NCBI GenBank assembly: GCA_005888315.1
Contig: VAWH01000024.1
Span: 1-64,000, forward strand
Reading direction: 5' to 3'
DNA: 64,000 bases
DNA from: Actinomycetota bacterium
GTDB taxonomy: Bacteria; Actinomycetota; Thermoleophilia; Gaiellales; Gaiellaceae
Under the pieces are notes generated by a model. That model did not search any database, was not told the DNA's origin, and worked only from the letters and a program-made list of their open reading frames with translations. Both the position numbers and the translations under genes were made by a program. Numbering within the stretch: position 1 is the first letter of the stretch; the number at the start of each line of letters is the position of its first letter. Shown here in pieces: positions 1-64,000 of this stretch.

Positions 1-457
1 TGCGTGCTGTGATGATCAACGTCTGTGCGATCTCGCGGTTGGTGAGGTCCTGGCTAGCGAGCTCGGCGATCCGGCGCTCGCTGGCCGTCAGGGAGTCGAG
101 CCCTGTGAGAACCACCCGGCGCGGGCGCGCACCTGTGGCGCGGAGCTCGGTCTCGGCGCGTTCGGCGAGGGGCTTGGCACCCGCGCGGTGAGCCACGTCG
201 AGTGCCTCGCGGAGCAGCTCTCGTGCTTCGGTGCGTCGATTGCGCCGCCGAAGCAGGGCGCCGAGGTCGGCAAGGGCACGCGCTCTCTCCAACTTGGCAT
301 CGCCATGCTCGAAGGCGTCGATCGCCTCACGGAGCAGGAGCTCCCCACGGTCACCGCCGGCCACGACGCCGGCGGCGCGCTTCGCCACGCCGAGCGCGCG
401 CCGGGTCAGACCACGGGCGAGGGCTTGCAGGAATTCGGCGGCGGCTGGGACATGCTC
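1..457 (-). pseudogene. C-terminal remnant of a LuxR-family ATPase regulator
   Basis: The minus strand reads TPR-like helices (RARALADLGALLRR, EARELLREALDVAHRAGAK) and then a LuxR/GerE helix-turn-helix core (LTASERRIAELA, NREIAQTL). This is the usual tail of large AAA/MalT-like LuxR regulators, which regulate transcription through the C-terminal HTH. The reading frame is closed upstream by an in-frame TGA at 458-460, and nothing resembling the ~700-residue ATPase part follows it. The left end runs off the window. I therefore call a 5'-truncated remnant. A sequencing error at the TGA or a short new gene starting at an internal GTG are alternatives. The family assignment is firm; the pseudogene status is inferred. 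Confidence 0.6.
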
Positions 458-460
458 TCA

Positions 461-669
461 CCCGCAGGCAGGCAGGTCGAGACCGATGGCTAGCCTCGAA
501 CATCTACAGGAGGCCCTCCGCATGCTGGTCGCAGAGCGGCAGGCGTTGCGCGAGCGGCATGCGGACCGCAAAGAGCTCGAATCGAATCGACTCGAGCTCG
601 TGGCCCGGCAACAGCAGTTCTCCTACGCGCTGATCGCTCGTTGCGTCGCGGGGATTGGAGGCCAGCCAT
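461..669. other. Intergenic, no gene seen
   Basis: This stretch lies between the regulator remnant and the collagen-like gene. I see no coding frame with family resemblance and no strong hairpin. A GGAGG ribosome-binding site at 657-661 serves the next gene. Confidence 0.4.
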
Positions 670-1242
670 GTGATCAGGATTGCCTACTACCTTAAGCGCC
701 ACCACCTTGCCCTCCTTGCAGTGTTCCTTGGGCTCGGGGGTGGGACAGCGTTCGCCGCCGGTAACGCGCTCCTGCCGAGGAACAGCGTGGGCACGAAGCA
801 AGTGATCAACGGATCGCTTCAGGCAAACGACCTGAGCACGACAACGCGGAATGCTCTCAAGGGCAACAGGGGCCCTAGAGGTCCGGCGGGCGTGCAGGGT
901 GCCCAGGGATCGACCGGCTCGGCCGGAGCGCAGGGTGTGCAGGGAGCGCCGGGCCAGTCGGCGACCAAGCTCTTTGCCGCGGTGGATGCCGGAGGCACGC
1001 TCACCAGGAGCAGCGGTGCGACGTCGGCCCAGCGAACCAGCGCCGGTGTTTACCGCATGACGTTCACCACTGACATCACGAACTGCGTCTACCTCGCCAC
1101 GGCAGGACAGGATGCCGGGTCGCTGTTCTTCGACTACCACCTCTATACGAGCCGCACGGCCACGAACACGGTCAACGTCGAGATCTTCGACGAGAAGAAC
1201 GTCCAAATTGATCTGCCTTTCTATCTCGCGGTCTTCTGCTGA
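670..1242 (+). CDS. Secreted/anchored collagen-like repeat protein
   Basis: A protein of about 190 residues. After a short basic start comes a hydrophobic stretch (LALLAVFLGLGGGTAFAA), read as a signal peptide or N-terminal anchor. It is followed by a polar linker and a short block of Gly-X-Y triplets (GPRGPAGVQGAQG and onward, about residues 66-100). A C-terminal domain of ~90 residues without a name follows, ending in Cys. Proteins of this build are common at the surface of soil actinobacteria; no enzymatic role is visible. I chose GTG 670 because GGAGG lies 8 nt upstream; TTG 655 in the same frame overlaps that site. A terminator at 1414-1435 lies downstream. Confidence 0.72.
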   Translation: MIRIAYYLKRHHLALLAVFLGLGGGTAFAAGNALLPRNSVGTKQVINGSLQANDLSTTTRNALKGNRGPRGPAGVQGAQGSTGSAGAQGVQGAPGQSATKLFAAVDAGGTLTRSSGATSAQRTSAGVYRMTFTTDITNCVYLATAGQDAGSLFFDYHLYTSRTATNTVNVEIFDEKNVQIDLPFYLAVFC

Positions 1243-1413
1243 TCGACCTGGGAAACGGTACCGATCCTTGTTCCGAATGATCTCGGCACGCTTTCGGTGT
1301 CTCCCCCACACTCTGCAGCCGGCTGCGCCGCACCCCATGCCCGCATTGCGATCATCATTTCGCCTAGAGGACAACGCACGAGGTAACGATTCGGGCCAGA
1401 TTAGAACCATTGG

Positions 1414-1435
1414 CCCGCAGATAATGCGGGTTTTT
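1414..1435 (+). terminator. Rho-independent terminator
   Basis: A 6-bp GC stem CCCGCA/TGCGGG (1414-1419 and 1425-1430) with a GATAA loop is followed directly by TTTTT. It can end the collagen-like transcript and also separates it from the convergent lipoprotein gene. Confidence 0.8.
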
Positions 1436-2566
1436 CTAGTAGCGGGGGCACGATCTGGACCCATTAGCGACCGCTCGGTAGCCGTTGAGTCGTTCGCCGA
1501 CTGGGCAACGTAGTGCGACCGGCGGGTCAGGGAAGGCGTTCCACATCGTCCAGGCCCAGCGCGTCACGTACTTCCGCTTCAGCGTGCGGGGGTCAACGAG
1601 GTAGACGCCTCCCCTCACGGTGTGCTCGCAGTCGCGGGCCCAGGTGATCTGCGCCACGACTCGGCCGTCGGCGGACCAGCCGAGGAAAGTCGAGTAGGGC
1701 AGGGAGCCAGTCGCCCCGTCGCCGCTGGCGGGGCGGTCGCCGCGCGAACCGTCGGTCGGCCCGACACGCAGGTAGCCGCCGGCGCAGATCTCCTCGCCCT
1801 GGTCCGCGACGAAGCGGCCGTTTGGGGAAAGCGCGCCGGTGACCCGCGGAAACGGCCCGTCCCGCGAGAACTGCGCGACCTTCGTTGCTCCCTGGCCGCG
1901 TGCCAGCCGCTCGAGCCACATGTTCGGATACGGATCGACCCCGCAGCAGAAGCGCACGGGCGGCCCCGTGGCGCAGAAGACGTACGCGGTGGCACCGCGA
2001 GCACCGACGCCCGTGCAGCGCGGCGGCAACCGCCACGACCTCCCGGTGCGCAAGTCGAGGAGCCGCCCGCGCGACTGGACCAGCGTACCCGCGACGACGG
2101 CCAGGAAGAAGTCGCGCCGGACGAGAACGTGGCCGCGGCGCACGACGGAGAGGCCCCGGAACTCGTGCGGGTCTCCGCCGCCGACCAACTCGGCGCCGCC
2201 GGGAAGGGGCACGCGCGGCTGCCAAATGGGGATCAGCGCGTGACGCGACGCGTCGAGGCGGTAGTAGCGGTCGTCCGGCGTGACGAGACGCGGCTGCTCT
2301 AACTGCCCCGCGGAGTCGAGGTCGTGCATTAACGCGTCGCGCCTCGTGTCGCCACCCCCGATCTCGAAGCGCGGCAGCCGCGCCACGACGCTGCCGTCGA
2401 GCCCGAGGAGCTCGACGCCGCTGCCGCGCGGCACGACGAGCCCCTGCTTCGGGAGCCCCGGAAGCGACACCGATCCCGGCGGAAGCGCGCTCGCAAGGCG
2501 GTCGCCGCCGCCCCCGTTGCAGCCGGCGGCCACCATGCAGATCACCACAGGGACGGCGAAGCGCAC
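1436..2566 (-). CDS. Lipoprotein with TolB/WD-like beta-propeller features
   Basis: 376 residues starting at a GTG. The first 16 residues form a lipoprotein signal ending in the lipobox VAAGC, so the mature protein should be lipid-anchored outside the membrane. The rest is rich in beta-strand-like repeats such as ALSPNGRFVADQG and LGWSADGRVVAQITW, typical of TolB/WD40-like propellers, and has several Cys pairs. No catalytic motif is visible. The C-terminal codons (about 1438-1461) happen to resemble the 3' end of a tRNA gene, which I judge coincidental. Convergent with the collagen-like gene. Confidence 0.72.
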   Translation of the reverse strand: MRFAVPVVICMVAAGCNGGGGDRLASALPPGSVSLPGLPKQGLVVPRGSGVELLGLDGSVVARLPRFEIGGGDTRRDALMHDLDSAGQLEQPRLVTPDDRYYRLDASRHALIPIWQPRVPLPGGAELVGGGDPHEFRGLSVVRRGHVLVRRDFFLAVVAGTLVQSRGRLLDLRTGRSWRLPPRCTGVGARGATAYVFCATGPPVRFCCGVDPYPNMWLERLARGQGATKVAQFSRDGPFPRVTGALSPNGRFVADQGEEICAGGYLRVGPTDGSRGDRPASGDGATGSLPYSTFLGWSADGRVVAQITWARDCEHTVRGGVYLVDPRTLKRKYVTRWAWTMWNAFPDPPVALRCPVGERLNGYRAVANGSRSCPRY

Positions 2567-3109
2567 GCGCCGATTCTTTACCCGCGCGGGCGGGGACGCT
2601 ACCGCGTTGACCTGCTCCTGCAGAGGCAGGCATCGCGCGCCTGAACATGCCGCTCGATGCCCACGGCCGCCATCGACGAAAGATCGACGCCGTGACTAGA
2701 CCGCTCCCCCATCACGAAGCTGCTCCCGCCGATGTACGGATTTGCAGCGAGATCGTGTTTTGTGCACCCTACGGGCGACCTACGACAAGAGCAGCGAACG
2801 CTACAGCGCGCAGCGACGCTCAGTCCCGCGCTGATCCCGGCCTCACAAAGATCCCGACCGCCCAAGGAGGCGGTCAGGGAAATCCTTCATGCGGCGAGAG
2901 CTGGCAAGGTGCGCCGGCGTATCACAATCTCGACATGGGCCGACCACGACCCCAAACATGGCCGCCGACGCTCTGACGCGCCGGCAACGAAGTCCGGGCG
3001 CTGGCGCTCAGGAAGAAGGCCAGCCGCGCGTATCTCGCGCGCCGCCAGCGCAACGGCGCGTGTCCGTCGACTGCGCCGCGAGCCTGTCCTCCAAGGGAAC
3101 ACTGACGGC
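2567..3109. other. 543-bp intergenic region with one strong hairpin
   Basis: This region lies between the divergent lipoprotein gene and the FAD oxidoreductase. The frame of the oxidoreductase stays open upstream to 2732, but the translated stretch is Arg-rich and lacks family resemblance, so I treat it as non-coding. The main structure is an inverted repeat at 2852-2880: TCCCGACCGCC, a 6-nt loop, then GGCGGTC-A-GGGA with one bulged base. It has no T tract, so it is not a plain terminator. Confidence 0.45.
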
Positions 3110-4753
3110 ATGGCGCTGAGCCCCTCGCGGTATGACGCCATCGTGATCGGCGCCGGGCACAACGGGCTGGTGACCGCGTGCTACCTCGCGCGCGCTGGGC
3201 TTCGCGTGCTCGTCCTCGAGCGGCGGTACGTCGTGGGCGGCGCCTGCGTCACCGAGGAGACGTTCCCCGGGTTCAAGGTCTCCACCGCCGCCTACGTCAA
3301 CAGCCTCTTCCACACGGAGATCATCCGCGACCTGAAGCTGAACGCCTACGGCTACGAGGTCCTCGCGCGCGACCCCTCCTCGTTCACGCCATTCCCCGAC
3401 GGGCGTTCGCTGATGATGGGACCGGACGCCGACCTGACCCGCAAGGAGATCAGCAAGTTCAGCGCGCGCGACGCCGAGCGTTATCCGGAGTACGAGACGA
3501 TGCTCGAGCGCGTCGCGGCGCTCGTCGAGCCCACCCTCACGATGCCGCCGCCCGATGTTGTGAGACCACGCCTTGCTGACCTCCGAGCCCTCGTCTCGCT
3601 GGGGCTCGCATTTCGGCGGCTGCGCGACGGCGCCGGCGAGGCGGTGGAGATCCTCACAGGCGCGGCGCGACCGATCCTCGATCGCTGGTTCGAGTCCGAG
3701 GAGCTGAAGGGAACCCTGGCGACCGACGCGATCATCGGCGCGATGGCCAGTCCGTCGATGCCCGGCACCGCCTACGTGCTCTTTCACCACGTCATGGGCG
3801 ACGCCGGCGGCAAGCGAGGCGTGTGGGGCTACGTGCGCGGCGGCATGGGCGGCGTCACGCAGGCTCTCGCAGCGGCCGCCCGCGACCTCGGTGCCGACAT
3901 CCGCTGCGAAGCCGAAGTGGCGCGCATCCTGGTGCGGGACGGCCGAGCCGTCGGGGTGGCGCTCGACAGCGGCGATGAGCTCTACGCCCCCATCGTGGCC
4001 AGCAACGCCGATGCCCGCGTGACCTTCCTGCGCCTGCTCGACCGGAGCGTGCTGCCGGAGGCGTTCGTGGCCGACGTCGAGCGCATCAGCTACGCCAGCG
4101 CCTCGCTGAAGATCAATGTGGCCCTGGCCGAGCTGCCGAGCTTCCGCGCGCTGCCGGGCGCAGAGCCCGGGCCCCAGCATCGCGGCACCATCCACATCTG
4201 TCCGGACCCGGACTACATCGAGCGCGCGTTCGACGACGCCAAGTACGGCCGCCCCTCCACCGAGCCCGTGCTGGAGTGCACGATTCCCTCGGCGGTGGAC
4301 CGGACGGTCGCGCCGCCCGACAAGCACCTCATGTCGATGTTCGTGCAGTACGCGCCGTACGAGCTTCGGAACGGCTCGTGGGACGACCAGCGCGACGCCT
4401 TCGCCGACCGCTGCTTCGACCTGCTGGACGAGTACGCGCCCAACTTCAAGAACGCGGTCCTGGACCGGCAGGTACTGACGCCACTCGATCTCGAGCGTGT
4501 CTTCAACCTCACCGGCGGCAACATCTTCCAGGGCGCGATGACGCCGGGCCAGCTGTTCGCCTTCCGCCCGGTCCCCGGCTACGCGCGCTACCGGACGCCG
4601 CTGCGCGGCTTGTACCTGTGCGGCGCGGCCGCCCACCCGGGCGGCGGCGTGATGGGCACGCCCGGCCTCAACGCCGCGCGGGAGATCCTTGGTCGGCGTC
4701 GTCTGCGAGCACGCCGCGGCAGGAAAACCGCCCGCTCCACAGATGCGCTGTGA
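3110..4753 (+). CDS. FAD-dependent phytoene-desaturase-like oxidoreductase
   Basis: 547 residues. The N-terminus carries the FAD-binding Rossmann motif (IGAGHNGLVTACYLARAG), and the C-terminus the matching flavin motif (LYLCGAAAHPGGGVMGTPG). This is the layout of the NAD(P)/FAD amine-oxidase/phytoene-desaturase superfamily, closest in style to the PYROXD2-like branch. The substrate cannot be told from sequence and no carotenoid genes are nearby. Start ATG 3110 is chosen because AAGGGA lies about 11 nt upstream and the flavin fold starts right after it. The 3' end overlaps the convergent exonuclease gene by 86 bp. A distant paralogue lies at 58404-59837. Confidence 0.85.
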   Translation: MALSPSRYDAIVIGAGHNGLVTACYLARAGLRVLVLERRYVVGGACVTEETFPGFKVSTAAYVNSLFHTEIIRDLKLNAYGYEVLARDPSSFTPFPDGRSLMMGPDADLTRKEISKFSARDAERYPEYETMLERVAALVEPTLTMPPPDVVRPRLADLRALVSLGLAFRRLRDGAGEAVEILTGAARPILDRWFESEELKGTLATDAIIGAMASPSMPGTAYVLFHHVMGDAGGKRGVWGYVRGGMGGVTQALAAAARDLGADIRCEAEVARILVRDGRAVGVALDSGDELYAPIVASNADARVTFLRLLDRSVLPEAFVADVERISYASASLKINVALAELPSFRALPGAEPGPQHRGTIHICPDPDYIERAFDDAKYGRPSTEPVLECTIPSAVDRTVAPPDKHLMSMFVQYAPYELRNGSWDDQRDAFADRCFDLLDEYAPNFKNAVLDRQVLTPLDLERVFNLTGGNIFQGAMTPGQLFAFRPVPGYARYRTPLRGLYLCGAAAHPGGGVMGTPGLNAAREILGRRRLRARRGRKTARSTDAL

Positions 4754-6437
4754 TTTGCTCAGCGTCTAGTGGTAGCAGGGCCAGCTCGGTCGGCGGGCGG
4801 CGGACGAAGCCGTCGAGGAGCAGAAGGTCTTCGGCCTGTTGAGGAGTCAGCGCTTCCTCTCCGGCCCGCTCGCGGGAGGCCCGGCACAGCGCCAGCGCCG
4901 CCTCGATCTCGACTCTCGCGCCCGCTCCGGGCGGCAGCGCGCGAACGGCGCAGACTCCGCCGCCGCAGACGAAGAAGGCCTTCTGCCAGTCCGGCTCGAT
5001 TGCCGGAGCGATCAGGCAAAGCTCTAGGCTCCGCAGCCGCTCCAGGCGGCGCAGCCGCTCGACGAGCTGCTCGAGCGCCTCAATCCGGTCGCGCAGGCGC
5101 GCCGCCTCCTCGTATCGAAGGTTTTCGGCCAGGTGCGAGAGCCGCTCCCGCAGGCGCGGCAGCGGCCCACCGTCCATGAGCGCGTCGAGCTCCTCGTCCG
5201 TGCTCCCGGCCAGCGCCCGAGCGGCGAGCGAAGCCTTCCGCCGGCTCGTGACCGGGCCGAGCTCGGTCGCGGCCCCGGTGACGACGAAGTCGTCACCCCG
5301 CCGCCGCAGGTAGACGCCGTGCTGCGTGCGGCGGCTGCGCGAGTTGGCCGGCGGCTGGAGCTCCCGGATCAGCCGCAGCTCCTCGAGCGCGGCCTCGAGC
5401 TCGGAGCCGAGGACCCGCCACTCGATCCGGTCGAGTGCCAGCAGCGCCGCCTCGACCGACGGCCGCTGGCGATCGCTGCGGAAGTAGGAGCGCAGCCGGG
5501 CGCGCAGGTCGCGCGCGCGCCCGACGTAGAGAACCTGCCCGTGTCGGTCGCGGAAGAGGTAGACGCCCGGCCGCGTCGGCGCCCCGCGGGCGAGCGACCG
5601 TTTGCCGTAGACGCGGCGCTGTCGCGGAGCGGCCAGCGCGCGCAGCTCGGAGACGCGTCTCGCTCCCAGTTCCTGTGCGAGGCCGATCAAGTGAACCAGC
5701 ACCTCGGCGGTCGCCTCGGCATCCGGCAGCGCGCGATGACAGGGCCGGGTGGAGACGCCGAAGAAGTTCGCCAGCGAGGCGAGGCCAACGCGGCGAACAC
5801 GGCCCTCGAGCAGGCGACGGGCCAGCGCTGCGGTGCAGAGCGGCGGTTCGGACAGGCGGCGTCCGTGGACGAGGAGCAGTTGCCGCTCGAGGAAGCTCTG
5901 GTCGAAGCGCGCGTTGTGCGCGACGAGCAGGTCGTCGCCGGCGAAGTGGAGGAAGCGGCGCAGGACGGCCGTGACCGAGGGCGCGTTCCGCAGCTCCTGC
6001 TCGCGCAGGCCGGTGAGGCGGGCGATCGGCTCGGGCAGTGGCGTCCTTGGGTTGACGAGCGACTGGAACGAGTCGACCAGCTCCAACGCCCGCACGCGCA
6101 CCGCCCCCAGCTCGCAGATCAGGCTGCGCGCGGCCGAGAGCCCGGTGGTCTCGAGGTCGAAGACGACGAACTCGGCGTCCTCCAACAGCGGGTCCGGCCG
6201 GCTCTCGGTGAGCGAGACGGTGGCGCCGTTGCACACGAGCCGGCTGTCGCCGGCGGTGGCCTCGAGGAGCAGCGAACAGGCGAGACCGGTCGAGATCGAG
6301 GACGTCGCGAACAGGCACCGCGCGGCCTCGACGGTCGACAGCGGGCCACGCTCCTCGAGCGTGTCCACCAGCCGGTCGAGCGCGTCGAGCGCAAGCTGCA
6401 CCTCACAGATGAAAGCGAACATATGTTCGCTGCGCAA
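4668..6437 (-). CDS. DEDDh exonuclease fused to UvrC-like GIY-YIG nuclease
   Basis: About 589 residues. A helical N-terminal segment of ~85 residues is followed by a DnaQ-type 3'-5' exonuclease: DLETTG at 94-99, NARFD at 175-179 and the His/Asp pair in HRALPDA at 234-240. Next is a GIY-YIG endonuclease (GVYLF at 291-295, YVGRA at 304-308) and then a UVR motif (YEEAARLRDRIEALEQ). The same order is known in mycobacterial Rv2191-type proteins, whose role is presumed DNA repair. It lies 8 bp behind the Pol IV stop codon, so the two form an operon. A perfect LexA box overlaps its 5' end. The start is uncertain: TTG 6437, ATG 6422 and GTG 6401 are all possible. Confidence 0.87.
   Translation of the reverse strand: MRSEHMFAFICEVQLALDALDRLVDTLEERGPLSTVEAARCLFATSSISTGLACSLLLEATAGDSRLVCNGATVSLTESRPDPLLEDAEFVVFDLETTGLSAARSLICELGAVRVRALELVDSFQSLVNPRTPLPEPIARLTGLREQELRNAPSVTAVLRRFLHFAGDDLLVAHNARFDQSFLERQLLLVHGRRLSEPPLCTAALARRLLEGRVRRVGLASLANFFGVSTRPCHRALPDAEATAEVLVHLIGLAQELGARRVSELRALAAPRQRRVYGKRSLARGAPTRPGVYLFRDRHGQVLYVGRARDLRARLRSYFRSDRQRPSVEAALLALDRIEWRVLGSELEAALEELRLIRELQPPANSRSRRTQHGVYLRRRGDDFVVTGAATELGPVTSRRKASLAARALAGSTDEELDALMDGGPLPRLRERLSHLAENLRYEEAARLRDRIEALEQLVERLRRLERLRSLELCLIAPAIEPDWQKAFFVCGGGVCAVRALPPGAGARVEIEAALALCRASRERAGEEALTPQQAEDLLLLDGFVRRPPTELALLPLDAEQITAHLWSGRFSCRGVLADDADQGSPARR
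6415..6430. promoter_or_regulatory. LexA (SOS) box, perfect palindrome
   Basis: GCGAACATATGTTCGC is a perfect 16-nt palindrome matching the Gram-positive/actinobacterial LexA site GAAC-N4-GTTC. It overlaps the start region of the exonuclease/GIY-YIG gene and lies just after the Pol IV stop, suggesting an internal SOS promoter. Confidence 0.8.
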
Positions 6438-6445
6438 GCTCCCGC

Positions 6446-7636
6446 CTAATCGGGCAGCACCGGCATCGCGATCCCCGAGCTGCGCCGGAGCAGCACGGCT
6501 CGGGTGACCGCGCCCGAGCCGAATCGCAGCCAGACCTCATCGAGCGCAGCGTCGAGCGCGTCGGTGCTGTGCCGCTCGAGCGGCAGCGTGAGCTGGACTG
6601 CGCGGCCGTCCTCGAGGTTCCCGACCGCGATCCCGACGAGCGTGATCCCACGCCGCTCGATCAGCGGCGCCGCGACCGCAAGGAGCTCGCGCACGACGTC
6701 GAGGATCACCTGCGTGTTCGCTGTGGCGCGGTGCAGCGTGTGGGAGCGGGTCGCGCGCGAGAAGTCGTCGAAGCGCAGGCGCAGTACCACCGTCCTGCCG
6801 ACTCGCCCCGCGGCACGCATCCGCCGGGTGACCCGGTCGACAAGGCCGACAAGGGCCGTGTCGACGTCCTCGAGCGTCTTGGGCGAACGGCCGAGAGCCC
6901 GCTGCGCGCCGATCGAGCGTCGGCGCCGCCGCGCCTGCACGGGGCGAGGGTCGCGGTTGTGCGCGAGCGCGTGGAGTTGTCGACCCGAAGCGCGGCCGAG
7001 CAGCGAGACGAGCGTCGGCTCGGCGAGCGCCGCGACCTCGCCAACGGTCCTGATCCCGAGCCGGTGGAGCTTCCCCGCCGTCACCCGGCCCACGCCCCAG
7101 AGCCGCTCGACCGGGAGCGGGTGCAGGAACGCGAGCTCGCGGCCCGGCGGCACGATGAGGAGGCCGTCGGGCTTGGCGACCCGGCTCGCCACCTTGGCAA
7201 GGAACTTCGTCCGGGCGACGCCGACCGTGATCGGGAGCCCGACGCGCTCGCGCACCTCGGCGCGCAGACGGGCGGCGACCTCGGCCGGCGAGCCCGAGAG
7301 CCGCCTGACCCCGCGCACGTCGAGGAACGCCTCGTCGATCGACAGCCCCTCGACGAGCGGCGAGGTGTCCTCGAAGACCTCGAAGACCGCCTTGCTCGCC
7401 TCGACGTACGCCGACATGCGGGGCTCGACGACGACCGCGTTCGGGCAGAGCCGGCGGGCGCGGGCGACGCCCATCGCGGTGCGCACGCCGCGCGCCTTCG
7501 CCTCGTAGCTGGCCGCGAGCACCACCCAGTTACCGACGATCACCGGCCGTCGACGCAAACTCGGATCGTCTCGCTGCTCAACGGCAGCGAAGAATGCGTC
7601 GACGTCGGCGTGCGCGATGGTCGGGTCTCGTGCCAC
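6446..7636 (-). CDS. dinB: DNA polymerase IV (Y-family, translesion)
   Basis: 396 residues, normal for DinB. Catalytic carboxylates are visible in DVDAFF (Asp11) and SIDEAFLDV (Asp101/Glu102). These bind the two metal ions of Y-family polymerases, which copy damaged templates with low fidelity in the cytoplasm. The helix-hairpin-helix thumb (ERLWGVGRVTAGKLHRLGI) and the little-finger region follow. The C-terminus ends in VLPD; no obvious clamp-binding QLxLF motif is at the very end, but QLTLPL lies about 50 residues before it. Start GTG 7636 overlaps a LexA box. First gene of an SOS operon with the exonuclease/GIY-YIG gene. Confidence 0.9.
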   Translation of the reverse strand: MARDPTIAHADVDAFFAAVEQRDDPSLRRRPVIVGNWVVLAASYEAKARGVRTAMGVARARRLCPNAVVVEPRMSAYVEASKAVFEVFEDTSPLVEGLSIDEAFLDVRGVRRLSGSPAEVAARLRAEVRERVGLPITVGVARTKFLAKVASRVAKPDGLLIVPPGRELAFLHPLPVERLWGVGRVTAGKLHRLGIRTVGEVAALAEPTLVSLLGRASGRQLHALAHNRDPRPVQARRRRRSIGAQRALGRSPKTLEDVDTALVGLVDRVTRRMRAAGRVGRTVVLRLRFDDFSRATRSHTLHRATANTQVILDVVRELLAVAAPLIERRGITLVGIAVGNLEDGRAVQLTLPLERHSTDALDAALDEVWLRFGSGAVTRAVLLRRSSGIAMPVLPD

Positions 7637-7650
7637 GAACGTATGTTCTC
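7635..7650. promoter_or_regulatory. LexA (SOS) box at dinB start
   Basis: The core CGAAC-GTAT-GTTCT at 7636-7649 matches the LexA consensus GAAC-N4-GTTC with one mismatch in the outer base pair. It overlaps the GTG start of dinB, so LexA bound here would block initiation or early elongation. Confidence 0.75.
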
Positions 7651-7697
7651 ATTCTCCCCATAGGTTCTCTTGGAGTCACCTGTGGGGATGGCAAGAG

Positions 7698-7726
7698 GCG
7701 AAAGGCGCCGTTTCCGGCGCCTTCGC
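7698..7726 (-). terminator. Hairpin terminator after tRNA-fMet
   Basis: A 9-bp stem AAGGCGCCG/CGGCGCCTT with a TTTC loop (7702-7723), extended by GCGA/TCGC, stands a few bases downstream of the tRNA-fMet 3' end on the minus strand. Only short T runs follow, so termination is inferred from position. Confidence 0.55.
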
Positions 7727-7728
7727 AG

Positions 7729-7802
7729 TAGCGGGGGCAGGATTTGAACCTGCGACCTCCGGGTTATGAGCCCGGCGAGCTACCTGACTGCTCCACCCCG
7801 CG
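7729..7802 (-). tRNA. Initiator tRNA-fMet (CAT)
   Basis: A 74-nt cloverleaf. The acceptor strands CGCGGGG and CCCCGCT leave the first pair open (C1/U72), the hallmark of bacterial initiator tRNA in its actinobacterial form. The anticodon stem has the initiator three G-C pairs around CTCATAA (anticodon CAT). The T arm is GCAGG-TTCAAAT-CCTGC. The terminal CCA is not encoded (CTGC follows). Confidence 0.95.
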
Positions 7803-7921
7803 TCGCAGCGCGCAGTATAGCGCGGGGTTTCCAGCGTCGAAACGCGCACAAATCTGAAAGCGCACGCGCCGGCCACCTCCTACGTTGAAGCCGGATCGGT
7901 CATCTCAGCGGGAGGTCGCGC

Positions 7922-9214
7922 ATGTCCAGAAGGAAGGCCTACTGGCCCACGATCATCGCCGCGGCGGCGCTTTTCGGCGCGATTGCGGTCGGAGCAAACG
8001 CGGCGGGCGCCTTCGTCGAGCCGAACGTCCAGGTGTTGCAAGAGTTCGACGGCACGGCAGGCCCGGGAACGGACTTCGGCTGGGCCGTGAGCGAGCTCGG
8101 CGACGTCGACGGCGATCACGTCGAGGATGCGATCGTGGGCGAACCGTTCACCGACGGCGGCTCCACCTACGTCTACTCAGGCCGCACGGGAAGCCTGCTC
8201 TACCGCTTCGACGGTGCCTCGGGCGACTACAACGGCTTCTCGATGGCCGACGCCGGCGACGTGAACGACGATCGCGTGCACGACATCCTCGTGGGAGCGC
8301 CGGGCAACGGCGCCGGCCACGTCGACCTCTACTCCGGCAAGACCGGCGAGCTGCTTCATCGGTTCATCGGCGCGTCGGCCGGAGACGCCTTCGGGTGGAG
8401 CGTCTCGAGCGCAGGCGATGTCGACCGGGATCATCAGGCGGACGTGCTGATCGGCGCCTCGCAGGGATTCAGCGGCGCGGGATCAGGCTATGCGTCCATC
8501 TACTCGGGACGGACGTACGAGCTCATCCGCACCCTGAACGGCGACCGTGTCGGCGACCAGTTCGGCTCCGGGGCGGCATCGTCACGCGATGTCAACCGCG
8601 ACCATGTGCCCGACCAGATCGTGGGGGCGCGAGATGCCGGCAACGGCGCGCGCGGGCAGGTGTATGTCTACTCCGGGGAGACCGGCGAGCGGCTGCTCAC
8701 GATCGACGCTTCCTCTCACGGCGACTCGTTCGGCTCGTTCTTCGTCGCCGGCGTCGGCGACGTCAATCGCGACGGCACGCCCGACATCTACGCAGCCGAC
8801 TACTACGACTCGACCAACGGAAGTGATCCGACCAACTTCACGGCATCCGGCCGAGCGGCCGTCTACTCCGGACGCAACGGGCACGAGCTGCTGTCGTGGG
8901 TTGGCCCCGATGCGGATGCGGGCCTCGGCCCGGGCCGCGGCGCAGGCGACGTCAACCACGACGGCCACGAGGATCTGATCGTCGGCTCGTACACCTCGAA
9001 CGCAGGCGCGTCGAACGCCGGCCGCGTGCAGATCTTCTCGGGCGCCGACGGATCTGTGCTGCGCACGATCACGAGCAAGGCCACCAACGAAGAGCTCGGC
9101 TTCGACGCCGTCGGGCTCGGTGACACGAACCAAGACGGAGCGCCCGACGAGCTCGTCTCGGCCGCGAACGGCAACCGCGTCTACATCATCGCCGGAGCAC
9201 GTCCGAAACCGTGA
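7922..9214 (+). CDS. Secreted FG-GAP (integrin-like propeller) repeat protein
   Basis: 430 residues. A signal peptide (about residues 1-28, AAAALFGAIAVGANAAGA) is followed by about seven FG-GAP blades. Each blade carries a calcium-loop-like signature: DVDGDHVEDAIVG, DVNDDRVHDILVG, DVDRDHQADVLIG, DVNRDHVPDQIVG, DVNRDGTPDIYA, DVNHDGHEDLIVG and DTNQDGAPDELV. Such proteins fold as extracellular beta-propellers; the ligand is unknown. The start is supported by GGGAGG (7910-7915) 6 nt upstream of ATG. A hairpin after the stop (9222-9255) probably ends the transcript. Confidence 0.85.
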   Translation: MSRRKAYWPTIIAAAALFGAIAVGANAAGAFVEPNVQVLQEFDGTAGPGTDFGWAVSELGDVDGDHVEDAIVGEPFTDGGSTYVYSGRTGSLLYRFDGASGDYNGFSMADAGDVNDDRVHDILVGAPGNGAGHVDLYSGKTGELLHRFIGASAGDAFGWSVSSAGDVDRDHQADVLIGASQGFSGAGSGYASIYSGRTYELIRTLNGDRVGDQFGSGAASSRDVNRDHVPDQIVGARDAGNGARGQVYVYSGETGERLLTIDASSHGDSFGSFFVAGVGDVNRDGTPDIYAADYYDSTNGSDPTNFTASGRAAVYSGRNGHELLSWVGPDADAGLGPGRGAGDVNHDGHEDLIVGSYTSNAGASNAGRVQIFSGADGSVLRTITSKATNEELGFDAVGLGDTNQDGAPDELVSAANGNRVYIIAGARPKP

Positions 9215-9221
9215 CCCCGGT

Positions 9222-9255
9222 GCGGCGCCCTCGTTCGCCCTCGCGGGGGCGCCGC
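9222..9255 (+). terminator. Probable hairpin terminator
   Basis: GCGGCGCCC (9222-9230) and GGGCGCCGC (9247-9255) form a perfect 9-bp stem with a 16-nt loop, followed by CTTCC. It starts 8 bp after the FG-GAP stop codon. It also argues that the AraC gene starts downstream of it. Confidence 0.5.
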
Positions 9256-9294
9256 CTTCCTAACCCGAAACTCCGCTCGAGCGTCCTACTTGAT

Positions 9295-10164
9295 GTGCCG
9301 AGCAGCGTTACTCGCCTGTTCGAGTCTCCGCTGCTGACCGTGGGCGAGTTCCGGTGCCCGCCGGACGACACCGCTTGGCGAGAGACCAACCTGATCGGCG
9401 ACCGCCCCCATGTCGTCTTCCCGCGGATCCCAGTCTTGATCCAGCACGTCGACGAAGCGCCGGTCCTGGCGACGCCCAACGAGACGATGCTCTACAACGC
9501 CGACCAGCGCTATGTACGCGAGCTGCGCAATCAGGCGGGCGACAACTGCGTGTACATCGAGCTTCACCACGAATCGCTGGCGCTGCTCGCCGAGGAAGGC
9601 GCCGGCCTCATCGACAGCAGCTACCGGCTGGTCGCAAGCCACGCGCCGGCAGACCACCGAACGTATCTCCTGCAGCACCTGCTGATTCGCCACTTGAAGG
9701 CCCCGGATCCGGATCCACTGCTCGCCGAGGAGACCGCGGCGACGTTGGTGTTGTCCGCTCTGCGCGATCGTCCTGCCTCAGCTCGCCGGCGCCGAGGTTC
9801 GACGAAAGCGGCTCACACCGCGCTCGCGGAGGCAGCCAAGACCGAGCTTGCATCAGCCCCCGCACGTCTGACTCTGAGCGAGCTCGCTCGGCGACTCCAC
9901 TCGTCTGCCTTTCACCTCGCACGCGTCTTCCGGGTCGAGACGGGCTTCAGCCTGCACGGGTTCCGGCAGACATTGCGCCTGCGCGCGGGCCTGGAGAGGC
10001 TGTCGTCGCACGCGGGCGATCTCAGTACGCTCGCCCTCGAGCTCGGCTTCTCGAGCCATAGCCATTTCAGCGAGCGCTTCCGGAACGAGTTCGGAGTCTC
10101 TCCCTCAGAGCTCGGCAACGAGCGACACGTCCGGGCGCTGCTCGAAGCCACGGCACGCGGCTAG
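9295..10164 (+). CDS. AraC-family transcriptional regulator
   Basis: About 289 residues. The N-terminal ~180 residues are a sensing/cupin-like domain. The C-terminus is a complete AraC/XylS double helix-turn-helix: ARLTLSELARRLHSSAFHL, then LALELGFSSHSHFSERF with the usual GxSPSE-like end (FGVSPSELG). It should bind DNA and respond to an unknown ligand; no adjacent catabolic operon reveals the target. The frame stays open to a GTG at 9211 that overlaps the previous gene, but a terminator hairpin lies between. I therefore prefer GTG 9295, just before SSVTRLFESPLLTVGEF; this choice is uncertain. Confidence 0.8.
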   Translation: MPSSVTRLFESPLLTVGEFRCPPDDTAWRETNLIGDRPHVVFPRIPVLIQHVDEAPVLATPNETMLYNADQRYVRELRNQAGDNCVYIELHHESLALLAEEGAGLIDSSYRLVASHAPADHRTYLLQHLLIRHLKAPDPDPLLAEETAATLVLSALRDRPASARRRRGSTKAAHTALAEAAKTELASAPARLTLSELARRLHSSAFHLARVFRVETGFSLHGFRQTLRLRAGLERLSSHAGDLSTLALELGFSSHSHFSERFRNEFGVSPSELGNERHVRALLEATARG

Positions 10165-10167
10165 CAT
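10162..10167 (+). promoter_or_regulatory. Leaderless -10 box, Ppx/GppA gene
   Basis: TAGCAT ends 7 nt before ATG 10175, with no Shine-Dalgarno sequence in between. Confidence 0.5.
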
Positions 10168-10174
10168 CGCCCGC

Positions 10175-11134
10175 ATGACCCGTGTCGCCGCCGTCGATCT
10201 CGGCACCAACTCAACGCGCCTGCTCGTCGCCGACGTCGAGGACGGGTCGATCGCGGAGGTCGTCCGGCGGCTGAAGATCACGCGCCTCGGCGAGGGCGTC
10301 GACGAGCGCAAGCGCCTCCTCCCCGCGCCGGTGGCCCGCGTCCGCAACGTGCTCACCGACTTCCGGCGCGAAGCCGAGTCGCTGGGCGCCGAGCGGACGC
10401 TCGCGATCGCCACCAGCGCGGTTCGCGACGCCGAGAACGGTGAGGCTTTTCTCGGTGAGGTCGAGTGGAGCTACGGCTTCCAGACGCGTCTGCTCTCCGG
10501 CCACGACGAGGCGCAGCTGACCTTTCGAGGCGTGGCTTTCGGGCGCGAGCTGTCCGAGGACACGCTCGTGCTCGACATCGGCGGCGGCTCGACCGAGCTC
10601 GTCGTCGGCGGGCCGGAGGGCCTGCGGTTCCACGACAGCCTCGACCTCGGCTGCGTCCGGCTCACCGAGCGGTTCCTGCATTCGGATCCGCCCGCCATGG
10701 GAGAGCTGGATGCTTGCGCAACCGCCGTCGGGGCCTTGCTCGGGCAACGTCTCCCGTACGACCTTCAGCCCAGAGCCGCGATCGGCGTCGCGGGGACGAT
10801 CACCTCGATCGCGGCGCTCGACCTCCGCCTCGCAGAGTACGACGCGGAGCGCGTGCACGGCCACCGCGTCTCCCGCGAGGGCGTTTCAGCGCAGCTCGAA
10901 CGGCTCGCCGCCGCACCGCTCGCGCAGCGGCGCGCGATTCCGGCGCTGGAGCCCGATCGGGCGCCGGTGATCGTGGCCGGCGCAGTGATCCTGCGCGAGG
11001 TGCTCGACCACTTCGGCCTCGACGGGCTCGAGGCGAGCGAGCGCGACATCCTCGACGGCGCCGCGCTGGAAGCGGCCGAGCTGCCGGAGCCCGAAGAAGG
11101 CGCGGCGCCGCCCGGCGCGTACACGTGCTGTTAG
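10175..11134 (+). CDS. ppx: Ppx/GppA family exopolyphosphatase
   Basis: 319 residues, the short form of the family. The two phosphate-binding loops of the ASKHA fold are present: DLGTNSTRLLVAD at residues 8-20 and DIGGGSTELV near 128. Members hydrolyse polyphosphate to orthophosphate or pppGpp to ppGpp in the cytoplasm; sequence alone does not decide which. A TANNNT box 7 nt before the ATG and the absence of a ribosome-binding site suggest a leaderless message. The 3' end overlaps the convergent CBS gene by 4 bp. Confidence 0.87.
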   Translation: MTRVAAVDLGTNSTRLLVADVEDGSIAEVVRRLKITRLGEGVDERKRLLPAPVARVRNVLTDFRREAESLGAERTLAIATSAVRDAENGEAFLGEVEWSYGFQTRLLSGHDEAQLTFRGVAFGRELSEDTLVLDIGGGSTELVVGGPEGLRFHDSLDLGCVRLTERFLHSDPPAMGELDACATAVGALLGQRLPYDLQPRAAIGVAGTITSIAALDLRLAEYDAERVHGHRVSREGVSAQLERLAAAPLAQRRAIPALEPDRAPVIVAGAVILREVLDHFGLDGLEASERDILDGAALEAAELPEPEEGAAPPGAYTCC

Positions 11135-11550
11135 TGAACGGCTCCGGGGTCTTCGTCCACAGGCGGCGGCTCGTCCTCGGCCAGCCGCCGCTGTAGAGAG
11201 CTCCGAGAGAGAACGCCGACCAGCCGGCCGTCCTCGGTCACCGGCACTCGCTCGAGGTCCTCGTCTTCCAGGAAACGAAAGGCCTCGTCGAGCGGCAGCT
11301 CGGGATCGAGCGTGTGCCGCGGCGGTTCGGCGATCTCGCGCACCGGCGTCTTCGTCGGATCCCGGCCGGCGGCGACGACGTCACGCACCAGGGTCCCGCG
11401 CGTGACCACGCCGACGAGCTGCTCGTCTTCGCACACGAACACCGCCCGCACCTCCGGCCGCGAGAGCAGCTCCCCCGCCTCCCGGGCCGGCGAGTCGCCA
11501 CCGAGCGTGCGCGGCTCGGGAACCATCGCGTCGCGGACTCGGTCGCTCAT
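11131..11550 (-). CDS. Two-CBS-domain protein
   Basis: 139 residues made almost entirely of a CBS pair. The first starts MSDRVRDAMVPEP with EDEQLVGVVTRGTLVRDV; the second contains LERVPVTEDGRLVGVLSRSSL. Stand-alone CBS pairs bind adenine nucleotides and act as energy sensors. The ATG overlaps the TGA of the upstream dehydrogenase gene (ATGA), so the two are translationally coupled. A regulatory link between the CBS protein and the dehydrogenase is inferred. Confidence 0.85.
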   Translation of the reverse strand: MSDRVRDAMVPEPRTLGGDSPAREAGELLSRPEVRAVFVCEDEQLVGVVTRGTLVRDVVAAGRDPTKTPVREIAEPPRHTLDPELPLDEAFRFLEDEDLERVPVTEDGRLVGVLSRSSLQRRLAEDEPPPVDEDPGAVH

Positions 11551-12836
11551 GGGTAGATACCGCGCGAGGTCAGAGCCGCGCCGACCTCGCGGATGCCGGC
11601 GACGAGCGCAGCGCTGCGCAGCGACAGCCCCTGCTCTTCGGCCAGGCGCCAGACGCGGTCGAACGCGTCGGCGAGCTTGTCGGCCAGCTTCGCGCGGATT
11701 TCGTTCCGGTCCCAGAAGAGCCGGCCGAGGTCCTGCACCCACTCGAAATACGAGACGGTGACGCCGCCCGCGTTCGTAAGCACGTCGGGCAGGACGAGAA
11801 TGCCCCGCTCGGCGAGGATCACGTCCGCCTCGACCGACGTCGGCCCGTTTGCGCCCTCGGCGATCAGGCGCGCCTGGATGCGGCCCGCGTTCTCACCGGT
11901 CACCTGGTCCTCGCGCGCCGCCAGGACGAGGATGTCGCAGGGCAGCTCGAGCAGCTCCTCGTTCGTAACGCGTTCCACCTGTTCGTAGCCCGCAAGCGAG
12001 CCGTTCGCCTCGGCGTAGGCCCGCAGGGCTGGGACGTCGAGCCCGCGCTCGTCGTGGGCGCCGCCTGAGAGGTCCGAGACCGCGACTACGCGGGCGCCCC
12101 GCTCGTAGAGCTCCGCTGCCGCGATCCCGCCGACGTTCCCGAACCCTTGCACGACGCAGCGCTGGCCCGCGAGAGGCGTCGCCAGCTTCTCGCAGCAGCG
12201 CTCGATCACCATCACGACGCCTGCGCCGGTGGCCTCGTGGCGAAACAGGGAGCCGCCGAGCGAGATCGGCTTGCCCGTGACGATCTCCGGCACGGCGTGA
12301 CCGACCTGCATCGAGTACGTGTCCATCATCCACGCCATCGTCTGCTCGTTCGTGGCCATGTCCGGGGCGGGAATGTCCTGCTGCGGGCCGAGCACCGGCA
12401 GCAGTTCCGAAGTGAAGCGGCGCGTCAACGCCTGAAGCTCGTTCGCGGACAGCTCGCGGGGACTGCAGCGGATCCCGCCCTTGGCGCCGCCGTACGGAAG
12501 CCGCAGCAGCGCGCACTTCCAGGTCATCCACATCGCGAGCGCGGCGCACTCGCCGAGATCGACGTCGGCGTCGTAGCGAACGCCGCCCTTCGTCGGCCCG
12601 AGCACGCTCGAGTGTTGGACACGGTAGCCCGGGAAAACCTTCCAGCGGCCCTCGTCGAGGCGGACCGGGACACTGACCACGAGCGACCGCTCCGGATAGC
12701 GCAGTCGTTCGGCCACGTCATCGCCGACCGCGGCGTGCGGAAGCGCCTGCTCGAACTGCGTGATCGCCTGGTTGTAGAGCGGTGTTTCCCACTCCAGGTG
12801 CCCGAAATCGTGCGAAACGTCCTGCACTTCAGCCAT
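11547..12836 (-). CDS. Glu/Leu/Phe/Val dehydrogenase (glutamate dehydrogenase)
   Basis: 429 residues. Catalytic lysines sit in PTKGGVRY (Lys83), TWKCAL (Lys107) and YGGAKGG (Lys119). The dinucleotide motif GFGNVGG is near residue 226. The enzyme interconverts glutamate and 2-oxoglutarate plus ammonium with NAD(P); the length and motifs fit glutamate dehydrogenase better than the shorter leucine enzymes. ATG 12836 has no ribosome-binding site but has TACACT 8 nt upstream. The gene is coupled to the CBS gene by an ATGA overlap. Confidence 0.9.
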   Translation of the reverse strand: MAEVQDVSHDFGHLEWETPLYNQAITQFEQALPHAAVGDDVAERLRYPERSLVVSVPVRLDEGRWKVFPGYRVQHSSVLGPTKGGVRYDADVDLGECAALAMWMTWKCALLRLPYGGAKGGIRCSPRELSANELQALTRRFTSELLPVLGPQQDIPAPDMATNEQTMAWMMDTYSMQVGHAVPEIVTGKPISLGGSLFRHEATGAGVVMVIERCCEKLATPLAGQRCVVQGFGNVGGIAAAELYERGARVVAVSDLSGGAHDERGLDVPALRAYAEANGSLAGYEQVERVTNEELLELPCDILVLAAREDQVTGENAGRIQARLIAEGANGPTSVEADVILAERGILVLPDVLTNAGGVTVSYFEWVQDLGRLFWDRNEIRAKLADKLADAFDRVWRLAEEQGLSLRSAALVAGIREVGAALTSRGIYP

Positions 12837-12844
12837 CGGAGCGG

Positions 12845-12850
12845 AGTGTA
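12845..12850 (-). promoter_or_regulatory. Leaderless -10 box, glutamate dehydrogenase
   Basis: TACACT on the minus strand ends 8 nt before ATG 12836; no Shine-Dalgarno sequence is present. Confidence 0.45.
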
Positions 12851-12915
12851 GTCCGGGCAAGATTGGCGTACGGCGAACCGTTTTGGACGCCAGACCGAAA
12901 CCCTCTGACGAGACC

Positions 12916-14970
12916 TTGACGCGATGGACACGCACGCTCGCCGCGGCCGCGGCGCTCTCTGCGGCCGCGGCGGCGGCGCCGCCGGCGGCGTGGGCTCATG
13001 CCCGGCTCGTCTCGGCGTCGCCGAGCGACGGCGCCGTGCTCCCGACCGCACCGCGGCAAGTGACAATCCGCTTCGACGAGCCTGTCCGCGCGCTCAGCGG
13101 CACCACGGTCGTCGCGAACTCCGGCAAGCGCCCGGTCGTCGCCGGGAAGCCGCGCACGCACGGCCGCGTCTTGGCGATCTCATTGCGCAAGCTCGGCGAC
13201 GGCGATTACACGGTTCGCTGGCGCGTGCTCTCCGACGATGGCCACACCGTGCAGGGGGTCTTCCCGTTCGCGGTCGGCGCGGGGCGGGCGCCGCCGAGCG
13301 CGGCGCTGACGCCCGGTGGTACGAACCTGACGCGCGAGGTGATTTCGCGTTGGTTCTTTTTCGCCGGGCTGCTCGTCGCCGTCGGCGTGGCGCTCTTCCT
13401 GCCGCTCGCGTGGAAGCCTGCGCTCCGGGCGGCGGGCGCAGAGGAGGGCGAGGCCGCGCTCTGGCCGCTCGCCTTCGCCGGTTTCTTCCTGGCCTTCCTC
13501 GGCGCATCCGCTTTGATCCCGCATCACGGCGCCGGGACGACCCGCTTCGGATTGACGTACGAGATCGGCGGAATCGTCGCCATCGTCGGCGCGACGCTCT
13601 CGGCGATCGCGCTCGTCGACCGACGACTCGGGCGCGGCGCATTCGTGTGCGCTCTGGCGCTCCTGCCGGTCCCGTCGATCGCGGGGCACGCGCTCGACCG
13701 AGGGCAGTGGCCGCGGCCGCTGAACGTCGCAGCGGACATTCTCCACGTCGGCGCGGCCGCCGTCTGGATCGGCGGCTTGCTGGCGCTGGCAATCGGGCTG
13801 CCACGGGCCACGCGGCGGCTGACGGCCGAACAGCGCACGGAGTTCAGCGCCGCGCTCGTGCCCCGACTGTCGGCGATCGCGCTCGGCTCGGTGCTCGTGA
13901 TCGCGGCCACGGGGCTGATCCGCGCGCTGTCGGAGCTCTCCGCCGTCAGCCAGCTGTGGAGCTCCGGCTACGGCCGGGCGCTGCTGATCAAGACCGGCCT
14001 GCTGGGGATTGCGGTGTCGCTCGGGTGGCTGAACCGTTCCCGGCTCGTCTCGAGGCTCCGCCTGAGCGCGCTGCGGCGGAACGTCGCCGCGGAGCTCGTC
14101 GTGCTCGCGGGCCTCGTGATCGCGGTCGCCTTCCTCACCGATCTCGCGCCGGGCCGCCAGTTCGCCCGCACGGTCGCGCGGCCGCAGGCCCCTCGGCCGA
14201 TCGCAGCGCCGCCGCCCGACGCGACCGTTCTGGCCGGAGAATCGGGCGACCGCGCGGTCGGCCTCGCCGTCTCGCCCCGCGGAAAGCTTCAGGCGACGGT
14301 GCTCGGCGGCGAGGGGAACGGCGTCGACGGGCTCTCCGTTGCGTTTCGCGCGGGGGGCCGGACCTTCGACGCAACCGGTTGCGGGCCTGGGTGCTACCGG
14401 GCGCGAGGGCGGATTCAGGCGCGCCGAGTCACCGTCGTGCTTGACTCCGGTCCGGTCGCGTTCGGGATTCCCGTGCGCACAGAGCAGGCAAGCGCAGCCG
14501 TCGCCGCGGCACGCCGCGCCTTCGCCGGGCTGCGGAGTCTGGTCATTCACGAGCGGCTCGCCTCCAGTCCGCGCGACAAGGTCGTGACTACGTGGCGCAT
14601 CGTCGCGCCCGACCGCCTGACCTACGTCACCTCAGCCGGAACCCAGGCGATCGTGATCGGAACGAAGCGCTGGGACGCGGACGCCAAGGGGCCGTTTGTG
14701 CGTTCTGCGCAGGTACCGCCGCTGCAGCTTCCCCCTGCGGAATGGGGTCCGCGCTGGCTGAACGCCAAAGCGATCGGCTGGAGGCGAGTCGGCGGCCGGC
14801 GCGCGCGGCTGGTCAGCTTCTTCGACCCGCATCTGCCGGCGTGGTTCGAGCTGGCGTTCGATCCGCGCACACACCGTCCGCTGGCGCTGGACATGACCGC
14901 CGCGGAGCACTTCATGAACCAGCGTTACACGAACCTCAACGAGCGGATGCGGATCGCGCCGCCCCGGTAG
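12916..14970 (+). CDS. CopC-CopD copper-handling fusion with extra C-terminal domains
   Basis: About 684 residues. A signal peptide ends at AWAHA, followed by a CopC domain (RLVSASPSDGAVLP, RFDEPV, WRVLSDDGHTVQGVFPF) whose conserved His residues bind copper outside the cell. A CopD membrane domain follows with about eight hydrophobic segments (VISRWFFFAGLLVAVGVALFL and onward) and HVGAAAVWIGGL. The last ~270 residues are unusual: an Ig/FixH-like part with a CGPGC motif, then a segment resembling LolA-type lipoprotein-sorting folds (VTTWRIVAPDRLTYV). The start is uncertain: TTG 12916 precedes the signal peptide directly, and TTG 12883 is also in frame. Divergent from glutamate dehydrogenase. 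Confidence 0.85.
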   Translation: MTRWTRTLAAAAALSAAAAAAPPAAWAHARLVSASPSDGAVLPTAPRQVTIRFDEPVRALSGTTVVANSGKRPVVAGKPRTHGRVLAISLRKLGDGDYTVRWRVLSDDGHTVQGVFPFAVGAGRAPPSAALTPGGTNLTREVISRWFFFAGLLVAVGVALFLPLAWKPALRAAGAEEGEAALWPLAFAGFFLAFLGASALIPHHGAGTTRFGLTYEIGGIVAIVGATLSAIALVDRRLGRGAFVCALALLPVPSIAGHALDRGQWPRPLNVAADILHVGAAAVWIGGLLALAIGLPRATRRLTAEQRTEFSAALVPRLSAIALGSVLVIAATGLIRALSELSAVSQLWSSGYGRALLIKTGLLGIAVSLGWLNRSRLVSRLRLSALRRNVAAELVVLAGLVIAVAFLTDLAPGRQFARTVARPQAPRPIAAPPPDATVLAGESGDRAVGLAVSPRGKLQATVLGGEGNGVDGLSVAFRAGGRTFDATGCGPGCYRARGRIQARRVTVVLDSGPVAFGIPVRTEQASAAVAAARRAFAGLRSLVIHERLASSPRDKVVTTWRIVAPDRLTYVTSAGTQAIVIGTKRWDADAKGPFVRSAQVPPLQLPPAEWGPRWLNAKAIGWRRVGGRRARLVSFFDPHLPAWFELAFDPRTHRPLALDMTAAEHFMNQRYTNLNERMRIAPPR

Positions 14971-15047
14971 TCGCAAGGTGCCGGGGAAGGGCGATGACGA
15001 CCCTGGACCCCACCACGATCGAGAACCTCAGTCACGCTTAGAACCGG
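14971..15047. other. Gap after copCD; no gene supported
   Basis: Contains only a 15-codon frame (ATG 14994 to TAG 15042) preceded by GGGGAAGGG. I see no family resemblance and do not call it a gene. Together with the doubtful frame at 15048 it may be remnant sequence. Confidence 0.3.
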
Positions 15048-15326
15048 ATGCGGACCGCGAACGAGCAACTTGCCTTCCTGTCAGACATCACGTTTGGACC
15101 CACCGCGATCATCGCCGCCCAAATTGAGCGTCGCTCGACGAGGAGATGGCTGCGAAGGCCTGGCCGCTCACCCAGACTGGCAGGAGACCATCCGCACATG
15201 CTGATCGACCGCTGCGAGAACTTGAAGGTCCATCTCGACAACGCCATTGACTCGGTAGAGGCGGAGCTAGGTCTCGAAGTAAAAGAGCCAAGCGCGCAGC
15301 GGGAGTACGAGCCCGAGCAGACGTAG
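15048..15326 (+). CDS. Doubtful small hypothetical protein
   Basis: A 92-residue frame with no recognisable domain. The C-terminal half is acidic and helical (LKVHLDNAIDSVEAELGLEVKE), which looks more protein-like than the Arg-rich middle. No ribosome-binding site and no clear promoter precede it. It sits alone between the copper fusion and a convergent lipoprotein. It may be a small real gene, or decayed sequence. Confidence 0.3.
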   Translation: MRTANEQLAFLSDITFGPTAIIAAQIERRSTRRWLRRPGRSPRLAGDHPHMLIDRCENLKVHLDNAIDSVEAELGLEVKEPSAQREYEPEQT

Positions 15327-15354
15327 CGTCCCTCTGGTTTTCGGCGGCATACGC

Positions 15355-15786
15355 TTAGAACCCGCTCAACATGCCGATGTGGATGCCGAGCAAGTCGCCG
15401 GCCCTACGGAGGAAGTTCGCACCGACCAGCCGTGCGTGGTAGGCGCGCTTCGCGTCACGAGTTGCGACCGGCAGGTTGCCGCTGTCGTTCTCGACGAACG
15501 CGATCTGGCTTTCTAGCCCGCGGAGCCATGCGCGGACGCCCGCGATCGCGAGCCGTTTCGCGCGCCGCTCAGCGGCGGACCGCGGACGATCGGCTCGAAC
15601 CGCCACTAGTGTCCGCTCGAGCTTCGTGTGCAGAGCCCTTGGCTCCGGGGTCGTGCGGATTTGAGCGGCAGCCTGCTTCAGATGCTGTTCGAGGGAGCTC
15701 TGGCTCCCCCCGCAGCCGGCCAAAGCGGCGGCGGCGATGACGCTGCCGATGACCTTTCCGTACCGGCGTCTTAGCAGTCGGATCAC
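15355..15786 (-). CDS. Small lipoprotein
   Basis: 143 residues from a GTG. A basic N-terminus (IRLLRRRYGK) and a hydrophobic stretch end in the lipobox ALAGC at about residues 21-25, so export and lipid attachment are expected. The mature part is helical and rich in Arg and Ala, without a known domain. No clear ribosome-binding site. Probably monocistronic, convergent with the doubtful small frame upstream. Confidence 0.65.
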   Translation of the reverse strand: MIRLLRRRYGKVIGSVIAAAALAGCGGSQSSLEQHLKQAAAQIRTTPEPRALHTKLERTLVAVRADRPRSAAERRAKRLAIAGVRAWLRGLESQIAFVENDSGNLPVATRDAKRAYHARLVGANFLRRAGDLLGIHIGMLSGF

Positions 15787-15917
15787 AGCGAAAGAAGAGG
15801 GCGATGGGACAGAGAGGGTCGAGTTTCGCCTCTACTGTCCACCAAGATGTCCACGCGCGTCGCGAACGGAAGGCGGCTCGCCGTCCGAGAACGAGCCCAA
15901 GCCCGCATGGTTCCTTA

Positions 15918-16005
15918 TGCCGGGGAAGGGACTCGAACCCTTACGCCTCCAGAGGAGACACCTGATTTTAAGTCAGGCGCGTATGACCAGTTTCGCCACC
16001 CCGGC
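15918..16005 (-). tRNA. tRNA-Leu (TAA)
   Basis: An 88-nt class II tRNA. The acceptor GCCGGGG pairs with CCCCGGC, followed by discriminator A. The anticodon loop CTTAAAA (anticodon TAA) sits on the stem CCTGA/TCAGG. A long variable arm and T arm AGGG-TTCGAGT-CCCT are visible. CCA is not encoded. Confidence 0.95.
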
Positions 16006-16037
16006 GGGCCAAGGATAGCCCCGCTCTTCCGGCTTGC

Positions 16038-16766
16038 TCAGACGCCGGCGGCGGCGAAGTCGTAGGTCGACGGGATCTTCTTCGGCGCTTTCCCGTAGAC
16101 GATCGCGATCTCTTGATGGTTCTTGAGGATCAGGTTGTTGGGGTTGCCGACATACTGCTTCCCGTTCAGGTAGACCCGGAGCGGCTTACTGGGCGCGGCG
16201 CAGTAGCGGCCGATGCATTTCGGCGAGAAGCGAACTCCCCAGACCCCGATGAATTGCCCGAGCGTGTACGGCTTCGTTTGCGCGGACTCGACGTGCATGA
16301 TCCCGCTCGCGTCGTGCGTGTGCAGCTCGGTGATGAACGAGCCGTCGTCGATGCCGATGTATCGCGGAACGGCGACCTTTTTTCCATTCACGAAGATGTC
16401 GAGGTGCTGGTGAATGTGAAACGCGAGTGCTTCGGCGGATAGGGCGCTCAGTCCGAGTGGTCGCAAGCGATCAGGGAGCTGCGCGTACTCCGGCGCCCAG
16501 GGGGCAGGCCCTCTTTGCAGCCCCGGTAGGGCTGAATAGTTGATCTTCGGCGCCTTCCCCTTGGGATTCTTGCTGCTGGATCCCCCGGCGACGAAGATCA
16601 CCGCGAGGACGACCACAAGCGCGATCGGCCCCAGGGCCGCGAGGCCGTAGAGCAGCCAGGGCGGTCTGCGCTGCGCGCCGACCGCCGGCACTCGCCGTTT
16701 CGTATCGCGCCGCTGCGGAGCCTGAACAGGCCGCGGCGGCGCAGGTGTGCGCGGTTTCTTCGCCAA
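16038..16766 (-). CDS. Membrane-anchored His-rich protein of unknown function
   Basis: About 242 residues. A Pro/Arg-rich cytoplasmic N-terminus is followed by one membrane helix (LLYGLAALGPIALVVVLAVIF) and a conserved outer domain. That domain contains FHIHQHLDIFVNGKK and then ELHTHDASGIMHVES, a clustered His pattern that suggests metal binding. Cys residues in SPKCIGRYCAA may form a disulfide. I know similar proteins as conserved actinobacterial hypotheticals; I do not assign a function. Start TTG 16766 is chosen because the upstream residues lack sense and TACCAT lies 9 nt before it. Confidence 0.7.
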   Translation of the reverse strand: MAKKPRTPAPPRPVQAPQRRDTKRRVPAVGAQRRPPWLLYGLAALGPIALVVVLAVIFVAGGSSSKNPKGKAPKINYSALPGLQRGPAPWAPEYAQLPDRLRPLGLSALSAEALAFHIHQHLDIFVNGKKVAVPRYIGIDDGSFITELHTHDASGIMHVESAQTKPYTLGQFIGVWGVRFSPKCIGRYCAAPSKPLRVYLNGKQYVGNPNNLILKNHQEIAIVYGKAPKKIPSTYDFAAAGV

Positions 16767-16863
16767 AGTCGTTGGATGGTAGCCACAGCTTCGGAGGCCT
16801 CGCGGGTAGCGTTTTCGAGCGCGATCTTCGATACTCAGGGTCCTCACTCAAGGAGGCGAACAG

Positions 16864-17058
16864 ATGGGATTCCTGGACAAGCTGCTCGGGCGAGGCAAGA
16901 AGGCCGCCGGCGACGCCACCGGCGACAGCTCCATGCGCCGCGAGGGCATGCATCAAGAACAGCAGGCAATGGCCGAAGATCGAGCCGCCAGCGCCGAGGA
17001 GATGGCGCAGTCAGAGCGCGAACGCGCGGCGGAGCACGAAGCCGAGCGCGGAACATAG
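16864..17058 (+). CDS. Small charged helical protein
   Basis: 64 residues. It begins MGFLDKLLGRGKKAAGDATGD and continues as one highly charged Glu/Arg/Gln-rich helix. It is expected to be soluble and partly disordered; function unknown. Its reality is supported by a strong AAGGAGG site 7 nt before the ATG and an excellent terminator 4 nt after the stop, which together indicate a short, well-expressed monocistronic message. Confidence 0.75.
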   Translation: MGFLDKLLGRGKKAAGDATGDSSMRREGMHQEQQAMAEDRAASAEEMAQSERERAAEHEAERGT

Positions 17059-17061
17059 TTC

Positions 17062-17094
17062 AAGAGGGCGGCTTCGGCCGCCCTCTTTTGTCTT
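17062..17094 (+). terminator. Strong Rho-independent terminator
   Basis: Perfect 11-bp stem AAGAGGGCGGC/GCCGCCCTCTT (17062-17072 and 17077-17087) with a TTCG tetraloop, followed by TTGTCTT. It begins 3 nt after the stop of the small helical protein. Confidence 0.9.
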
Positions 17095-17112
17095 GCCGTC
17101 CGACACGACCTC

Positions 17113-17118
17113 TAGCGT
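17113..17118 (+). promoter_or_regulatory. Possible leaderless -10 box, rmuC
   Basis: TAGCGT ends 9 nt before ATG 17128; no Shine-Dalgarno sequence is seen. Confidence 0.35.
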
Positions 17119-17127
17119 TTATGGGCC

Positions 17128-18165
17128 ATGCTCGCGATCGCGACATTGCTGCTCGTTCTGGCCGGCGCCGGCGCGCTCGCCGTCTGGCTGACCCGCGCGC
17201 TGCAGGTTTTCAAAGCCGACTCGGACGCGACCCTCGCGGCTCGAAACGCCGAAGTCGGCCGGCAGCTCGAGGGCATCACGGCGACGATGGATCGCCGCCT
17301 CGGCGAGCTCGACACGAAGGTCGACCGCCGGATGGAGCACGCCTCGAAGCAGACGAACGCGATCCACAAGCAGCTCGGCGACGTCGGCCGGGCGACGACG
17401 CTCCTCGCCGAGCACGCGAAGGAGCTCGGCCAGCTACAGCAGGTGCTGCGGCCGCCGAAGGCGCGCGGCGGCTTCGGCGAGCTGTTGCTCGGCAACCTAT
17501 TGCGCGACCGGCTGCCGGCCGAGGCGTACTCGCTGCAATACGGGTTCAAGAACGGCGAGCGGGTGGACGCCGTGATCCGAGTCGACCGGCTCGCCCCGAT
17601 CGATGCCAAGTTCCCGCTTGACAACTTCGAGCGGCTCGTCGACGCGCAGGAGAACTCGGAGCGCGAGCTGCACGAGAAGGCTTTCTCGCGCGACGTCAAG
17701 GGGCATGTCGACGCGATCGCGGCGAAGTACATCCGCCCCGACGAGGGGACCTACGACTTCGCGTTCATGTACCTACCCTCGGAGGCGATCTACTACGAAC
17801 TCGTCTGCGGCAAGACGGGTGCGTTGCTCAGCTACGCGCACGAGAAGCGCGTACTGCCGGTCTCGCCGACGACGCTGACGGCGTACCTTCAGGTCGTCGT
17901 GCTCGGGCTGAAGGGGCTCCAGATCGAGCAGCACGCGCACGAGGTGATGGCCTACTGCGCGCAGCTGCAGAAGGACTTCGGCCGCTTCAAGGAGGACTTC
18001 GACCTCGTCGGCACGCACCTCGGTCGGGCGCAGACGAAGTTCGTCGACGCGGAGAAGCGGCTCGACAAGTTCGAGACGAAGCTCGACCAGGCCGCGGACT
18101 CGCGCGAGGTCGACGCGGCCGACGTGGTAGCCGAGCTACCGCGCGCGGCCGACGCGGCCGCCTAG
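17128..18165 (+). CDS. rmuC: RmuC family DNA recombination protein
   Basis: 345 residues. One N-terminal membrane helix (LAIATLLLVLAGAGALAVWL) is followed by a coiled coil and then the RmuC nuclease-like core: KARGGFGELLLGNLLRD, RLAPIDAKFPLDNF, FMYLPSEAIYYEL. The core belongs to the PD-(D/E)XK-like superfamily. RmuC limits inversion of short inverted repeats in E. coli, which is notable in a window full of them, but any link is speculation. Shorter than the ~475-residue E. coli protein, as usual in actinobacteria. Convergent 4-bp overlap with the next gene. Confidence 0.88.
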   Translation: MLAIATLLLVLAGAGALAVWLTRALQVFKADSDATLAARNAEVGRQLEGITATMDRRLGELDTKVDRRMEHASKQTNAIHKQLGDVGRATTLLAEHAKELGQLQQVLRPPKARGGFGELLLGNLLRDRLPAEAYSLQYGFKNGERVDAVIRVDRLAPIDAKFPLDNFERLVDAQENSERELHEKAFSRDVKGHVDAIAAKYIRPDEGTYDFAFMYLPSEAIYYELVCGKTGALLSYAHEKRVLPVSPTTLTAYLQVVVLGLKGLQIEQHAHEVMAYCAQLQKDFGRFKEDFDLVGTHLGRAQTKFVDAEKRLDKFETKLDQAADSREVDAADVVAELPRAADAAA

Positions 18166-18545
18166 TGCGCGATCTCCCAGACGCGCCAGCCTGAGCGAAA
18201 GTGCGAGACGAACGACACGCGCTCCGAGAGCGAGGCGCTCGGCAGGAACTTACGGAGCGTGATGTAGACGACGACCGTCCGTGAAGCATCCTTGCTGCCG
18301 CACTGGTGCTTCACCATTCCCCCACGCTCTTCGTCGCTCGCAATCTCCGCCTGGACGACTTGCGGTCTGGACGAGGTTCGCTCCCGCGCGACGGCCGCAC
18401 GACTCGCGGGGCCGATCGCGTTGGCGCCGAACGCCAATGCGCCTCGCGGGCACGAAACGCGTGCCTCGTGCTCGAAGGCAGGCGCAGACCCGGCCACGAG
18501 GGCGGCACTAGCCGCACAGACGCACGCGACGAGCGCAACTTTCAC
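18162..18545 (-). CDS. Small secreted protein
   Basis: 127 residues from a GTG. The signal peptide (KVALVACVCAASAALVAGSAPA) predicts export. The mature part has two Cys (VSCPRGA, KHQCGS) and a beta-rich C-terminus with no named domain. A TACGAT box lies exactly 6 nt before the start, indicating a leaderless message. Convergent with rmuC. Confidence 0.62.
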   Translation of the reverse strand: MKVALVACVCAASAALVAGSAPAFEHEARVSCPRGALAFGANAIGPASRAAVARERTSSRPQVVQAEIASDEERGGMVKHQCGSKDASRTVVVYITLRKFLPSASLSERVSFVSHFRSGWRVWEIAH

Positions 18546-18551
18546 GGCGCG

Positions 18552-18557
18552 ATCGTA
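18552..18557 (-). promoter_or_regulatory. Leaderless -10 box, small secreted protein
   Basis: TACGAT on the minus strand ends exactly 6 nt before GTG 18545. Confidence 0.5.
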
Positions 18558-18590
18558 TCGCCGTGAGGGTTCAGCGAAGGTTCACAATCG

Positions 18591-20537
18591 CTAGACGCTC
18601 GCGGGCTGCTGCTCTTTGAGGTAGCGGATCAAGCCGCCCGCAACGACGATCTCGCGCTCGCGTGGCAGGAAGTCGTGCGTGACCGTGAAAGCCGGCGCGC
18701 CGTCCATCTCGACCTGGAGCTCGTCTTCGCCTTCGGCGATCGCCTGCAGGTTTCGGATCTCCCAGGTCTGTCCCAGCTCGGCCTGGTCGTAGTCAGCTGC
18801 GTTCGCGAAGAGCAGCGGCACGATCCCCTGCGCGATCAGGTTGCGGCGGTGGATGCGGGCGAAGCTCTTGGCGATCACCGCCCTGACGCCGAGCTGCGCC
18901 GGCGCCAGCGCCGCGTGCTCGCGGCTCGAGCCCTGGCCGTAGTTGTCGCCGGCGACGATGAAGCCTCCGCCCCACTCGTGCGCCCGCTTGGCAAACCCCT
19001 TGTCGCGGTGCTGGAACGTGAACTCAGCGATCGCCGGCACGTTCGAGCGGTACGCCATCACGGTCGCCCCGTCCGGCGAGAGGTCGCCGGTCGAGATGTC
19101 GTCGGGCGCCACGATCAGCACCCGGCCGACGAGTACGTCCGGCAGCGGTTTTTGCTCCGGCGGTGGGAAGATGTTGGGCCCTCGCGGGATCTCGATCGAC
19201 GACGCCTCGTCCTCACGCGCCGGTTCGAGAATGTGCTTCTGGACGACTTCGGGACGAGCCGGCGGCCGCTCCGGCAACTCGGGCGCCTCGAGCTCGCGCG
19301 GATCGGAGATGACGCCGGTCAACATCGACGCCGCCGCGACCGCGGGCGAGCAGAGGTACACCTGGTCGTCGGCCGTCCCACTACGCCCCGGGAAATTCCG
19401 GTTGAAGGTGCGTAGCGAGCTCGCGCCCGACGGCGGCGCCTGGCCCATTCCGACGCAGGGACCGCAGGCCGGCTCGAGCATCCGGACCCCGGCCATCAGC
19501 AAGTCGACGTAGGTGCCCGAGCGGGTGATCTGATCGAGGATCTGGCGCGATCCCGGCGTCGCCGTCGCCGAGACGAGCTGCTCCGAGAGCCGCTGACCAC
19601 GCATGACCGCGCCGCAGAGCGCAAGGTCGTGGTACGAGGAATTGACCGAGGAGCCGATGCAGACCTGCTGGATCGGCGTGCCGACGAGCTCCTCGACCGG
19701 GACGACGTTGCCGGGACTCGACGGCTTGGCAACGAGCGGAACCAGCTCGGCCAGGTCGATGTGCTCCTCCTCGTCGAAGTCGCCGGTGTCCCCCGTCGGG
19801 AGCTCGACGAAATCCTCGCGGCGCTGCTGCTCCTCGAGCCAGCCGCGCGTCTCGTCGTCGGCCGGAAAGACGGCACTCGTCGCGCCGAGCTCAGCGATCA
19901 TGTTCGCGATCGTTCCGCGCTCTGTGTAGCTGAGCGTGTGCACCCCGGGACCGGTGAACTCGAAGACGCAGCCGCGGCCCCCGCGGACGCCGCGGCGGCG
20001 AAGCAGCTCCAGGATCACGTCCTTGGCCTGAATCCACGGGCGCACGAGCTCGTTCTCGAGGAAGACGCCGACGATCTTCGGGCACGGCAGCTCAAACGGA
20101 TGCCCGGCCATGCAGACCGCCACGTCGAGCCCGCCGGCGCCGATTGCGATCATCGCGCACGAGCCGGACTGGGTGGTGTGCGAGTCCGCGCCGATCAACG
20201 TCTGCCCCGGCTTCGCGAACCGCTCGCAGTGGACGTAGTGGCAGATCCCGTTTCCCGGTCGAGAGAACCAGGCGCCGTATTTGGCGGCCATCGCCTGGAG
20301 GAAACGATGATCGTCGGGATTCTTGAAGTCGATCTGGAGGATGTTGTGATCGACGTAGACGACCGCCGTGTCGACACGCACCCGCTCCTCGCCGAAGAGC
20401 TCTAACTGCATCATCGCCATCGTCCCCGTCGCGTCCTGCGCGAGGGCCTGGTCGACGCGGAGCGCAATCTCCTGGCCGGGAACGAGTTCCCCTCGCTCGA
20501 GGTGTTCTTCGAGGATCGTACGAGCGAGCGACGCCAT
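18591..20537 (-). CDS. acn: Aconitate hydratase
   Basis: 648 residues, the shorter aconitase type (about 650 rather than 900 residues). It interconverts citrate and isocitrate in the TCA cycle. The cysteines of the [4Fe-4S] cluster are in CIGSSVNSS and EPACGPCVGMG. Substrate loops are recognisable: IGADSHTTQSG, FPGRSGTADDQVYLCSP, and the swivel-domain GDNYGQGSSREHAAL. ATG 20537 is 12 nt after the upstream GNAT stop codon, so it is the last gene of the baeRF-GNAT-aconitase operon. Homoaconitase is an alternative, but no lysine or leucine pathway genes are near. Confidence 0.88.
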   Translation of the reverse strand: MASLARTILEEHLERGELVPGQEIALRVDQALAQDATGTMAMMQLELFGEERVRVDTAVVYVDHNILQIDFKNPDDHRFLQAMAAKYGAWFSRPGNGICHYVHCERFAKPGQTLIGADSHTTQSGSCAMIAIGAGGLDVAVCMAGHPFELPCPKIVGVFLENELVRPWIQAKDVILELLRRRGVRGGRGCVFEFTGPGVHTLSYTERGTIANMIAELGATSAVFPADDETRGWLEEQQRREDFVELPTGDTGDFDEEEHIDLAELVPLVAKPSSPGNVVPVEELVGTPIQQVCIGSSVNSSYHDLALCGAVMRGQRLSEQLVSATATPGSRQILDQITRSGTYVDLLMAGVRMLEPACGPCVGMGQAPPSGASSLRTFNRNFPGRSGTADDQVYLCSPAVAAASMLTGVISDPRELEAPELPERPPARPEVVQKHILEPAREDEASSIEIPRGPNIFPPPEQKPLPDVLVGRVLIVAPDDISTGDLSPDGATVMAYRSNVPAIAEFTFQHRDKGFAKRAHEWGGGFIVAGDNYGQGSSREHAALAPAQLGVRAVIAKSFARIHRRNLIAQGIVPLLFANAADYDQAELGQTWEIRNLQAIAEGEDELQVEMDGAPAFTVTHDFLPREREIVVAGGLIRYLKEQQPASV

Positions 20538-20548
20538 CGGGCTCAAGC

Positions 20549-21061
20549 TTAGTCAGAAGGCAGCAGCGACCACACCTCGAAGTCGTCGCGGATTCCCTGC
20601 TTGAAGTGGAACGACCGCAACGTGCCCTCGTAGCGATACCCCACGTTCGCGGCGACGCGCTTCGACGCCTCGTTATCCGCGGAGATCCAGAGCTCGATCC
20701 TCAGGGCATCGAGCTCCGAAAAGCCCCACTGGGTCAGGAGCTCGAGAGTCCGCGTCGCGACGCCGCGGCCACGCGCCTCGGGCGCGACGACGTAACCCAG
20801 CTCGAGCTGCCGTCCTTCACGGTCGATCCCGAAGGCGAGGCCGAGCCCGAGAAACGACCCGTCGTCAGCGTCGACGACGGCGAATGCCTCCCTCGTGCCG
20901 TCGCGACGCCCCTCTTCGTAGACCTCGAGCCACTCACGCTCCCACCCGGGCGGGACCGGGTTAGGCACGCGCGTGTAGCGGAGCACGTCCTCGTCGCCGA
21001 ACATCGCCGCTACCGAGGCGAGATGATTCTCGCCGAGCGGCTCGAGGCGGGCGTCCGTCAA
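20549..21061 (-). CDS. GNAT N-acetyltransferase (RimJ/RimL-like)
   Basis: 170 residues. The acetyl-CoA binding segment LGYVVAPEARGRGVATRTL carries the R/Q-x-x-G-x-A/G pattern, and the RimJ/RimL-type ending GYRYEGTLRSFHFKQG is present. The substrate, a protein N-terminus or small amine, is unknown. TTG 21061 follows the baeRF stop codon without any spacer (TAG-TTG), so the gene depends on translational coupling. Confidence 0.82.
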   Translation of the reverse strand: MTDARLEPLGENHLASVAAMFGDEDVLRYTRVPNPVPPGWEREWLEVYEEGRRDGTREAFAVVDADDGSFLGLGLAFGIDREGRQLELGYVVAPEARGRGVATRTLELLTQWGFSELDALRIELWISADNEASKRVAANVGYRYEGTLRSFHFKQGIRDDFEVWSLLPSD

Positions 21062-22201
21062 CTAATAGCGGAGCAAGGCCCCGATCCCCTCGACCGGATC
21101 GAGGTCCTGGTAGCGGCGCAGCGCGAGCGCGCTGCCGCCGTGGGCGAGCGTCCGGTGGACCGCGAGGTTGAGACCATCGTCGCGTTCCTCCATCTGCGTC
21201 CCGTCGAGCGGACACGGGCCACCGTCGGCCCTCACCCGACCGCAACGTGGGCACTGCCACGCCGTCCGTTCGGCCCCCTCCTGGAAGAGCAGCAGATCGA
21301 CGCGCGCGTCGGAGGCGGCCTCGAGGGTGTCCGGCCAGCCGGCGGTCGCACGACCGCCGCGACCCGATTCCTCCCGCCAGCGCTCGACTGCCTCTTGCTC
21401 CTGCTTGGCCTGCCATTCCTCGAGGATCGGCCGAGCGGCGTGGAGCAGCTCGGTGGGAGAAGCGTGCGCTTCCGCATGCGTCCAGCCGACGATCGCATTC
21501 TCCACCTCGTGCGAGAGCACCTCTTCGAAGTCTGCGCGCGTCTCCCCCGTCGTCACGACGACGATCCGCGGACTCTGCAGTCGCCGCACGCGACGATCGA
21601 GCTGCTCGGCGACCTCCTTCAGATGCTCGTGGACGAGCGTCTCGATGTGCCGCTGGTAACGGGCCTGCGACCAGCCGCCCTGGTCGTGGCGCCCCGGCGT
21701 CTCGTCGAACTGGTCGACGAGCTCTTCGAGCCGCCCGCTACGCAGGATGTACACGGTTCCGCGCTCGCGGCCGACCACGGCGACCAGGGCGCCTTCCCCG
21801 CGGCCGACGAGCGGCACAAGCGGCGCGAGGTAGAACTCGCGACCGACCGCGATCTTGTCGGCGACGGGATCGCCAAGCGGCAGAGTCCGCCACGCATTGT
21901 CGAGGCCGGAGCAGAAGACCGCGATGCCGCGGGCACCGTCGCGGTCGAATTCACCCTTGAAGAACTCGCGAATTCGCACGAGGTCGGCACGCATCGCTTC
22001 GCGCTGCTCGTGGGGCAGCTCTTGCGCGGCCTCCGCCCGCTCTTCACCCGTGTGGATGAGCGAGTTGACGCGGCTCGCAGCGTCGCCCGCAGTCGGCGCG
22101 ACGCTGGGATCGAGATCGACGTAGACGCTGATCGCGCAGCCCTTTTCGGCACGGAAGCTCGCCAGCTCGCGAAGCCCGTCCCAATTCACGGTTACAGCCA
22201 C
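21062..22201 (-). CDS. eRF1-like (baeRF / Vms1-type) release-factor-family protein
   Basis: 379 residues. The domain order of bacterial archaeo-eukaryotic release factor homologues is visible: an N-terminal domain starting GCAISVYVDLDPS, a central eRF1-domain-2-like part (GEGALVAVVGRERGTVYILRSGRLEEL, then GWSQARYQRHIETLVHEHLKE), and a domain-3 fold with a zinc ribbon (CPRCG, then CPLDG). The RYQRH segment replaces the GGQ loop position. Eukaryotic Vms1 and related proteins cleave peptidyl-tRNA on stalled ribosomes; that role here is inference. A very strong AGAGGAGG site lies 6 nt before GTG 22201. First gene of an operon with GNAT and aconitase. Confidence 0.75.
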   Translation of the reverse strand: MAVTVNWDGLRELASFRAEKGCAISVYVDLDPSVAPTAGDAASRVNSLIHTGEERAEAAQELPHEQREAMRADLVRIREFFKGEFDRDGARGIAVFCSGLDNAWRTLPLGDPVADKIAVGREFYLAPLVPLVGRGEGALVAVVGRERGTVYILRSGRLEELVDQFDETPGRHDQGGWSQARYQRHIETLVHEHLKEVAEQLDRRVRRLQSPRIVVVTTGETRADFEEVLSHEVENAIVGWTHAEAHASPTELLHAARPILEEWQAKQEQEAVERWREESGRGGRATAGWPDTLEAASDARVDLLLFQEGAERTAWQCPRCGRVRADGGPCPLDGTQMEERDDGLNLAVHRTLAHGGSALALRRYQDLDPVEGIGALLRY

Positions 22202-22310
22202 CTACGCCTCCTCTTACCGGAAAGCGGCGATTCTAAAGGCGTCGCAAGGGATGCCGCTGGGCGCCGTTGAAGGGCGTAGCGGCTTTGCCGGTGCGCCCGT
22301 TCTGCTTCCC

Positions 22311-22829
22311 GTGCGGATCTTTACCATCGGCCACGGCACCCGTCCGGCCGAAGAGCTCGTCGAGTGCCTTCAGCGGGCCCGCGTCGAAACCCTGGTCGAC
22401 GTCCGTCGCTTTCCAGGCTCGCGGCGCAATCCACAGTTCAATCAAGCCGCGCTCGCGGAAACCCTCGCCGCAGCGGGGATCGCTTACCGCCATGCGGAAG
22501 AACTCGGCGGCCGGCGTTCGAATGAGCCGGGCGAGGAGCGTTTCCCGTGCATTCGCGTCGCCGCGTTCCGCAGCTACGCGGCGCGAATGGGCACGGAGAC
22601 CTGGCAGCACGCCCTGGAGTCGGCGTTGTCCGGGCCCTCTCCTTGCTTCATGTGCGCGGAGACCCCCTGGTGGCGCTGTCACCGGCGCCTGATCGCGGAG
22701 CTGTTGACCGCGCGGGGCCACGAGGTCGTCCACCTGCTGCGCCCCGGGGAGTCTCAGCCCCACCGCCTCTATGAGGAGAGCTCGGTCCGTGAAGGCAAGC
22801 TTTATCTCTGCGGCGAGCCAGTGGCGTAG
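22311..22829 (+). CDS. DUF488 family protein
   Basis: About 172 residues starting at VRIFTIGHGTRP, with the family landmarks LVDVRRFPGSRRNPQF, AGIAYRHAEELGG and the Cys-containing CFMCAETPWWRCHRRLIAELL. Function is unknown; the conserved Cys/His residues suggest metal or nucleic acid binding. The frame is open to 22251, but the upstream residues lack family resemblance and overlap a repeat-like palindrome, so I place the start at GTG 22311. The next gene is trxB with its own promoter. Confidence 0.8.
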   Translation: MRIFTIGHGTRPAEELVECLQRARVETLVDVRRFPGSRRNPQFNQAALAETLAAAGIAYRHAEELGGRRSNEPGEERFPCIRVAAFRSYAARMGTETWQHALESALSGPSPCFMCAETPWWRCHRRLIAELLTARGHEVVHLLRPGESQPHRLYEESSVREGKLYLCGEPVA

Positions 22830-22839
22830 GCGCTCGGTA

Positions 22840-22870
22840 GGGAACGTTCAAGCGGTCCGATCCGTTGAAT
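22840..22870 (+). promoter_or_regulatory. SigR/SigH-type promoter of trxB
   Basis: GGGAAC (22840-22845), an 18-nt spacer, then GTTGAAT (22864-22870). This matches the disulfide-stress sigma factor consensus GGGAAT-N18-GTT known from Streptomyces SigR, which controls trxB there. The expected transcript starts about 30 nt before the ribosome-binding site. Confidence 0.7.
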
Positions 22871-22911
22871 ATTGTGAGGGCCGGTACAGGCCCAGTTGAT
22901 TTGGAGGAAAT

Positions 22912-23886
22912 GTGAACGAGACCAGAGTTCGCGAGCTGATCATCATCGGCGGCGGCCCCGCCGGGTATACAGCGGCGCTCTACAGCGCCCGCGCGAACCT
23001 CGAGCCGCTCGTCATCGAAGGTTTCCAATGGGGCGGCCAGCTGATGATCACGAGCGACGTCGAGAACTACCCCGGCTTCGCCGACGGGATCATGGGGCCA
23101 CAGCTGATGGGCGAGTTCCGGCGCCAGGCCGAGAGATTCGGGGCCGAGTTCATCGCCGACGACGTCACGCGTGTCGACTTGTCAGAGCGGCCGTTCCGCG
23201 TCTGGGTGGGTGACGACGAGTACCGGGCCGAGGCCGTGATCGTCTCCACCGGCGCGACCGCGCGGCAGCTCGGGCTCGCCTCCGAGCGCGCGCTGCACGG
23301 TCGCGGCGTCACCTATTGCGCGGTCTGCGACGCAGCGTTCTACCGCGACAAGGAAGTCGTGGTCGTCGGCGGCGGAGACTCCGCCATGGAAGAGGCGATC
23401 TTCCTGACGAAGTTTGCGTCCAAGGTCACCGTCCTGCACCGCCGCGACGAGTTCCGCGCCTCACCGATCATGTTCGATCGAGCGCGCGACAACGACAAGA
23501 TCGAGTTCGTGACCCCGGTCGTGGTCGAGGAGGCCCTGGGGGCCGAGGACGGCAAACTGACCGGCGTCCGCATCCGCAACCTCGAGACGGACGAAGTCAG
23601 CGAAATCCCCGCCGACGGGCTCTTCGTCGCGATCGGCCACGACCCGACGACCAAGCTGTTCGTCGACCAGCTCGACCATGACGAGGCCGGCTACCTGCTC
23701 ACGCAGCCCGGCTCGACGGCAACGAACGTCGAGGGTGTGTTCGCCGCCGGCGATGTCGTCGACCACGTGTACCGCCAGGCGATCACGGCCGCTGGCATGG
23801 GCTCGATGGCCGCGCTCGACGCCGAGCGCTGGCTCGCGGCGCGCGAGGGCCGTCCCGAGACGGCACTGAGCGCTCCTCGTACCTAG
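22912..23886 (+). CDS. trxB: Thioredoxin reductase
   Basis: 324 residues, the normal bacterial size. The FAD motif GGGPAG is at 13-18, the redox pair CAVC at 136-139, the NADPH motif GGGDSA at 153-158, and the C-terminal FAD motif in EGVFAAGDVVD. It transfers electrons from NADPH via FAD to thioredoxin in the cytoplasm. GTG 22912 is preceded by GGAGG (22903-22907). A SigR-like promoter upstream predicts induction by thiol oxidation. No thioredoxin gene is adjacent. Confidence 0.95.
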   Translation: MNETRVRELIIIGGGPAGYTAALYSARANLEPLVIEGFQWGGQLMITSDVENYPGFADGIMGPQLMGEFRRQAERFGAEFIADDVTRVDLSERPFRVWVGDDEYRAEAVIVSTGATARQLGLASERALHGRGVTYCAVCDAAFYRDKEVVVVGGGDSAMEEAIFLTKFASKVTVLHRRDEFRASPIMFDRARDNDKIEFVTPVVVEEALGAEDGKLTGVRIRNLETDEVSEIPADGLFVAIGHDPTTKLFVDQLDHDEAGYLLTQPGSTATNVEGVFAAGDVVDHVYRQAITAAGMGSMAALDAERWLAAREGRPETALSAPRT

Positions 23887-23905
23887 GTCCAGCCGAGGCC
23901 CCGGC

Positions 23906-23911
23906 TAGCCT
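23906..23911 (+). promoter_or_regulatory. Leaderless -10 box, corA
   Basis: TAGCCT ends 7 nt before ATG 23919 and no Shine-Dalgarno sequence is present. Confidence 0.5.
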
Positions 23912-23918
23912 CGGCCGC

Positions 23919-24920
23919 ATGGCCGAGTGGATCGACCTTCTCGACCCGACCGAGGACGAGCTGCGCGAGGCGTTGCCGGCCCGGGTCCACGACCGGGCGC
24001 GCGAACAGCTGCTCGAGCCTGCCCGGCACGACGACGAGCCGCGGCCGCGGTTGGAGGGCCACGACCACTACGTCTTCGGCGTCTTCCTGCTCCCGATCGC
24101 GGTCCGCGAGGAGGACCGTGTCTTCTACCAGGAGATCGACATCATCGCGACCCGCGAGCGTGTCGTGACGGTGCGCAAGACTCCCGAGCGCGGCCATCCC
24201 TGCGATCTCGCGCCTGCGCAAATGTCGGTCAAGCAAGACGGCGACGGTCGCTCGGGGATGATCGTCTACCGCATCGTCGACCTGATCGCCGAGGACTTCC
24301 TCGATCTGATCGATGCCCTGAACGACGAGATCGACGAGCTCGAAGAGGGAATCGAGACGTGGACCTCGACCCAGGTGCGCGGCCGGATCTCGGACCTGCG
24401 GCACGACCTTCTCCACGTCCGGAGGACACTGGCGCCGACGCGGGACGCCGTGCGCTCGATCGTCGACCGTCGGATCGACGTTGGCGAGGGTCCGGAGCTG
24501 CTGCCTCGCGAGATCGAGCTGAACTTCTCGGACGCTTACGACAAGCTGCTTCGGGCGGTGGACGGGCTCGATCTCTCGCGCGACCTGCTCGCCAGCGCGC
24601 GCGACTACAGCCAGGCGAAGATCGCCAACGATCAGAACGAGGTCGTCAAGCGGCTGACCGTGATCGCGTCGATCCTGCTCGTCCCGACCTTCATCGTCGG
24701 CCTCTACGGGCAGAACTTCCATCACATCCCAGAGCTCGGCTGGAGCTTCGGCTACTGGTGGAGCTGGGGTTGGATCGTCTTCACGACCGCGCTCCAGCTC
24801 GCGTTCTTCCGCTGGCTCGGCTGGATCGGCGGCGATCCGATCGGGCGCCCGGAGCTGCCGCCCCTGCGGAAGCTCGATCCTCGCTTGCTGCGGGGAAGGC
24901 GGCGCGCACGGGCGACCTGA
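23919..24920 (+). CDS. corA: CorA-type divalent cation channel with GQN signature
   Basis: 333 residues: a long cytoplasmic alpha/beta plus coiled-coil domain, then two C-terminal membrane helices (VIASILLVPTFIVGLYG and SWGWIVFTTALQLAFF). CorA proteins form pentameric Mg2+ channels. The selectivity signature between the helices reads YGQNF (264-266 GQN) instead of the classic YGMNF. Ion preference is therefore uncertain. Apparently leaderless. Followed after 28 bp by the PAS gene. Confidence 0.85.
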   Translation: MAEWIDLLDPTEDELREALPARVHDRAREQLLEPARHDDEPRPRLEGHDHYVFGVFLLPIAVREEDRVFYQEIDIIATRERVVTVRKTPERGHPCDLAPAQMSVKQDGDGRSGMIVYRIVDLIAEDFLDLIDALNDEIDELEEGIETWTSTQVRGRISDLRHDLLHVRRTLAPTRDAVRSIVDRRIDVGEGPELLPREIELNFSDAYDKLLRAVDGLDLSRDLLASARDYSQAKIANDQNEVVKRLTVIASILLVPTFIVGLYGQNFHHIPELGWSFGYWWSWGWIVFTTALQLAFFRWLGWIGGDPIGRPELPPLRKLDPRLLRGRRRARAT

Positions 24921-24936
24921 GGCAGGCGCTCGTCTC

Positions 24937-24942
24937 TACCAT
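24937..24942 (+). promoter_or_regulatory. Leaderless -10 box, zinc-ribbon/PAS gene
   Basis: TACCAT ends exactly 6 nt before GTG 24949. Confidence 0.5.
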
Positions 24943-24948
24943 CATCTC

Positions 24949-25398
24949 GTGCCCTATTTCATCTGTCCGAACTGCAGAGAGCGGTCGATCGACCACGACC
25001 GCCAGGAAGGGCTGACCCGGCAGGCGGTCGCCTGCCACCGCTGCGGCTTCGGCTTCCTGTTCGAGCTCCTGGACGACTACTACCCTGCTCCGGGCACCGG
25101 CTTCGTCGTCTGCGACCAGGAGAGCCGGATCCTCGCCTCCGGCCGAGGGGTCTTCGAGCTGACCGGCTACCGGGAGGACGAGCTGATGGGCCGCGAGGTC
25201 ATGGACAGCCTCGGCCTGACCGGCTACGAGGACGGCCGCAATCCCGCGCAGCTTGCGCTCGAGTGGGGTGTGAGGCGGCTCGGCGAGCGGCTCGAGCTGC
25301 GGACCCGTGCCGGGAAACAGAAACCGGTCACGGCTGACTTCTTCCCCGCGTACGACGACGATGGCGGGCTTCTGGTCGCGATCACGCCGCGTTCTTAG
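24949..25398 (+). CDS. Zinc-ribbon plus PAS domain protein
   Basis: 149 residues. The N-terminus is a four-Cys zinc ribbon (FICPNCRER and ACHRCGFGF). The rest is a single PAS domain (GFVVCDQESRILASGRGVFELTGYREDELMG). It has no kinase, HTH or membrane part, so it is likely a small intracellular sensor or adaptor. The ligand is unknown. The GTG start has a TACCAT box exactly 6 nt upstream and no ribosome-binding site. The 3' end overlaps the convergent small helical gene by 17 bp. Confidence 0.78.
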   Translation: MPYFICPNCRERSIDHDRQEGLTRQAVACHRCGFGFLFELLDDYYPAPGTGFVVCDQESRILASGRGVFELTGYREDELMGREVMDSLGLTGYEDGRNPAQLALEWGVRRLGERLELRTRAGKQKPVTADFFPAYDDDGGLLVAITPRS

Positions 25399-25675
25399 CC
25401 GCGAGTTCCTCTTCGACCCACGCCTGCAGCTCCTCGAGCGCCGCGAGGGACTCCTCGAGCTCGCGGAGCTCGGCGTGCGCGGACCGCTCGTCGGTTCCAC
25501 AGAAGAGGCCGAGCGACTCCAGCCGGTCGACGGTGGCGGCCGAGAGATCATTGCGGGCGCGCCGCTCGATCTTCGCCTGGCGGAGCCGCGAGCGGATCCG
25601 CTCGGCCCGCGCCGACAGCGCCGCCGACTCGCCCGCCAGAGCGTCAGCGTAGACGGCGAGGTCGATCTCGCGCAC
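25382..25675 (-). CDS. Small coiled-coil protein
   Basis: 97 residues, predicted to be almost entirely helical (LSARAERIRSRLRQAKIERRAR and ELRELEESLAALEELQAWVEE), ending AAKNAA. It looks like a cytoplasmic coiled-coil protein; no domain name fits. GTG 25675 has TACCCT exactly 6 nt upstream, which supports both the gene and its start. Convergent overlap with the PAS gene. Confidence 0.62.
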   Translation of the reverse strand: MREIDLAVYADALAGESAALSARAERIRSRLRQAKIERRARNDLSAATVDRLESLGLFCGTDERSAHAELRELEESLAALEELQAWVEEELAAKNAA

Positions 25676-25681
25676 GCTTCG

Positions 25682-25687
25682 AGGGTA
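25682..25687 (-). promoter_or_regulatory. Leaderless -10 box, small coiled-coil protein
   Basis: TACCCT on the minus strand ends exactly 6 nt before GTG 25675. Confidence 0.5.
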
Positions 25688-25708
25688 CGCCGCCGGGCGT
25701 GACGAGAG

Positions 25709-26224
25709 TCAGACGGATGTGCGCCGTTCCAGTGGAAAAGCGGTATGACGGCGCCAGCCCGCGGGTGCGTTTTCGACGAGCCAGGCGCGCTCGACACGTG
25801 CCTGCACGGGGAGTTGCGTGATGAGCTCGCTCTCGATCGCCGCGAGCGTTTCGTCATCTGCCTGCGCCACGGTCGCGTGCGGGACGATCGCGTCGAACTC
25901 ACCACCGTACGGCGGAAACCCCGGGAAGGCATCCGCCAGTGCGTCGGTCATGGCCACGAAGGGCTCGGCCGGTTCCGGCCGCAGGTAGAGGAGCTCCGAA
26001 AATCTCCCCGTCGCCCGAAGCTCGACCGGGAACGGCCCGAAAGCGCCGAGGACCCGCGCGACCGTCTCGAGTCGCTCGTCAGCCGCCGCAGCGTCCGCGA
26101 ACGGGTAGATCAAGGTCACGTGCGGCGGCATGTCCCGTGCCCCATCGCCCGTGTAGCGGCGGCGCCAGTCGCCGATCAGCGGCTCGAGTTCGGGAATCAG
26201 GACGACGAGGGCGGTCTCGGCCAT
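25709..26224 (-). CDS. 2H phosphoesterase (2'-5' RNA ligase family)
   Basis: 171 residues. The two family signatures H-x-T are present as PPHVTLIYPF and IVPHATVAQ, placed about 95 residues apart as expected. The fold acts on cyclic phosphodiesters or 2'-5' linked RNA; the physiological substrate is unknown. I start at ATG 26224 (AETALVVLIPELE). Twelve further in-frame residues upstream are encoded by dispersed-repeat sequence (26238-26295) and look spurious. Confidence 0.8.
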   Translation of the reverse strand: MAETALVVLIPELEPLIGDWRRRYTGDGARDMPPHVTLIYPFADAAAADERLETVARVLGAFGPFPVELRATGRFSELLYLRPEPAEPFVAMTDALADAFPGFPPYGGEFDAIVPHATVAQADDETLAAIESELITQLPVQARVERAWLVENAPAGWRRHTAFPLERRTSV

Positions 26225-26237
26225 GGCGAGTGGAACG

Positions 26238-26295
26238 AAAGTGTGACTCTTCTTCCACAACCGACCGTTGCGGACAGTTCGTGGGGACAGTCCTC
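26238..26295. repeat. Dispersed REP-like repeat, copy 1
   Basis: AAAGTGTGACTCTT (26238-26251), 12 nt, then a 32-nt core at 26264-26295 containing GGACAGTTCGTGGGGACAG. The core recurs reverse-complemented at 57574-57605 with one mismatch, and the 14-nt motif recurs at 57622-57635. The core contains the direct repeat GGACAGT and the palindrome GGACAGTCC-like end. Confidence 0.75.
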
Positions 26296-26333
26296 AAAAG
26301 AAGTGACGCGACGGCCGCGACGGAAAACCCGAA

Positions 26334-27002
26334 CTAGACGCGGCTCGCGGGGCAGAGGTCGTTGACGGCGCAGTCCTCGCAGCGTGGGGCGCGGGCGATG
26401 CAGACGCGGCGGCCGTGCCAGATCAGCAGATGCGGGAAGAGACCCCAGCGCTCGCGCGGCACGAGTCGCTGCAGGTCGCGCTCGATCTTGACCGGATCCT
26501 CCTGCTTCGTCAGCCCCAGCCGTTGCGAGAGCCTGCGCACGTGCGTGTCGACGACTATTCCCTGCGGATCGCCGAGCTCGGCGGCGACGACGTTCGCCGT
26601 CTTGCGCGCCACCCCGGGGAGGCGCACGAGCTCCTCGAGGCTGTGCGGGACCCGACCGCCGAACTCCTCGAGCAGCATCACCATCGTCGCGCGCAGGGCC
26701 CGCGCCTTCTGACGGAAGAAGCCGGTCGCGAAGATGTCCCGCTCGAGCTCCTCCTGCGTGACGGCCAGGTAGTCCTCAGGACGCTTGTACTTCTCGAACA
26801 GCCGCTCCGTGACGCGGTTCACGTTCACGTCCGTCGTCTGCGCCGAGAGCATCACCGAGACGAGCAGCTCGAGCTCGTTCCGAAAGCGGAGCGCGATCGT
26901 CGCCTCCGGGTACTCGGCGGCGAGCCGCTCGACGATCGGCACGATCCGCGCCCGCTTGGGACCGACGCGGCGCCGCGCCTCGTGGACGTAGCTCCGCGGC
27001 AC
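26334..27002 (-). CDS. nth: Endonuclease III (DNA glycosylase/AP lyase)
   Basis: 222 residues. The helix-hairpin-helix LPGVARKTANVV holds the catalytic Lys134, and VDTHV the catalytic Asp152. The iron-sulfur loop is complete: Cys201-x6-Cys208-x2-Cys211-x5-Cys217. The enzyme removes oxidised pyrimidines and nicks abasic sites. GTG 27002 has TAGCTT 8 nt upstream; this box overlaps the addA stop codon, so nth probably has its own promoter in addition to read-through from addBA. Confidence 0.95.
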   Translation of the reverse strand: MPRSYVHEARRRVGPKRARIVPIVERLAAEYPEATIALRFRNELELLVSVMLSAQTTDVNVNRVTERLFEKYKRPEDYLAVTQEELERDIFATGFFRQKARALRATMVMLLEEFGGRVPHSLEELVRLPGVARKTANVVAAELGDPQGIVVDTHVRRLSQRLGLTKQEDPVKIERDLQRLVPRERWGLFPHLLIWHGRRVCIARAPRCEDCAVNDLCPASRV

Positions 27003-27010
27003 GGATGGGG

Positions 27011-27016
27011 AAGCTA
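27011..27016 (-). promoter_or_regulatory. Possible leaderless -10 box, nth
   Basis: TAGCTT on the minus strand ends 8 nt before GTG 27002; its first three bases are the addA stop codon. Confidence 0.4.
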
Positions 27017-30000
27017 ACCGACGGCGATCTCTGCCGGGCTCGACGCCTCGGCCCGCTGATGCAGACGCGGCCCTGCGCAGACGACGTCGAGGGCAGGGCA
27101 GCCGGCACAGATGAACTCGCTCGGCGTCGGGGTGAAGACACCCTCCTGGATCCGAGCGATCGCCTCGGAGAGCTCGGCCTCGAGTCCCGGAAGCTCGGAC
27201 AGGTCGAACGTCGTGCCGACGGCCGGATCGGGCCGCTCCAGGAATTGGTAGACGACCTCGACCTCCTCGAAGCCGGCCCGGAAGCAGGCCAGCGCGTAGA
27301 CGAGCCGCTGGAGACGGTAGTCGCGCTCGATCAGCTCCTCCGGCGACGTCTCCTCGAGGACGTTGGTCTTGTAGTCGACGACGAGGGCACGCCTTCCGTC
27401 ACGGTGGAGGACGTCGAGGCGGCCGTGCAGGAGGACGCCGTCATGCTCGAAGGCGAAGGGCCGCTCGGGCGCCGCGCCCGGAAGCGCGGCGACGCGCGCG
27501 GCCAGCTCCGAGTCGCAGTAGGCGGCCACGAGCCCGGCGATGCGCTCGAGCTCCTCGTCGGTGGCCGCGGGGTAGCGTGCCCGTACGGCTTCCGCAAGAG
27601 CCTCCCGCTCGGGAGGCCGTGGGGCGAGGAGATCGAGTGCTTCGAGCAGGAAATGGACGCTGTCGCCGATCTCGGTCGCGGCTAGCCCCTCGTGCCCCGG
27701 CACAGAGCCCGCGGCGTCGCGCGGACGCATGCCCGCGACCCGCTCGGCGTAATAGCGATACGAGCACGAGTCGTAGAGGGCGAGGGCGCTGTACGAGAGG
27801 CTGCGGACGCGATGCAGCGGAGGCTCCCGGACCGGCTCGAGCGCCGGGAGCTTTGGAGCCACCGGCAGCGCCGGCTCGGCGCCGTTCGAGTCGAAGAGCA
27901 CCAGCTGCCCGGGCTCTGCCGCTTCGGCGGGAGTGGGAACCGGCGCTTCCGGCCGGTAGCGGTCGAGCCGCAGCAGGATCCGCGCCCCTCCGCGCTCGAG
28001 CTCGACCGGCCCGCCGGCGGCCTCGTCGAACGCCGGCAACTCGAGGCGGCCGAGCACCCAACCGATCGGCGTCCGCTCGTCCGCGGCCTTTTCGGGATCG
28101 ATCGAGCCGGCCACGATCAGCCGGTCGACGGCGCGCGTCATCGCGACGTAGTAGAGGCGGCGCCGCTCGGCCTCGGCCTCCTCGCGGCTGGCGGCGCGCA
28201 CCTCCTCGTACGCAGTCGTCGGCTTGCGGACGCCGGTGGCAGGGTCGGCGACGCGGAAGCCGAACCGGCCGTCCGGCAAGGCGAGGATCTCGTCCGCACC
28301 CGGAGCCGCGCGGTCACGGCCGGCGTCGGCGACGACGACCACCTTGAACTCGAGGCCCTTGGCGGCGTGGATCGTCAGCAGCCGGATGACGTCGGCGTCC
28401 TCCTCCTCCGCCACCGCCTCGAGCTCTTTCGCCCCCGCCTCGTCCTGCTCGCGGACGAAGCGGACGAAGCCTTCGATGTCGGCGCCTCGCAGCTCCTCGT
28501 ACGAGCGTGCGAGCCGCGCCAGCTTGCGCAGGTTCGCGTAGCGGCGCCGCCCGTCCCATTGCGCGAGGACGGCAAGGTCGTAGTCGTGCGCGGCGACGAT
28601 CTCTTCGCAGAGCCTCTCGAGCGAGAGCGTGCGCGAGGCGGCGACGAGGCGCTCGAAGCGCTGGCGGAAGGCCTGGAAGAGCCGCTGATCCCGTGGCTCG
28701 AGACCTTCTGGAAGTGTGCGCTCGAGCCCCTTGTAGAGCGGCCGCTTGGACGCAGCGCGGCGCAGGAGAACGAGCGCGTCGTTCGAGACGCCGACCAGCG
28801 GCGAAGCGAGCACGGTCACGAGCGCCTCGTCGTCATAGCGGTTGTGCAGGAGGCGCAGGTAGGCGAGCAGGTCGGCGACCTGCTGCTGACCGAAGTAACC
28901 GCGGCCGGTCGTCCGGTAGGTCGGCAGGCCGAGCTCGCGCAGCTCCTGCTCGTACCACTCGGCGTCGGTCCCCGCGGCGAAGAGCAGGACGATCTCGCCC
29001 GGCTTCGCGGCGCCCGTGTCGACCAGCTCCTTGACCCGCCGGGCGACCGAACGTGCCTCGCCGCGGCGCCAGTGCGTGCCCGTGCCGCTGTAGCTCGCCT
29101 TGTCGGTGACGAGCAGCTCGACCGGTGTTCCGAAGACGGGATCGGGAAAGTCGCCCGAGGCGGCGAGCGACTGGAACTCATGTCCGAAGTCGGAGCCGAA
29201 GAGGTGATTGACCGCGGCCAGGACCTCCGGCCGGGAGCGATAGTTGAGCGTCAGCGGCAGCACCGAGCCCGCCTCCCCGCGCCGCTCCCGGAAGACGTTC
29301 ACGTCGGCGTGGCGGAAGCCGTAGATCGACTGGAACTCGTCGCCGACGAAGAACAGCTCGTCGCCGGCAATCAGGTCGACGAGGTCGCATTGAAGGCGGT
29401 TGGTGTCCTGGAACTCGTCGACCATGACGGCGCGGAAGCGCCAGGCCTCGCGCTGCTTGATCTCCTCGTGTTCGCGCAGCAGGTCGCGCGCGTTGAGCTG
29501 CAGGTCCTCGAAGTCGACGCCGGACTCGCGCTCCTTGGCGCCCGCGTAGGCGCGCGTGAAACCTTCGAGCAGCTCCTGGAGCAGGTCGCGGTCGCGCTTG
29601 GCCAGCTCGTCGAGCGCCGCCTGCTCGACTGCTTTTCGGGCGGCCTCATAGCTCTCGAACCGCTCCCGCGGGCCGCCGCGGGTCGCGAGCTCGGAGAGGT
29701 CGAGCAGGTCTTCCGCCTGCCGGTCGCCCTCGAGCAGCTCGAGCATCCGCGCCGCCTGGGCGCGCTGCTCCTCGTGGCCCTCCTCGTCGACGAGACAGCG
29801 CGCCGCCTCGCGGAGGGCTTCGACCCGCTGTGCCAGCGCCGGACCCTCGCCGAGACGCAGGTCGAGCGGCCTGCCAGCGGCGCGAAGCGTCTCATAGACG
29901 CCGGTCAGCATCCGCCGCAGGCCGCCGGCGCCGTACGTCGCGAGGAGCCGCAGGCGGCGCGGGTCGTCGCCCGCGCAGAACTCGCCGAGCGCCTCCTCGA

Positions 30001-30448
30001 ACGCCTCGCCGCGCAGCACCCGCGCCTGGCTGTCGTCGAGGACGCGGAAGCGGGGGTCGAGCCCCGCCGCGAACGGATAGGTCTTCAGCAGCCGGTGGCA
30101 GAAGCCGTGGATCGTCGAGATCCAGGCGCCGTCGAGCTCGCGCGCGAGGTCGTCCCGCCCGCGGTCGAGCAGCTCGCGCCGGATGCGCCCGCGCAGCTCC
30201 CCCGCGGCGCGCTCGGTGTACGTGATCACGAGCACGGAGCCGACGTCGAGCCCCTCGTCGCAGACCGCGTTCGCGAATCGCTCGACGAGGACGAGGGTCT
30301 TGCCGGTGCCGGCGCCGGCGGAGACGAAGACATGGCCGCGGGCCTCGATCGCCGCGCGCTGCTCCGGATTTATCCGCGAAAAATGCTGGGCATTTTCCGC
30401 GGGGCCGGCATGTCCCTTCACTTCGCTCGGGAGACTCGAGTTTTTCAT
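27014..30448 (-). CDS. addA: AddA-like helicase-nuclease (UvrD family)
   Basis: 1144 residues. Helicase motifs: Walker A GAGTGKT (45-51), motif II DEFQDTNR, QSIYGFRHAD, and TIHAAKGLEFKVV. The C-terminus has a PD-(D/E)XK nuclease (GRLDVLHRDGRRALVVDYKT). With AddB it resects double-strand breaks for RecA. ATG 30448 overlaps the addB stop as ATGA and has AGGAG upstream. Oddity: residues ~17-28 (AGPAENAQHFSR) are encoded by a 29-nt palindrome that recurs at 37846-37875, so a palindromic element appears to lie inside the coding region. Confidence 0.9.
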   Translation of the reverse strand: MKNSSLPSEVKGHAGPAENAQHFSRINPEQRAAIEARGHVFVSAGAGTGKTLVLVERFANAVCDEGLDVGSVLVITYTERAAGELRGRIRRELLDRGRDDLARELDGAWISTIHGFCHRLLKTYPFAAGLDPRFRVLDDSQARVLRGEAFEEALGEFCAGDDPRRLRLLATYGAGGLRRMLTGVYETLRAAGRPLDLRLGEGPALAQRVEALREAARCLVDEEGHEEQRAQAARMLELLEGDRQAEDLLDLSELATRGGPRERFESYEAARKAVEQAALDELAKRDRDLLQELLEGFTRAYAGAKERESGVDFEDLQLNARDLLREHEEIKQREAWRFRAVMVDEFQDTNRLQCDLVDLIAGDELFFVGDEFQSIYGFRHADVNVFRERRGEAGSVLPLTLNYRSRPEVLAAVNHLFGSDFGHEFQSLAASGDFPDPVFGTPVELLVTDKASYSGTGTHWRRGEARSVARRVKELVDTGAAKPGEIVLLFAAGTDAEWYEQELRELGLPTYRTTGRGYFGQQQVADLLAYLRLLHNRYDDEALVTVLASPLVGVSNDALVLLRRAASKRPLYKGLERTLPEGLEPRDQRLFQAFRQRFERLVAASRTLSLERLCEEIVAAHDYDLAVLAQWDGRRRYANLRKLARLARSYEELRGADIEGFVRFVREQDEAGAKELEAVAEEEDADVIRLLTIHAAKGLEFKVVVVADAGRDRAAPGADEILALPDGRFGFRVADPATGVRKPTTAYEEVRAASREEAEAERRRLYYVAMTRAVDRLIVAGSIDPEKAADERTPIGWVLGRLELPAFDEAAGGPVELERGGARILLRLDRYRPEAPVPTPAEAAEPGQLVLFDSNGAEPALPVAPKLPALEPVREPPLHRVRSLSYSALALYDSCSYRYYAERVAGMRPRDAAGSVPGHEGLAATEIGDSVHFLLEALDLLAPRPPEREALAEAVRARYPAATDEELERIAGLVAAYCDSELAARVAALPGAAPERPFAFEHDGVLLHGRLDVLHRDGRRALVVDYKTNVLEETSPEELIERDYRLQRLVYALACFRAGFEEVEVVYQFLERPDPAVGTTFDLSELPGLEAELSEAIARIQEGVFTPTPSEFICAGCPALDVVCAGPRLHQRAEASSPAEIAVG
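30374..30402. repeat. Palindromic repeat inside addA, copy 1
   Basis: Arms 30374-30386 (CCGCGAAAAATGC) and 30390-30402 (GCATTTTCCGCGG) pair over 13 positions with one mismatch around a TGG loop. A second copy is at 37846-37875. On the addA strand it encodes ENAQHFSR. Confidence 0.8.
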
Positions 30449-33384
30449 GGTCTCCTCACCCGGCACATGCGCCAGAGCTCGCACCAGGGCGGGCAGTCGC
30501 CGCCCTTCGGGTCGTGCCGGACATCGCCGTCGCGGATCCGTTCGACGAAGCCGCGCGCGAGCTCGCCGGCGCGGTCGACCTGGCCCCAGAACGCCTCCTC
30601 GTCGAGGTAGTCGTTGCGCGAAAAGCCCGGGACGCCGTCCTCTTTCGCCTCGGCGCGCAGCAGCCCGCGTGCGTCACGCTTGCCTGAGAGGGCACGGTAG
30701 ATCCCGCCGAGAGGCTCCACGCCCACGAGGTCGCGCAGGACGAGCATGTAGAGCGGGATCTGCAGCTTCAGCTCGGACTCGATCTGCGCCGCTGAATGCG
30801 CGGTCTTGCCCGACTTGTAGTCCTGGACGATCCCGCGGGCGCTGAAGGGGTCGAGATCGATCCGGTCGATCTTTCCCGAGAGCGTGAACGTGCCGAGATC
30901 GAGACCGCGCTGGAGCTCCTGGGCCGAGCGCTCCGAGCCGAACGAAACCTCGAACCGCCGCGGCACCAGCTGCAGCTCCGAGGCGGCCTCGTCGCGGAGG
31001 AAAGCCTCGAGGTCGCGGAGCAACCCCTGCTCGAGCTCCCGCCGCTGCAGGTCGGTCAGCTCCATCCGGACGCCCGCCATCGCCTCGGCGAGGCACTCGC
31101 GCACGAACTCGAGCGCGTCGTCGAGCTGTTCGGGCCCGAGCTTTTCGACGCCGAGCCGCTTCGGGACACCGGCGAAGAACTTGTGCAGGGCACTATGAGC
31201 GACCTGGCCGCGGAGGCGCGGGTCGACGACCTGGTCGATCGTGCGCGGCCCGATCAGCCGATCGACGAACCAGATCGACGAGCAGTCGGCGAAGGTCTCC
31301 AGCTCGGTGACGCCGAAGCTCGTCTTCGCGCGGAGCTCCTCGAGGACGAGCGGGTGAGTCAGGCGGGTCGGACGCTCGAAGGCCCGTAACGCACGGTCGA
31401 GCCGCCGCTCCCAGCCGTTCGCCTGCGCCAGAGAGCGGCTCGCGCCTTCGTCGAGAGCCGCCAGCGAAGCGACTGCGCGCAGTCGTTCGCGCTCGGTCGG
31501 CGCCTGCTCGACCGGCCAGGTGAGCGCGGAGAGCGGCCGCCGCGTCGTCGTGCGGCGCACCTCGTCCTCCGAGAAGAGGTCGCGAACCTCGTCCCAGAAC
31601 GGGCTTGCCTCGCGCGGGCCGCCCTCGTCGTTTGCCGCCTCGCGCACGAGGTACAGCCGCCGCGTCGCGCGCGTGCAGGCCGTGTAGAAGAGGTAGCGGT
31701 CGCGCGCCACGGCGTCCGGCTTCGCGAGCCGCGAGCGGCGCAGACGCGAGTCGAGCTCGCGAGCGGTCTCCTCGTCGAGGAACGGCGACGTCTCGCCGCG
31801 CCGCGGCAGCGTTCCCTCCTCGAGGCCAAGCACGAAGACGACCTCGTAACGGCGCGTGCGCGCGCGCAGGAGATCGACGACGTCGACCCGCCCGGCTTCT
31901 CCCGCGCCGGCCGCGCGCACGGAAACGCGTTCAACGGCTGCGACGATCTCGTCGGGAGTCAGCGAGCCGCCGAGAGCGAGCCAGCCCTCGAGCTCGTCGA
32001 CGAGCCGGGTCAGGGCCTCGAAGGCGCGCAGATCCTGGCGGGATTCCTCGCCGACCGGCGGGGACTCGAGCCCGTGGGCGGCGCGGAGCATGAAGCGGGA
32101 GAGGTCGCGCAGCGCCGCGAGCGGCGTCTGCGCCTTGCGGAGGAGCTCGAGCGGGGGGAGCGGGTGTCCGTCGCGGAGCCGCATCGTCTCCTCTTCCGTC
32201 CGCTCGCCGGTCTCGACGGCGCGGCCCCGGAGCCGACCTTCGATCCAATCGACGCTCGCGCGGGCGAGACCCGAGTAGGGGGAGCGCAGGAACCCGTACA
32301 GCATTCCGCGGCCGCCGCCCTGCCAGGCGAATCGAAGCAGCGAGAGCAGGGCGCGCCCGAACTCGGTCTGATCGAAGCGGATCCGACCTTCGATCGCATA
32401 CGGCACACCGAGGGAGCCGAGCGCGGTCTCGAGCGGCGCGCGGTAGCGCTCGACGCGCGGACAGACGAGTGCGATCTCCTCCGGCGGGGTTCCGCTGCGG
32501 ATCAGCGCGAGCAACTCTTCGGCGACTCGCTCGAGAACGCCGCGTCGGCCGGCGCCCTCGAAGAAGCGGAGGGCGCCGTCCAGCGCGACGCCGCGCTCGT
32601 CGGGATCGCGCTCGTCCGAGAAGAGCGACCGCTCGAGGTGCGCGAGCGCCGGAGGCCGGACCTCGGGCCGCGGCGGTAGCTCCTCGATCCGCGGCCGCGC
32701 AAGCGAGGACAGGTCGGCGGCCGTGCGCTCCAGCGACGCGAAGGCCGGGCGTCCCGGCTCGTACGGGAGCGAGACCGTGACCTCAGCGCGGCCGGCGAGC
32801 GCCTCGAGCAGCGCCCACTGCGCACCGGTCAGATCCTCGAAGCCGTATGCGAACACGGGGCGTCTCTCCCACGCTCCGAGCTCGCCGGCGAGCCGTTCCG
32901 CCGCCGCTCGCCGCTCGAGGTCGCGATCCCAGAGCCCGAGGCGGTCGAGTTCCGCGCGGTACTCGGCGTAGAGCCCGGCGAGATCTCCCTCAAGCTCCCC
33001 CGGGTCGACGAGCCCGGACTCGAGCTCGCCGAGGGCGGACGAAAGCGCGTCGGCGAAGCCGGCGAAGCGCGCCGACCGCGTCCAGCCGTTCAGGCGCGCT
33101 TCGCCGAGCGCGCGCCGGACGATCAGGGCGCGCTGCGCGTCTGTCGCGACGGGGCGGTGCTCGCCGCCGTCTCGCGCGAGCCGTCTGAAAAGGTCGTCGA
33201 ACGTCCCGATCTCGCCGCCGAGCAAGGCTCCGCTCGACGCCAGGAGCTCGCGCTCGACTCGGTCGACGTCCGACCGGTTCGGCACGATCAAGAACGGCTC
33301 GTCTGCAAGCGCCGACAGGTAGCGCTCGAGCAAGAGCGCCACCTTGCCCGCATTCGCGGGCCCCGCAAGCAGCGTGAGGGCCAT
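30445..33384 (-). CDS. addB: AddB-like nuclease/helicase-related subunit
   Basis: 979 residues. It begins with a degenerate nucleotide loop (AGPANAGK) and inactivated helicase-like domains. It ends in a RecB-type nuclease: AHSALHKFF, GKIDRIDLD, VQDYKSGK. Four Cys frame the nuclease as in iron-sulfur AddB proteins: one in TFADCSSIW and three in DCPPWCELWRMC near the C-terminus. It partners AddA in double-strand break resection. ATG 33384 has TAGGAT exactly 6 nt upstream, so the addBA message appears leaderless. No LexA box is seen. Confidence 0.85.
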   Translation of the reverse strand: MALTLLAGPANAGKVALLLERYLSALADEPFLIVPNRSDVDRVERELLASSGALLGGEIGTFDDLFRRLARDGGEHRPVATDAQRALIVRRALGEARLNGWTRSARFAGFADALSSALGELESGLVDPGELEGDLAGLYAEYRAELDRLGLWDRDLERRAAAERLAGELGAWERRPVFAYGFEDLTGAQWALLEALAGRAEVTVSLPYEPGRPAFASLERTAADLSSLARPRIEELPPRPEVRPPALAHLERSLFSDERDPDERGVALDGALRFFEGAGRRGVLERVAEELLALIRSGTPPEEIALVCPRVERYRAPLETALGSLGVPYAIEGRIRFDQTEFGRALLSLLRFAWQGGGRGMLYGFLRSPYSGLARASVDWIEGRLRGRAVETGERTEEETMRLRDGHPLPPLELLRKAQTPLAALRDLSRFMLRAAHGLESPPVGEESRQDLRAFEALTRLVDELEGWLALGGSLTPDEIVAAVERVSVRAAGAGEAGRVDVVDLLRARTRRYEVVFVLGLEEGTLPRRGETSPFLDEETARELDSRLRRSRLAKPDAVARDRYLFYTACTRATRRLYLVREAANDEGGPREASPFWDEVRDLFSEDEVRRTTTRRPLSALTWPVEQAPTERERLRAVASLAALDEGASRSLAQANGWERRLDRALRAFERPTRLTHPLVLEELRAKTSFGVTELETFADCSSIWFVDRLIGPRTIDQVVDPRLRGQVAHSALHKFFAGVPKRLGVEKLGPEQLDDALEFVRECLAEAMAGVRMELTDLQRRELEQGLLRDLEAFLRDEAASELQLVPRRFEVSFGSERSAQELQRGLDLGTFTLSGKIDRIDLDPFSARGIVQDYKSGKTAHSAAQIESELKLQIPLYMLVLRDLVGVEPLGGIYRALSGKRDARGLLRAEAKEDGVPGFSRNDYLDEEAFWGQVDRAGELARGFVERIRDGDVRHDPKGGDCPPWCELWRMCRVRRP

Positions 33385-33390
33385 CGGCCC

Positions 33391-33396
33391 ATCCTA
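33391..33396 (-). promoter_or_regulatory. Leaderless -10 box, addB
   Basis: TAGGAT on the minus strand ends exactly 6 nt before ATG 33384. Confidence 0.5.
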
Positions 33397-33459
33397 GTCC
33401 CGCCGTCAGACGGGATTTTTGTGGTTTTTCTCGCTTAGAGCGAGGTAGCCGGGCGCGGC

Positions 33460-33657
33460 TTACGCGGCGACGGATTTGGGCCGGCGGCCGCGGCGCGCCG
33501 CGGCATGGCCCGGCATCCCGCCGGCGCAGTTGTCGCAGAGATCGGCCTGTTTCGAGCCGCGACGCGCATCGGAATAGTTGATCCGCATCGACGCGCCCTT
33601 ACCTTCGTCGATTTCATTGCCGCAGTTGTCACAGACGAGCACAGTCTTACGAGCCAC
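33460..33657 (-). CDS. Small zinc-ribbon protein with basic tail
   Basis: 65 residues. Two CxxC pairs (LVCDNCGNE and LCDNCAGG) form a zinc ribbon. The basic C-terminus (ARRGRRPKSVAA) resembles an AT-hook core, so nucleic acid binding is plausible. GTG 33657 has an ideal AAGGAGGA site 7 nt upstream, showing that this is a real and well-translated gene. Function unknown. Similar small Cys4 proteins are common in high-GC actinobacteria. Confidence 0.75.
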   Translation of the reverse strand: MARKTVLVCDNCGNEIDEGKGASMRINYSDARRGSKQADLCDNCAGGMPGHAAARRGRRPKSVAA

Positions 33658-33716
33658 GATTCGTCCTCCTTTTTCGCCAGGGAAGCAGGGAAGCCAGTCG
33701 AGACGCAAGTGCGATT

Positions 33717-34730
33717 CTAAGCAGCTTTGCGGGCGCGGCGTATTCGCCACGAACGCAGGAGACTGACCAGCGCCTGTTCTTCGAGCTCGAGTCCCGTCTC
33801 CCGCGCCCTGACCACGCGCAAATGGCGGGGCCGGAAATCGTCGATCGTCCGCCCGTCGAAATACTGCTCGACGACAGCCGGGCTGACGTAGGAAGCCCGC
33901 GCGACCGCCGGCGTATTCCCGAGCCGCTCGCCGACGGTTCTCATCACCGCTGCCACCGCTCGCTTCGCCTCGGTCTCGGTCTCCGCCGGACCGCGTTCGG
34001 CAAGCGCCACCGCGGCAATCAGCGTCCCGCCCCAGGTCCGGAAATCCTTGGCGGTGAATTCCTCGCCCATGAACGCGGCGATGTAATCGTTCAGCCTGCG
34101 CGCGCTGAGGTTGTACGTCTCCTCGTCCAGCCGGTAGCGCAAGAGGCGTCGCCCGGGCGTTTCCAGGAGCGTCCGCATTGCCCCCGCGAGCTCCGAATCA
34201 ACAACCGCCGTCCGCACCCAGACACGGTGCTTGCCCCGAAACCGAAACGCGATCCGGCTGCCGCGTACACGGACGTGTCCCTTGCGCAGCGTCGTGATCC
34301 CGAACGTCTTGTGGGCCTTGGTGTAGCGGTCGTCTCCGACGCGAAACCAGCCCAGATTGATCAGCCGCACGGCAACTGCGCACGTCCATTCGGGCGACAT
34401 TGGCTCGAGCTCGATGTGCTCCGACATCGCCTCGCGAAAGGCGGGAAGGGCGTCTGCGAACCGCACGAGCTTGTCGAACTTCGCCTCTTCCTGAGCCGCA
34501 CGGTAATCCTCGTGGTAGATGTACTGGCGGCGTCCGGCGGCGTCGAGGCCGGTGGCCTGGAGCTTCGCCGTCGGCCGAGGCGAGATCCAACCCTCCTTCC
34601 AGGCAGGTGGAATCGCGAGCCGCTGGATTCGCTCCAGCTTCTCGGCGTCGCTGATGCGCCTGCCGCGCGCGTCGACAAAACGAAAATGACGGCGCGAGCC
34701 GACCCGCCTCCACCCTCCTGTCCTCGCCAC
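33717..34730 (-). CDS. DNA topoisomerase IB (poxvirus-like)
   Basis: About 337 residues. The N-terminal domain has YIYHEDYRAAQEEAKFDKL and TCAVAVRLINLGWFRVGDDRY. The catalytic core contains RFRGKHRVWVR, FTAKDFRTWGGTL and the nucleophile Tyr in RASYVSPAVVEQY. It relaxes supercoils through a 3'-phosphotyrosine without ATP. Length fits bacterial poxvirus-type enzymes. I chose GTG 34730 (VARTGGWRRVGSRRHFRFVD) because longer versions overlap the divergent isocitrate dehydrogenase start; no ribosome-binding site or clear box decides it. Confidence 0.88.
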   Translation of the reverse strand: MARTGGWRRVGSRRHFRFVDARGRRISDAEKLERIQRLAIPPAWKEGWISPRPTAKLQATGLDAAGRRQYIYHEDYRAAQEEAKFDKLVRFADALPAFREAMSEHIELEPMSPEWTCAVAVRLINLGWFRVGDDRYTKAHKTFGITTLRKGHVRVRGSRIAFRFRGKHRVWVRTAVVDSELAGAMRTLLETPGRRLLRYRLDEETYNLSARRLNDYIAAFMGEEFTAKDFRTWGGTLIAAVALAERGPAETETEAKRAVAAVMRTVGERLGNTPAVARASYVSPAVVEQYFDGRTIDDFRPRHLRVVRARETGLELEEQALVSLLRSWRIRRARKAA

Positions 34731-34772
34731 GGTGGCCGTGATGCCCTCGGAAGCGCGCCCTAATCCCACTAC

Positions 34773-34778
34773 TACAAT
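34773..34778 (+). promoter_or_regulatory. Leaderless -10 box, isocitrate dehydrogenase
   Basis: TACAAT, close to the ideal TATAAT, ends 8 nt before ATG 34787 with no Shine-Dalgarno sequence. Confidence 0.55.
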
Positions 34779-34786
34779 CGCGCGCC

Positions 34787-35857
34787 ATGGACGCAAGGCG
34801 AATCGTCGTGCTGGAAGGGGACGAGACCGGGCAGGAGCTGCTCGAGGAGGCGCTGCGCGTCCTCGCGCCCGACGTCACCGCGCTCAAGCTGGAGCTCCCG
34901 CGCTACGACCTCTCGCTCGAGTCGCGGCGCGCGACGAACAACGAGGTCGTCCACGAGGCGGCCGACGCGCTCGCGGAGGCGGGTCTGGGCCTCAAAGCGG
35001 CCACGATCACGCCAGAGGGAGCCGATGACGTCGGCTCGCCGAACCGGATCCTGCGCGAGCAGATCGGCGGCAGCGTCATCGTCCGAACGGGCCGGCGGAT
35101 CCCCGGCATCGCTCCGCTCGGGGGCGTCCACGCGCCGATCTCGGTCGTCCGCATGGCGGTCGGGGACGCCTACGGCGCCAAGGACTGGCGGGAGGGCGAG
35201 GGCGAAGACGTGGCGGCGTTCCGCACCGAGCGGATCGAGCGCTCGGTCTGCCGTGCCGTCGCCGAGTTCGGCTTCCAGCTCGCCGAGCGGATGGGCGCGA
35301 AGGTCTTCGGAGGCCCGAAGTTCACGGTCAGCCCGGTCTACGAGGGAATGCTGAAGGAGGAGATGGACGCGGCAGCCGAGCGCCATCCCGGCGTCCGTTA
35401 CGAGCCCCAGCTGATCGATGCGACCTTTGCGCTGCTGCTGTCGACGAGCGGCGACCCGCTCGTGATTCCCTCGCTGAACCGCGACGGCGACATCCTCTCC
35501 GATCTCGTGCTGCCCCTCTTCGGCTCGATCGCCGGCTCCGAGTCGATGCTGATCGCGCTCGACGACGACCTGGCCCCGCGGACGGCGATGGCGGAGGCAG
35601 CGCACGGCACTGCCCCGTCGCTTCGGGGCAAGAACGTCGCCAACCCGATGGCGATGATCCTGGCCGGCGCGGCGTTGCTCGGTTACGGGGACGAGCGGGC
35701 TCAGCAGGCCGGCCGGGCGATCCGCGAGGCCTGCCTGGAGGCCGTCGCCGACGGCATCCGCACCGCCGATCTCGGCGGCCACGCGGGGACGAGCGAGTAC
35801 ACGGACGAGGTGATCCGGCGCACCCGTCAGAAGCTTGAGATCTGGGCGGCCCTCTAA
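34787..35857 (+). CDS. NAD-dependent isocitrate/isopropylmalate dehydrogenase family enzyme
   Basis: 356 residues, the size of NAD-isocitrate and isopropylmalate dehydrogenases. Landmarks are SPNRILREQIGGSVIVRTGRR, LNRDGDILSDL (metal-binding Asp) and EAAHGTAP-SLRGKNVANPMAMILA. The N-terminal nucleotide/substrate loop reads GDETGQE (11-17) instead of the usual GDGIGPE. Aconitase elsewhere in the window and the absence of leu genes favour isocitrate as substrate, which is inference. The message looks leaderless. A 165-bp repeat begins directly after the stop codon. Confidence 0.82.
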   Translation: MDARRIVVLEGDETGQELLEEALRVLAPDVTALKLELPRYDLSLESRRATNNEVVHEAADALAEAGLGLKAATITPEGADDVGSPNRILREQIGGSVIVRTGRRIPGIAPLGGVHAPISVVRMAVGDAYGAKDWREGEGEDVAAFRTERIERSVCRAVAEFGFQLAERMGAKVFGGPKFTVSPVYEGMLKEEMDAAAERHPGVRYEPQLIDATFALLLSTSGDPLVIPSLNRDGDILSDLVLPLFGSIAGSESMLIALDDDLAPRTAMAEAAHGTAPSLRGKNVANPMAMILAGAALLGYGDERAQQAGRAIREACLEAVADGIRTADLGGHAGTSEYTDEVIRRTRQKLEIWAAL

Positions 35858-36022
35858 GAGCCCCTTTCACAATGAAGCACTGAGCCGTCGGGCCGCGCTG
35901 GACGCACCGGCTTCGCCCTGGTATCGCAGTCGCGCCCGTATCACCAATACGGGCACTCCCTGCGTCCTTGCCAGAAACCGACCAGCGCACCCCGACGACG
36001 AGGCCCCATTATGAAAGGGGCT
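35858..36022. repeat. 165-bp TIR element, copy 1
   Basis: Starts GAGCCCCTTTCACAATG and ends with the near-complement CATTATGAAAGGGGCTC, giving imperfect terminal inverted repeats of about 17 bp. An internal hairpin CCCGTAT/ATACGGG lies near 35935-35953. The copy at 46630-46790 is nearly identical in reverse orientation except for about 25 nt in the middle. It lies immediately after the isocitrate dehydrogenase stop and 7 bp from the convergent HD-GYP stop. No coding capacity. Confidence 0.88.
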
Positions 36023-36029
36023 CTAAGCG

Positions 36030-36602
36030 CTAGCCGCCAGCGGCGAGCAAGCGCGGCGCCTCGGCGCGGCCGAGCTCGACGAACACGCCGGCGACGACCG
36101 GATCGAACTGGGTTCCGGCGCAGCGATCGATCTCGGCGAGCGCCTCGCTTGCCGGCAGCGCCGGCCGGTAGGGCCGCGGCGAGGTCATCGCGTCGAAGGC
36201 GTCGGCGACGGCAAGCACCCGCGCCTCGAGCGGAATCGCGTCACCGCGCCGCCCCCAGGGATACCCGCTGCCGTCCCAGTGCTCGTGGTGAAAGAGCACG
36301 TGCGGGATGACGAAACGGAAGTCCGGCTGTCGAGCGAGGATCCGAACGCCCGCCTCCGGATGGCTGCGAATCGCGGCGAACTCGCCGTCGGTCAGCCGCT
36401 CGGCCTTGCCCCAGATCGTGTCGGCGATCGCAAGCTTGCCCACGTCGTGCAGGAGCGCCCCGATTCGCAGGCGCCGGATCCGGCCGGGGCCCCACCCGAG
36501 CCGAAGCGCGATCGCCTCCGCCAGCTTGCTGACGCGCGAGCCGTGGCCCTCCATGTAGGGACGCGCATCGATCGCCTCGCAGAGCCCGGCCAGCATCGCC
36601 AC
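36030..36602 (-). CDS. HD-GYP domain phosphodiesterase
   Basis: 190 residues consisting of the HD-GYP domain alone. Motifs are HGSRVSKLAEAIA, LLHDVGKLAIAD, IRSHPEAGVRIL and HHEHWDGSGYPWG. The family hydrolyses cyclic di-GMP or related cyclic dinucleotides using a di-iron centre. No sensor domain is attached, so input must come from a partner. The start is GTG 36602 or ATG 36596. It lies downstream of dedA on the same strand with 38 bp between. Confidence 0.88.
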   Translation of the reverse strand: MAMLAGLCEAIDARPYMEGHGSRVSKLAEAIALRLGWGPGRIRRLRIGALLHDVGKLAIADTIWGKAERLTDGEFAAIRSHPEAGVRILARQPDFRFVIPHVLFHHEHWDGSGYPWGRRGDAIPLEARVLAVADAFDAMTSPRPYRPALPASEALAEIDRCAGTQFDPVVAGVFVELGRAEAPRLLAAGG

Positions 36603-36640
36603 GGCTCTCAGAGTTCAAGCCGCTTCGCCCGAACCCTTCC

Positions 36641-37237
36641 TCACGCCTCCGACTCAGCTCCAAGCATCCGCCGCCGGATGAAGCGGAAGACGACCGCGCC
36701 GACCACGAGCAGGACGACGATCGCGCCCCCGGCGATGAGGCCGTAGCGCCCGATTGCCTCGGCGGCAGCCTGGCCTGCGAAGTAGGCGACGAGCCCGACC
36801 GCGATCGCCCAGCAGATGCCGCCGGCGGCATTCCAGGCGAAGAAGAGCCACCAATGCATCTTGCTGATGCCCGCCAGCCAGGCTGCGGTCACCCGCAGGA
36901 CCGCGATGAAGCGCCCGAGGAAGATCGTCTTCGGGCCGTGACGCGCGAAGAAGCGCTCCGACCAAGGAAGCACCCGCGAGGCGTGACGCTCCAGCGGCCC
37001 CCACCGCTGCAGCAGCTTCCGCCCGCCGAGGCGGCCGGCCCAGTAGCCGACGTTGTCGCCCACGATCGCCGCCGTGGCGGCCACGGCGATCACCGCCACG
37101 ATGTCCATGTCGCCCCGCGAGGCGAGCACGCCGGCCGTCACGAGCGCCGTCTCCCCCGGCAGAGGGACGCCGGCGGATTCCATCGCAATGAGCACGAAGA
37201 GCAGGAACAGCCCGTAGTCGGCGACCAGCGATGCCAT
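36641..37237 (-). CDS. DedA family membrane protein
   Basis: 198 residues with about five hydrophobic segments. DedA landmarks: ESAGVPLPGETALVTAG, GDNVGYWAGRLGG, and the conserved FLGRFIAVLRVTAAWLAG. Family members act as phospholipid (undecaprenyl-phosphate or phosphatidylethanolamine) flippases or affect membrane homeostasis. ATG 37237 has TAGACT exactly 6 nt upstream. Likely co-transcribed with the HD-GYP gene. Confidence 0.88.
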   Translation of the reverse strand: MASLVADYGLFLLFVLIAMESAGVPLPGETALVTAGVLASRGDMDIVAVIAVAATAAIVGDNVGYWAGRLGGRKLLQRWGPLERHASRVLPWSERFFARHGPKTIFLGRFIAVLRVTAAWLAGISKMHWWLFFAWNAAGGICWAIAVGLVAYFAGQAAAEAIGRYGLIAGGAIVVLLVVGAVVFRFIRRRMLGAESEA

Positions 37238-37243
37238 CGTCCC

Positions 37244-37249
37244 AGTCTA
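37244..37249 (-). promoter_or_regulatory. Leaderless -10 box, dedA
   Basis: TAGACT on the minus strand ends exactly 6 nt before ATG 37237. Confidence 0.5.
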
Positions 37250-37299
37250 GGGGCCGCTTGTTCGTCGGCCACAAAGCCCAGAGATCGACTTCCTGCAGC

Positions 37300-37806
37300 T
37301 CAGTCCACGCGGTAGGCCATCAGCACCGCGTCGAGGAGGCGGCCGCCGCGACGAAAGTGGTTCCGCCGCGTGCCCTCGCGCTCGAAGCCGAACTGTTCGT
37401 ACAGCTTGATCGCAGGCTCGTTGTGCGGGAAGACGTGCAACTCGAGCTTCTCGATCCCGCTTTCCCGGGCCCACGCGACCGCTTGCTCGAGCAGCGATCG
37501 CCCGATGCCGCGGCGCCGGTGGCCCGCCGCCACCATCAGCCCGAGATCGGCTACATGGGCGCTCGCGGGATGCGAGTCGCGGGCGAGGGACAAGCGGGCG
37601 ACGATGCCGCCCCCGTTCTCGACGACGAAGACGGCCGCGTGCGGGGAACGCCGAACCGCGCGTAGGTAGCGGCGCTCCTCGCCGACGTTGCGCCAGTCCC
37701 CCTCGGTGATCAGCCAGGCCTCGGGCTCCGAGCTGACAGCCCGGCCGAGCTCGACGAGGGCCGCAGCATCGGCGGGTATGGCACGCCTAATCGTGTAGGT
37801 GTTCAT
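37300..37806 (-). CDS. GNAT N-acetyltransferase
   Basis: 168 residues. The acetyl-CoA site is VADLGLMVAAGHRRRGIGRSL, followed by ELHVFPHNEPAIKLYEQFGFEREG, typical of GNAT enzymes acting on small amines or peptides. The substrate is unknown. ATG 37806 has GGGAGAG a few bases upstream, so this gene uses a ribosome-binding site. It lies between ggt and dedA on the same strand; the palindromic repeat at 37846-37875 separates it from ggt. Confidence 0.85.
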   Translation of the reverse strand: MNTYTIRRAIPADAAALVELGRAVSSEPEAWLITEGDWRNVGEERRYLRAVRRSPHAAVFVVENGGGIVARLSLARDSHPASAHVADLGLMVAAGHRRRGIGRSLLEQAVAWARESGIEKLELHVFPHNEPAIKLYEQFGFEREGTRRNHFRRGGRLLDAVLMAYRVD

Positions 37807-37845
37807 CTCTCCCGAGCGCAGCGATGGGCGTTACCAGACGCGGAA

Positions 37846-37875
37846 CGCGATGGAAAATGCACAGCATTTTTCGCG
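37846..37875. repeat. Palindromic repeat after ggt, copy 2
   Basis: Arms GGAAAATGC (37852-37860) and GCATTTTTC (37864-37872) around an ACA loop, extended by CGCG on both sides. It starts 2 nt after the ggt stop on the minus strand and matches the element inside addA (30374-30402). Here it could act as a bidirectional terminator, because each arm ends in a short T or A run. Confidence 0.78.
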
Positions 37876-37876
37876 A

Positions 37877-39454
37877 CTAAACGACGATTCCGTGGCCGTC
37901 ACGGCGGGGATCGCCGGCCGCGTCCAGGGTGCCGTCCTCTCGCAGCTCGACCGCCGCAGCGCCTCCGAAGTAGAGGTTCCGCCGCCGCCAGCGCACCAGC
38001 TCGTACCCGCGCTGCTCGAGCCGATCGAGCTCCGCCGGGTCGAAACCACCCTCGCAGTGGACCTGCCGTCCCTCCAGATGCACTCGCGGCTGCCCGATCG
38101 CGGCGCCGACCTCCATCCCGTGCGCGGTGACGTTGAGGACGAGCTGCAGGATCGCGCCCCGCAGGCGGATCGAGCCCGCGCTGCCGACGACGAGCCGCGG
38201 CCGCTCCCCCTCGAGCACGATCGACGGCGCCATCATGCTCGTCAGGCGCCTGCCGACGGCTGCGCGCTGATTACCGCGCCCGATCGGGTTGAGGTCGTAC
38301 TCGCCAAGCATGTTGTTCAGGTGGATGCCGGTCCCGGGGACGATCACACCCGAGCCCGAGCCGTTCGAAGCGGTCAACGAGGCCGCGTTGCCCGCCGCGT
38401 CGACGACGGAGATGTGCGTCGTCCCCGGCGCGCCGACCGACTCCTCGGTGGACGCCAACCCGGATTCGAGATCGCGAGCCGCGATCCGCTCAGCGGCCTC
38501 ATCGGCGCCGGCAAAGAGACGCTTCGGCAACCCGCCGCGATAGAGGTCGCCTACAAAGCTGCCGCCACGCGCGAGCGTCTGCTCCCGCATCACCTCGGCC
38601 AGCCGCGCGATCGCCTCGGCGCTCCCCGGCGGCCCTCCGGGCCCGAGGCGGGAAAACAACAGGAGCGCGTAGGCGATCAGCGTTCCGCCCGACGACGGTG
38701 GCGGGTTGGAAACGAACGCGCGCGCGCCGAACGAGGTTCGAATCGGCTTGCGCGTGATGACCCGATATGCAGCAAGGTCCTCCTCGGTCAGGCTGCCACC
38801 CTCCTCGCGAACGTGCTCGCAGACGCGGCGGCCGAGCTCACCGGCGTAGAACGCCTCCGCCCCGCTTTCGGCGAGCTGCTCGAGCGTGGCAGCGAGATCC
38901 GGCATCACGAGCCGGTCGCCCGCGACGAGCGGAACACCGCCCGGGCCGAAGATCTCGTGACCGATCTCCGTGCGCCGCAGGATCAGATCGAGGATGCCGT
39001 GCAGGTAGGCCTGCGCCGGGACGAGTTCGTGCCCGTCGCGGGCAACCGCAATCGCCGGCTCGAGCAGGCGGCGCCACGGCAGCCTCGCGTACGCGCGATG
39101 CGCCGCCTCGAGCCCGGCGATCGCACCCGGCACGGCGCACGAGGCGCCCCCGACACGAAAGATCTGTGAGGTGCCGCGGTCGAACTCGACGTCGACCAGA
39201 TCCATCTCGCGGACGGGGCGCTCGACTCCGTGGCCGGGAATCGCGACGAAGAAATCGTGCAGACGCACCTTCCCGGTCGAGGCCGCCCGGACGAGCAGGA
39301 AGCCACCCCCACCCGGGCTGGTGAGCGTGCTTTCCGTGACCCACGACATGAACGCTGCGGCGATGCACGCGTCGACCGCGTTGCCTCCCTCGCGCAGCAC
39401 CTCGGCACCCGCCTCGGCGGTCAGTGTGTGCCCGGCCGCCACCGCGCCCCTCAT
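37877..39454 (-). CDS. ggt: Gamma-glutamyltransferase family enzyme
   Basis: 525 residues in one proenzyme chain. The autocatalytic nucleophile is the Thr in APGTTHISVVDAAGN (about residue 343), and the following SNGSGSGVIVPGTG and NNMLGEYDLNP match the small-subunit substrate loop. The family cleaves gamma-glutamyl bonds of glutathione-like compounds or processes acylated antibiotics. There is no signal peptide, so the enzyme seems cytoplasmic, unlike E. coli Ggt. ATG 39454 has TACGCT exactly 6 nt upstream. Confidence 0.88.
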   Translation of the reverse strand: MRGAVAAGHTLTAEAGAEVLREGGNAVDACIAAAFMSWVTESTLTSPGGGGFLLVRAASTGKVRLHDFFVAIPGHGVERPVREMDLVDVEFDRGTSQIFRVGGASCAVPGAIAGLEAAHRAYARLPWRRLLEPAIAVARDGHELVPAQAYLHGILDLILRRTEIGHEIFGPGGVPLVAGDRLVMPDLAATLEQLAESGAEAFYAGELGRRVCEHVREEGGSLTEEDLAAYRVITRKPIRTSFGARAFVSNPPPSSGGTLIAYALLLFSRLGPGGPPGSAEAIARLAEVMREQTLARGGSFVGDLYRGGLPKRLFAGADEAAERIAARDLESGLASTEESVGAPGTTHISVVDAAGNAASLTASNGSGSGVIVPGTGIHLNNMLGEYDLNPIGRGNQRAAVGRRLTSMMAPSIVLEGERPRLVVGSAGSIRLRGAILQLVLNVTAHGMEVGAAIGQPRVHLEGRQVHCEGGFDPAELDRLEQRGYELVRWRRRNLYFGGAAAVELREDGTLDAAGDPRRDGHGIVV

Positions 39455-39460
39455 CCCGCA

Positions 39461-39466
39461 AGCGTA
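39461..39466 (-). promoter_or_regulatory. Leaderless -10 box, ggt
   Basis: TACGCT on the minus strand ends exactly 6 nt before ATG 39454. Confidence 0.5.
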
Positions 39467-39531
39467 ACGCCCACGTCACACAGCAAAAGCGTGGCGCGAC
39501 AGGGGGACTCCGCCTCCGCCGCCGTCACAGT

Positions 39532-39537
39532 TATCGT
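39532..39537 (+). promoter_or_regulatory. Possible leaderless -10 box, polytopic membrane protein
   Basis: TATCGT ends 8 nt before GTG 39546, with no Shine-Dalgarno sequence. Confidence 0.4.
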
Positions 39538-39545
39538 GCAGGCCA

Positions 39546-41162
39546 GTGCCCGTCCGCTGCACCACGGTGGCGCGCGAAGCCGTCTTCTGCGCCGCGGCCG
39601 CTGCAGTTTTCGCGTCGCTGCTCGTCTGGCTCGGCCCCCCCGGGGCCGACTTCGCCGCGCACGCCTACCAGCGGACCGCGTTCCTCCACAACGGCTTCGC
39701 CCTCTGGAACAACTTCTGGTACGCGGGCCGCTACAGCTTCATCACCTACAGCCTCATCTACTACCCGCTCGCGGCCCTGCTCGGGATCAAGCCGCTCGCG
39801 GTCGCGACAGTGGCCGTGGCGGCGCTGGCCTTCTCGATCGTCGTCGGGCGCGAATGGGGGCCGACTGCGCGCTGGTCGAGCCGCACCTTTTCGGTCGTCT
39901 GGGCCGCCGCCCTGCTTTCCGGCGCGTTTCCGTTCGCGCTCGGAGCGGCGCTGGCGCTCCTGGCGCTCTGGGCGCTGCAGGCGGGCGCACGCTGGCGCTT
40001 CGGAGCTCTCGCGCTGCTGACGATCGCCGCCAGCCCGCTCGCGTTCCTGCTCTTGACGGTTGTGCTCGTCGGGGTCGGTCTGGCGGGCTGGCGCGACCGG
40101 CGCAAGTTCGTCGTTCCGGCCGCCGTCGTCGTCGCAATCGTCGCGAGCGAGGCGACGCTCTGGCGGCTCTTCCCGGACAGCGGCCGCTACCCGTTCTCAT
40201 GGCAGGAGCTGCTGCCGATCTGCATCTTCTGCGTCGGCGGAGCCGCGCTGACCTGGAACGTCGAGGCGAGCCGGGTGCTGCGCTGGGTGTTCGTCGTCTA
40301 CCTCGTCGGCTCGGTCGGCATCTTCGCGATTCCTTCCGCCGTCGGTGAGAACGTCGCACGCCTGCGCTTCGTCTCGCTACCTGTCGCGGTACTGGCGATC
40401 TCGCTTCGCCGCTGGCGGCCGCTCCCCCTCGTCCTGCCGGCGCTCCTGCTCGCGGTCTCGTGGAACGTGACGCCGCTCGCGTTCAGCTTCGTCAAGAGCG
40501 AGAACGACCCGGCGGCGCACCCGTCGTACTGGCAGCCGGCGATCGCCTACCTGCGTCGCCACCTCAGCCTCTCGTACCGCGTCGAAGCCGTCGACACGGT
40601 CGGCCACTGGGACGCCGTCTACCTCCCGAGAGCCGGCGTCCCGCTCGCGCGCGGCTGGTTCAGGCAGAACGACTTTCCTCAAAACCGGGTTCTCTACGGC
40701 GACGATCCGCTCGGGCGCCGACCCTACCTCGCATGGCTCCGCTCGCTCGGCGTCCGCTACGTCGTCCTGCCGGATTCGCGGCTCGACTACAGCTCACACC
40801 GTGAGGCCGAGTTGCTGCGCAGCGGCCACTCCGGGTTGATTCCCACAATGCGCTCGGCCCACCTGACCGTCTTCGAGGTTCCCTCGCCGCGTCGCCTGAT
40901 CACCGGTCCGGCAGCCGCGCGCGTCATCGCACTGACCCAGACCCGGGTGACCGTGCGCGTGGCTGCGGCCGGCGAGTACCGGCTTGCGATCCGGTACTCG
41001 CCATACTGGAGCGCCTCGAGCGGTTGCCTCGATCCCGGCGCCGATCGAATGATTCGCCTGCGCGTGCCGGCGGCAGGCGACGTCGCGCTCCATTTCCACG
41101 TCAACGCGCGCCGGGCGTTTGCCGCGTTCGCTGGGGAGAACCCTCAGACCTGCTCCGGCTGA
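39546..41162 (+). CDS. Polytopic membrane protein with outer C-terminal domain
   Basis: 538 residues with about nine hydrophobic helices in the first 320 (for example VFCAAAAAVFASLLVWL and WVFVVYLVGSVGIFAIP), then a soluble C-terminal part of ~200 residues (YRVEAVDTVGHWDAVYLP, VRYVVLPDSRLDYS). The FAAHAYQRTAFLHNGFALWNNFWYAGRY-like N-terminal loop resembles membrane glycosyltransferase-type proteins, but the catalytic Asp pair is not obvious, so I assign no function. The 3' end overlaps a convergent gene by 62 bp. Confidence 0.72.
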   Translation: MPVRCTTVAREAVFCAAAAAVFASLLVWLGPPGADFAAHAYQRTAFLHNGFALWNNFWYAGRYSFITYSLIYYPLAALLGIKPLAVATVAVAALAFSIVVGREWGPTARWSSRTFSVVWAAALLSGAFPFALGAALALLALWALQAGARWRFGALALLTIAASPLAFLLLTVVLVGVGLAGWRDRRKFVVPAAVVVAIVASEATLWRLFPDSGRYPFSWQELLPICIFCVGGAALTWNVEASRVLRWVFVVYLVGSVGIFAIPSAVGENVARLRFVSLPVAVLAISLRRWRPLPLVLPALLLAVSWNVTPLAFSFVKSENDPAAHPSYWQPAIAYLRRHLSLSYRVEAVDTVGHWDAVYLPRAGVPLARGWFRQNDFPQNRVLYGDDPLGRRPYLAWLRSLGVRYVVLPDSRLDYSSHREAELLRSGHSGLIPTMRSAHLTVFEVPSPRRLITGPAAARVIALTQTRVTVRVAAAGEYRLAIRYSPYWSASSGCLDPGADRMIRLRVPAAGDVALHFHVNARRAFAAFAGENPQTCSG

Positions 41163-42063
41163 GTGCGATGGCGAGCGTCCGCAGCACGTCGTGCATCACC
41201 GCGGGCGACCGGTTCGCGAAGCGGAAATCGAACTCGGCGAAGCCCGCGACGCCGCTCCTGATCCGCTCTTCTACATACGCCGCGCGCCAGGCGTTGACCT
41301 GCGCCCTCGGCCACCGGTGCACGTTGCCGCCGAGACCCGCCTCCAAGTGGTAGCCCGGCGTCAGTCCGGGCAGGTACCGGCGCGCGAGCGCACGCCGCAC
41401 CGGCCCGCCTTCAGCGAGTGCTCGCTGCCCTGATGCGTGCCTGCGCGCGGCTGCCCGCGGGTCGCCCTCGAAGCGAGGATACTCCTCGCCGACATACGCA
41501 AGCGCAGCGCGGTTGAGCGTTCGCCAGAAGGTCGTCAGTTCGGCCGTGATCGGCAGCCGCCCGATCGCGAGCCCCGTCCGTGCGACCCAGACGAAGCCGC
41601 GCATCGCGGTGTCGCCGAGGACAGGACGTCCAAAGACCAGCCCTCGGAGGACGCCCCGTATGAACTCTCGGATCGGCCCGCCCGCGGCCGCCGCGGCGCT
41701 CGGCACGATTTCGTCGAACTGCCAAGCATCGATCGTCGTGCCTTCGTCGACCGCTGCACGCACGAGATCGCGGTAGCGCTGCCCAAGCTCGACGCCCCAG
41801 GAGACGCGGGCCGAGGTCGAGCTGAGCCGGCGAAGCGGCGGCACTGCGCCGGCCAGGCGCTTCGGCACAAACGGCTCGTACTCGGGCGGCAGCCGCCGCC
41901 GCTGGCGAAACCAGTCCTCGTTCAGCGCGAACATCGGCGCGTAGCGGCCGCGCGCGAGTTCGGCGACCTGTCCGGCGACGGCGGCGTTCGGACCGTAGCT
42001 GCCGACGTACACGGCGACGTCGGCGGGTACGACCGTGCGGACCTGCGCCAGCAGGTTCGGCAC
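41101..42063 (-). CDS. Unknown protein, possible longer 5' end
   Basis: 320 residues from GTG 42063. The fold looks soluble: VPADVAVYVGSYGPN, TIDAWQFDEIVPSAA, and helical C-terminal parts. I do not recognise the family. The frame remains open up to about 42126 and reads RLLLLSYFEPKD just before the GTG. That looks like a first beta-strand, yet it offers no ATG, GTG or TTG; a CTG start at about 42087 would fit. It is downstream of ftsZ on the same strand with a short gap, so it may belong to the parA-ftsZ operon. Confidence 0.55.
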   Translation of the reverse strand: MPNLLAQVRTVVPADVAVYVGSYGPNAAVAGQVAELARGRYAPMFALNEDWFRQRRRLPPEYEPFVPKRLAGAVPPLRRLSSTSARVSWGVELGQRYRDLVRAAVDEGTTIDAWQFDEIVPSAAAAAGGPIREFIRGVLRGLVFGRPVLGDTAMRGFVWVARTGLAIGRLPITAELTTFWRTLNRAALAYVGEEYPRFEGDPRAAARRHASGQRALAEGGPVRRALARRYLPGLTPGYHLEAGLGGNVHRWPRAQVNAWRAAYVEERIRSGVAGFAEFDFRFANRSPAVMHDVLRTLAIALSRSRSEGSPQRTRQTPGAR

Positions 42064-42113
42064 GTCCTTCGGCTCGAAGTACGAGAGCAGGAGGAGCCGC
42101 TGCGGAGACGGTG

Positions 42114-43460
42114 TTACGTCTGCAGGAAGCTAGGGGGCTCGAGGGAGTCCTCGGCCAGCGGGCGCTCGCCGAAGACGCGCTGGCGCGCCGCCTGCATGCC
42201 GAAACCGGTCGCGATCACCGTCACCCAGATCTGACCGGTCAGACGCTCGTCCACGGTGGCGCCAAAGATGATGTTCGTATCGTCCGTGGACGCCGAGCGG
42301 ATCACCTCGGCCGCCTCGTTCACCTCGTAGAGCGAGAGATCGTCCCCGCCGGCGATCGAGAGCAGGATCCCCTTCGCACCAAGGATCTGCTGGTCGATCA
42401 GCGGCGAGCGGAGCGCCCGCTCGGCGGCCTCGCGCGCCCGGTTCTCGCTCGTCGAGAAGCCGATTCCCATCAGCGCCGTTCCGGCCTCCTTCATGATCGT
42501 CCGCACGTCCGCGAAGTCGAGGTTGATCAGGCCGGGCAGCGTGATCAGGTCGCAGATGCCCTGGACGCCCTGGCGCAGCACGTCGTCGGCAATCCGGAAG
42601 GCATCCAGCATCGAGGTCGACTTGTCGAGGACCTCCAGCAGCCGCTCGTTCGGGATCACGATAACGGTGTCGCAGTTGCGGCGGAGCTCCTCAACGCCCT
42701 GCTCGGCGGTCCCGCGCCGGCGTGTGCCCTCAAAGCGGAAGGGGGTCGTCACGATCCCGACCGTCAAGGCGCCGAGCTCGCGCGCGATCCGCGCGACCAC
42801 GGGTGCCGCGCCCGAACCGGTTCCGCCCCCTTCGCCGGCGGTGACGAAGACCATGTCGGAGCCGCGGAGCGCGTTCTTGACCTGGTCGTAGGCCTCCTCG
42901 GCGGCGCTCCGCCCGAGATCCGGATCGGCGCCGGAGCCGAGCCCTTCGGTCAGCTCACGGCCGATGTGGATCTTGACGGGCGCGTCACTCATCCGCAGCT
43001 GCTGGATGTCGGTGTTGACGGCGACGAACTCGACCTGGGCGAGCCCGGCGTCGATCATTCGATCGAGTGCGTTCAGGCCGGCGCCGCCGACGCCGACGAC
43101 CTTGATCACGGCAAGGTAGGCGGCGGTCTCCCCTCGCGGCACGCGATGGAGCCTCGGCGCCTGTTCCGGCAGCGTCTGCAGCATCGGCGGCGGCTCGGGA
43201 ACTGGCTCCAGCCGAACAGGCTCCGGCTCGGGCTCGGGCTCGGGCTCGGCCTCCGGCTCGGGAACGGCGGCGACCGCAGGCTCCTCGGCAGCCTGCGCAA
43301 ACTCGGGAACGTGCTCGACCGTCTCCTCCTGCGGCTCGAGGGCCGCGGGCCGGATCTCCGGCTCGGGCTCTCCCTTCTCGGCCTGCTTCTGCGCGGCCTC
43401 GGTCGCGCGGAAGAGCTCAGCGAGCGGGCCTTCACGCATGCTCGCGCGGCGTCGCGCCAT
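42114..43460 (-). CDS. ftsZ: FtsZ with long N-terminal extension
   Basis: 448 residues. The GTPase signature GGGTGSG is at 211-217 and the catalytic T7 loop NLDFAD at 313-318, so polymer formation and GTP hydrolysis are expected. The C-terminal tail LEPPSFL matches the conserved peptide that binds FtsA or membrane partners. Two oddities: about 110 residues of Pro/Glu-rich sequence precede the GTPase (normally 10-20), and the linker before the C-terminal peptide is only about 18 residues (normally 40 or more). ATG 43460 has AAGGAGG 6 nt upstream. It overlaps the parA 3' end by 29 bp. Confidence 0.93.
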
Positions 43461-44265
43461 TGAGAACCTCCTTCGCGAGCTCGCGGTAGGCCTCCGCGGC
43501 ACTACCTGTGGGGTCGTACTTGAGCACCGAGCTGCCCTTCACAGGCGCCTCGGCATAGCGGATCGTCTTGCGAATCTTCGTCCCGAAGACGAGATTGCCG
43601 AAGTTCTCTTCCAGGATCTCGACCGCCTCGCGCGAGTGCAGCGTGCGCTTGTCGTACATGGTCGGCAGGATTCCCTGAATCCCGACCTCGGGATTGAGGT
43701 TCTCGCGGATCATCGTGAGTGTGTTCTCGAGCTGGACGAGTCCGCGCAGCGAGAGGTACTCGCACTGGACCGGCACGATCACGCCGTGCGCGGCGACCAG
43801 GGCGTTGATCGTCAGCAGGCCGAGCGACGGCGGCGTGTCGATCAGGACATAGTTGTAGTCGTCCTTCACGGGCGCGAGCGCCTTCTCGAGCGCCCGCTCG
43901 CGGCCGATCATGCTCGAGAGCGCCAGCTCGGCGCCGGCGAGATCGATCGAGGAAACAGCGAGATCGACCTCCATTTGGTGGATCACTTCCGTGATCGGAA
44001 CGCGGTGCACGAGCACGTCGAACATCGACCGCTCGATCGAGTCCGGGTTCAGGCCCTGGCTCATGGTCAGGTTGCCCTGCGGATCGAGGTCGACGAGCAA
44101 GACGTTCATGCCCTGCTCGGCGAAAGCGACGCCGAGGTTCAACGCCGTCGTTGTCTTCGCGACGCCGCCTTTCTGGTTGGCGAAGGCGATAACCCTCCCC
44201 AGCGTGGCTCCTTTCGAAATGTCGTCCCGGGTTCCCGGTCGCGGAAGCAGGCGTGCCAGCCCCAT
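43432..44265 (-). CDS. parA: ParA/Soj-family ATPase
   Basis: 277 residues from ATG 44265. The deviant Walker A motif is KGGVAKTTT (in [13 protein letters not shown]), the A' motif is [10 protein letters not shown] and Walker B is LIDTPPSLG. This is the chromosome-segregation Soj/ParA type; no ParB follows, and ftsZ does instead. The start is ambiguous. ATG 44265 has AAAGGG 4 nt upstream and adds 22 residues. Homologues begin at [12 protein letters not shown], which would need CTG 44202, and that CTG has an ideal AAAGGAG site 5 nt upstream. The 5' end lies inside a 107-bp tandem duplication. Confidence 0.87.
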
Positions 44266-44429
44266 CAGACCCTTTCTTTCGTCTGATAGTAGCCGAACCC
44301 TTTATCGCGTTAAATGCAGGCCGAAATGTCGTCCCGGGTTCCCGGTCGCGGAAGCAGGCGTGCCAGCCCCATCAGACCCTTTCTTTCGTCTGATAGTAGC
44401 CGAACCCTTTATCGCGTTAAATGCAGGCC
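44215..44429. repeat. Exact 107-bp tandem duplication at parA leader
   Basis: 44215-44321 and 44322-44428 are identical base for base. Each unit contains a hairpin ATCAGAC/GTCTGAT (44264-44287 in unit 1), a GA-rich loop that carries the ribosome-binding site on the minus strand, and the ATG with its next 17 codons. The upstream copy of the reading frame stops after about 19 codons. Confidence 0.95.
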
Positions 44430-44638
44430 TTTTCAACGATTCCAAAGGGCGCGTCTCAGTCGGCCGGGTTTAGCGGCCGCGCCGCACGTGTCGGCGCGGC
44501 CTCTTGGCGGCGTCGCAAGCGACGCCTCGGCAGGCCTTTTCAGCGATCGAAAGGGCGCGTCTCAGTCGGCCGGGTTTAGCGGCCGCGCCGCACGTGTCAG
44601 CGCGGCCTGTTTTGGCCAGCGTCGCAAGCGACGCCTTA
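44425..44638. repeat. Second tandem pair, diverged hairpin modules (~107 bp)
   Basis: Units 44425-44531 and 44532-44638 are similar with a period of 106-109. Each holds CCGGGTTTAGCGGCCGC (44464-44480, 44570-44586), a 10-bp stem GGCCGCGCCG/CGGCGCGGCC around CACGTGT (44475-44501; one mismatch in unit 2, 44581-44607), and a second hairpin GCGTCGC-AA-GCGACGC (44510-44525 and 44619-44634). They separate the parA leader from the convergently placed 3' end of the bicupin gene, so terminator or insulator roles are plausible. Confidence 0.88.
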
Positions 44639-45577
44639 GTCCTCTTCGCCGTCCCAGTAGTCGAGCTGCTCGAGGCGGGCCATGACCCCGACGCCGCGGA
44701 AGTAGATCTTGTCGGAGCGCGGGTAGTAGACGATGTCCGCGCCGCGGTCGCGGGTGCCGTAGGCGAGCATTGTCAGCCCTGCGTCGCCGGCGCGGAACGC
44801 ATGGGCGACGCGGCCGGCCGCCGGGCGCGCCACGACGTGACCGGGACGCAGCGGATGCTCTTCCTCGCCGAGGAGCGCCGTTCCTTCGCCGTCGAGCATC
44901 ACGAAGATCTCCTCCTCTGCGGAGTGGTGGTGCGGCGGGGCGCTGAGCATCCCAGCCTCGATGCGGTTGTAGTTGATGCCGGTTTGCACCGAGCCGGCCG
45001 CGATTCCCAGGTCGCGGCCGTGGACGAGCACGTCCCCTCGTCCCCAATCCTCCTCCTCGACTTCGTCGATGTTGACGATCCCCCGCGGGCGCGGGCTCGG
45101 CTCCGGCAGCTCTGGATCGCCGAGCGCATCCTCCTGCTTCCACTGGTGCGTCTCGATCATCCCGGCCCAGAGCATCCCCATCCGTCCCGCCTTCAGGCGG
45201 GGGAAGAACGCGTACTCGGCCTTGGCGCGCGTGCCGAAGACGAGATAGTCGATCCCCTCCCGGCCGGCGACGACCGAATGCGCCTCGGCGCCTGCGAGGT
45301 GGACGAGACAGTCGCCGGCGCCGATCTCGTAGGTCTTCTCGCCGTCGCCATCGTCCTGCCAGGACAGACCGGAGCCTGCGAGCACGAAGAAGATCTCCTC
45401 CTCTGCCCCCTCCATGTGCAGCGGCGTCGAGCGCGCGCCGGGGTCGACCTGGACGCGGTTGACGCCGACAGTGATCGTGCCGGCGGCCCGGCCGAGATTG
45501 GTCCAGGTCGAGCGGAACGCGCCCTCGTCGGCGCGGAACGGCTCGACTTCGTCCCAGTGCACCACGTGCTCGGGCAC
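44636..45577 (-). CDS. Bicupin protein
   Basis: 313 residues with two cupin barrels. The first shows PLHMEGAEEEIFFVLAGSG, DCLVHLAG-AEAHSV. The second shows PPHHHSAEEEIFVMLDGEG, PLRPGHVVARPAAG-RVAHAF. The H-x-H-x-E and following His patterns bind a metal ion. Bicupins include oxalate decarboxylases and sugar isomerases; the substrate here is unknown. GTG 45577 has TAGAGT exactly 6 nt upstream. It lies 9 bp after a small gene on the same strand. Confidence 0.85.
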   Translation of the reverse strand: MPEHVVHWDEVEPFRADEGAFRSTWTNLGRAAGTITVGVNRVQVDPGARSTPLHMEGAEEEIFFVLAGSGLSWQDDGDGEKTYEIGAGDCLVHLAGAEAHSVVAGREGIDYLVFGTRAKAEYAFFPRLKAGRMGMLWAGMIETHQWKQEDALGDPELPEPSPRPRGIVNIDEVEEEDWGRGDVLVHGRDLGIAAGSVQTGINYNRIEAGMLSAPPHHHSAEEEIFVMLDGEGTALLGEEEHPLRPGHVVARPAAGRVAHAFRAGDAGLTMLAYGTRDRGADIVYYPRSDKIYFRGVGVMARLEQLDYWDGEED

Positions 45578-45583
45578 GCCGCG

Positions 45584-45589
45584 ACTCTA
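45584..45589 (-). promoter_or_regulatory. Leaderless -10 box, bicupin
   Basis: TAGAGT on the minus strand ends exactly 6 nt before GTG 45577. Its first bases overlap the stop codon of the preceding small gene. Confidence 0.5.
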
Positions 45590-45802
45590 TGCAACCGGCG
45601 CGACTCCGGCGTCGTGGGCTTTGCGGCAGCGTTCGAGCGCGTCGGCAGCGGGGTCGGTGCCCTCGCGCTCGGTGTCCAACCACGCCTCGCCTTCGCGCAG
45701 CAGTTCGCGCACCTCGGCCAGCAGTTGCTTCGGCCCTACGCCCTCCCGCTCGAGCGCCTCGATCCGCTCGAGCCGGTGCATGACTGCGCGCGCTTCGTCC
45801 AC
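45587..45802 (-). CDS. Small helical protein
   Basis: 71 residues, mostly charged helix (HRLERIEALEREGVGPKQLLAE, DALERCRKAHDAG). No domain is recognised. GTG 45802 has TAGGTT exactly 6 nt upstream, which supports it as a real leaderless gene. It precedes the bicupin gene by 9 bp and may form a unit with it. Confidence 0.6.
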   Translation of the reverse strand: MDEARAVMHRLERIEALEREGVGPKQLLAEVRELLREGEAWLDTEREGTDPAADALERCRKAHDAGVAPVA

Positions 45803-45808
45803 ACACCG

Positions 45809-45814
45809 AACCTA
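45809..45814 (-). promoter_or_regulatory. Leaderless -10 box, small helical protein
   Basis: TAGGTT on the minus strand ends exactly 6 nt before GTG 45802. Confidence 0.5.
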
Positions 45815-45836
45815 GCGGCCGAAAGCGGACGGGACT

Positions 45837-46631
45837 GTGCCCGCCGTGTGTCAAAAGCGTTACTTTCGCCGCGTGGCCCGCGACTTCGAGCGCAGCTTTG
45901 CCGCCGCACGAGTGGCGTACGAGGGTAACGACACGCGCAACGCACTCCGCGAGCTCGAACGTGCCCGCCGGGCGGCGCTCAAGCAGCGCGACGAAGAACA
46001 ACTGCGGCGCGTGCTCGATTTCGCCGACGGCTCGCTCGCCAGAGACGAGCAGACCGAGATCGAGCGGGAAAACCTCCTCTACTCCGTCCGGCAAAACCTA
46101 CGGCAGGTTTCTCGGCTGCGTGCGCTCCGTGGCGGTGATCCCTGGGAGGATCCGTTCCCGGACCTGGCGGCTCCTCAAGCCCATACGCGAACGTTCATCT
46201 CCCGGGGAGTCAAGTTCTGGATCGGCGTCGGCGTCCTGTTCGGCACGCTGCTGGCGATCGCCTTCGTCGTCGCGCTGATCGCGGGAGCCTTCAGCTCAGG
46301 CGGAGACAGCCTCAGACTGCGCATCCGGAACGACACGAGTGGCCGCGTCACGATCGACTGGTGCGACACCGTCGCCTGCAACGGCGATTTCGCGCCCATC
46401 GACAGATTGCACCTCGACGCGCGCGAGTACGCGCGTGAAGATCTTCGTCCAGACGACGTGGTCGACCTGTTCGTCGTGTCGGGCGCGAAGATCGGGAGGG
46501 TCTGTCTGCCCGTTCGCGTCGACCGGACCTACGAGGGATTGGCGGATCCTGAAACCGTCGTCGTCGTCCGCGTCTCCCAGGCGACCCCGTGCCCGGGCGA
46601 GATCGTGACGCCGCGGCCAGCGGCGTCTTGA
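45837..46631 (+). CDS. Single-pass membrane protein of unknown function
   Basis: 264 residues. A cytoplasmic helical N-terminus resembling a short-repeat helical domain (RVAYEGNDTRNALRELERARRAA) is followed by one membrane helix (FWIGVGVLFGTLLAIAFVVALIA) and an outer beta-rich domain with Cys pairs (IDWCDTVACNGDF, GRVCLPVRV, ATPCPG). Function unknown. Two GTG starts are possible, 45837 and 45873 (MARDFERSF-like); neither has a ribosome-binding site. A copy of the 165-bp repeat starts in its stop codon. Confidence 0.68.
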   Translation: MPAVCQKRYFRRVARDFERSFAAARVAYEGNDTRNALRELERARRAALKQRDEEQLRRVLDFADGSLARDEQTEIERENLLYSVRQNLRQVSRLRALRGGDPWEDPFPDLAAPQAHTRTFISRGVKFWIGVGVLFGTLLAIAFVVALIAGAFSSGGDSLRLRIRNDTSGRVTIDWCDTVACNGDFAPIDRLHLDAREYAREDLRPDDVVDLFVVSGAKIGRVCLPVRVDRTYEGLADPETVVVVRVSQATPCPGEIVTPRPAAS

Positions 46632-46790
46632 GTCCCTTTCATAATGGGGCCTCGTCGTCGGGGTGCGATGGTCGGTTCCTGGCAAGGACGCAGGGAGTGC
46701 CCGTATTGGTAATACGGGCGCGAGTGAGGACGGCGCCAGGGGCCGTCCAGCGCGGCCCGACGGCTCAGTGCTTCATTGTGAAAGGGACTC
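46630..46790. repeat. 165-bp TIR element, copy 2 (reverse orientation)
   Basis: Begins GAGTCCCTTTCATAATG overlapping the TGA of the membrane protein gene and ends CATTGTGAAAGGGACTC directly at the stop of the next convergent gene. The internal hairpin is CCCGTATTGGTAATACGGG (perfect 8-bp stem). The central variable part here forms GGACGG/CCGTCC. It is the reverse complement of the copy at 35858-36022. Confidence 0.88.
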
Positions 46791-48032
46791 TCAGGCCACG
46801 GCGGTCAAGAAGGCCGCCGGACGGGCCCGCAAGCCGAGGAGCGACTCGTCCAGGGCGGCGACAAGGGCGGCACGGTCGGCGTGCAGCAAAGTCTCGACGA
46901 GCGCGCGCCTGACCGCGTCCAGGGTCGACGGCTTGGCCGGCTCGCCCGCCGTGAGGGCGCGGAGCCGCTCGAGGTGATCGAGCCGGTCGCGGGCGGTCTC
47001 GCCCAGCAGGAGCGCGGTTCGCACCGTGGCCGCCCAGAGCCCGTCGGTCCCGCCGAGGAGTGCGGTCAGCGCCTCGCGAAGCTGCTCCGAGCGGTAGGGC
47101 TCGGTCGCAAACAGCGAGAGCTCCCAGCGGTCGAGTCCTTCGGCGAGCTCGGGATCGTCGTCCGCGCTCGCGATCCGCTCCAGCAGGTCGCGGGCGAGCT
47201 TGCCGCGGAACGTGTCGAGCCGAGAGGGTTCCCCAGGCGGCTGCGTGGCCGCGATCGGAAGCACGGGGCGAATCCCGTATGGCCGCCAGTCGAGGCGCTC
47301 GAACAGGACGGGGCCGGCGGCGACTGCCGCCGAGGTCGCCAGCCGGAGAGCGGTGACCGCGTCGGCGAGCTCGCCGGGAGCATCGGGGGGCTCGGATTCC
47401 GCGGCCTGGAGCGGCCGTTCGAGCTCGAGCACGCAGACGCGGTCGGGCTCGCGTCCGAAGCTCGGCGGCAGCAGGCGGACGGCGTCGGGCCAGTGCGCGG
47501 CCAGCTCTCCGGCCGCGGCGACCCTGACGCGGATGCCGCGACCCAGCTCGATCTGGCTGCCGGCGCCGAGCCCGACCAGCGGCGCCACGGCCGCGTAGGC
47601 GCGCCGGGTTCCGAACAGCGAGCGCTCGAGCTCCCCGTAGGTGCGGTCGAAAACCTCGTCGCTCCAGTCGAAGCCGCCGCAGCCCTCCGCGACCGCGGTC
47701 AGGAGTGGCAGCAGAACCGTGCGGACGAGGGCGCCGTTTTCGCTCCCCTCCCCGCCTGCATGGGCCCGCGCGTAGATGGCGGCGGCGGGCTCGCGGCGCA
47801 GCTCCTCGAGAGCGGTCAGCGCATCCGGCAGGACGGCCAGCCGGCCGGCACGGGCCTCGACGTAGGTACGGAGGAGCGGCCGGTACTCGTAGAGCGGCCG
47901 CTTCCCGCCGTCGTGCTCCTCGAACGAGAACGGAATCTCAGCGCCGGCCTCGACCTCCTGCGTGAGCAGCGCGAAGCTGGCGAGCCCGAAGAGGCGGAGC
48001 GATCGATAGAGCTGTGGAGCGCGCACGGCCAC
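46791..48032 (-). CDS. Unknown protein, 413 residues
   Basis: A long, Leu/Ala/Arg-rich, mainly helical protein (LRTVLLPLLTAVAEG-like segments, LDHLERLRALTAGEP). The N-terminus SLRLFGLASFALLTQEVEAGAEIPFSFEEH does not look like a signal peptide. I do not recognise a domain or catalytic motif. Codon usage and lack of stops across 1.2 kb support a real gene. It starts at GTG 48032 and ends against the 165-bp repeat. Divergent from the small cluster at 48112. Confidence 0.6.
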   Translation of the reverse strand: MAVRAPQLYRSLRLFGLASFALLTQEVEAGAEIPFSFEEHDGGKRPLYEYRPLLRTYVEARAGRLAVLPDALTALEELRREPAAAIYARAHAGGEGSENGALVRTVLLPLLTAVAEGCGGFDWSDEVFDRTYGELERSLFGTRRAYAAVAPLVGLGAGSQIELGRGIRVRVAAAGELAAHWPDAVRLLPPSFGREPDRVCVLELERPLQAAESEPPDAPGELADAVTALRLATSAAVAAGPVLFERLDWRPYGIRPVLPIAATQPPGEPSRLDTFRGKLARDLLERIASADDDPELAEGLDRWELSLFATEPYRSEQLREALTALLGGTDGLWAATVRTALLLGETARDRLDHLERLRALTAGEPAKPSTLDAVRRALVETLLHADRAALVAALDESLLGLRARPAAFLTAVA

Positions 48033-48099
48033 GAGTTGCGGTTACGCGCTCGGTGCGGCCTCTCCTTTATGGGGCGAACGCTCCATCCGGGAGCAGGCA

Positions 48100-48105
48100 T
48101 AGGCT
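48100..48105 (+). promoter_or_regulatory. Leaderless -10 box, small gene cluster
   Basis: TAGGCT ends exactly 6 nt before GTG 48112. Confidence 0.5.
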
Positions 48106-48111
48106 CGATAC

Positions 48112-48432
48112 GTGGCGAGCCGCGACGTGCTGCTGGCCGAGGTCGGTGCGGCGTTCGGCATCCTGGGTCTGCTGCTCGTCTTCCTTCCTCTGTTCCTGCA
48201 GGCGTTCGAGCGGGCGGTAGGCGGCGCGCAACCGTATGACGCCGTACGCGCCCTCGGGTTTCGCGTCTACTTCGTCGGAGGGACGGTCGCGATAGCGGCG
48301 CTCGTCGTGACGTTGGGTCTCTTGGGGCTGTGGCTCCGTTCCGATCCGCTCGCCGTTCTCACGGGCGTAGGCCTGCTCGTGGTGACCTGGTGTGTCGTGG
48401 TTCTTGCCGGGCTGGCGATCGGGACGCGGTAG
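48112..48432 (+). CDS. Small membrane protein (three helices)
   Basis: 106 residues with three hydrophobic segments: VGAAFGILGLLLVFLPLFL, FVGGTVAIAALVVTLGLLGLWL and AVLTGVGLLVVTWCVVVLAGLAI. No known family. First of three closely packed plus-strand genes (6 bp to the next). Leaderless promoter as above. Confidence 0.68.
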   Translation: MASRDVLLAEVGAAFGILGLLLVFLPLFLQAFERAVGGAQPYDAVRALGFRVYFVGGTVAIAALVVTLGLLGLWLRSDPLAVLTGVGLLVVTWCVVVLAGLAIGTR

Positions 48433-48438
48433 GGCGCC

Positions 48439-48786
48439 GTGGCGGCACGCAGCTACATCTGGGACTCGCAGGCGGCAAAGCGACTAGAGGAGCAGCAGCT
48501 GGACCGGCACTGGCGAAACCAGCGGAGGCACTACAACGATCTCGCGGCAGGTGTCTGGGAGAGCCTCGAGCGGATCGCGGACGATCCCAGCCGGCTCAAG
48601 CACGACGACTTGTGGGACTCTCTGTATCCGATCATCAGCCGCGATTCGATCATGCTCCGCGAGTTTGCTCGCAAGCGCCTGCCGGCGCCGGGAGCGCCAC
48701 GTCACCTGCAATGGGTAGCGTGGTTTGCGCACTACGTCGCGGAGAAATTCCTGGAAGGCCGAGAAGGAGGCAGCGGTGACCGGTGA
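48439..48786 (+). CDS. Unknown helical protein of a two-gene pair
   Basis: 115 residues. The sequence is helical and rich in Trp, His and Arg (YIWDSQAAKRLEEQQLDRHW, LKHDDLWDSLYPIISRDS, LQWVAWFAHYVAEKF). No known domain; I cannot name a function. GTG 48439 follows the membrane gene after 6 bp, and the 3' end overlaps the next small gene by 11 bp. Such an overlapping pair of small genes is reminiscent of toxin-antitoxin layout, but nothing in the sequence proves it. Confidence 0.6.
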   Translation: MAARSYIWDSQAAKRLEEQQLDRHWRNQRRHYNDLAAGVWESLERIADDPSRLKHDDLWDSLYPIISRDSIMLREFARKRLPAPGAPRHLQWVAWFAHYVAEKFLEGREGGSGDR

Positions 48787-48949
48787 TCAGCGTCGGACTC
48801 AGGCCAGCGAAGAGGCGAAGGCACTGGTGGCTCGCTTGCGCGAAAGCAACGAACGTGCGGCCAAGAAGGGCGCGCCGCGCATGGAGGAGTCCGAGTACAG
48901 CAACCTCCAGCGCGTGATGACGCGTAAGCTGCGACAGCGGAGCTCGTAG
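48776..48949 (+). CDS. Small basic/charged protein of a two-gene pair
   Basis: 57 residues (GDQRRTQASEEAKALVARLRES, then EYSNLQRVMTRKLRQRSS). It is helical and charged. GTG 48776 has AAGGAGG about 5 nt upstream, inside the end of the preceding gene, so expression is coupled. Function unknown. Confidence 0.6.
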   Translation: MTGDQRRTQASEEAKALVARLRESNERAAKKGAPRMEESEYSNLQRVMTRKLRQRSS

Positions 48950-48984
48950 CCCCGCTGCTAGTGAGCGTGCGCTGGGCTTCAAAA

Positions 48985-49025
48985 AGGGGCCGTGCCGGCC
49001 TATGCGCCGCGGCCGCTAAACCCGG
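48985..49025. repeat. Hairpin repeat with CTAAACCCGG flank, copy 3
   Basis: GCGGCCGCTAAACCCGG at 49009-49025 is the reverse complement of the motif in the 44.4-kb tandem pair. The neighbouring GGGGCCGTGCCGGC...GCCGCGGCC forms an imperfect hairpin. The motif contains the stop codon of the DNA glycosylase gene. Confidence 0.7.
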
Positions 49026-49786
49026 TTGATGGAACCGCTCCCAACCGACGACGGAAACGGTTGGCATGCAGGACACCAGTAGGCGGTGCGGTTGGCGTCG
49101 CCCTGTCCGCGCGCCTCGATCGGCGTCCCACACCGGCGGCAGCCCCGGCCGGCACGGTTGTAGACAAGACGCCTCTCTCGCCCAGTCTCGACCGAGGTTG
49201 TCATCAGCTCGTGCGCTGCTTGGAGCACGGCGCAAAGCTCCTCGTCGGAGACTTCCGCAACCGCCCGCCACGGCGAGACGCGTGCTTCCCAGAGCGCCTC
49301 CGCCTTCCAGAGGTTGCCGATGCCCGCGATGAGCCGCTGGTCGAGCAGGGCATCGCCGATCGCGCGCTGAGGATCGCTGCGGAGGTTGGCGACCATGGCG
49401 TCCAGATCGGGCGGCTGCGCGAGGATGTCCGGCCCGAGCCGGCGGACGGCGCGGTCGTCCAGCTCCAGCACCGGGCCGTTCCAGAGCACGGCCTCCCGCT
49501 CGGCGCCGCGGAGGACAAGCCAGGGACGGCCGAAGAGCTTCGAGCCTCTCGGCCGGAGCTGCCAGCGGCCGGACATACGCAAGTGGCTGCGGAGAACGAC
49601 GCCATCCTCGAAGCGGAGGAGCAAGTTCTTACCCGCCGCCTCGACCCCGAGCAGGCGGCGGCCGTCGAGGCGCTCGACCAGCCGCTTCACCGCCGCCCGC
49701 GGGTGCGGCGTCTCGACCTCGACCCGCTCGCCCACGAGCGCCTGCAGCCGCCTTGCTGCCCGGGCCAGAGAATCGCCTTCCGGCAT
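49016..49786 (-). CDS. Fpg/Nei-family DNA glycosylase (Nei-like)
   Basis: 256 residues. The N-terminal MPEGDSLARAARR carries the catalytic Pro2 and Glu3, with D at position 5 typical of Nei rather than Fpg. The catalytic Lys is in AGKNLLLRF, and the helix-two-turn-helix is LIAGIGNLWKAEALW. The zinc finger is CRRCGTPI and YWCPACQ. The enzyme removes oxidised bases and nicks the strand. ATG 49786 lies 4 bp after the lhr stop, so it forms an operon with lhr. Its stop codon lies inside a dispersed hairpin repeat. Confidence 0.92.
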   Translation of the reverse strand: MPEGDSLARAARRLQALVGERVEVETPHPRAAVKRLVERLDGRRLLGVEAAGKNLLLRFEDGVVLRSHLRMSGRWQLRPRGSKLFGRPWLVLRGAEREAVLWNGPVLELDDRAVRRLGPDILAQPPDLDAMVANLRSDPQRAIGDALLDQRLIAGIGNLWKAEALWEARVSPWRAVAEVSDEELCAVLQAAHELMTTSVETGRERRLVYNRAGRGCRRCGTPIEARGQGDANRTAYWCPACQPFPSSVGSGSINRV

Positions 49787-49790
49787 TGCG

Positions 49791-52700
49791 CTACGGCCTC
49801 AGGACTGCGCGCCTCGGTCCCGCGAGGAAGCCGGCCTCGACGAGCAGCGGCATCGCGTCGCTCTCCGTGACCGGCTCGCCGTCGAAGCGCTCGACTGCGA
49901 GGCGCTTCTTCAAGCCCTGGCTCCGGACGTGCGCGACCAGGGCGAAGAGCGCCGGCTTGAGCCAGCTCTCGTCGGGGTCGCGGAGCGGGACCAGCGAGCG
50001 CCCCCCGCGCTCGACGAACAGGGCGGGCTCGCCGCCGAGCAGGACGACCCGGGCGCCGGCGACGCGGGCGGCTCGCGCCCCCGCTCGCTTCGGCCACGGC
50101 AGGGCGGCCCCGTAGGGCTGTGCCGGGTCGGCAGCCGCGAGAACGAGCACGTCCGGCTCATCGCCTTCGCGCGGTCTGAGCTCGCGCAGCCGTTCGACTG
50201 CGCCGCCGAGTGCGAACTGGGCGCCGCCGAGGCCCTCGACAAAGTAGCCGCGCCGGCAGAGGCCGAGCGTCTCGAGCGCCTTCAGCTCGCCGTAAACCGC
50301 CCCGTAGCCACCCGGGATCCCCTCCGCGCGTACACCGTCGCGCGTGACGATTCCCTGCCGCTCGAGCAGCAGCTCCGCGAGCGCCCGCCGATCCGGACCG
50401 GTCCCGGGACCTGGTCCCGAGACAGGGCCGAAGAGGCGTTCCGTTCGCGACCAGCGGCCCTGCGTCGCCGTGATCTCGCTGGCCCGGTGGCGCGAGAAGC
50501 GCCGCGGCCGCCGCTGCGGCTTCGGCACCCCGTAGCGGCGTCCGGCCCGCAGGGGCTGCCAGGCGTCGTTCGTGACCTCGCCGGCCCAGACGAGATCCCA
50601 AAGCGCGGGCAGCGCCTGCTCGGTCTCGAGGCCCGTCTCCGCCAGCAGGTCGAACCAGAACAGGGCGTTTCCGTCGAGGGCCTCGCGCAGGCGATCGAGG
50701 AGCTCGCCTTCGGGCCGATCGGCGGCGGCCACTTGCCCCAACACGGGTGCGTCGTCGCGGAAGTAGACGGCGACGCGGTCGAGGCCGGCGCCGACCCAGA
50801 CGACCTCGCCGGACGCGCAGAGCTGGTCGAGCTGCGCCGGCGCGTAGCCGGGAACGCGCCGCGGCAGTACCTCAGACTCCCAAAGCGACACAGGCAGAGC
50901 GAGGGCCTGGAGAGGTACCAGGGCTTCGCGAAGCGAAGCCCTGCGATCGATCCCGTGCCAGCTCGGCAGGAAGCGTCCCAGCGAGGCCTGCTCGGCGGGC
51001 TCGACTTCCTTCCGCAGCGCGGCCAGCGATGCGCGCCGCAGTCGCCGGAGGACGTCGGGGTCGCACCACTCGCGCTCCACGCCGCCGGGCCGCAGCTCGC
51101 CGCGGACGAGGAGCTCCTCGCGCTCGAGCTCGTGCAGGACCCCCTCGACGTCGATCCCGAAGCGCTCGTTCGCCTGAGCGGTCGTGAATGGACCGCGTCC
51201 CTTCGCATAGCGCAGCACCAGCCCGCGCAGCGGCTGTTCGCCGCCTTCGAGGTAGACGTCAGGCAGTCCTGAAGGCGGCATGACGCCGAGCGCGTCGCGG
51301 TACCGGCCCGCGTCCTCCGCGGCGATCAGCCGCTCTTCGCCCGCAACCCGAACCTGGAGCGCGCGCCGCTCGGCGACGAGGATCGCCGCAAAAGCTTCGT
51401 CGTACTCCCCGGATGCGCGGTCGCCCCGTAGTCGCAGGAGGTCGTGCAGCTCGTCGGGATTTCGTGGCTCCCCGCGCAGCTGCGACTCGACCTCCTCGAC
51501 CGCGTCAGCGTCCAGCAGATCGCGGAGCTCTTCCTGGCCCAGCAGCTCCCGCAGCAGCTCGCGGTCGAGCGACAGCGCCTGGGCACGCCGCTCGGCGGGA
51601 GGCGTGTCGTCCTCGTACATGTAGGTCGCCACGTAGTCGAAGAGGAGCGAGGCCGAATAGGGCGAGGCCGACGGTGTCTCGACGTCGACGAGGTCGAGCT
51701 GCCGCGAGCGCAGGCCCTGGAGCAGCCGCTTCAGCGACGGCAGGTCGAAGACGTCCTGCAGGCATTCGCGATAGGTCTCGAGGATGACCGGGAAGGCCGG
51801 ATACTTGCGCGCGACCTGGAGGAGAGACTGCGCCTTCAGCCGCTGCTGCCAAAGCGGCGTCCGCTGGTCGGGCCGCCTCCGCGGGATCAGCAGCGCCCGC
51901 GCCGCGTTCTCGCGGAAGCGCGCCCCGAAGAGCGCCGAGTCGCCGACCTCGTTGACGACCAGGTCCTCGATCTCCTCGGGATCGATCAGCACGAGGTCGC
52001 TGGGCGGCGCGGCGTCGGCGTCGGGGAGGTGGATCGCGATCCCGTCGTCCGACCAGATCGCGTTGGCATCGAGGCCGAGTGACTCGCGCACGCGGGCCGC
52101 CAGCGCCAGCGCCCAGGGCGCGTGCACGCGGGCTCCGAACGGCGTCAGGATGCAGAGCCGCCAGTCGCCGATCTCGTCGCGGAAGCGCTCGACCACCACG
52201 GTTCGGTCCGATGGAACCGCGCGGGTCGCGGCTTCCTGCTCTCGCAGGAAGCCTAGGAGGTTGTTGGCCGCGCGCTCGTCTAGCGCATGCTCCCGGCGGA
52301 GCGTCTCTAGCGCTTTCGCCTGCGAAAGCGCGAGTACCGCGCGGGTGACCGCGCCGACGGCCTCGCCGAGCTCGTAGGGCCTCCCCACTCCCTCGCCGCG
52401 CCAGAACGGCACCGCTCCCGGTACGCCGGGAGCCGGAGAGACGAGCACTCGGTCGCGCGTGATCTCCTCGATCCGCCAGGTCGAGGCGCCGAGCAGGAAG
52501 GTCTGGCCGGCTCGGGCCTCGTAGACCATCTCCTCGTCGAGCTCTCCGACCCGGCCGCCGCCGTCGACCAGGTGCACGCCGAAGAGGCCGCGGTCGGGGA
52601 TTGTCCCCGCGTTGGTGACGGCGAGGCGGCGTGCTCCCTGCCGACCCCGGACGACGCCGGCCGTCCGGTCCCAGACGATCCGCGGCCGCAGCTCCGCGAA

Positions 52701-54137
52701 CTCGTCCGACGGGTAGCGGCCGGCGAGCATGTCCAGGACATTCTCGAGCTGGACGCGCGAGAGCTCGGAGAAGGGATAGGCCCTGCGGACGAGCTGGTGG
52801 AGTTCGCCGACCTCGACCTCCTCATCCGCGCAGATCGCGACGATCTGCTGCGCGAGCACGTCGAGCGGATTGCGCGGGATCACGGTCTCCTCGATCGCCC
52901 CCTCGCGCATTTGCTTGGCGACCACCGCCGCCTCGAGCAGGTCGGCCCGGAATTTGGGGAAGATGCGGCCCTTCGAGACGGCGCCCAGCTCGTGCCCTGC
53001 GCGGCCGATTCGCTGCAGTCCCCGCGCCACGGACTTCGGGCTCTCGACCTGGATCACGAGATCGACGGCGCCCATGTCGATCCCGAGCTCGAGCGACGAG
53101 GTCGCGACCAGGCACGGGATCTCGCCCTTCTTCAGGAGCTCCTCGACGTCGAGCCGCTGCTCCCGAGCCAGGGAGCCGTGGTGGGCGCGCGCGATCTCGA
53201 CCGGCTCGTCCCGGTCTTCCCGCGGCGTCGCTTGCGATGCCGCGTCGGAGGGCGTGGCGGCTTCGCCGCCGCGGCCGTTTTCCCAGTGGAGCTCGTTCAG
53301 ACGCAGCGCCAGTCGCTCCGCCAGGCGGCGGTTGTTGACGAAGACGATGGTCGAGCGGTGCTCGGAGACGAGCTTCAGGATCTCGGGGTAGATCGACGGC
53401 CAGACGGAGTTGTAGGAGCCTTCCTCCGGCACCGTCATGTCGTCCAGCGGCACAACGATCTCGAGGTCGAGCTCCTTGGCTCGTCCCGCGTCGACGAGCT
53501 GGATGTCTCGTGCGCCCGAGACGAAGCGTCCGATCTCCTCCAGCGGGCGCTGTGTGGCCGACAGTCCGATCCGCTGGACAGGTCCAGGGACCGCGTCCCG
53601 AGACATGACCAGGCGGTCGAGCCGCTCGACTGACAGCGCCAAGTGTGCGCCGCGCTTCGTCCCGGCAACCGCGTGCACCTCGTCCAGGATCAGCGTCTCG
53701 ACACCGCGGAGGATCTCCCGAGCCTGCGAGGTCAGCATCAGGAAGAGCGACTCAGGCGTCGTGATCAGGATGTCCGGCGGGTGGCGGAGCATCCGCTGAC
53801 GCTCCTTCTGTGGCGTGTCGCCGGTACGGACGGCGACGGTCAGCTCCGACTGCAGCCCGGCGAGCGGCCCGCGGAGGTTGCGCTCGATGTCGTAGTTGAG
53901 CGCCTTCAGCGGCGAGACGTAGAGGAGGCGGAGTCCCTGGCCCGGCTCGGGGGTCAGCTTGTCGATCCCGTAGAGGAAGGCCGCGAGCGTCTTGCCCGAG
54001 CCGGTCGGCGCCTGGATCAGCGTGTGCTTGCCGGTCGCGATCGCGGGCCAGCCGAGCGCCTGCGCCGGCGTCGGCTCGGAGAAGGTGCGCTCGAACCAGG
54101 CGCGCGTCTCTGGGCTGAAAGGCGCGAGCGGCTCCAT
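49791..54137 (-). CDS. lhr: Lhr-type large ATP-dependent helicase
   Basis: 1448 residues. Superfamily 2 motifs: APTGSGKT (43-50), DEVH (152-155), then motif V/VI (ATSSLELGIDMGAVDLVIQ and QRIGRAGH). The large Lhr-specific C-terminal half follows, as in the ~1500-residue mycobacterial and E. coli enzymes. These are 3'-5' DNA/RNA-DNA helicases linked to crosslink and alkylation repair. The coding sequence holds several perfect palindromes, and a Pro/Ser/Ala-rich insert after HWENGRGGEA resembles a repeat insertion. ATG 54137 has TACCCT 7 nt upstream. Followed by the Nei-like gene. Confidence 0.93.
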   Translation of the reverse strand: MEPLAPFSPETRAWFERTFSEPTPAQALGWPAIATGKHTLIQAPTGSGKTLAAFLYGIDKLTPEPGQGLRLLYVSPLKALNYDIERNLRGPLAGLQSELTVAVRTGDTPQKERQRMLRHPPDILITTPESLFLMLTSQAREILRGVETLILDEVHAVAGTKRGAHLALSVERLDRLVMSRDAVPGPVQRIGLSATQRPLEEIGRFVSGARDIQLVDAGRAKELDLEIVVPLDDMTVPEEGSYNSVWPSIYPEILKLVSEHRSTIVFVNNRRLAERLALRLNELHWENGRGGEAATPSDAASQATPREDRDEPVEIARAHHGSLAREQRLDVEELLKKGEIPCLVATSSLELGIDMGAVDLVIQVESPKSVARGLQRIGRAGHELGAVSKGRIFPKFRADLLEAAVVAKQMREGAIEETVIPRNPLDVLAQQIVAICADEEVEVGELHQLVRRAYPFSELSRVQLENVLDMLAGRYPSDEFAELRPRIVWDRTAGVVRGRQGARRLAVTNAGTIPDRGLFGVHLVDGGGRVGELDEEMVYEARAGQTFLLGASTWRIEEITRDRVLVSPAPGVPGAVPFWRGEGVGRPYELGEAVGAVTRAVLALSQAKALETLRREHALDERAANNLLGFLREQEAATRAVPSDRTVVVERFRDEIGDWRLCILTPFGARVHAPWALALAARVRESLGLDANAIWSDDGIAIHLPDADAAPPSDLVLIDPEEIEDLVVNEVGDSALFGARFRENAARALLIPRRRPDQRTPLWQQRLKAQSLLQVARKYPAFPVILETYRECLQDVFDLPSLKRLLQGLRSRQLDLVDVETPSASPYSASLLFDYVATYMYEDDTPPAERRAQALSLDRELLRELLGQEELRDLLDADAVEEVESQLRGEPRNPDELHDLLRLRGDRASGEYDEAFAAILVAERRALQVRVAGEERLIAAEDAGRYRDALGVMPPSGLPDVYLEGGEQPLRGLVLRYAKGRGPFTTAQANERFGIDVEGVLHELEREELLVRGELRPGGVEREWCDPDVLRRLRRASLAALRKEVEPAEQASLGRFLPSWHGIDRRASLREALVPLQALALPVSLWESEVLPRRVPGYAPAQLDQLCASGEVVWVGAGLDRVAVYFRDDAPVLGQVAAADRPEGELLDRLREALDGNALFWFDLLAETGLETEQALPALWDLVWAGEVTNDAWQPLRAGRRYGVPKPQRRPRRFSRHRASEITATQGRWSRTERLFGPVSGPGPGTGPDRRALAELLLERQGIVTRDGVRAEGIPGGYGAVYGELKALETLGLCRRGYFVEGLGGAQFALGGAVERLRELRPREGDEPDVLVLAAADPAQPYGAALPWPKRAGARAARVAGARVVLLGGEPALFVERGGRSLVPLRDPDESWLKPALFALVAHVRSQGLKKRLAVERFDGEPVTESDAMPLLVEAGFLAGPRRAVLRP

Positions 54138-54144
54138 GCCGCCC

Positions 54145-54150
54145 AGGGTA
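54145..54150 (-). promoter_or_regulatory. Leaderless -10 box, lhr
   Basis: TACCCT on the minus strand ends 7 nt before ATG 54137. Confidence 0.45.
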
Positions 54151-54151
54151 T

Positions 54152-54649
54152 CTAGGCGGGCTGGCGCCGAGGCGACTCCGCGACATCGCCGGCCAGAGCG
54201 GAACGTAGGGCGTCGACATCGCGACGGAAATCGTCCTCGGGCTGCGGCGGCGGCGGGTGCTCCGGATGCGGGAACGGCCAGCCGGGACGCGGATCGTCGG
54301 CGTACCGAGGCATCACGTGCGTGTGCAGGTGGGGAAGCGAGTTGCCGAGGACTTCGTAATTCATCTTCACAGGTCTGAGCACTGTCTCGATCGCGCGGCC
54401 GACCGCGAGTACTTCGAGCCAGTACTGCGCAGCCTCGTCAGCCGAGAGCTCGGTGGGCTCCGCGACGTGACGGCCGCGCCAGGTCGCGATCGTGTAGCCG
54501 CGCTGCCTTCCGTCCCGCTGGAGGTAGGCATCGAGGGCTTTGCCTTTGAAAATCCGCAGTCCGAATTCGTTCTCCTCGGGCCTCCCCTCGGCGCACATCG
54601 CACAGCCTTCGCCCCGGCGGAGGGCGTAGAACGATTCGGGCCACTCCAC
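54152..54649 (-). CDS. HIT-family hydrolase/transferase
   Basis: 165 residues. The histidine triad is visible as LPHLHTHVMPR. An N-terminal Cys pair (EGCAMCAEG) is usual for zinc-containing HIT proteins. HIT enzymes hydrolyse or transfer nucleotides from AMP-linked substrates; the physiological substrate is unknown. GTG 54649 has TAACGT exactly 6 nt upstream. It is divergent from another HIT-like gene with only 26 bp between the start codons. Confidence 0.87.
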   Translation of the reverse strand: MEWPESFYALRRGEGCAMCAEGRPEENEFGLRIFKGKALDAYLQRDGRQRGYTIATWRGRHVAEPTELSADEAAQYWLEVLAVGRAIETVLRPVKMNYEVLGNSLPHLHTHVMPRYADDPRPGWPFPHPEHPPPPQPEDDFRRDVDALRSALAGDVAESPRRQPA

Positions 54650-54655
54650 GGCGCG

Positions 54656-54661
54656 ACGTTA
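54656..54661 (-). promoter_or_regulatory. Leaderless -10 box, HIT gene
   Basis: TAACGT on the minus strand ends exactly 6 nt before GTG 54649. It overlaps by 2 nt the -10 box of the divergent HIT-like gene. Confidence 0.5.
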
Positions 54662-54665
54662 GCAT
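54660..54665 (+). promoter_or_regulatory. Probable -10 box, HIT-like gene
   Basis: TAGCAT on the plus strand ends 10 nt before GTG 54676 and overlaps the divergent HIT -10 box at 54660-54661. Confidence 0.4.
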
Positions 54666-54675
54666 CGCCTCGACA

Positions 54676-55242
54676 GTGCCCGAGACGCCAGAACAGTTCC
54701 ATGAACGCGTGGCGAACGACCTCCGCATGCCACCCGTCGAGGAATGGGAATCGTTTCCATTCGACGGCGACATGCGGCCGCGGACGCTTCAGCCGCCGAT
54801 CGGGCGAGAGGAGCCGCGGTACGGCGAGGGCGGCGTGGAGTGTCGCGCCTGCGAGCAGGCCGACCACGAGTTCCTGTGGACGAACGAGCGGTGGCGGTTG
54901 CGGGCGGTCGGGCCGACCGGCCTCCCGGTCGTCTTGATTCTCGAACCGCGTGAGCATTACGCCGAGCCGGGGGACCTTCCGGACGCCCTTGCTGCCGAGT
55001 GCGGCGTCCTGCTCTCCCGAATCGAGCGCGCGGTCCGGGGCGTCGGCGAGATCGGCCGCGTGCACGTCTGCCGCTGGGGCGACGGCTCGGAGCACCTGCA
55101 TTGGTGGTTCATGGCTCGGCCCGCGCGGATCCCCCAGCTGATCGGGAGCTTCGCGGCGATCTGGGACGACATCGTCCCGCCGGTCCCCGAAGAGATCTGG
55201 CACGAGAGCCTCGACGCGGTTCGCGCGACTCTCGCCGAATGA
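54676..55242 (+). CDS. HIT-like (GalT/HIT superfamily) protein
   Basis: 188 residues. The active-site-like segment EHLHWWFMARP replaces a canonical triad: only HLH followed by WW is present. A Cys pair CRACEQADHEFLW and the WRLRAVGPTGLPVVLILEPREH strand match HIT folds. It may bind nucleotides without the classic catalysis. Start GTG 54676 is close behind the shared divergent promoter region. The substrate is unknown; pairing with a true HIT protein across a shared promoter suggests a linked role. Confidence 0.7.
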   Translation: MPETPEQFHERVANDLRMPPVEEWESFPFDGDMRPRTLQPPIGREEPRYGEGGVECRACEQADHEFLWTNERWRLRAVGPTGLPVVLILEPREHYAEPGDLPDALAAECGVLLSRIERAVRGVGEIGRVHVCRWGDGSEHLHWWFMARPARIPQLIGSFAAIWDDIVPPVPEEIWHESLDAVRATLAE

Positions 55243-55249
55243 GCTCGCT

Positions 55250-55462
55250 CTAGCGGCCGCCGTAGAGAAAATAGATGGTCATTGCGATCGCCAGCACGAT
55301 CACGACGACCACGCCGACGAAGAGCGTCACGCCGGTGATCGCGATCAGCGGCGTCCTCGCGCTCCGGCCGCGCTCCGCCTCGGCCTCGAGCTCCTTCGCC
55401 GTCTCGATCGGATGCTCGAGTGACTCGACGACCTCCTTCGCCTTCTCGATCGGATCTGCCAT
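55250..55462 (-). CDS. Small single-pass membrane protein
   Basis: 70 residues. A charged N-terminal helix (EKAKEVVESLEHPIETAKELE) is followed by one membrane helix (TPLIAITGVTLFVGVVVVIV and onward) and a short tail. Function unknown. ATG 55462; the near-box TACGAC lies 6 nt upstream. Divergent from the P-loop kinase gene. Confidence 0.65.
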   Translation of the reverse strand: MADPIEKAKEVVESLEHPIETAKELEAEAERGRSARTPLIAITGVTLFVGVVVVIVLAIAMTIYFLYGGR

Positions 55463-55492
55463 GGACTCGTCGTACCCGGCCGCGCCGCTGCC

Positions 55493-55498
55493 TACGCT
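55493..55498 (+). promoter_or_regulatory. Leaderless -10 box, P-loop kinase
   Basis: TACGCT ends exactly 6 nt before GTG 55505. Confidence 0.5.
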
Positions 55499-55504
55499 TG
55501 CTCC

Positions 55505-56023
55505 GTGCGCGTCAACGTCAAGGGGATCAGCGGCTCCGGGAAGAGCACGTTCTCGCGCGAGCTGGCCGACCGGCTGGGCGTGCCCTACCTGGAGATCGAC
55601 GCGATCCACCATGGCCCGAACTGGACGGAGGCGAGTGCCGAGGAGCTGCAGGCGCGCATCCGCAAATTCATGGCGAGCGCGCGGGACGGCTGGGTGATCG
55701 ACGGCAACTACGAGAGCAAGCTTGGCGACCTCGTGCTCGGCGCCGCCGACAAGATCGTCTGGCTCGACCCGCCGCTGCGGGTCTCGCTGCGGCGGCTCTG
55801 GCGGCGCACGGTCACGCGAATCCGCGACCAGGTCGAGCTCTGGGGCGGCAATCGCGAGAGCTGGCGCGGCGGCTTCTGGGGCCGCGACTCTCTGTTCGTT
55901 TGGACGCTTCGCTCGTGGCTCCGCCACCGCCGTCAGTGGCCGCGGAAGTTCGCGGGCGACCCACGTGTCGTGCGGCTGCGCTCGGCGGACGACGCTCGCC
56001 GCTGGCTCGAGCTGCAGGGGTAG
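55505..56023 (+). CDS. P-loop nucleotide kinase-like protein
   Basis: 172 residues. The P-loop GISGSGKST is at about 7-15, then VPYLEIDAIHHGPNWTEAS and WVIDGNYESKLGD. The lid-like part is LRRLWRRTVTRIRDQVELWGGNRESW. This matches the small adenylate-kinase-like group often annotated as FlaR-like or DNA topology modulation proteins. The true substrate is unknown. The gene is followed after 10 bp by the HhH-GPD glycosylase. Confidence 0.8.
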   Translation: MRVNVKGISGSGKSTFSRELADRLGVPYLEIDAIHHGPNWTEASAEELQARIRKFMASARDGWVIDGNYESKLGDLVLGAADKIVWLDPPLRVSLRRLWRRTVTRIRDQVELWGGNRESWRGGFWGRDSLFVWTLRSWLRHRRQWPRKFAGDPRVVRLRSADDARRWLELQG

Positions 56024-56026
56024 GCT
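56021..56026 (+). promoter_or_regulatory. Possible leaderless -10 box, HhH-GPD gene
   Basis: TAGGCT ends 7 nt before ATG 56034; its first three bases are the stop codon of the kinase gene. Confidence 0.45.
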
Positions 56027-56033
56027 CTCAACC

Positions 56034-56603
56034 ATGGCCGCGACGACGACGCCTGACCGGCTTCATTACACCGGCAACGACGAGGCCGACCGGCTGCTTG
56101 CGACCGAGCCGTTCGCCCTGCTGATGGGCATGGCGCTCGACCAGCAGGTCCCCGTGCAGACCGCGTTCAGCGGACCGTTGAAGCTCAAGCAGCGGCTCGG
56201 GACGCTCGACCCGGGCAAGATCGCCGCGACCGATCCCGCGAAGCTCGAAGCCGCGTTCCGCGAGAAGCCGGCCATCCACCGGTTCCCGGGCAACATGGCG
56301 CGCCGTGTTCAGGACCTGGCCTCGATCGTCGTCGAGGAATACGGCGGCGACGCCGCCCGCGTCTGGGCCGACGCCTCGGACGGCGCCGAGCTGCGCCGGC
56401 GGATCTCGGCGCTGCCCGGCTTCGGCGAGATGAAGATCAAGGCTTTCGGCGCGATCCTGGCGAAGCGGTTCGGGATCGAGGCTGCCCGCGACCTGGCGCC
56501 GAATCACCCGACGCTCGGCGACGTCGACTCCCCCGAGGCGCTCGAGGCCTACCAGGCCAAGAAGCGCGCCTACAAGGCGCAGCTCAAGGCACAGCAGCAG
56601 TAG
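56034..56603 (+). CDS. HhH-GPD-type base excision repair protein
   Basis: 189 residues. ALLMGMALDQQVPVQTAFSGP resembles the N-terminal helix of HhH-GPD glycosylases, and the hairpin is LPGFGEMKIKAFGAILAKRFG. It belongs to a known actinobacterial family of small HhH-GPD proteins. The catalytic Asp after the hairpin is not obvious, and there is no iron-sulfur Cys cluster. The substrate lesion is unknown. Probably also cotranscribed with the kinase gene. Confidence 0.83.
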   Translation: MAATTTPDRLHYTGNDEADRLLATEPFALLMGMALDQQVPVQTAFSGPLKLKQRLGTLDPGKIAATDPAKLEAAFREKPAIHRFPGNMARRVQDLASIVVEEYGGDAARVWADASDGAELRRRISALPGFGEMKIKAFGAILAKRFGIEAARDLAPNHPTLGDVDSPEALEAYQAKKRAYKAQLKAQQQ

Positions 56604-56619
56604 CGCCGATACCACCGGG

Positions 56620-57534
56620 ATGCGAGCCGCCCGGATCTTCGCCGTCATGCTTTCGGTCGCCGTTCTGCCGGGCGCTGCAGCTGCGCTGCGCCTGCCAAGT
56701 GCACCGCGCTGCCCCGTCTTCCCCCGCTCGAGCCCCTGGAACCGGCGCGTCGACCGCCTCCCCGTCGCGGCGAATTCGGCGACGCTGGTCCAGTCGATCG
56801 GGCTCGCGGCGGGCCTGCACGCCGACTTCGGTTCCGGGACCTGGAACGGCGGGCCGATCGGGATCCCGTTCGACGTGGTCACTCGCGCGACGCGGCGGAC
56901 GAAGGTCTCGTTCGAATATGCGGACGAGAGCGATCGCGTCGGCTACCCGATTCCGAAGCGCGTTCACATTGAGTACGGCAGCGACCACCACGCCCTGCTC
57001 GTCGAGCGGGACGCATGCCGGCTCTACGAGCTCGGCGGGCTGACGCGCGCGAGCGGTCGCTGGCGCGCCTGGGCGGGCGCCGTTTGGAATCTGCGTTCGA
57101 ACCGGCTGCGCCCCGCCGGCTGGACGTCCGCGGACGCGGCCGGTCTCCCGATCTTCCCCGGGCTAGCGCGCTGGGACGAGGTGAGGCGCGGCGTCATCGA
57201 CCACGCGCTGCGGTTCACCGCGCCGCGGACGCGACGGGCCTACATCTATCCAGCGCGGCATTACGCCAGTTCTTCGACCGATCCCTCGCTGCCGCCGATG
57301 GGCCTCCGCATGCGGCTGAAGGCGAGCTTCGACGTCCGGCCGTTTCCGCGCCAGGCGCGGATCGTACTGGTGGCGCTGAAGCACTACGGAATGCTGCTCG
57401 CCGACAACGGCGCCAGCTGGTACGTCAGCGGCGCGCCGAATCCCCGGTGGTCGAACGACCAGCTGCACACGCTCGGACGTGTGAAGGGCTCGGACTTCGA
57501 GGTCGTGGACGCGAGCTCGCTGCGGCCGCGCTAG
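56620..57534 (+). CDS. Secreted protein of unknown function
   Basis: 304 residues. A signal peptide (ARIFAVMLSVAVLPGAAAALR) precedes a domain starting CPVFPRSSPWNRRVDRLPVAANS and continuing HADFGSGTWNGGPIGIPFDVV, LRFTAPRTRRAYIYPARHYAS and MRLKASFDV. I have seen this signature in conserved bacterial hypothetical proteins; the pattern suggests an extracellular carbohydrate-related or adhesion role, but this is a guess. It lies 16 bp after the HhH-GPD gene, so it may be in its transcript. Confidence 0.72.
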   Translation: MRAARIFAVMLSVAVLPGAAAALRLPSAPRCPVFPRSSPWNRRVDRLPVAANSATLVQSIGLAAGLHADFGSGTWNGGPIGIPFDVVTRATRRTKVSFEYADESDRVGYPIPKRVHIEYGSDHHALLVERDACRLYELGGLTRASGRWRAWAGAVWNLRSNRLRPAGWTSADAAGLPIFPGLARWDEVRRGVIDHALRFTAPRTRRAYIYPARHYASSSTDPSLPPMGLRMRLKASFDVRPFPRQARIVLVALKHYGMLLADNGASWYVSGAPNPRWSNDQLHTLGRVKGSDFEVVDASSLRPR

Positions 57535-57758
57535 TCGCGCCGGTTCACGGCCGAGCCGCACGGCGGTTCGCACGAGGACTGTCCCCACGAACTGTCTGCA
57601 ACGGTCATGGCTAGTGCAATCAAAGTGTGACTCTTTGTCCCCAGCGCAAGCGCGAGCCCTGGGCAATCTGCGATGTTCGGTGGGCCGACGCGCGCGAGGG
57701 CTCGTCCCATCGGGACACCTCGACCGTGCGTTAGCCCCCGGTCCGAAAATCGGCGCGG
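57535..57758. other. Intergenic between convergent genes, holds a repeat
   Basis: No coding frame is supported. It contains the second copy of the REP-like repeat (57574-57635). The rest shows no clear hairpin or promoter. Confidence 0.5.
57574..57635. repeat. Dispersed REP-like repeat, copy 2
   Basis: 57574-57605 is the reverse complement of 26264-26295 with one mismatch, and AAAGTGTGACTCTT recurs at 57622-57635. Relative to the core, this 14-nt motif is inverted compared with copy 1, so the family is modular. Confidence 0.75.
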
Positions 57759-58394
57759 CTAGCGCGGATCCCCCCGGTCGACGTTCCAGTGCCTCCCGGC
57801 GGACGCGAGCCACCCGCCGTCATCGCGCGGCAGGAGCGCGTAGCGGCTGATCATCCGCTGCCCGCCTTCGTGATCGCCGTAGAGCAGGTCGACGGTCAGC
57901 GGCGAGCGCGCCTCGATCGCCCGGCGGGCAGCCGCGAACTCTGGAGTACCCGGATCCCGAAACGTGCCCTGCCAGAACCCGACGTCGCTGACCGGCACGT
58001 AGAGATCGCGTGTCAGGCGCGTGAAACCCTCGGGCTCCGCGTGCACGTTGTCGCGCCGAAGCTCCGGGATGAAGTTCCACCCGTGCAAGACCGCGATCCC
58101 GGCGCCGACGTTGCGGAGTGGGATCACGAGGTAGATCGCCGAGTCCCCCACCTCGGCCACCCCTCGACCGCCTTCCGCGACCACCCACTTGTCGTCGGCG
58201 AACCCGACCTTCTGCGGCGGATCGTCCAACTTCGAGGGAACCAACAGCGGGCGGAGCCCGGCCAGCAACGACCGCTCGGCGACCCGCGCAGCGCGATTGG
58301 CGGACCGCACCGAAGCGAACGTCGCCGCCGCGAGCACGAGCGTCCCGCCCGCGGTCGCCAGGGCCGAGATCGTCACCCAGTCGGTGGCCGGCAC
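57759..58394 (-). CDS. Membrane-anchored protein of unknown function
   Basis: 211 residues. An N-terminal helix (VTISALATAGGTLVLAAATFASV) probably anchors it, with a soluble domain (RPLLVPSKLDDPP, IYLVIPLRNVGAGIAVLHGW) that looks beta-rich. The layout is common for actinobacterial hypothetical proteins. GTG 58394 has TAGGAT exactly 6 nt upstream, supporting gene and start. Lies 9 bp after the FAD oxidoreductase on the same strand. Confidence 0.7.
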   Translation of the reverse strand: MPATDWVTISALATAGGTLVLAAATFASVRSANRAARVAERSLLAGLRPLLVPSKLDDPPQKVGFADDKWVVAEGGRGVAEVGDSAIYLVIPLRNVGAGIAVLHGWNFIPELRRDNVHAEPEGFTRLTRDLYVPVSDVGFWQGTFRDPGTPEFAAARRAIEARSPLTVDLLYGDHEGGQRMISRYALLPRDDGGWLASAGRHWNVDRGDPR

Positions 58395-58400
58395 GCGCCG

Positions 58401-58406
58401 ATCCTA
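58401..58406 (-). promoter_or_regulatory. Leaderless -10 box, membrane-anchored protein
   Basis: TAGGAT on the minus strand ends exactly 6 nt before GTG 58394, overlapping the end of the upstream gene. Confidence 0.5.
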
Positions 58407-59837
58407 CGCCCGGCGCGCGAGATCCTTGAGCGCGACCCGAGCAGCGGAGTAGCCGCACATCCCGTGCACGCCGCCGCCGGGAGGGGTTGCGGCGGAGCAG
58501 AGATAGACGCCCTCGAGCGGCGTCCGGTATGGGACGAGGTTCCGCACCGGCCGGAAGAGCAGCTGGCCGAGATCCATCGCGCCCGCGTTCAGATCGCCTC
58601 CCACGAGATTCCGGTTCCGGGCCTCGAGCTCGGCCGGGCCCATGGCGTGCCGAGCGAGAACCAGATCGCGGAAGCCCGGCGCGAAACGCTCGACCTGCGC
58701 CTCGACCCGCTCGGTCATGTCCTCAGAGGAGCCGTTCGGCACGTGGCAGTACGCCCAGGCCGTGTGCTTGCCGGCAGGTGCGCGCATCGGGTCGAAGAGG
58801 CTCGTCTGGGCGAGCAGGACGAACGGCCGCTCGCCGGGGCGGCCGCGCCAGGCCCCCCACTCCGAAGCCGAGATCTCGTCCAGCGACCCGCCGAGGTGAA
58901 CCGTGCCGGCGCGGCGGCATTCGGCGGCGCGCCATGGGATCGGCCCATCGAGGGCCCAGTCGAGCTTGAAGGCGCCCGGCCCGTGCCGGTACGACCGCAG
59001 TCGCCGGGCGTAGCGCTCCGGCAGGCGACCGCGCGCGAGCCGCAACAACTCCCGCGGAACCACGTCGGCTACGACGAGATCCGCGACAGGCAGCCATTCA
59101 ACAGTGCTCGACGTGCGAATCTCCCCGCCGAGCTCGCGCAGCTTCGCAGCCAGCGCATCGGCAACCCGTTGCGAGCCGCCCCGCGGAAACGGCCAGCCGA
59201 CCGCGTGACCGAGCACCGTAAGCGCCAAGGCGAAGCCGGCGCTCGGCCGGCGCTCGAGCGGCAGCATCGAATGCGCCGCGTGACCGGCGAACCACGCGCG
59301 GGTGCCTTCCTCGGCAAAGTGACTCTCCGCGAGCGTCCGCGCCGGCGAGAGTGCCGCCCGCAGCGCCGCGGTGAGCCCGCGCGCGCCGAGCCGGTCTCCG
59401 AGCCGAAGCAATGCCCGCGGCGAGATCGGAAACGGCCCCAGGAACACCCCCTCGACCTCCCGCCACGCCTCGACGAGCGGGCCCACCAGCCGACCATAGG
59501 AGACCTCGTCGCGACCAAGGCCAGCCGCCGTCGCGGGCAGGCTCCGCTCCAGCAGCACTGCCCGCCCGTCGTCGAGCGGATGGGCCGCCGGGGCCTCCGG
59601 GTGAATCCAGTCGACATCGAGCTCGAGCGTGCGAAGAACCGGGGACGCCGCCCCGAGCGGGTGGATCGACGCGCAAACGTCGTGGACGAAACCCGGCAGC
59701 GTCAGCTCGGCCGAACGCAGGCCGCCGCCGAGCTGCTCCTCTGCCTCGTGGACCTCCACCTCCAGCCCGGCCCGCGCCAGCGTGATCGCGGCCGCGAGCC
59801 CGTTCGGGCCGGAGCCGATCACGACCGCCCGCGACAC
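58404..59837 (-). CDS. FAD-dependent phytoene-desaturase-like oxidoreductase (second copy)
   Basis: 477 residues. N-terminal flavin motif VVIGSGPNGLAAAITLARAG with the following VEVHEAEEQLGGG, C-terminal motif VYLCSAATPPGGGVHGMCG. It is a paralogue of the enzyme at 3110-4753, sharing the layout but with lower similarity. The substrate is unknown; no isoprenoid genes are nearby. GTG 59837 is chosen because it directly precedes the flavin fold; 13 more in-frame residues exist upstream. Confidence 0.85.
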   Translation of the reverse strand: MSRAVVIGSGPNGLAAAITLARAGLEVEVHEAEEQLGGGLRSAELTLPGFVHDVCASIHPLGAASPVLRTLELDVDWIHPEAPAAHPLDDGRAVLLERSLPATAAGLGRDEVSYGRLVGPLVEAWREVEGVFLGPFPISPRALLRLGDRLGARGLTAALRAALSPARTLAESHFAEEGTRAWFAGHAAHSMLPLERRPSAGFALALTVLGHAVGWPFPRGGSQRVADALAAKLRELGGEIRTSSTVEWLPVADLVVADVVPRELLRLARGRLPERYARRLRSYRHGPGAFKLDWALDGPIPWRAAECRRAGTVHLGGSLDEISASEWGAWRGRPGERPFVLLAQTSLFDPMRAPAGKHTAWAYCHVPNGSSEDMTERVEAQVERFAPGFRDLVLARHAMGPAELEARNRNLVGGDLNAGAMDLGQLLFRPVRNLVPYRTPLEGVYLCSAATPPGGGVHGMCGYSAARVALKDLARRA

Positions 59838-59906
59838 CGCCGCATTCAAGCAGCGGGACCTTTGGCGCCGGCTCACACGTATCAGCTAGCGGAAGGGAGG
59901 CCCACG

Positions 59907-60851
59907 ATGCCCAAACGTCGTTTGATTTTTGCCGCCGCTCTCGCCGCGGCCGTCCTCGCCCCTTCGGCCCGAGCTGACGGAGGACCGTCGCCCGGCGTCT
60001 CCCAGGGTTGGAATGGTGTGGCGGACAACGCCGGCGGCGTCCGCTTCGTCGCCCTGCCTGTGGACCGCGGTCGCTGGACGGTGGTGGCCCGAATCAAGCT
60101 GACTGGCGGCACCGTCCTCAACTCCGGAACGCTCCGGGGCTCCTACGGGATGCCAGGCCTCACGTGGAACGGCGAGGTCGGCGGGCTCTCGCCAAACGGA
60201 CGAGTGCTCGTCGTCGGCGAGGCCGCGACCGGATTGACGGTGCTTCGTTCCGTCAGCCGCTTCGCAGTGCTCGCTACGCGGACGCTCAGAACCCGGCTAC
60301 GGATCGCCCTACGTGGCGACTTCTCGTTCGATGCGCTCTCGCCGGACGGCCGGACGCTCTTCCTGATCCAGCACGCGTCGAGTCGAGACCTCCAGCGCTA
60401 CCGGGTCCGTGCTTACGACCTCGCCGACCGGCGCCTGCTTCCGAATGCAATCGTCGACCGCACCGAGCCGAACATGCGCGGCCTTCCGATCGCACGCACC
60501 TCGACCCGCACCGGCGCGTGGGTTTACACGCTCTATCAGGGCGACGAGCCCTTCGTGCACGCGCTCGACACGGTGCATGGCCGCGCCGTCTGCCTCGATC
60601 TCCCTTGGCATGGAGGGCGGAACAGCATCTATCAGATGCACATCGCGCTGCGGGACGGCGGCGGGCAGCTCGCCGTCCTCAACCGGCATGGCCAGACCGA
60701 GGCGACGCTGAACCTGCGGCCCGCCGGACGAGGGAGCGCGGCGGCGACCTGGGCGGCGGCGGGACTATCCGGCGCCGGCTTGGCGGCGACGGCCGTGTTT
60801 CTCTGGCGGCGGGCGTTTCACCGTCGTCCCGGCAGCAATACAGAGAGGTGA
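59907..60851 (+). CDS. Secreted beta-propeller-like protein with C-terminal anchor
   Basis: 314 residues. A signal peptide (RRLIFAAALAAAVLAPSARA), a propeller-like body (GEVGGLSPNGRVLVVGEAAT, FSFDALSPDGRTLFLIQHAS) and a C-terminal membrane helix (AAAGLSGAGLAATAVFLWRRAF) give a type I surface protein. GGGAGG at 59895-59900 lies 6 nt before the ATG. The TGA overlaps the start of the next gene (TGATG), so the glutaredoxin-like protein is translationally coupled. Function unknown. Confidence 0.78.
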   Translation: MPKRRLIFAAALAAAVLAPSARADGGPSPGVSQGWNGVADNAGGVRFVALPVDRGRWTVVARIKLTGGTVLNSGTLRGSYGMPGLTWNGEVGGLSPNGRVLVVGEAATGLTVLRSVSRFAVLATRTLRTRLRIALRGDFSFDALSPDGRTLFLIQHASSRDLQRYRVRAYDLADRRLLPNAIVDRTEPNMRGLPIARTSTRTGAWVYTLYQGDEPFVHALDTVHGRAVCLDLPWHGGRNSIYQMHIALRDGGGQLAVLNRHGQTEATLNLRPAGRGSAAATWAAAGLSGAGLAATAVFLWRRAFHRRPGSNTER

Positions 60852-61162
60852 TGGAGCTCTACCAGGCCGAATGGTGCCCGCACTCCCACAAGGTCCGGCA
60901 GCGGCTGACCGAGCTCGGCATCGACGTCACGCTCCGGCAGGTACCGGCGGATCCGGAGGACCGGGACGAGCTGAAGCGCGTCGCGGACACGGACGAGATC
61001 CCCGTGCTGGTCGGGTCGGACGGCGAGCCGCGCTGCGGGGAGGATGAGATCTTCGACTACCTCGACGAGTTCGACGAGCGGCCGGACGTCGAGGAGCACC
61101 GCGAGAAGGCCCGCGAAGAAGTGCCGACGTTCGAAGAGGCGTCTAGCCCCGCAACTTCCTGA
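60851..61162 (+). CDS. Glutaredoxin-like protein
   Basis: 103 residues. Glutaredoxin fold with AEWCPHSHKVRQRLTELGID: the active site is CPHS, a monothiol form. TDEIPVLVGSDG provides the cis-Pro, and GEDEIFDYLDE the C-terminal helix. A charged tail of ~25 residues follows. It likely handles glutathione or mycothiol-type mixed disulfides, or acts in a GST-like way. Coupled by TGATG to the secreted propeller gene, an unexpected pairing. The 3' end overlaps the convergent polymerase gene by 20 bp. Confidence 0.82.
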   Translation: MELYQAEWCPHSHKVRQRLTELGIDVTLRQVPADPEDRDELKRVADTDEIPVLVGSDGEPRCGEDEIFDYLDEFDERPDVEEHREKAREEVPTFEEASSPATS

Positions 61163-62060
61163 GCGCGGGCCCAAGCGCCTGCCCGCCCCGAAGCACTGGC
61201 TCGAACAGGTCGCCGTGCTTCGCCACCCGCTCGAGCGCCTCGCGTCGGCCGAAGTCGCGCGGCTGCACCCGCTCGGTCAGCTCCTCCCAGCGAAGCGGCG
61301 TCGAGACGGGCGCCCCCGGCTTCGGCCGCACCGAGTAGACCGACGCGATCGTCTTGCCATGGCCGTTCTGGCGATGGTCGACAAGGACGCCCTGCCGCTT
61401 CTTCTTCAGCCACTCGGTGGTCACGAGTCCAGGATGCTCGGCCTCGAGCTTCCGCGAGAGCAGCTCCGCGAACTCGTACGTCTGGTCGAAGCTCGCGCGG
61501 CGCGTGATCGGCACCAGCACGTGGATTCCGTCGGCGCCGCTCGTCTTCACGTACGAGCGCAGTTCGAGCTCATCGAGCGCCTCGCGCACGAGGTGCGCGA
61601 CCCGGATCGCCTGTGCGAAGCCGTTCTGCGAATCCGGCGGGTCGAGGTCGAACAGCACGAAGTCGGGCCGATGCGGCTTGTCGACGCGCGAGTACCAGGC
61701 GTTCATGTCGATGCAGTGCATCTGCACCATCCAGAGCAATGCCAGCTCGTCGTCGACGAGCGGGAAGTCGACGAGCCGCGAGCCGCCCTCGCGCGGCCAC
61801 GTCCGAAACCGGCGCGTCTTGAGCCAGGACGGCATCCCTTTCGGTGCCTGCTTCTGGAAGAACGCCGGGCCGACGATCCCCTCGCGCCAGCGCTTCATCG
61901 TGAACGGCCGCTCCCGCAGATGCGGCACGATGGCCGGCGCGATCTCGCGGTAGTACTCGAACAGGTCGCCCTTGGTGACGCCGTCGTCCGGGAAGAGCAC
62001 CCGGTCGGGACTGCTGAGCCTGACCACACGCCGGCCGCGCCGGACTTCCCACTCACGCAT
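61143..62060 (-). CDS. LigD-type polymerase (primase) domain protein
   Basis: 305 residues, the polymerase domain alone. Motifs of the archaeo-eukaryotic primase fold: FVLFDLDPP (two metal-binding Asp), YVKTSGADGIHVLVPI, and VVDHRQNGHGKT-like VLVDHRQNGHGKTIASVYSVRP. In end joining this domain fills gaps with ribonucleotides. Ligase, phosphoesterase and Ku genes are not in the window. ATG 62060 overlaps the methyltransferase stop by 8 bp, so the two are coupled. Confidence 0.9.
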   Translation of the reverse strand: MREWEVRRGRRVVRLSSPDRVLFPDDGVTKGDLFEYYREIAPAIVPHLRERPFTMKRWREGIVGPAFFQKQAPKGMPSWLKTRRFRTWPREGGSRLVDFPLVDDELALLWMVQMHCIDMNAWYSRVDKPHRPDFVLFDLDPPDSQNGFAQAIRVAHLVREALDELELRSYVKTSGADGIHVLVPITRRASFDQTYEFAELLSRKLEAEHPGLVTTEWLKKKRQGVLVDHRQNGHGKTIASVYSVRPKPGAPVSTPLRWEELTERVQPRDFGRREALERVAKHGDLFEPVLRGGQALGPALRKLRG

Positions 62061-62826
62061 CGAGCCGAGTCCAGTAGGCGATCGTGCGGATCCGCCAGCG
62101 ATACTCGACATCGGGAACGAGTTCGCGCAGACGCGTTGCGAGCGCCAGCCGCTCCTCGTCCGACTGCGAGGCGATCGAGCTGACCGAGAGCATGGTCGCG
62201 AGCCAGCGCTCCCGATCGCGTACGACCTCTCGTTCGCTCGTCGCCTCGTGGAGCAGCCCGAAGGAGGAACGTTCGAGCGGCTCCCGCCACGCACCGGAGA
62301 GCACCCTCGGCAGACCGGGCGACCCACCGCGGGCGAAAGCTTCGTCGAGCAAAGACTCGACAGCTTCGCCCATCGGGGGCTCCGGCTCCCCGAACTCGAT
62401 ATTCCAGAAGATCGCGAAGCCGCCGCCAGGACGCAGCACGCGCGCGATCTCCGCAACCGTCTCGTCGCTCGCGAACCAGTGGAATGCCTCGGCGCTGAAG
62501 ACGGCGTCGACGGAGTCCGCGTCGAGCGGGATTGCCTCCGCGCTGCCCGCGAGGGCCTCGGCCTCAGGAACAACCTCTTCGAGCACCTCGCGCATCACGT
62601 CGTCCGGCTCGACCGCGATGACTTGCGCGAAGCGGGGCACGAGGTCACGGGTCAGCTTGCCGGTGCCGGCGCCGAGATCGAGCACGGTCGCATCAACCGT
62701 CAGCTCGAGTTCGCGCACCACGAGGTCGATCAGCTCGTGCGGCCACCGTGGCCGGCCGAGCTCGTACTCGCGAGCCGCGTTCCCGAACGCGTCGGGCGGA
62801 GCGCTGCGCTCAGCCAACGCCCGCAA
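62053..62826 (-). CDS. Class I SAM-dependent methyltransferase
   Basis: 257 residues. The SAM motif is TVLDLGAGTGKLT, with VIAVEPDD as motif II and the post-motif VDAVFSAEAFHWF; ARVLRPGGGFAIFW completes the Rossmann core. It belongs to the UbiE/trans-aconitate-like methyltransferases; the substrate is unknown. It starts at TTG 62826 without a clear ribosome-binding site, so the start is uncertain. Operon with the LigD-type polymerase. Confidence 0.85.
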   Translation of the reverse strand: MRALAERSAPPDAFGNAAREYELGRPRWPHELIDLVVRELELTVDATVLDLGAGTGKLTRDLVPRFAQVIAVEPDDVMREVLEEVVPEAEALAGSAEAIPLDADSVDAVFSAEAFHWFASDETVAEIARVLRPGGGFAIFWNIEFGEPEPPMGEAVESLLDEAFARGGSPGLPRVLSGAWREPLERSSFGLLHEATSEREVVRDRERWLATMLSVSSIASQSDEERLALATRLRELVPDVEYRWRIRTIAYWTRLDA

Positions 62827-62833
62827 GCAACGA

Positions 62834-62899
62834 GGCGCCGGCTTGGCGGCGCCGCATAGAGGCCGTGCGGGCTTCGCCCGTGCGGCCGTCTAAACCCGG
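62834..62899. repeat. Hairpin repeat with CTAAACCCGG flank, copy 4
   Basis: A perfect 11-bp stem GGCCGTGCGGG/CCCGTGCGGCC (62861-62871, 62877-62887) with a CTTCG loop. It is preceded by GGCGCC...GGCGCC and followed by the family flank GCGGCCGTCTAAACCCGG (62882-62899). It lies between acyl-CoA dehydrogenase and methyltransferase genes and probably terminates the former. Confidence 0.72.
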
Positions 62900-62925
62900 T
62901 CGGTAATGCGGGATCAGCACGGACC

Positions 62926-64000
62926 CTAAGCCACGCCCATGAGGAGCGCCCGCTGTTCCTTCACCATCTCCCGGGCGATCACGAGCCGCTGGATCTGGTT
63001 CGTCCCCTCGTAGATCTGCGTGATCTTGGCGTCGCGCATCATCCGCTCGACGGGGTACTCCTGCATGTACCCGTAGCCGCCGAGGATCTGCACGGCGTCG
63101 GTCGTCACCTCCATCGCCACGTCCGTGCAGTAGAGCTTCGCCATCGCCGAGATCTTCGTCAGCTCGGAGCCCTCAATCCCATCGTCGATCATCTGCCCGC
63201 ACCTGTAGAGGAGCCCGCGCGCGGCCTCGCACTTCGTCTCCATGTCGGCGAGCGTGGCGGCGATCAGCTGGTGCTGGGCAATCGGCTTCCCCATCGTCTC
63301 GCGCGACTTCGCGTACTCGAGCGCGTAATCGGTCGCACCCTGGGCGAGCCCGAGCCCCTGCGCGCCGATCCCCGGCCGTGAACGGTCGAGGATGCGCATT
63401 GCGATCCGAAAGCCTTCGCCTTCCTCGCCGAGCAAGTTGTCCGCCGGGACGCGGCAGTCGTTGAAGAAGAGCTCGCCGGTCGTCGAGCCCTTGATTCCCA
63501 TCTTCGGCTCGATCCGCCCGACCTCGAACCCAGGCGCCTCGGCCTCGACGACGAAGGCCGAGATGCCCGCGTGCCCCGCGGACGGATCGGTCTTGGCGAA
63601 GACGATGTAGACGCCGGCCACACCCGCGTTGGTGATGAACCGCTTCGAACCGTTGAGTACGTACTGGTCGCCTTCGCGGCGCGCCTCCGAGCGCATCGCC
63701 GCCGAATCCGAGCCGGAGCCGGGCTCCGTCAGCGCGTAGGCGGGGAGCCACTCGCCGCTCGCGAGCTTCGGCAGGAAGCGCTGCTTCTGCTCCTCCGTTC
63801 CCGCCAGCTTGATCCCGAGCGAGCCAAGCTCCTGCACCGCGAGGATCAGCCCGCTCGTGGCGCAGACCTTGGAGACCTCCTCGATCGCGACCAACGTCAT
63901 CAGGGCGCTCGCGCCGGCACCGCCGTACTCCTCGTCGAACATCAGCGCAAAGACGTCGTGCTCCCGGAAGAGCCCGACGACGTCCCAGGGGAACTCGGAG
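62926..64000 (-). CDS. Acyl-CoA dehydrogenase, 5' end beyond window
   Basis: 358 residues visible, about 20-30 N-terminal residues missing at the right edge. FAD/substrate motifs: YALTEPGSGSDSAAMRSEA, FITNAGVAGVYIVFAKTDP and the catalytic Glu in TQIYEGTNQIQRLVIARE. The C-terminal dimerisation part DAVQILGGYGYMQEYPVERMMRD is complete. It oxidises acyl-CoA to enoyl-CoA, passing electrons to ETF. The chain-length or branched-chain preference is not decided. Followed by hairpin repeat copy 4. Confidence 0.92.
   Translation of the reverse strand, partial: SEFPWDVVGLFREHDVFALMFDEEYGGAGASALMTLVAIEEVSKVCATSGLILAVQELGSLGIKLAGTEEQKQRFLPKLASGEWLPAYALTEPGSGSDSAAMRSEARREGDQYVLNGSKRFITNAGVAGVYIVFAKTDPSAGHAGISAFVVEAEAPGFEVGRIEPKMGIKGSTTGELFFNDCRVPADNLLGEEGEGFRIAMRILDRSRPGIGAQGLGLAQGATDYALEYAKSRETMGKPIAQHQLIAATLADMETKCEAARGLLYRCGQMIDDGIEGSELTKISAMAKLYCTDVAMEVTTDAVQILGGYGYMQEYPVERMMRDAKITQIYEGTNQIQRLVIAREMVKEQRALLMGVA

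Follow-up and report, generated by a model that had tools for sequence, protein, structure and literature searches.

Mycobacterial MIRUs reportedly lie beside DTGA start/stop overlaps, as Supply et al. are said to have described in 1997. According to PMC12548453, MIRUs are short actinobacterial repeats that insert at start codons with a -4 nt spacing and occupy within-operon junctions, both cistrons staying readable. REP elements are placed by PMC3733652 mostly downstream of genes, as short palindromes just after stop codons that they at times supply, and sometimes in repair genes including recBCD and the UvrD/REP helicase; the same paper counts RPE-4 and RPE-6 as CGTC REPs without a dedicated transposase. 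REPs lying less than 16 nt from a stop codon downregulate translation in E. coli, according to PMC12306157. The RPEs of Rickettsia, as presented in PMC10969869, are about 150 bp long, lie in ORFs in nearly half of the cases and encode a conserved peptide.

The element described here, one copy of which lies in the addA gene of a Gaiellaceae genome, is judged from its behaviour and from published descriptions to represent a new family of two-hairpin palindromic, REP/MIRU-like repeats. Its behaviour most resembles that of mycobacterial MIRUs and REP elements, ahead of typical RPEs. With MIRUs it shares small size, an actinobacterial host, within-operon junctions and DTGA overlaps with both cistrons readable, while differing, as compared by description, in being a two-hairpin palindrome of Thermoleophilia with an orientation that is biased rather than fixed. 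Like REP/BIME palindromes it lies mostly just downstream of stops, which it sometimes supplies, and is found in a gene of the RecBCD/UvrD kind, but it mostly lacks a GTAG or CGTC tag, is absent from 12 inspected loci of RAYT-type (Y1_Tnp) genes and keeps a conserved order of two hairpins, H1 and H2, joined by a linker of the AAAC(C/T)AG type. Its likeness to RPEs is that a palindrome can sit within a gene without breaking the frame and so extend unrelated proteins by a peptide (AddA and the ends of EtfA, Iso_dh and a class-III aminotransferase); by description, however, it is about half their size (61-75 nt) and mostly intergenic, with 3 of 41 sites called intragenic (two of them doubtful), and its few in-gene copies sit at protein ends, the addA peptide not being conserved as protein. 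The original prediction had drawn the parallel with RPEs; because most copies are intercistronic with a biased orientation, RPEs are not the closest analogue, and MIRU-like or REP-like junction insertion is the better fit. Within the open-licence literature we found no earlier report of palindromic or intergenic repeat elements in Thermoleophilia or Gaiellales, a group in which a family of palindromic repeats, one copy of it inside the gene of a RecB-like repair helicase, is now documented. The addA case illustrates a protein extension tolerated after insertion, comparable to the REP-tagged repair proteins mentioned in PMC3733652.

A two-hairpin element and its host range

The window, that is the whole 64,000-nt stretch analysed, contains at 30374-30402 an imperfect 29-nt palindrome, its loop 3 nt long and one of its pairs an A.C / G.T. 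As originally described, its minus-strand translation gives ENAQHFSR within the AddA ORF, and its second copy in the window adjoins the ggt stop codon. The core AAAATGCNNNGCATTTT occurs at 30380-30396 and 37854-37870, both with 0 mismatches, against a chance expectation of 0.21 matches in the window with 3 mismatches allowed. In the genome from which the window comes (G000; 2.71 Mb in 117 contigs), there are 8 exact places of this core and 0 of the reversed control pattern; allowing up to 3 mismatches gives 12 places, one of which (C106) is not palindromic. The copy number is therefore far above two. Reading outward from the core places revealed that the palindrome, although real, is not by itself the repeating unit: it makes up just the right half of an element about 61-75 nt long. 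The full element is composed of hairpin H1 (CTCCC-GAGCGAAGCGA-GGGAG), a linker such as AAAC(C/T)AG, and hairpin H2, the 29-nt palindrome, with the form CCGCGGAAARTGC-NNN-GCAYTTTYCGCGG.

The exact location of the addA element is 30374..30434 on the minus strand, in line with an alignment of 14 copies, and our model R3 matches it at 30368-30439 (minus; 75 bits, E 7.8e-19). Its H2 occupies 30374..30402 (minus) and encodes AENAQHFSR, while its H1 (TCTCCC-GAGCGAAGTGAA-GGGA; 30413..30434, minus) was placed by alignment with other copies: folded alone the addA copy gives a different H1, and the H1 assigned there is based on covariation across copies. The second element, found by R3 and located exactly at 37807..37876 (plus), takes up all the space from the ggt stop to the start of a GNAT gene. 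A weak R3 match at 41192-41260 (12.2 bits, E 0.11) is possibly a decayed copy or a chance hit. A search of Rfam with 8 loci returned no family for the element, only one tRNA and two chance-level matches.

In an alignment of 88 copies, which come from many genomes, standard pairs fill 91.4% of the paired cells (shuffled mean 76.1), the covariation score of 0.393 (shuffled mean 0.112) is reached by 0 of 500 shuffles and by no slid control, and 17 of 20 pairs show changes on both sides; this alignment was fitted to the model, and these figures are biased towards it. The first alignment, built without structure, contained compensatory changes in 8 of 18 predicted pairs. Among orthologous copies, 26 double changes kept a pair and 4 broke it, in comparisons that are non-independent and at junctions some of which may hold replaced copies, and changes occurred at 12% of paired versus 24% of unpaired sites. 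Quasi-palindrome correction during replication can mimic such covariation. Exceptions across the pairs, two columns excluded, were G.T in 22 cases and A.C in 18, so that no strand preference is seen with one pair set apart. This one is the H2 pair beside the core (columns 60 and 81 of alignment A3; within 30374-30402 in the addA copy), where 41 of 88 copies have G.T and 1 has A.C; it favours the strand read from H1 to H2, antisense to most genes, and may reflect a founder effect or strand-specific recognition. All six frames are open in 16 of 61 copies (shuffle mean 8.4, maximum 15 in 40 rounds). Openness as an adaptation to genes was considered and found to be weak, the open consensus being matched by 25.5% of its own shuffles.

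The known range of the element is one family of the class Thermoleophilia, where every model match falls. With model R2 it was found in 15 of 31 genomes (G000 and its relatives), all of this family, whereas none of the 12 genomes that represent the order's other families had it; model R3 detected it in 41 of the order's 121 genomes and in 14 of 149 from the class, again only in this family. The genome itself has at least 16 sites with E below 1e-5, and three congeners have at least 44, 31 and 12 matches; close relatives span 11-44, and since scoring covered just some of the first-look candidates, all these counts are minimum values. Viral contigs yielded no element match. When 84,980 named genomes were scanned with a pattern, 34 stretches matched: Actinobacteria/Thermoleophilia MAGs account for 32 and a single Lachnospiraceae MAG for the other 2. 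To judge from their names, G001, G002, G003 and G012 are presumably soil MAGs. The two stretches of the Lachnospiraceae MAG (CASCGD; L153:6172-6228 and L155:4118-4175) are repeated hairpins whose GCGAGCGAAGCGA and AAAATGC..GCATTTT parts follow each other in an element-like order; they score just 21-22 bits with R2 and represent either convergence or a very distant relation.

The copy inside addA

The addA gene (27014..30448, minus; start ATG at 30446-30448) encodes a UvrD-like helicase with a PD-(D/E)XK nuclease, as identified by Pfam, and follows addB (30445..33384, minus), whose stop overlaps the addA start as an ATGA of the translational-coupling type (30445..30448, minus). The element takes up nt 15-75 of the addA ORF in frame and encodes most of residues 5-25. 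It lies 10 nt past the ATGA, in the orientation opposite to the usual one. The sister species G001 carries it at the same position, and the congener G003, whose AddA is ~94% identical to that of the window, has an empty site: in G003 only 12 nt separate the ATG from the N(P/T)(E/Q)Q asparagine, versus 78 with the element, a net difference of 66 nt or 22 codons. From 30 AddA loci, 27 orthologues were readable after setting aside L107 (contig end), L133 (no N-terminus) and L110 (no upstream sequence). Only G000 and G001 have the element, and it is missing in the other 25, outgroup genera included; it is therefore the source of most of the N-terminal extension of AddA, much as the original prediction had proposed, and the ENAQHFSR segment is not kept in distant AddA proteins. 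The AddA tree is weakly supported (43-50%), and with the N-terminus of G002 missing it does not fix the order of gain and loss in addA.

The Q-motif and Walker A are required in UvrD-like helicases. Neither ATG nor GTG nor TTG occurs between the element and the Q-motif/Walker A, nor, in G001, inside the element, and a functional helicase must therefore be translated through it. Between G000 and G001, element codons 5-26 differ by 2 synonymous and 7 nonsynonymous changes versus 57 and 8, respectively, in addA codons 27-200 (Fisher p 1e-4), indicating that purifying selection does not act on the element peptide; the apparent conservation of ENAQHFSR comes from that of the H2 DNA. An AlphaFold2 model of AddA residues 1-330, made with 9 sequences, had a mean pLDDT of 69.5 and values of 33-35 at residues 1-20, consistent with a loose N-terminal tail but, from so shallow an alignment, short of proof. 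Judging from the substitution pattern, the extension would be a tolerated passenger without new function.

This in-frame behaviour recurs beyond addA, though few sites show it and those lie at the ends of proteins. Element-encoded C-termini were identified in EtfA (L236:5955-6932; KNAAHFPRG), and element-encoded ends in an isocitrate/isopropylmalate dehydrogenase (Iso_dh, L267:3031-4125; ENAAHFPRV) and a class-III aminotransferase (L206:9986-11410; RKMRSIFRG), together with an element-encoded N-terminus, of uncertain start, in an alpha-amylase-family enzyme (L272:4043-5839). All element-encoded protein parts fall outside Pfam domains.

Stop/start junctions as the usual site

The stretches around copies in the genome and three congeners (70 copies of at least 40 bits, from 103 rows) reduced to 41 orthologous sites, each represented by its best copy; gene starts and stops, here as for the other genera and for the gap and stop-context counts, came from our own simple gene caller (92% coding), which places some starts wrongly (e.g. 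E23 and E45). At 26 of these sites the element lies between genes that both run opposite to its H1-to-H2 direction, and at 6 between genes that run with it; the rest are 5 between convergent or divergent genes, 3 called intragenic (two doubtful) and 1 at a contig end. Other genera contributed 37 further copies, from 82 rows after removal of duplicate records, echoes on the reverse strand and anything scoring below 42 bits, and these fell into the same classes as 22, 1, 9, 3 and 2. On the sense strand the common orientation reads stop codon, H2 (0-5 nt from the stop or containing it), H1 and start codon. Orientation is biased among the 32 co-directional sites (26 versus 6, p 5e-4), and 16 of them had a pre-insertion gap of at most 20 nt, such gaps making up 3.3% of intergenic insertion points (p 1e-16). 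Insertion is hence biased towards junctions, with both targeting and selection as possible causes. Concerning the original prediction of a dispersed palindrome inserting in frame, it holds for addA, which is an exception, since most copies lie between cistrons.

Stop context was counted in the 48 of 78 copies with a stop within -6..+16 nt. Upstream stops of the TGA type are part of DTGA at 26 of 28 sites versus 59% of background genes (p 9e-5) and of ATGA at 13 of 28 versus 17% (p 3e-4), with 5 of the 28 representing one L2-S19 junction in different genomes. Such a DTGA excess is the trace expected from insertion at start/stop overlaps. The second copy in the window is typical: it separates ggt (gamma-glutamyltranspeptidase; 37877..39454, minus), its upstream cistron, from the GNAT acetyltransferase gene downstream (37300..37806, minus), and G001 lacks it there, ggt and GNAT overlapping as GTGA. 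In the S10/spc operons of the genome and three congeners (L186, L208, L231 and L196), whose genes were named by reading protein ends, elements were observed at L23-L2, L2-S19, L14-L24 and S14-S8. These junctions are occupied or empty by species, and the same ribosomal junctions are filled in several genera. At L2-S19 the element is present in 8 of 30 genomes of the family and absent from the others examined; the occupied ones read DTGA-element-DTGA, several empty ones ATGA or TTGA. Even within genus g6, G008 and G054 are occupied while G066 and G074 are empty.

Two simple roles at these junctions were set aside after inspection by eye. Sequestration of a Shine-Dalgarno sequence by H1 (GGGAGA beside TCTCCC) is contradicted by GACCC/GGGTG variants and by downstream genes having their own ribosome-binding sites beyond the element; an intrinsic terminator is not supported, as elements are located inside ribosomal-protein operons and no T-run followed H2 in the junction copies seen.

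Mobility and competing explanations

The repeat family is mobile, with empty orthologous sites for several copies, that of ggt included. In 12 alignments of filled and empty sites no clean target-site duplication was visible, any duplication being unreadable because the junctions have diverged. The addA case is most probably one copy of a non-autonomous, dispersed two-hairpin repeat whose in-frame insertion added about 22 residues before the Q-motif. We propose that the repeat would spread as DNA via an enzyme supplied in trans, and that insertions would be kept wherever they leave the genes on either side readable, as at stop/start junctions, often DTGA coupling sites, or at the end of a protein that tolerates them, the AddA N-terminus being one. 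An action of the hairpins in mRNA is possible, and would be unnecessary for explaining addA. Recurrent ribosomal junctions together with compensatory changes could, on the other hand, mean host selection rather than passive persistence.

That the AddA segment is an ancestral part lost elsewhere, with its palindrome arising by chance, has next to no probability: its presence at the same position in two species would fit, but its absence from nearly all readable orthologues, outgroup genera included, and the near-identical repeats at unrelated loci do not. For an enzyme in trans, a REP-type element moved by a RAYT-type Y1 transposase comes to mind, given the palindromes beside stop codons and in RecBCD and UvrD repair genes described in PMC3733652 and the Y1_Tnp genes in 26 of 41 relatives, with 4 in the genome itself. 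This is unlikely. No mobilising enzyme was found, and 0 elements were seen at the 12 Y1_Tnp loci of relatives that were fetched, a subset of the Y1_Tnp matches; families f2 and f3 have Y1_Tnp and lack the element, G003 (an assembly 66% complete) has the element and no Y1_Tnp match, and tags are rare at the two element ends: of 78 copies, 0 and 1 carry GTAG there, and 7 and 4 carry CGTC.

A somewhat better, if still rather doubtful, prospect is MIRU-like coupling, in which the element inserts into DTGA overlaps and an internal mini-ORF relays ribosomes so that coupling survives. The DTGA and ATGA enrichment and the L2-S19 pattern speak for it, as do the start-codon insertions with -4 nt spacing described for MIRUs in PMC12548453. 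The H2 core contains RTG, and in the 41 of 78 copies with a scorable upstream stop and downstream start, frame 0 read from it ends -3..+4 nt from the downstream start in 17, versus 5 and 10 for the other two frames, which is suggestive; exact +4 overlaps, however, separate the frames poorly (12, 5 and 8 of 41). RTG is missing from several copies (AAAGTCC, AAATCC) or stops occur inside the element, the TGA sites count the L2-S19 junction repeatedly, and the addA copy is displaced from its ATGA and reversed. Comparable in weight, and thus tentative, is a host-functional intercistronic hairpin that is also mobile and would influence how the mRNA is processed, how long it lasts or whether ribosomes stall at the stop codon. 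It would account for the closeness of H2 to the upstream stop in most junction copies, for ribosomal junctions filled in several genera and for the lower rate of change at paired sites, and it would parallel the effect of stop-proximal REPs in PMC12306157. By contrast, selection on the mRNA strand predicts G.U above A.C, and the exceptions were nearly balanced; the one asymmetric pair favours the strand antisense to most genes, occupancy varies even inside one genus, and quasi-palindrome correction offers another source of covariation. A combined reading, of a family specialised in operon stop/start junctions, those of ribosomal-protein operons included, that would insert at coupling sites without damage to either cistron and whose hairpin and mini-ORF relay would replace direct coupling, with addA a mis-insertion a few nucleotides beyond such a site turned N-terminal tail, is likewise possible without being probable.

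Whichever process fills them, junctions that are occupied in one species and empty in another constitute a natural test of hairpin effects on operon expression, and so narrow a stop/start niche raises the question of how coupling sites are located by an element this small. A second repeat, GCGTCCTCAGTCGC..hairpin..CTCCCTGCGTCCTTG, was also observed at operon junctions, for example at L23-L2 in G059, G008 and G017, with a variant in G068. Its loci include L285, L286 and L291 among others, and in the genome itself it lies at L186:1871-1884 and 16837-16850; its 14-mer is present in 13 of the 313 examined loci.
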